This document shows, piece by piece, positions 1 to 7,585 of a stretch of DNA of 7,585 nucleotides. How positions within the stretch are numbered: position 1 is the first letter of the stretch; every line of letters begins with the position of its first letter. The DNA comes from Nitrospina sp. (GTDB lineage: Bacteria > Nitrospinota > Nitrospinia > Nitrospinales > VA-1), in contig JABJCF010000504.1 of assembly GCA_018665625.1 (NCBI GenBank), forward strand, positions 1 through 7,585, in the 5' to 3' direction. The position numbers were made by a program, and so were the translations under genes. The notes under the pieces are model-generated. The model had not been told where the DNA came from. It searched no databases and saw nothing but the letters and a program-made list of their open reading frames with translations.

Positions 1-314
1 AAAATTTAGCCGAAAGCCATGGCTATTCCATTGTCAGGGAATTTTGCGGCCACGGGATCGGCAGCAACTTCCACGAAGAACCGCAGATTCTGCATTACGG
101 AAACTTCGGTGAAGGTCTGGAAATAAAAAAAGGCATGGTGTTCACCATCGAACCCATGGTTAATTTAGGCAAGCCCGACTTAAAAATTCTTTCCGATAAA
201 TGGACGGCTGTCACAGAAGACGGGCAGCTCTCGGCACAATTTGAACACACCCTCTGTGTAACTGAAACAGGAGTGGATGTTATGACCCGCCTTGAAGGTC
301 GAACCAAGTTTTGA
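1..314 (+). CDS. map: Methionine aminopeptidase type I, 3' part
   Basis: This is the C-terminal part of type I methionine aminopeptidase, the cytosolic metalloenzyme that removes the initiator Met from nascent proteins. The frame is open from base 3, and the gene starts before the window. Seen in sequence: GHGIGSNFHEEPQ (the two His of the active site), FTIEPMVN (metal-binding Glu) and SAQFEHT (the last metal-binding Glu). These are the canonical C-terminal signatures in the correct order and spacing. The two Asp metal ligands would lie upstream, outside the window. The stop TGA is at 312-314, followed after 40 bases by the glycosyltransferase-like gene on the same strand; I see no terminator between them. 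Family identity is very secure; only the 5' part is missing. Confidence 0.96.
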   Translation, partial: NLAESHGYSIVREFCGHGIGSNFHEEPQILHYGNFGEGLEIKKGMVFTIEPMVNLGKPDLKILSDKWTAVTEDGQLSAQFEHTLCVTETGVDVMTRLEGRTKF

Positions 315-354
315 TTTTTAAGGCACTTTCCTAAAAGCTTTCCAAGCCTGATAT

Positions 355-2535
355 ATGACGCAACCACAACGTGGTCATCTTATTTTCCTGTTTTTTTGCG
401 CTACTGCGGTGCGTCTAATATATTTTTTTCAGTTTCAGGATAACCCCTTTTTCTCGCACGTTCCAAAAAGTTGGGATCAGGAAATCTACTATGAAGGCGG
501 CCTTGCTTTTGCGGGAGGCGACTTCTCCGCGGTTGCCCCCATCCTCGATAACCATTTTTCTCCTGTCTACCAATATTTTCTGGGAATATTATTTCTGCTG
601 TTTGGTAGTAAATTGGAGGTCGTATGGATTTCGCAGTTTTTTTTGGGCGCCTTGTCAACTCTTCTTGTTTATTCGATTGCATGTAAATTCTTTAACCAAT
701 CAGCCGCGTTAATTTCGGCCCTGCTTTTTACATTTTACGCGCCCAACTGGTTGTATGAAGGGTCCCTTTATCGTGCTTCATTGATCGTATTTCTTGAATT
801 GGCCGCATTGCGACTTTTGCTGGCAGTGGGCAATCGCCAGACGGGTTTTCTTCTTTTTTCAAGTGCCTTGGTAATGGGGCTTTTTATGCAAGTGCGATCT
901 AATAATATTCTTATCTTTCCCATAGCTTTGGGTTACTTATGGCTGCGTCTAAGTGATCTCAGAAAAAGTAAATGGCCTTTGCTGACGGGCTATGCTCTGT
1001 TGGTCGTAATGGTTTGTACGCCAGCACTTTTTTGGGTAAAGGAAGTGAGAGGGCAATGGGGACTGTACGATAAAAGTGGACCGGAAAACCTGCTGCTGTC
1101 AAACACTCTTGATCACTCGGTGAGAACCTATGAACATAACGAAACCTATCAAGAGGTTTTAAAAACCATTCCTCTGAAAACAGGACCCATATTAAAATAT
1201 GTTGTTCAGACTTTTTTAGACCATCCGCTGGAATTTTTATTCCTTTACCTTAAGAAGACCTATTACTATTTTAATAATTATGAAATTCCTGTCACGCAGA
1301 ATTTTTATCTGTTTCAGGAGGTTTCTCCCATCCTGGGCTGGGGAATTCCCTTTATGGCTATAGGTGCAATGGGTTTTTTGGGAGGACTTCTTTTGTGGAA
1401 GCGAGAGGGCTGGACCCTTTTGCATACATTTTGTCTGGCAGCATTTTTAATATTTCTTCCCTTCCTGGTTTTATCTCGATATCGCTTATATTCTGTTCCT
1501 TTTCTATGTATGTTCTCCGGTTATTTTCTAGTTGTTTTTAACAAGTGGTTTGCGCAAAAAAACTGGAAGGCAATGGTTTTATCCATGCTATGCATTGCTG
1601 GTTTGGGTTTTCTATTTAAAACAAACCCCTTTCCCGAAGGAAAACTTCGAATTGTCGATCTGGCAAATATGGGATCAATATATTTAAACAATGATAAACC
1701 AGATGATGATTTAATGAGTGTCCGGTTTTATAAAAGAGCCAGTGTCTTATCACAGTCCCTGGATAAGGAATTGCAGGAGACTCAATTCATTAGAAGATTG
1801 TTTCACGATTACTATCATAGCCAGGCAATCAGGTATGCTGAGGGCAACGAAAATACAAAAGCTTTAAATGCCTTGGAAAATTCGTTGGCTTATGAGTATG
1901 GCCTGCCACAAACTCATATTAATTACGCAAAGCAGCTTTTAAAAATGGAGATTCCTGAAGGAGCTTTGAGAGAGGCTTTGGAAGCTTTGCAGCTAAAGCC
2001 AGATTCTGAGGACATTCATTTGCTCCTGGGAACAATTTACAACAAACTTCCCCATTCACCTTATTGGTTGGTTTTTCACTGGGAGAATGCCCTTGAAAAA
2101 ATGGAAAGCTTAAAGCATGAAACACTGAATAAAACCTTAATTCAGATTCGAAATCAATTGGGCATTTCCGAACCTATGAATCCCTTGTTTAGGGCAGAAC
2201 AAAAGGATTCAAGCATGAAAGTTTTAAGCTCCAGTCTTGCTCCCATTATTAAGTTTTCTGCTGATCCCATTGTTCCTGAGAGTTTAGTAAAATTGTCCCC
2301 TGAAAAAATGAACCAATATATGATGATGCTTTACCAACGGCTGGTACTCTTTCCTGAAAAGGGCAAAGCGGACATCCATTATCAGTTGGGAATTCTATAT
2401 TGGAAAAAAGAAAATCGTCTTTCTGCTGCAGTGCATCATCTGGAAAAAGCCTGGGTTTATGGTAGGCAATCTGTGCATTTGTTAGAATTGAATAAACTTC
2501 ATGCTGGAAATCTTAGTTTTGATAACTCCGAGTGA
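355..2535 (+). CDS. GT-C/family 39-like membrane glycosyltransferase with C-terminal TPR region
   Basis: A 726-residue protein. The first ~425 residues are mostly hydrophobic segments (multiple TM helices). A loop after the first TM segment carries SWDQEIYYEGG (D41, Y45), placed like the acidic catalytic motif of GT-C enzymes of the PMT/ArnT type. HFSPVYQYFLGILFLLFG (from residue 67) resembles the conserved segment that follows it. These enzymes transfer sugars from polyprenyl-phosphate donors on the outer face of the inner membrane. After the last TM segment (about 407-423) the protein is soluble, with TPR-like helices at about 483-600 and a clear TPR (LGILYWKKENRLSAAVHHLEKA) near 677-700. 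ATG 355 is preceded directly by an in-frame TGA at 349-351, so the start cannot lie upstream; its RBS is poor. Acceptor and donor are unknown. It may be co-transcribed with map. Confidence 0.72.
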   Translation: MTQPQRGHLIFLFFCATAVRLIYFFQFQDNPFFSHVPKSWDQEIYYEGGLAFAGGDFSAVAPILDNHFSPVYQYFLGILFLLFGSKLEVVWISQFFLGALSTLLVYSIACKFFNQSAALISALLFTFYAPNWLYEGSLYRASLIVFLELAALRLLLAVGNRQTGFLLFSSALVMGLFMQVRSNNILIFPIALGYLWLRLSDLRKSKWPLLTGYALLVVMVCTPALFWVKEVRGQWGLYDKSGPENLLLSNTLDHSVRTYEHNETYQEVLKTIPLKTGPILKYVVQTFLDHPLEFLFLYLKKTYYYFNNYEIPVTQNFYLFQEVSPILGWGIPFMAIGAMGFLGGLLLWKREGWTLLHTFCLAAFLIFLPFLVLSRYRLYSVPFLCMFSGYFLVVFNKWFAQKNWKAMVLSMLCIAGLGFLFKTNPFPEGKLRIVDLANMGSIYLNNDKPDDDLMSVRFYKRASVLSQSLDKELQETQFIRRLFHDYYHSQAIRYAEGNENTKALNALENSLAYEYGLPQTHINYAKQLLKMEIPEGALREALEALQLKPDSEDIHLLLGTIYNKLPHSPYWLVFHWENALEKMESLKHETLNKTLIQIRNQLGISEPMNPLFRAEQKDSSMKVLSSSLAPIIKFSADPIVPESLVKLSPEKMNQYMMMLYQRLVLFPEKGKADIHYQLGILYWKKENRLSAAVHHLEKAWVYGRQSVHLLELNKLHAGNLSFDNSE

Positions 2536-2577
2536 CCAAAAAATATAATATTATTTCTTATATTAAATAAACATAAA

Positions 2578-2592
2578 TGATAGACCTTATCA
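2578..2592. promoter_or_regulatory. Candidate distal Fur box upstream of bfr
   Basis: TGATAGACCTTATCA matches 11 of the 14 defined positions of the 7-1-7 Fur box TGATAATnATTATCA. It is the core of a perfect 8-bp inverted repeat (AAATGATA, 5-base spacer, TATCATTT, 2575-2595). It lies about 43 bases after the glycosyltransferase stop codon and roughly 195 bases upstream of the predicted bfr transcription start. No U-tract follows, so it is not a terminator. It may be a remote operator for bfr. In AT-rich DNA an 11/14 match alone is moderate evidence. Confidence 0.5.
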
Positions 2593-2691
2593 TTTTAAGA
2601 ATTCCAGGTTTTACCACCCCCGGTTATCCTTTAGTTTGAAAGCTTCCCCGTCCGAATATCAGATTGCGAGAAATTAAATTTGGGTATTAAT

Positions 2692-2718
2692 TGATAGAAA
2701 TTCTCATTATTGATATCA
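2692..2718. promoter_or_regulatory. Candidate overlapping Fur boxes upstream of the bfr promoter
   Basis: TGATAGAAATTCTCA (2692-2706) matches 11/14 and TCATTATTGATATCA (2704-2718) matches 10/14 of the 7-1-7 Fur consensus. The second overlaps a perfect palindrome ATTGATATCAAT (2709-2720). The pair ends about 26 bases before the -35 element of the bfr promoter, so bound Fur would not cover the promoter. That position fits an activator role or a looping partner of the box at 2578 better than simple repression. Activation is inferred from position only. Confidence 0.55.
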
Positions 2719-2744
2719 ATCGTAAGTCATTATAAATAAGAGGC

Positions 2745-2772
2745 TTGACAGTTTTTTGTTGTCTGATAGATT
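2745..2772 (+). promoter_or_regulatory. Sigma-70-type promoter of bfr
   Basis: A perfect -35 TTGACA (2745-2750) is followed after 16 bases by TAGATT (2767-2772). TGA directly precedes the hexamer and gives an extended -10 (TGn). Transcription would begin near 2780, leaving a leader of about 45 bases before the bfr start at 2825. The promoter overlaps an in-frame TTG at 2756 that could be misread as the gene start; the promoter and the strong RBS at 2814-2820 argue against that start. Confidence 0.62.
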
Positions 2773-2824
2773 AGCAATTAGAAGGCTGATTTTAACGGTT
2801 GGAAAAATTAATTGGAGGAGAAAT

Positions 2825-3304
2825 ATGAAGGGCGATAAAGCGGTGCTCAGTGCCTTGAACGATGTATTGATGGCAGAATTGACTGCGATCAATATTTATT
2901 ATATCCACTATAAAATGCAGGAAGATTGGGGCTATGAAAAAATTGCCAGTCATTCACGAGAAGAATCCATGGGTGAAATGAAGCACGCAGATCAAATGAT
3001 CGAGAGGATTCTTTTTCTCGATGGTGTTCCTGACATGCAAAAATACGACACCGTGCTGGTTGGCAACAGTGTGGAAGCTCAATTGAAAAACCAATTAAAA
3101 ATCGAGTTGGCTCATGTTGCACGTTTAAGGAAACATATTCGCACCTGCCACGACAAAAGCGATTTTGGAAGCAAAGAAATTCTCGATAAAATTTTGGAAG
3201 AGACAGAAGATAGTGTTGACTGGATTGAAACCCAGTTCAACCGCATCAAGGATATCGGCATCAAGAATTATATGATGGAGAATATGAGTAAAGATAATAA
3301 CTGA
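2825..3304 (+). CDS. bfr: Bacterioferritin subunit with incomplete ferroxidase centre
   Basis: A 159-residue bacterioferritin, the usual family length. Bfr assembles into a 24-subunit haem-containing cytosolic shell that oxidises and stores iron. The start is ATG 2825 (MKGDKAVLSALND, as in other Bfr proteins), with GGAGGAG at 2814-2820. A longer in-frame reading from TTG 2756 would overlap the promoter and is rejected. Visible residues: ferroxidase ligands E18, E51, H54 and E94; haem axial ligand M52 in GEMKHAD; then IERILFLDGVP and DWIET. Position 127, expected Glu, is T and position 130, expected His, is S (EETEDSVDWIE; no gap is needed because D132-W133 align). The Fe-bridging Glu and one Fe ligand are therefore missing. 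From family knowledge, two-subunit Bfr proteins exist in which one subunit has degenerate ferroxidase residues; a partner would then be encoded elsewhere. It is preceded by candidate Fur boxes and followed by a strong terminator. Confidence 0.95.
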   Translation: MKGDKAVLSALNDVLMAELTAINIYYIHYKMQEDWGYEKIASHSREESMGEMKHADQMIERILFLDGVPDMQKYDTVLVGNSVEAQLKNQLKIELAHVARLRKHIRTCHDKSDFGSKEILDKILEETEDSVDWIETQFNRIKDIGIKNYMMENMSKDNN

Positions 3305-3327
3305 AAAAATAAATTTGTCTTATCGGC

Positions 3328-3368
3328 CCCTTTCCACCTGTTGCCTGGGTGGAAAGGGTTTTTATTTT
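3328..3368 (+). terminator. Rho-independent terminator of bfr, meeting the fur 3' end
   Basis: A perfect 11-bp stem CCCTTTCCACC (3328-3338) / GGTGGAAAGGG (3348-3358) with a 9-base loop is followed by TTTTTATTTTT. The fur stop codon on the other strand (3362-3364) lies inside this T-tract, so the two convergent genes share the structure. Read from fur, the same hairpin is followed after about 15 bases by a T-rich run, so it may work in both directions, though more weakly for fur. Confidence 0.9.
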
Positions 3369-3796
3369 TGAGTTTTATTGCATTCCCTGCAAATACCGAA
3401 CAATTCCATCCGATGACTTTTTAATGTAAAGCCGTGACGATCACAAACTTCCAGCTGATATTTTTCAATTAGCGGGTGTTCGAACTCAATGGTTCTTCCG
3501 CAGATTTTACAAATCAAATGATCGTGGTGGCGAACCTGGAAGAGACGTTCATAGGTAGTTTTTTCGTTAAAGGTGTGAATATCAGCGAGGCCAGAGTCCA
3601 CCAGCAATTTCATGGTTCGATACAATGTCGCTATTCCAATCGTGGGATCCTGAGCTTTAATTATAATATGCAAATCTTCAATGTGGATGTGGCCATCCTG
3701 ACCGAGAAAAATTTCTAGGATCAATTTTCTTTGCGGTGTCCACCGCAGGTTCCTCTCTCTCAGAAAATCTTTAAAAATATCGAATTCGTTGACCAT
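3362..3796 (-). CDS. fur: Ferric uptake regulator Fur
   Basis: A 144-residue Fur-family repressor that binds DNA when loaded with Fe(II). The N-terminal winged helix includes WTPQRKLILEIF (19-30) and the recognition-helix region IGIATLYRTMKLLVDSGL (53-70). The dimerisation domain has HHDHLIC (90-96) and IEFEHPLIE, typical of true Fur. Two CxxC pairs, C96/C99 and C136/C139, form the structural zinc site. E83, H90/H91 and H93 fit the regulatory metal site, and H121 and H128 further ligands. ATG at 3796 is preceded by an in-frame stop within a few codons, so the start is fixed. There is no clear Shine-Dalgarno. A 12/14 Fur box lies 10 bases upstream of the start, indicating autoregulation. The gene is convergent with bfr and divergent from the ferredoxin. 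Zur or PerR are less likely, because the neighbours are iron genes and the HHDHLIC signature is Fur-like. Confidence 0.95.
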   Translation of the reverse strand: MVNEFDIFKDFLRERNLRWTPQRKLILEIFLGQDGHIHIEDLHIIIKAQDPTIGIATLYRTMKLLVDSGLADIHTFNEKTTYERLFQVRHHDHLICKICGRTIEFEHPLIEKYQLEVCDRHGFTLKSHRMELFGICRECNKTQK

Positions 3797-3805
3797 ATTT
3801 TTTTA

Positions 3806-3820
3806 TGATAATTGTTTTCA
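3806..3820. promoter_or_regulatory. Fur box in front of fur (autoregulation)
   Basis: TGATAATTGTTTTCA matches 12 of 14 positions of the 7-1-7 Fur consensus, including a perfect left half TGATAAT. It lies 10 bases from the fur start codon, in the predicted 5' leader just downstream of the candidate start site. A bound Fur dimer would block initiation or early elongation, the usual negative feedback. It is separate from the box at 3970 that serves the divergent gene. Confidence 0.72.
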
Positions 3821-3837
3821 AAATCAAATTTGTGGAA

Positions 3838-3867
3838 AATATACATTAAAATTTCAAGAAAAAACAA
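3838..3867 (-). promoter_or_regulatory. Possible promoter of fur
   Basis: On the - strand, TTGTTT (3867-3862) and TATATT (3843-3838) are separated by 18 bases. The -10 is good (5/6 of TATAAT) and the -35 is partial (4/6). Transcription would start near 3831, upstream of the Fur box at 3806-3820. Other AT-rich combinations are possible here, so this is tentative. Confidence 0.35.
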
Positions 3868-3941
3868 GGAAGAAAAGAAATATTATTATAAGTGTCCAAT
3901 TTTAAAAGGGTTTATGGATTTAAAAAATATTAAAAATAGGG

Positions 3942-3970
3942 TTGACAAAAACAGGGAGTGAATCTATATT
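3942..3970 (+). promoter_or_regulatory. Strong sigma-70-type promoter of the ferredoxin gene
   Basis: A perfect -35 TTGACA (3942-3947), a 17-base spacer and TATATT (3965-3970; 5/6) form a near-consensus promoter. The predicted start is near 3977, inside the Fur box that begins at 3970, so the promoter should be shut off by iron-loaded Fur. Confidence 0.75.
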
Positions 3971-3984
3971 GATATTCGTTATCA
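3970..3984. promoter_or_regulatory. Fur box over the ferredoxin transcription start
   Basis: TGATATTCGTTATCA matches 12/14 of the 7-1-7 Fur consensus and lies within a perfect 6-bp inverted repeat TTGATA-N5-TATCAA (3969-3985). It overlaps the end of the -10 element and the predicted start site, the classic repressor position. The RBS of the gene follows directly at 3987-3994. Confidence 0.78.
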
Positions 3985-3999
3985 AAAAGGAGAAAGCTC

Positions 4000-4245
4000 A
4001 TGGCTAGCAAAATAAAAATATGCACAGGAGCAGGGTGCAAAGCCTGGAACTCAGAATATATGGCGAGCAAGTTAAAGCAATTACAAGGTAGTGATGATGT
4101 GTGCCTGGTTCCTTGCATGAAGCAATGTGGAGGCGGTGCTTCCGTGCGATTAAAAAATCGCGGGAAAGTTTTGAAATTGCGCGAGACGGAAGATGTGGCT
4201 TATTTGCTGAATTCAAATTCAGGCGCTTTAGCAGCTGTTTGCTAG
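4000..4245 (+). CDS. Thioredoxin-like [2Fe-2S] ferredoxin, iron-regulated
   Basis: A small 81-residue protein of the thioredoxin-fold [2Fe-2S] ferredoxin type, related to the NuoE/HoxE cluster domain. The cysteine pattern is CTGAGC (C8, C13), then CLVPCMKQC (C35, C39, C43). C8, C13, C39 and C43 match the C-x4-C ... C-x3-C ligands, while C35 and C81 (the last residue) are extra. The usual AP or GP after the last Cys is replaced by GGGAS. There is no signal peptide, so it is cytosolic. ATG 4000 follows AAGGAGAA (3987-3994) at good spacing. It has its own strong promoter with a Fur box over the start site and is divergent from fur. Inference: it supplies electrons when iron is scarce, for example to release iron from Bfr as Bfd does, although it is not a Bfd homologue. 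The exact partner is unknown. Confidence 0.82.
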   Translation: MASKIKICTGAGCKAWNSEYMASKLKQLQGSDDVCLVPCMKQCGGGASVRLKNRGKVLKLRETEDVAYLLNSNSGALAAVC

Positions 4246-4280
4246 TTAAACCACTGAAAAAAATTTGATTATTTTAATTA

Positions 4281-4295
4281 TGATAATAAATATCA
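4281..4295. promoter_or_regulatory. Fur box in front of the DUF2325 gene
   Basis: TGATAATAAATATCA matches 13/14 of the 7-1-7 Fur consensus, tied with 5167 for the best in the window. It lies 28 bases before the DUF2325 start codon and 35 bases after the ferredoxin stop. A GATAAT inside it (4282-4287) could serve as a -10, but I see no convincing -35 at the right distance. The downstream pair may thus have its own Fur-repressed promoter or be read through from the ferredoxin. Confidence 0.75.
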
Positions 4296-4323
4296 ATTTC
4301 AAATAGATGTCTGGGGGAAATAT

Positions 4324-4602
4324 ATGAGCGTTGCCATTATAGGAGGATTGGATAGGTTGAAGAGGTCTTATGAGAAGGAATGCCGTAGCAGGGGCTTTGA
4401 TGCACGGGTGTTCAGTCAGCGCATTCCCAACATGGCTCGACGTATGAATGGCGTCCAGCGCATTCTTATTTTTACAGGAACGGTAGCCCACCCTATGGTT
4501 ACCGAAGCCGTTCGTGTTGGCAGGGAACATAATATTCCCATAGATCGCTGTCACTCCAGTAGCGTTTCTGCCCTGAAACGTTGCCTCAACAGTCTTTCTT
4601 AA
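4324..4602 (+). CDS. DUF2325 domain protein, iron-regulated
   Basis: A 92-residue protein whose whole length fits the DUF2325 family. Visible family-like segments are VAIIGGLDRLKRSYEKEC (3-20), GFDARVFSQRIPN, RILIFTGTVAHPMV (46-59) and IPIDRCHSSSVSALKRCL (71-88). The alternating hydrophobic strands suggest a small Rossmann-like alpha/beta fold. Three cysteines (C20, C76, C87) and the RCHSSS segment stand out as possible functional sites. I know of no established biochemical function for the family. RBS GGGGGA is at 4313-4318 before ATG 4324. The stop TAA (4600-4602) directly abuts the ATG of the receiver gene, pointing to co-transcription and translational coupling. A 13/14 Fur box upstream indicates that it is expressed when iron is low. 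The family call is fairly secure; its role is open. Confidence 0.8.
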   Translation: MSVAIIGGLDRLKRSYEKECRSRGFDARVFSQRIPNMARRMNGVQRILIFTGTVAHPMVTEAVRVGREHNIPIDRCHSSSVSALKRCLNSLS

Positions 4603-5013
4603 ATGAGAAATGAAATGACAATATCTCCCAAAAAAATTCTATTAGTACATGAAGATAAAGAAGAACGCGGCCGGTTAGGGATCATGCTCGCACGTTTTGG
4701 GCATGAAATTCGATTTTCGAATGGTGGCGTAAATTCACAAAGCCTTTTGACTGAAAATGACCTGGTTATTGTTAATGATCGTTTGAAAGGCGAAACGGGT
4801 TTCGATTTCATTCAGCAATTATCAAAAGAACAACGCCAACAAGTAATTTTTATTACTTCAACTTTTTGGTCCGGTAGTTTTGCCAGGTTCCAGAAACTGG
4901 ATGTTTATGAGCAGGTCTCAAAACCTGTAGATCCTCTTAAGCTGGCCGTCATCGTTTGCGATTATTTCGTAAGTAAGGAAAGAGAACCTGCATTGGATAT
5001 TAAGGAAGCTTGA
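4603..5013 (+). CDS. Stand-alone response-regulator receiver domain protein
   Basis: A 136-residue protein consisting of a CheY-like receiver domain with no output domain. Residues 10-18 (KKILLVHED) form strand 1 and a modified acidic pocket: the usual D-D is H16-E17. D59 in VIVNDRLKGETGFDFI is the likely phosphoacceptor. IFITS (82-86) supplies the conserved Thr/Ser, and K107-P108 in QVSKPVDPLKL is the conserved Lys-Pro. The C-terminal tail (from about 124) is short and charged. ATG 4603 starts immediately after the DUF2325 stop; an internal ATG at 4615 is an alternative. Neither has a strong RBS, so coupling to DUF2325 translation is likely. No histidine kinase is in the window, so the input is unknown. 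It is followed by a terminator, making DUF2325 plus receiver a closed two-gene unit. Family is secure; partner and role are inferred only. Confidence 0.85.
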   Translation: MRNEMTISPKKILLVHEDKEERGRLGIMLARFGHEIRFSNGGVNSQSLLTENDLVIVNDRLKGETGFDFIQQLSKEQRQQVIFITSTFWSGSFARFQKLDVYEQVSKPVDPLKLAVIVCDYFVSKEREPALDIKEA

Positions 5014-5051
5014 TTTTATTTTTTCGGTCCTTAATCGGGGCTGAATCAAAG

Positions 5052-5093
5052 AGTCCGTAACCGGGGGTTGCGCCTTGGTTGCGGACTTTTATT
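5052..5093 (+). terminator. Rho-independent terminator after the receiver gene
   Basis: An 11-bp stem AGTCCGTAACC (5052-5062) / GGTTGCGGACT (5077-5087) with one G-T wobble and a 14-base loop is followed by TTTTATT (the last T of the stem continues into the run). It lies 38 bases after the receiver stop codon and ends the DUF2325-receiver unit. Confidence 0.82.
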
Positions 5094-5116
5094 AAGTTGG
5101 AATTTTAAACCAACTT
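5094..5116. repeat. Second hairpin behind the terminator
   Basis: A perfect 7-bp inverted repeat AAGTTGG (5094-5100) / CCAACTT (5110-5116) with a 9-base AT loop. The pairing can be stretched imperfectly using TTTTATT on the left and AATCAAAA on the right. It may be a second-chance terminator or an end-protecting structure. Confidence 0.45.
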
Positions 5117-5166
5117 GAATCAAAAGGAGAAAAACTGGGCTATAGCGAGTTAAACCTAATTTTAAT

Positions 5167-5181
5167 TGAAAATAATTATCA
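5167..5181. promoter_or_regulatory. Distal Fur box in the long gap before the porin
   Basis: TGAAAATAATTATCA matches 13/14 of the 7-1-7 Fur consensus, with a perfect right half ATTATCA, and is flanked by TTG...CAA. It lies about 175 bases upstream of the porin transcription start, in the 416-base gap 5014-5429. No gene starts just after it. It could be a remote porin operator acting with the box at 5354, or control an unseen small RNA. Confidence 0.68.
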
Positions 5182-5198
5182 AAATTAATATTGGACTG

Positions 5199-5261
5199 TG
5201 CATTTCAGGGAAATATTTAAAGTGTTGAATTATAATGTTTAAGTGGATATTTTTAAATGCA
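5199..5261. repeat. Nested AT-rich inverted repeat in the pre-porin gap
   Basis: Three inverted-repeat pairs are nested in order: TGCATTT (5199-5205) with AAATGCA (5255-5261), AAATAT (5211-5216) with ATATTT (5248-5253), and TTAAA (5217-5221) with TTTAA (5238-5242). Together they would fold into one interrupted hairpin of 63 bases. It begins 18 bases after the Fur box at 5167-5181. AT-rich DNA gives such pairings by chance, so the biological meaning is uncertain. Confidence 0.35.
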
Positions 5262-5308
5262 TTCAGAGACTTTTCTTGCTAAACCCTTTGTTTTAATTAA
5301 GTTTACTA

Positions 5309-5337
5309 TTGACAGTCTGCGGGTATTTGTTTATAAA
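5309..5337 (+). promoter_or_regulatory. Strong sigma-70-type promoter of the porin gene
   Basis: A perfect -35 TTGACA (5309-5314), a 17-base spacer and TATAAA (5332-5337; 5/6) form a near-consensus promoter. Transcription would begin near 5344, ten bases before a Fur box, leaving a leader of about 85 bases. Confidence 0.75.
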
Positions 5338-5353
5338 TAGCTAAATATATAAA

Positions 5354-5368
5354 TGACAACCATTCTCA
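5354..5368. promoter_or_regulatory. Fur box just downstream of the porin promoter
   Basis: TGACAACCATTCTCA matches 11/14 of the 7-1-7 consensus and has the familiar CATTCTCA right half seen in many Fur sites. It lies just after the predicted transcription start, a repressing position. Together with the 13/14 box at 5167 it makes Fur control of the porin likely. Confidence 0.65.
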
Positions 5369-5429
5369 ATTAGGTTTTTTCTTTAGGTTATATTTGTTTT
5401 TTTTATTAAGAGGAGAAAGGAGTAGCTCA

Positions 5430-6689
5430 ATGAAACAAAAGTTTACATTGTTTGCTTTGATCAGTCTGGTGGCATTTTTCTGGAGCGTGCCAGCATTTTC
5501 AGCAAGCGTAGATGAGTTAAAACGGCAGATAGATATACTGTCTGACGAGATGGATAATTTAAAAGATCGCAGTGGCAGTTCCGGTAGCAAACAACACGAC
5601 CGAATAAGAATTCATGGTTATGGAGAGGTGCATTTGCAAGCACCAACTTCAGGTGCTAATCAAGAAACAACTATTGATGCGCATCGATTTGTTATTGGTA
5701 TCCATGCTTTATTGGCAGATTGGATTCATTTAAATGCTGAAATCGATTTCGAAGGTGCCGCACAGGAACTGGAAATGGAATTTGCTCAATTGGATTTCCT
5801 GTTAACCGATTCATTCAATGTCAGAGCCGGTGTTATGTTGGCACCTGTAGGGCTCTTAAATGAATTCCATGAGCCGACTCTATTCTGGACAACGGAACGT
5901 CCTGAGTTGCAAGTTCGAATGATCCCTAGTAGTTGGAGTGTGGGTGGGGCTGGAATTTATGGCACGCCAATGGAAGGTGTAAATTATCGCCTTTATGTCG
6001 TGAACTCCTTGCAATCTGTTTCGGATAACTCTGCAACAAATGGAAGAGGAAATGGAAACGGCGGAAATAATAACGCATTCAGTAGTAATGGTATTCGCGA
6101 TGGCCGTGGCTCGCAGATCAATCAGCGCATAGCAGAAGACTTTGCTGTAACGGGAAGGATTGAACTCACCAAGCTCTATCCAGGTCTGCAGGTTGGATTT
6201 TCCACTTTCTTGGGAGATACCACGCAGGGTTACATTGATGCAGGCGGGTTTATTACTTTGGTTGAAGCGGACATTAAATATCGCAAGGAATGGTTTGAAA
6301 TGAACTCAAGCATTGTGAGTACCCATATCGCTGATACCGGCGCAATCAATAACTTTTGTAGCATTGCGGGGAATGCTTGTGGCGGTGGCGTGGCAAAACA
6401 CCAATATGGTGTCAATGTTCAAGCAGGAGTTCATCTCCCGCAATTGATGGGTTGGAAAACCACGCATGATATCGTTCCTCATTTCATGTATGAACGTGTA
6501 AGAACTCAGGACGATGTGGTGGATGGTTTTGCTCCAAGTCTCAACCGCAACAGGAACGCGATTTTTACCTTTGGTGTTGCTTACCTGCCGATCCCAGACG
6601 TATCTATCAAGGCAGACCACACGCACACTCGACTTGAGAATGACACGGAGACAAATGAATTTAGAATGTCGGTTTCGTACATGTACTAG
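5430..6689 (+). CDS. Iron-regulated outer-membrane porin with N-terminal coiled coil
   Basis: A 419-residue exported beta-barrel protein. The start is ATG 5430, with AAAGGAG at 5416-5422; an in-frame TTG at 5394 would put 12 extra residues before the signal peptide and is rejected. Residues 1-24/25 are a signal peptide (MKQKFTLFALISLVAFF... ending PAFSA). Residues 26-47 (VDELKRQIDILSDEMDNLKD) form a short coiled coil, common at the N-terminus of trimeric porins that anchor to peptidoglycan. From about 57 there are alternating beta strands, ending FRMSVSYMY with a C-terminal Tyr as in BamA substrates. The pattern is loosely like OprO/OprP-type porins. A Gly/Asn-rich stretch near 203-222 is probably a surface loop. 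The only two cysteines, C310 and C317, are close enough to form a disulfide. Substrate is unknown; Fur sites suggest an iron-related solute. A terminator follows. Confidence 0.82.
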   Translation: MKQKFTLFALISLVAFFWSVPAFSASVDELKRQIDILSDEMDNLKDRSGSSGSKQHDRIRIHGYGEVHLQAPTSGANQETTIDAHRFVIGIHALLADWIHLNAEIDFEGAAQELEMEFAQLDFLLTDSFNVRAGVMLAPVGLLNEFHEPTLFWTTERPELQVRMIPSSWSVGGAGIYGTPMEGVNYRLYVVNSLQSVSDNSATNGRGNGNGGNNNAFSSNGIRDGRGSQINQRIAEDFAVTGRIELTKLYPGLQVGFSTFLGDTTQGYIDAGGFITLVEADIKYRKEWFEMNSSIVSTHIADTGAINNFCSIAGNACGGGVAKHQYGVNVQAGVHLPQLMGWKTTHDIVPHFMYERVRTQDDVVDGFAPSLNRNRNAIFTFGVAYLPIPDVSIKADHTHTRLENDTETNEFRMSVSYMY

Positions 6690-6717
6690 TTGATGACTGT
6701 CCGTTGTTAGGACACCC

Positions 6718-6777
6718 AATCCTGGCATCTCGAGATTCTTGCTCCTCCAAGGTTTCGCGATGCCAGGATTTTTTTTG
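6718..6777 (+). terminator. Long hairpin terminator after the porin
   Basis: A perfect 12-bp stem AATCCTGGCATC (6718-6729) / GATGCCAGGATT (6759-6770) runs into a tract of T's to 6776. The inner 29 bases pair further (6731-6736 with 6752-6757, allowing G-T pairs, then CTTG 6738-6741 with CAAG 6748-6751), closing on a 6-base loop. The whole forms an almost continuous 53-base hairpin, unusually long for a simple terminator. A small TGTCC/GGACA hairpin (6698-6714) precedes it. Confidence 0.88.
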
Positions 6778-6817
6778 TTAAAAGGTCTGTAATATTGTAA
6801 AAAAGCACATGTAATCC

Positions 6818-6884
6818 TGCCTCCTGAAAAGGGGCAAAGATAAGCTCCCTCTCCCTTGAGGGGAGAGGGTTGGGGTGAGGGTGG
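6818..6884. repeat. Intergenic CCCTCTCCC hairpin repeat, copy 1
   Basis: The core is CCCTCTCCC (6847-6855) / GGGAGAGGG (6861-6869) with loop TTGAG, followed by the G-rich tail TTGGGGTGAGGGTGG. A weaker hairpin TGCCTC/GGGGCA (6818-6836) lies just before it. From general knowledge, this CTCTCCC...GGGAGAGGG-TTGGGGTGAGGG type of sequence is a widespread bacterial intergenic repeat that gives spurious translations of the PSPLKGEG and PHPNPLP kind, and both appear here. No long U-tract follows, so it is not a normal terminator. A related copy lies at 7558-7585. Confidence 0.8.
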
Positions 6885-6954
6885 TTGAACAACACCTTTC
6901 AAGCCTAAGATAAATTGTTACTGAAATAGGGAAGTAAAATACTAAACACATCCA

Positions 6955-7530
6955 ATGAATTTAAAAACTCCAAATTTTCTTCCAGCTATTTTCGTAATAG
7001 CCATTAGCCTGAATGCTTTTTTGCCCAATGCTTTTTCTGAAGAAGAAAAGGTTTTAGATGTTCAGGTTTACCTGACCAAAAAGCAGGCCTTTGAAATTGC
7101 TTTTCCGGGTGCTGACAAGGTCGAGCGAGAAAAAAAGTGGCTGACCGAAGAACAAAAAAAAGTCATTAGTGAATTATGTCTGCAGAAGATCGATGCAAAC
7201 CGCATCAACTTTTATGTGGGTAGGAAGGGCGATAATATTTTGGGCTATGCGGTCTTTGACCATGAAATTGGAAAGTCTTTCCCCATTACTTTCATGACGG
7301 TGCTCAATGTAGATGGAACCGTTCGCGACGTTGAGATTCTCGTATACCGGGAGCCTCGCGGTTGGGAGGTTCGCTATCCTTCTTTTATGGATCAGTTCAC
7401 GGGTCGAGATGCCGAGTCAGATTATCGAACGGTCAACTCAATCACCGGTGCCACCTTATCGGTTCGCGCTTTAAGAAAAGGTGTTTCCCGAGCCACCGCC
7501 TTCTATAAAGTCCTATATCTCAATCAATAA
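6955..7530 (+). CDS. Exported FMN-binding domain protein (probable covalent flavoprotein)
   Basis: A 191-residue protein with a hydrophobic signal peptide (1-28, ending PNAFS) and no lipobox Cys at the cleavage site, so probably periplasmic. The second half fits the FMN-binding domain found in NqrC and RnfG: FDHEIGKSFPITFMTVLNVDGTVRDVEILVYREPRGWEVR (101-140), then NSITGATLSVRALRKGV (161-177). T167 in ITGAT is the likely site of phosphoester-linked FMN, added by the flavinyltransferase ApbE. The Asp usual at the start of this motif is Asn here (N161). It is much shorter than an Nqr/Rnf subunit set and none of the other subunits are nearby, so it is probably a stand-alone electron carrier or reductase component. 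The RBS is weak and no clear promoter or Fur box is seen; it follows the porin terminator and a repeat. Substrate is unknown; heme, quinone or ferric iron partners are possible. Confidence 0.82.
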   Translation: MNLKTPNFLPAIFVIAISLNAFLPNAFSEEEKVLDVQVYLTKKQAFEIAFPGADKVEREKKWLTEEQKKVISELCLQKIDANRINFYVGRKGDNILGYAVFDHEIGKSFPITFMTVLNVDGTVRDVEILVYREPRGWEVRYPSFMDQFTGRDAESDYRTVNSITGATLSVRALRKGVSRATAFYKVLYLNQ

Positions 7531-7557
7531 CTCTTTGTAAGGAAGGGCTTTGATGGA

Positions 7558-7585
7558 CCCCTCTCTTTAAAGAGGGGCTGGGGTG
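7558..7585. repeat. Intergenic hairpin repeat, copy 2 (cut by the window end)
   Basis: CCCCTCT (7558-7564) / AGAGGGG (7571-7577) with a 6-base loop is followed by CTGGGGTG, the same stem-then-TGGGGTG layout as the copy at 6845-6884. It begins 27 bases after the stop of the FMN-binding gene and continues past the window. It could act as a transcript-end structure but lacks a visible U-tract. Confidence 0.7.

Follow-up and report, generated by a model that had tools for sequence, protein, structure and literature searches.

In the bacterioferritin (Bfr) of Escherichia coli, E127 and H130 belong to a symmetric, higher-coordination diiron centre that stays in place as a cofactor, while the electrons for mineralisation are drawn from iron held at an inner-surface site formed by H46 and D50 (excerpts of PMC7762939 and PMC4771812). 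According to the same excerpts the H46A and D50A variants are left with the fast phase of oxidation and are inhibited in mineralisation, and the E18A, E51A and E94A variants lose fast oxidation (PMC4771812, in excerpt). In the Bfrs of Pseudomonas aeruginosa and B. viridis His130 is described as a gate that can swing out, whereupon the centre becomes connected with the cavity (PMC4771812 and PMC3467274, in excerpt). The bis-Met haem of P. aeruginosa Bfr is reported to show a Soret band near 418 nm and a further band at 740 nm. Iron is deposited differently in the E. coli and P. aeruginosa proteins with near-identical ligands, the reason for which has been described as unresolved (PMC7762939). 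In the ferritin FtnA of E. coli, site A is made up of E17, H53 and the bridging E50, site B has E94, and Y24 lies nearby (PMC7762939, in excerpt). P. aeruginosa FtnA (PaFtnA) has a ferroxidase active site and accumulates Fe(III), as stated in the available part of PMC8945002.

Bfrs composed of two kinds of subunit have also been described. In Magnetospirillum gryphiswaldense MSR-1 the Bfr2 subunit shows changes of the type E18Q, H54A and H131M and a partner gene is present (PMC6529640, in excerpt), and SoBfr2 of Shewanella has Val94 and Asp51, likewise with a partner gene present (PMC12120770). SoBfr1 is the ferroxidase-competent, haem-free subunit of the solved Shewanella hetero-Bfr, and its ligands were assigned as E18, E51, H54 and E94 (PMC12120770). 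Mutants of its His46, His131 and Glu128 were reported to stain for iron without noticeable change, a sentence at odds, with respect to E128 and H131, with another passage of the same section by which all SoBfr1 variants except H46A were clearly important (PMC12120770). The authors align E128 of SoBfr1 with E127 but find it pointing out and dispensable (PMC12120770).

The window, that is the whole stretch of 7,585 nucleotides analysed here, holds a bacterioferritin gene at 2825..3304 on the forward strand, which was recognised from the listing of open reading frames and by profile searches and codes for 159 aa from an ATG start. The whole protein matched TIGR00754 with 172.8 bits against a curated cut-off of 125.55, and its PF00210 score in the profile search was 100.5 bits. 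An AlphaFold2 model of the monomer (mean pLDDT 94.9) contained five helices, namely the four-helix fold and a short fifth helix, and matched solved chains with TM scores of 0.95–0.97 by query length; all 50 chains listed were Bfr or hetero-Bfr. The residue register was taken from gap-free alignments with Azotobacter Bfr (1sof/2fkz) and with 5zur, together with a multiple alignment that included E. coli Bfr. This placed E18, Y25, E51, M52, H54, E94, T127, E128, D129, S130, D132 and W133 in the window Bfr, with E127 replaced by T and H130 by S and no gap needed. Four of the six ligands of the symmetric diiron centre (E18, E51, H54, E94, E127 and H130) are thus kept, those absent being E127 and H130. 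The inner-surface iron site of E. coli Bfr is likewise missing, with E in place of H46 and G in place of D50, and Met52, the haem-ligating residue, is present, from which haem binding is predicted. The alignments confirmed the initial annotation, which had read the haem ligand and E18, E51, H54 and E94 as kept and E127 and H130 as replaced by T and S, and they bore out its view that D132-W133 fix the ungapped register. Judged by profile, modelled fold and predicted haem ligand the protein is a Bfr, one that appears to be without the E. coli-type centre.

The closest genome locus, L001 in a Nitrospinaceae metagenome-assembled genome (MAG; G001), codes for a protein 98% identical to the window Bfr, and 19 of the 24 related loci found were from Nitrospinota. 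Among the best 120 of 7,988 scored protein matches, position 127 was T in 119 and S in one, position 130 was S in all, E18, Y25, M52, H54 and E94 were present in 120 out of 120, and E51 was present in 119, the one other row having a gap. A 127-row MAFFT alignment contained 45 distinct Nitrospinota rows, matches below 90 bits being left out. Of these rows, 39 combined M52 with T/S127 and S/A130, one was canonical (E127/H130 with M52, in G074), four were L52 paralogues and one was a 97-aa fragment. The more distant proteins of G020 and G077 carry E127/H130, and both lie under the 90-bit limit of this count.

The type is defined by residues 52, 127 and 130, and uniformity at these positions results from selection of the rows; at positions 18, 25, 51, 54 and 94 it does not. 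In the 39 Nitrospinota genes of the type, E18, Y25, E47, E51, H54, E94, E128, D132 and W133 were invariant, residue 127 was T in 36 and S in 3, and residue 130 was S in 36 and A in 3. The exchange of S and A suggests that a small residue at 130, and not a ligand, is under conservation. A tree was built without residues 127-130 by a quick method with no bootstrap, and several of its long branches were flagged; in it the window and 43 Nitrospinota rows formed a single group of 44 with an SH-aLRT value of 99, and G074 fell outside. At least 3 changes are required to explain S/A130 on this tree because paralogues with other residues sit inside the 44-row group. In the G046 assembly (contig C25, locus L216) a bfr of the same type looks split into frames. 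Decay in one genome was rejected as the cause of T127/S130, as the residues recur in the best 120 matches and in the 39 Nitrospinota genes. Since those matches have T/S127 with S130, and since the 39 genes keep E18, Y25, E51, H54 and E94, the comparison of sequences indicates that the T127/S130 Bfr is a conserved type and not a product of decay.

In order to judge how unusual the two replacements are, 79 Pseudomonadota sequences were read at the same positions. The sources of these rows were loci L020-L024 with the genomes that contain them, the 30 best-scoring loci and 40 places hand-picked down the list; the sample was drawn from 208 of 398 genomes with a match and is not random, and the counts cover Nitrospinota and Pseudomonadota only. 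Thr127 was found in 21 of the 79 sequences, 16 of them haem-type Bfrs with M52 and 5 haem-free subunits of tandem pairs, and His130 was present in all 21. Ser or Ala at 130 occurred in 0 of the 79, and His130 in 76. Thr127 by itself was accordingly rejected as a remarkable trait, and, as it is common outside Nitrospinota, what is unusual is that His130 is lost. Thr also occupies position 127 in SoBfr1 (9iig_A) and the aligned place in PaFtnA (3r2h). With T127, SoBfr1 and PaFtnA as precedents, neither replacement, taken singly, is a sign of a dead subunit as far as sequence comparison and analogy reach; as a precedent SoBfr1 appears good, not clean. What stands out is the combination of Met52 with a centre apparently cut to four ligands, often in the sole PF00210 protein found in the genome.

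Two-subunit Bfrs in which a haem subunit and a ferroxidase subunit divide the labour (PMC6529640, in excerpt; PMC12120770) make it conceivable that the window Bfr is a haem subunit with a degenerate ferroxidase centre, and that it forms a mixed cage with a competent Bfr whose gene lies elsewhere. The initial annotation had held that such a partner is needed, to be sought as a second bfr with intact E127/H130. PF00210 was scanned for at E 0.001 in 19 related genomes and then in 77 Nitrospinota genomes, which include the 19 and are mostly MAGs that may be incomplete. In 24 of the 77 there was no PF00210 match at all. In 29 of the 39 genomes that carry the type gene no other PF00210 match was obtained, and the need for a partner is therefore not supported. 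The 29 include G029 (3,921,641 bases; stated 3.9 Mb) and G053 (3,310,067 bases; 3.3 Mb), which consist of essentially one contig each. No second match was obtained in the MAG G001 with its 98% identical protein. The search for a second bfr with intact E127/H130, run in the 39 genomes of relatives, most of them MAGs, yielded none, nor did these genomes show another full-length Bfr or Ftn whose six-ligand site is intact. Encapsulin was found in 0 of the 77 genomes. Rubrerythrin-family matches were present in 59 of the 77, two each in G029 and G053, and such proteins could contribute to peroxide-driven iron oxidation.

The other 10 of the 39 genomes had additional PF00210 matches, which were short Bfr-like proteins, Dps-like proteins, L52 paralogues and weak matches. 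Short Bfr-like proteins of 139-152 aa with both ExxH motifs were present in G011, G018, G040 and G063 (loci L045, L046, L085 and L086), the last of these genomes being also nearly one contig. They scored 51-62 bits with TIGR00754, which is below the cut-off, and were judged unlikely as partners, as by length they resemble 12-meric mini-bacterioferritins. One structure, 9qq4 (139 aa), is a weak sequence match to the window Bfr and presumably stems from the paper on those proteins. Mini-bacterioferritins are newly described in the available part of PMC13168243. Dps-like matches were seen in G026 and G045, where Dps models matched below their own cut-offs, and, by eye, in G012. The weak matches were at contig C72 of G008, which also matches rubrerythrin, and at a second place on contig C9 of G026; a weak rubrerythrin-like match was noted in G011 too. 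A fragment in G026 belongs to the same type of Bfr.

Bfr paralogues without Met52, which might speak for co-assembly in some Nitrospinota, consist of a tandem copy in G024, a further copy in G018 and two in tandem in G033. Paralogues without Met52 and with changed ferroxidase ligands were located at 1456-2013 of L049, at 1672-2930 of L087 (two in tandem) and at 932-1747 of L068. The four Nitrospinota paralogues not only lack M52 but are altered at ferroxidase positions of their own, and would hence not supply the missing site. The haem subunits of the five Pseudomonadota tandem pairs read furthermore alter E18, E51, H54 or E94 in 5 of 5 cases, one of them merely by E51D, whereas such an alteration was seen in 0 of the 39 Nitrospinota type genes and is not present in the window Bfr. 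Taken with the 29 genomes in which the type gene stands by itself, this makes a dependence on a partner subunit improbable.

We lean towards a different reading, in which a haem Bfr that keeps E18, E51, H54 and E94 and is without E127 and H130 likely works alone as a ferritin-type flow-through ferroxidase and is not a dead subunit. Site A (E18/E51/H54) would take up Fe(II), and site B would hold it more weakly; there E51 and E94 would be joined by T127, S130 and water, which stand in for E127 and H130. O2 or H2O2 would oxidise the iron at this labile diiron site and Fe(III) would exit directly into the cavity, as the protein has no His130, the residue that in other Bfrs is able to shut the centre off from the cavity. 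The cofactor cycle of E. coli Bfr, with its stable bridged centre and H46/D50 inner-surface iron and a fast phase that does not recover after a first round, would not operate. Loss of the bridge, the gate and the inner-surface site, together with retention of the ferritin-type ligands, argues for labile-site oxidation and direct exit. For release, Bfd or a different small Fe-S protein would pass electrons to the haem on M52, which would reduce the mineral. Fer2_BFD domains were found in 63 of the 77 Nitrospinota genomes, some within larger proteins, and a single short example was read in each of G029 and G053. A role of haem in iron release is consistent with the sequence and plausible, and possible at this stage. 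The literature search returned no test in which E127 and H130 had been replaced jointly.

The ferritin-type ligand set was read from the 127-row MAFFT alignment, in which E17, Y24, E50, H53 and E94 of FtnA align with E18, Y25, E51, H54 and E94 of the window Bfr, and Q127 and E130 of FtnA with T127 and S130. This residue match rests on the multiple alignment, as BLAST of the window Bfr against FtnA gave a weak, off-register hit of 20.8 bits. The FtnA site C glutamates E49, E126, E129 and E130 align with G50, E126, D129 and S130, meaning that two of the four acids are lost. Judging from these positions, most bacterial ferritins have a richer site B, because E130, the second Glu ligand in FtnA, is Ser in the window Bfr. 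The protein would be ferritin-like in its proposed working and not a member of the Ftn family.

The poorer site B bears on the main rival, which is that the protein has no real ferroxidase activity, that Fe(II) enters the cage and is oxidised slowly on the core or with H2O2, and that site A holds a single iron while the haem serves for release or redox buffering. E51 and E94 are indeed the only protein ligands of site B here, variants of E. coli Bfr with a broken centre still oxidise all added Fe(II), slowly (PMC4771812, in excerpt), and in SoBfr2, whose centre is changed, a single weak peak was seen close to E18 (PMC12120770). E94 and Y25, which belong to site B and to electron transfer, are nevertheless invariant in 39 of 39 genes of the type, and E94 would be needless at a mononuclear site. 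The haem subunits of tandem pairs do lose such residues. A slow or single-iron centre is thus regarded as unlikely.

A rearranged diiron centre with canonical function, in which a neighbouring carboxylate (E46, E47, E126 or E128) moves in as a bridge or ligand of the second iron, seems very improbable. In its favour, position 46 is E in 32 of the 39 genes of the type, and E47 and E128 are invariant; position 46 is however S or K in the remaining 7, and E47 and E128 are present in E. coli Bfr together with E127 and H130 and hence are not linked to the loss of these two. Residues 126 and 128 would moreover face away from 127 if they lie on a helix. The suggestion in the initial annotation that E126 and E128 might partly compensate for T127 is unlikely, as E128 is invariant in a 26-row alignment that includes E. 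coli Bfr and the SoBfr1 Glu128 mutant stained for iron without noticeable change (PMC12120770).

The surroundings of the gene hint at possible control by iron. A ribosome-binding site (GGAGG) at 2814..2818 (+) and a candidate promoter at 2745..2772 (+), composed of TTGACA (2745-2750) and TAGATT (2767-2772) with a spacer of 16, were noted by eye. A Fur-box-like palindromic operator at 2691..2719 (+), likely iron-responsive, was located by a search with a pattern taken from the window itself. When up to 2 mismatches were allowed, the core TTGATAN4TTCTCATT, a pattern derived from the very loci on which it was scored, was present in the 250-base upstream regions of 21 out of 33 bfr genes of Nitrospinota, the window included, and was missing from 12; it occurred in 0.5% of mononucleotide-shuffled upstream regions. 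In 20 of the 21 cases the element was sited 122-145 bases ahead of the start of the bfr match. The upstream element is, on sequence grounds, likely a Fur-family operator. A convergent gene for a Fur-family regulator (PF01475, 111.9 bits) at 3362..3796 (-) is a candidate controller of bfr, and in 22 of 32 related loci a Fur-family gene was found on the opposite strand no more than 3 kb from bfr. Where bfr and fur converge, a hairpin (CCCTTTCCACC...GGTGGAAAGGG) with a T tract was seen by eye at 3325-3366 and is a probable two-way terminator.

An 81-aa Cys protein (CxGxxCxAW...CxxxC) is encoded at 4000..4245 (+) and is a candidate small Fe-S electron carrier. Its Cys pattern was conserved in a 27-row alignment, with one row truncated, and in 29 of the 32 related loci the gene was no more than 3 kb away from bfr. 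Assignment as a known ferredoxin was rejected, as no Pfam family scored over its cut-off and PDB sequences gave no support. That the protein is a small Fe-S carrier linked to iron release is possible. A gene for an M24 peptidase, then bfr, a Fur-family gene on the opposite strand, the gene for the 81-aa Cys protein and DUF2325 follow one another in an order that is widely kept between loci; M24 was within 3 kb of bfr in 31 of the 32 loci and DUF2325 in 26, with some loci stopping at contig edges. Further along the window, an FMN-binding domain protein, distantly RnfG-like by profile searches, is encoded at 6955-7530 (+), and the ORF upstream of it at 5394-6689 is unclassified and by eye porin-like.

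It is attractive to infer a dead subunit from two lost ligands, and that inference is corrected here. A natural Bfr without E127, the His130 gate and the inner-surface site offers a direct test of the difference between the E. coli and P. aeruginosa Bfrs. If it shows fast oxidation and mineralisation, E127 and H130 serve in holding iron and not in oxidising it. Nitrospinota include marine nitrite oxidisers, and the likely main iron store of these organisms would thereby be identified. To the fuller picture, a homomeric, gate-less haem ferritin of Nitrospinota that has given up the E. coli cofactor machinery (E127, H130 and H46/D50) together, uses a flow-through centre with haem for release and is the only ferritin-family iron store of many members, we assign an even chance.

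Set against canonical Bfrs (E. coli Bfr and P. aeruginosa BfrB), the window Bfr has the fold, the length, M52 and E18, E51, H54 and E94 in common, as well as the Y25 and W133 of E. coli Bfr, but differs in T127/S130 in place of E127/H130, in E46/G50 in place of H46/D50 and in a Met where E. coli has Tyr58. The Thr127/His130 Bfrs of Pseudomonadota (Achromobacter 5zur and L020-L023) share Thr127, M52 (16 of 21) and often E46 or G50; unlike the window Bfr with S130, they keep His130 in 21 of 21 sampled. The degenerate haem subunits Bfr2 of M. gryphiswaldense and SoBfr2 combine Met52 with altered ferroxidase residues, as does the window Bfr. SoBfr1, in contrast, is haem-free, has no Met52, keeps H46 and D50 and was tested in a hetero-cage; it has one extra residue between T127 and His131, so that its E128 can be aligned with E127. 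PaFtnA (3r2h) likewise has no haem Met52 and one extra residue before a His. E. coli FtnA has the same four metal ligands and the tyrosine at aligned positions, and differs from the window Bfr in having no haem, in Gln127/Glu130 and in its site C.
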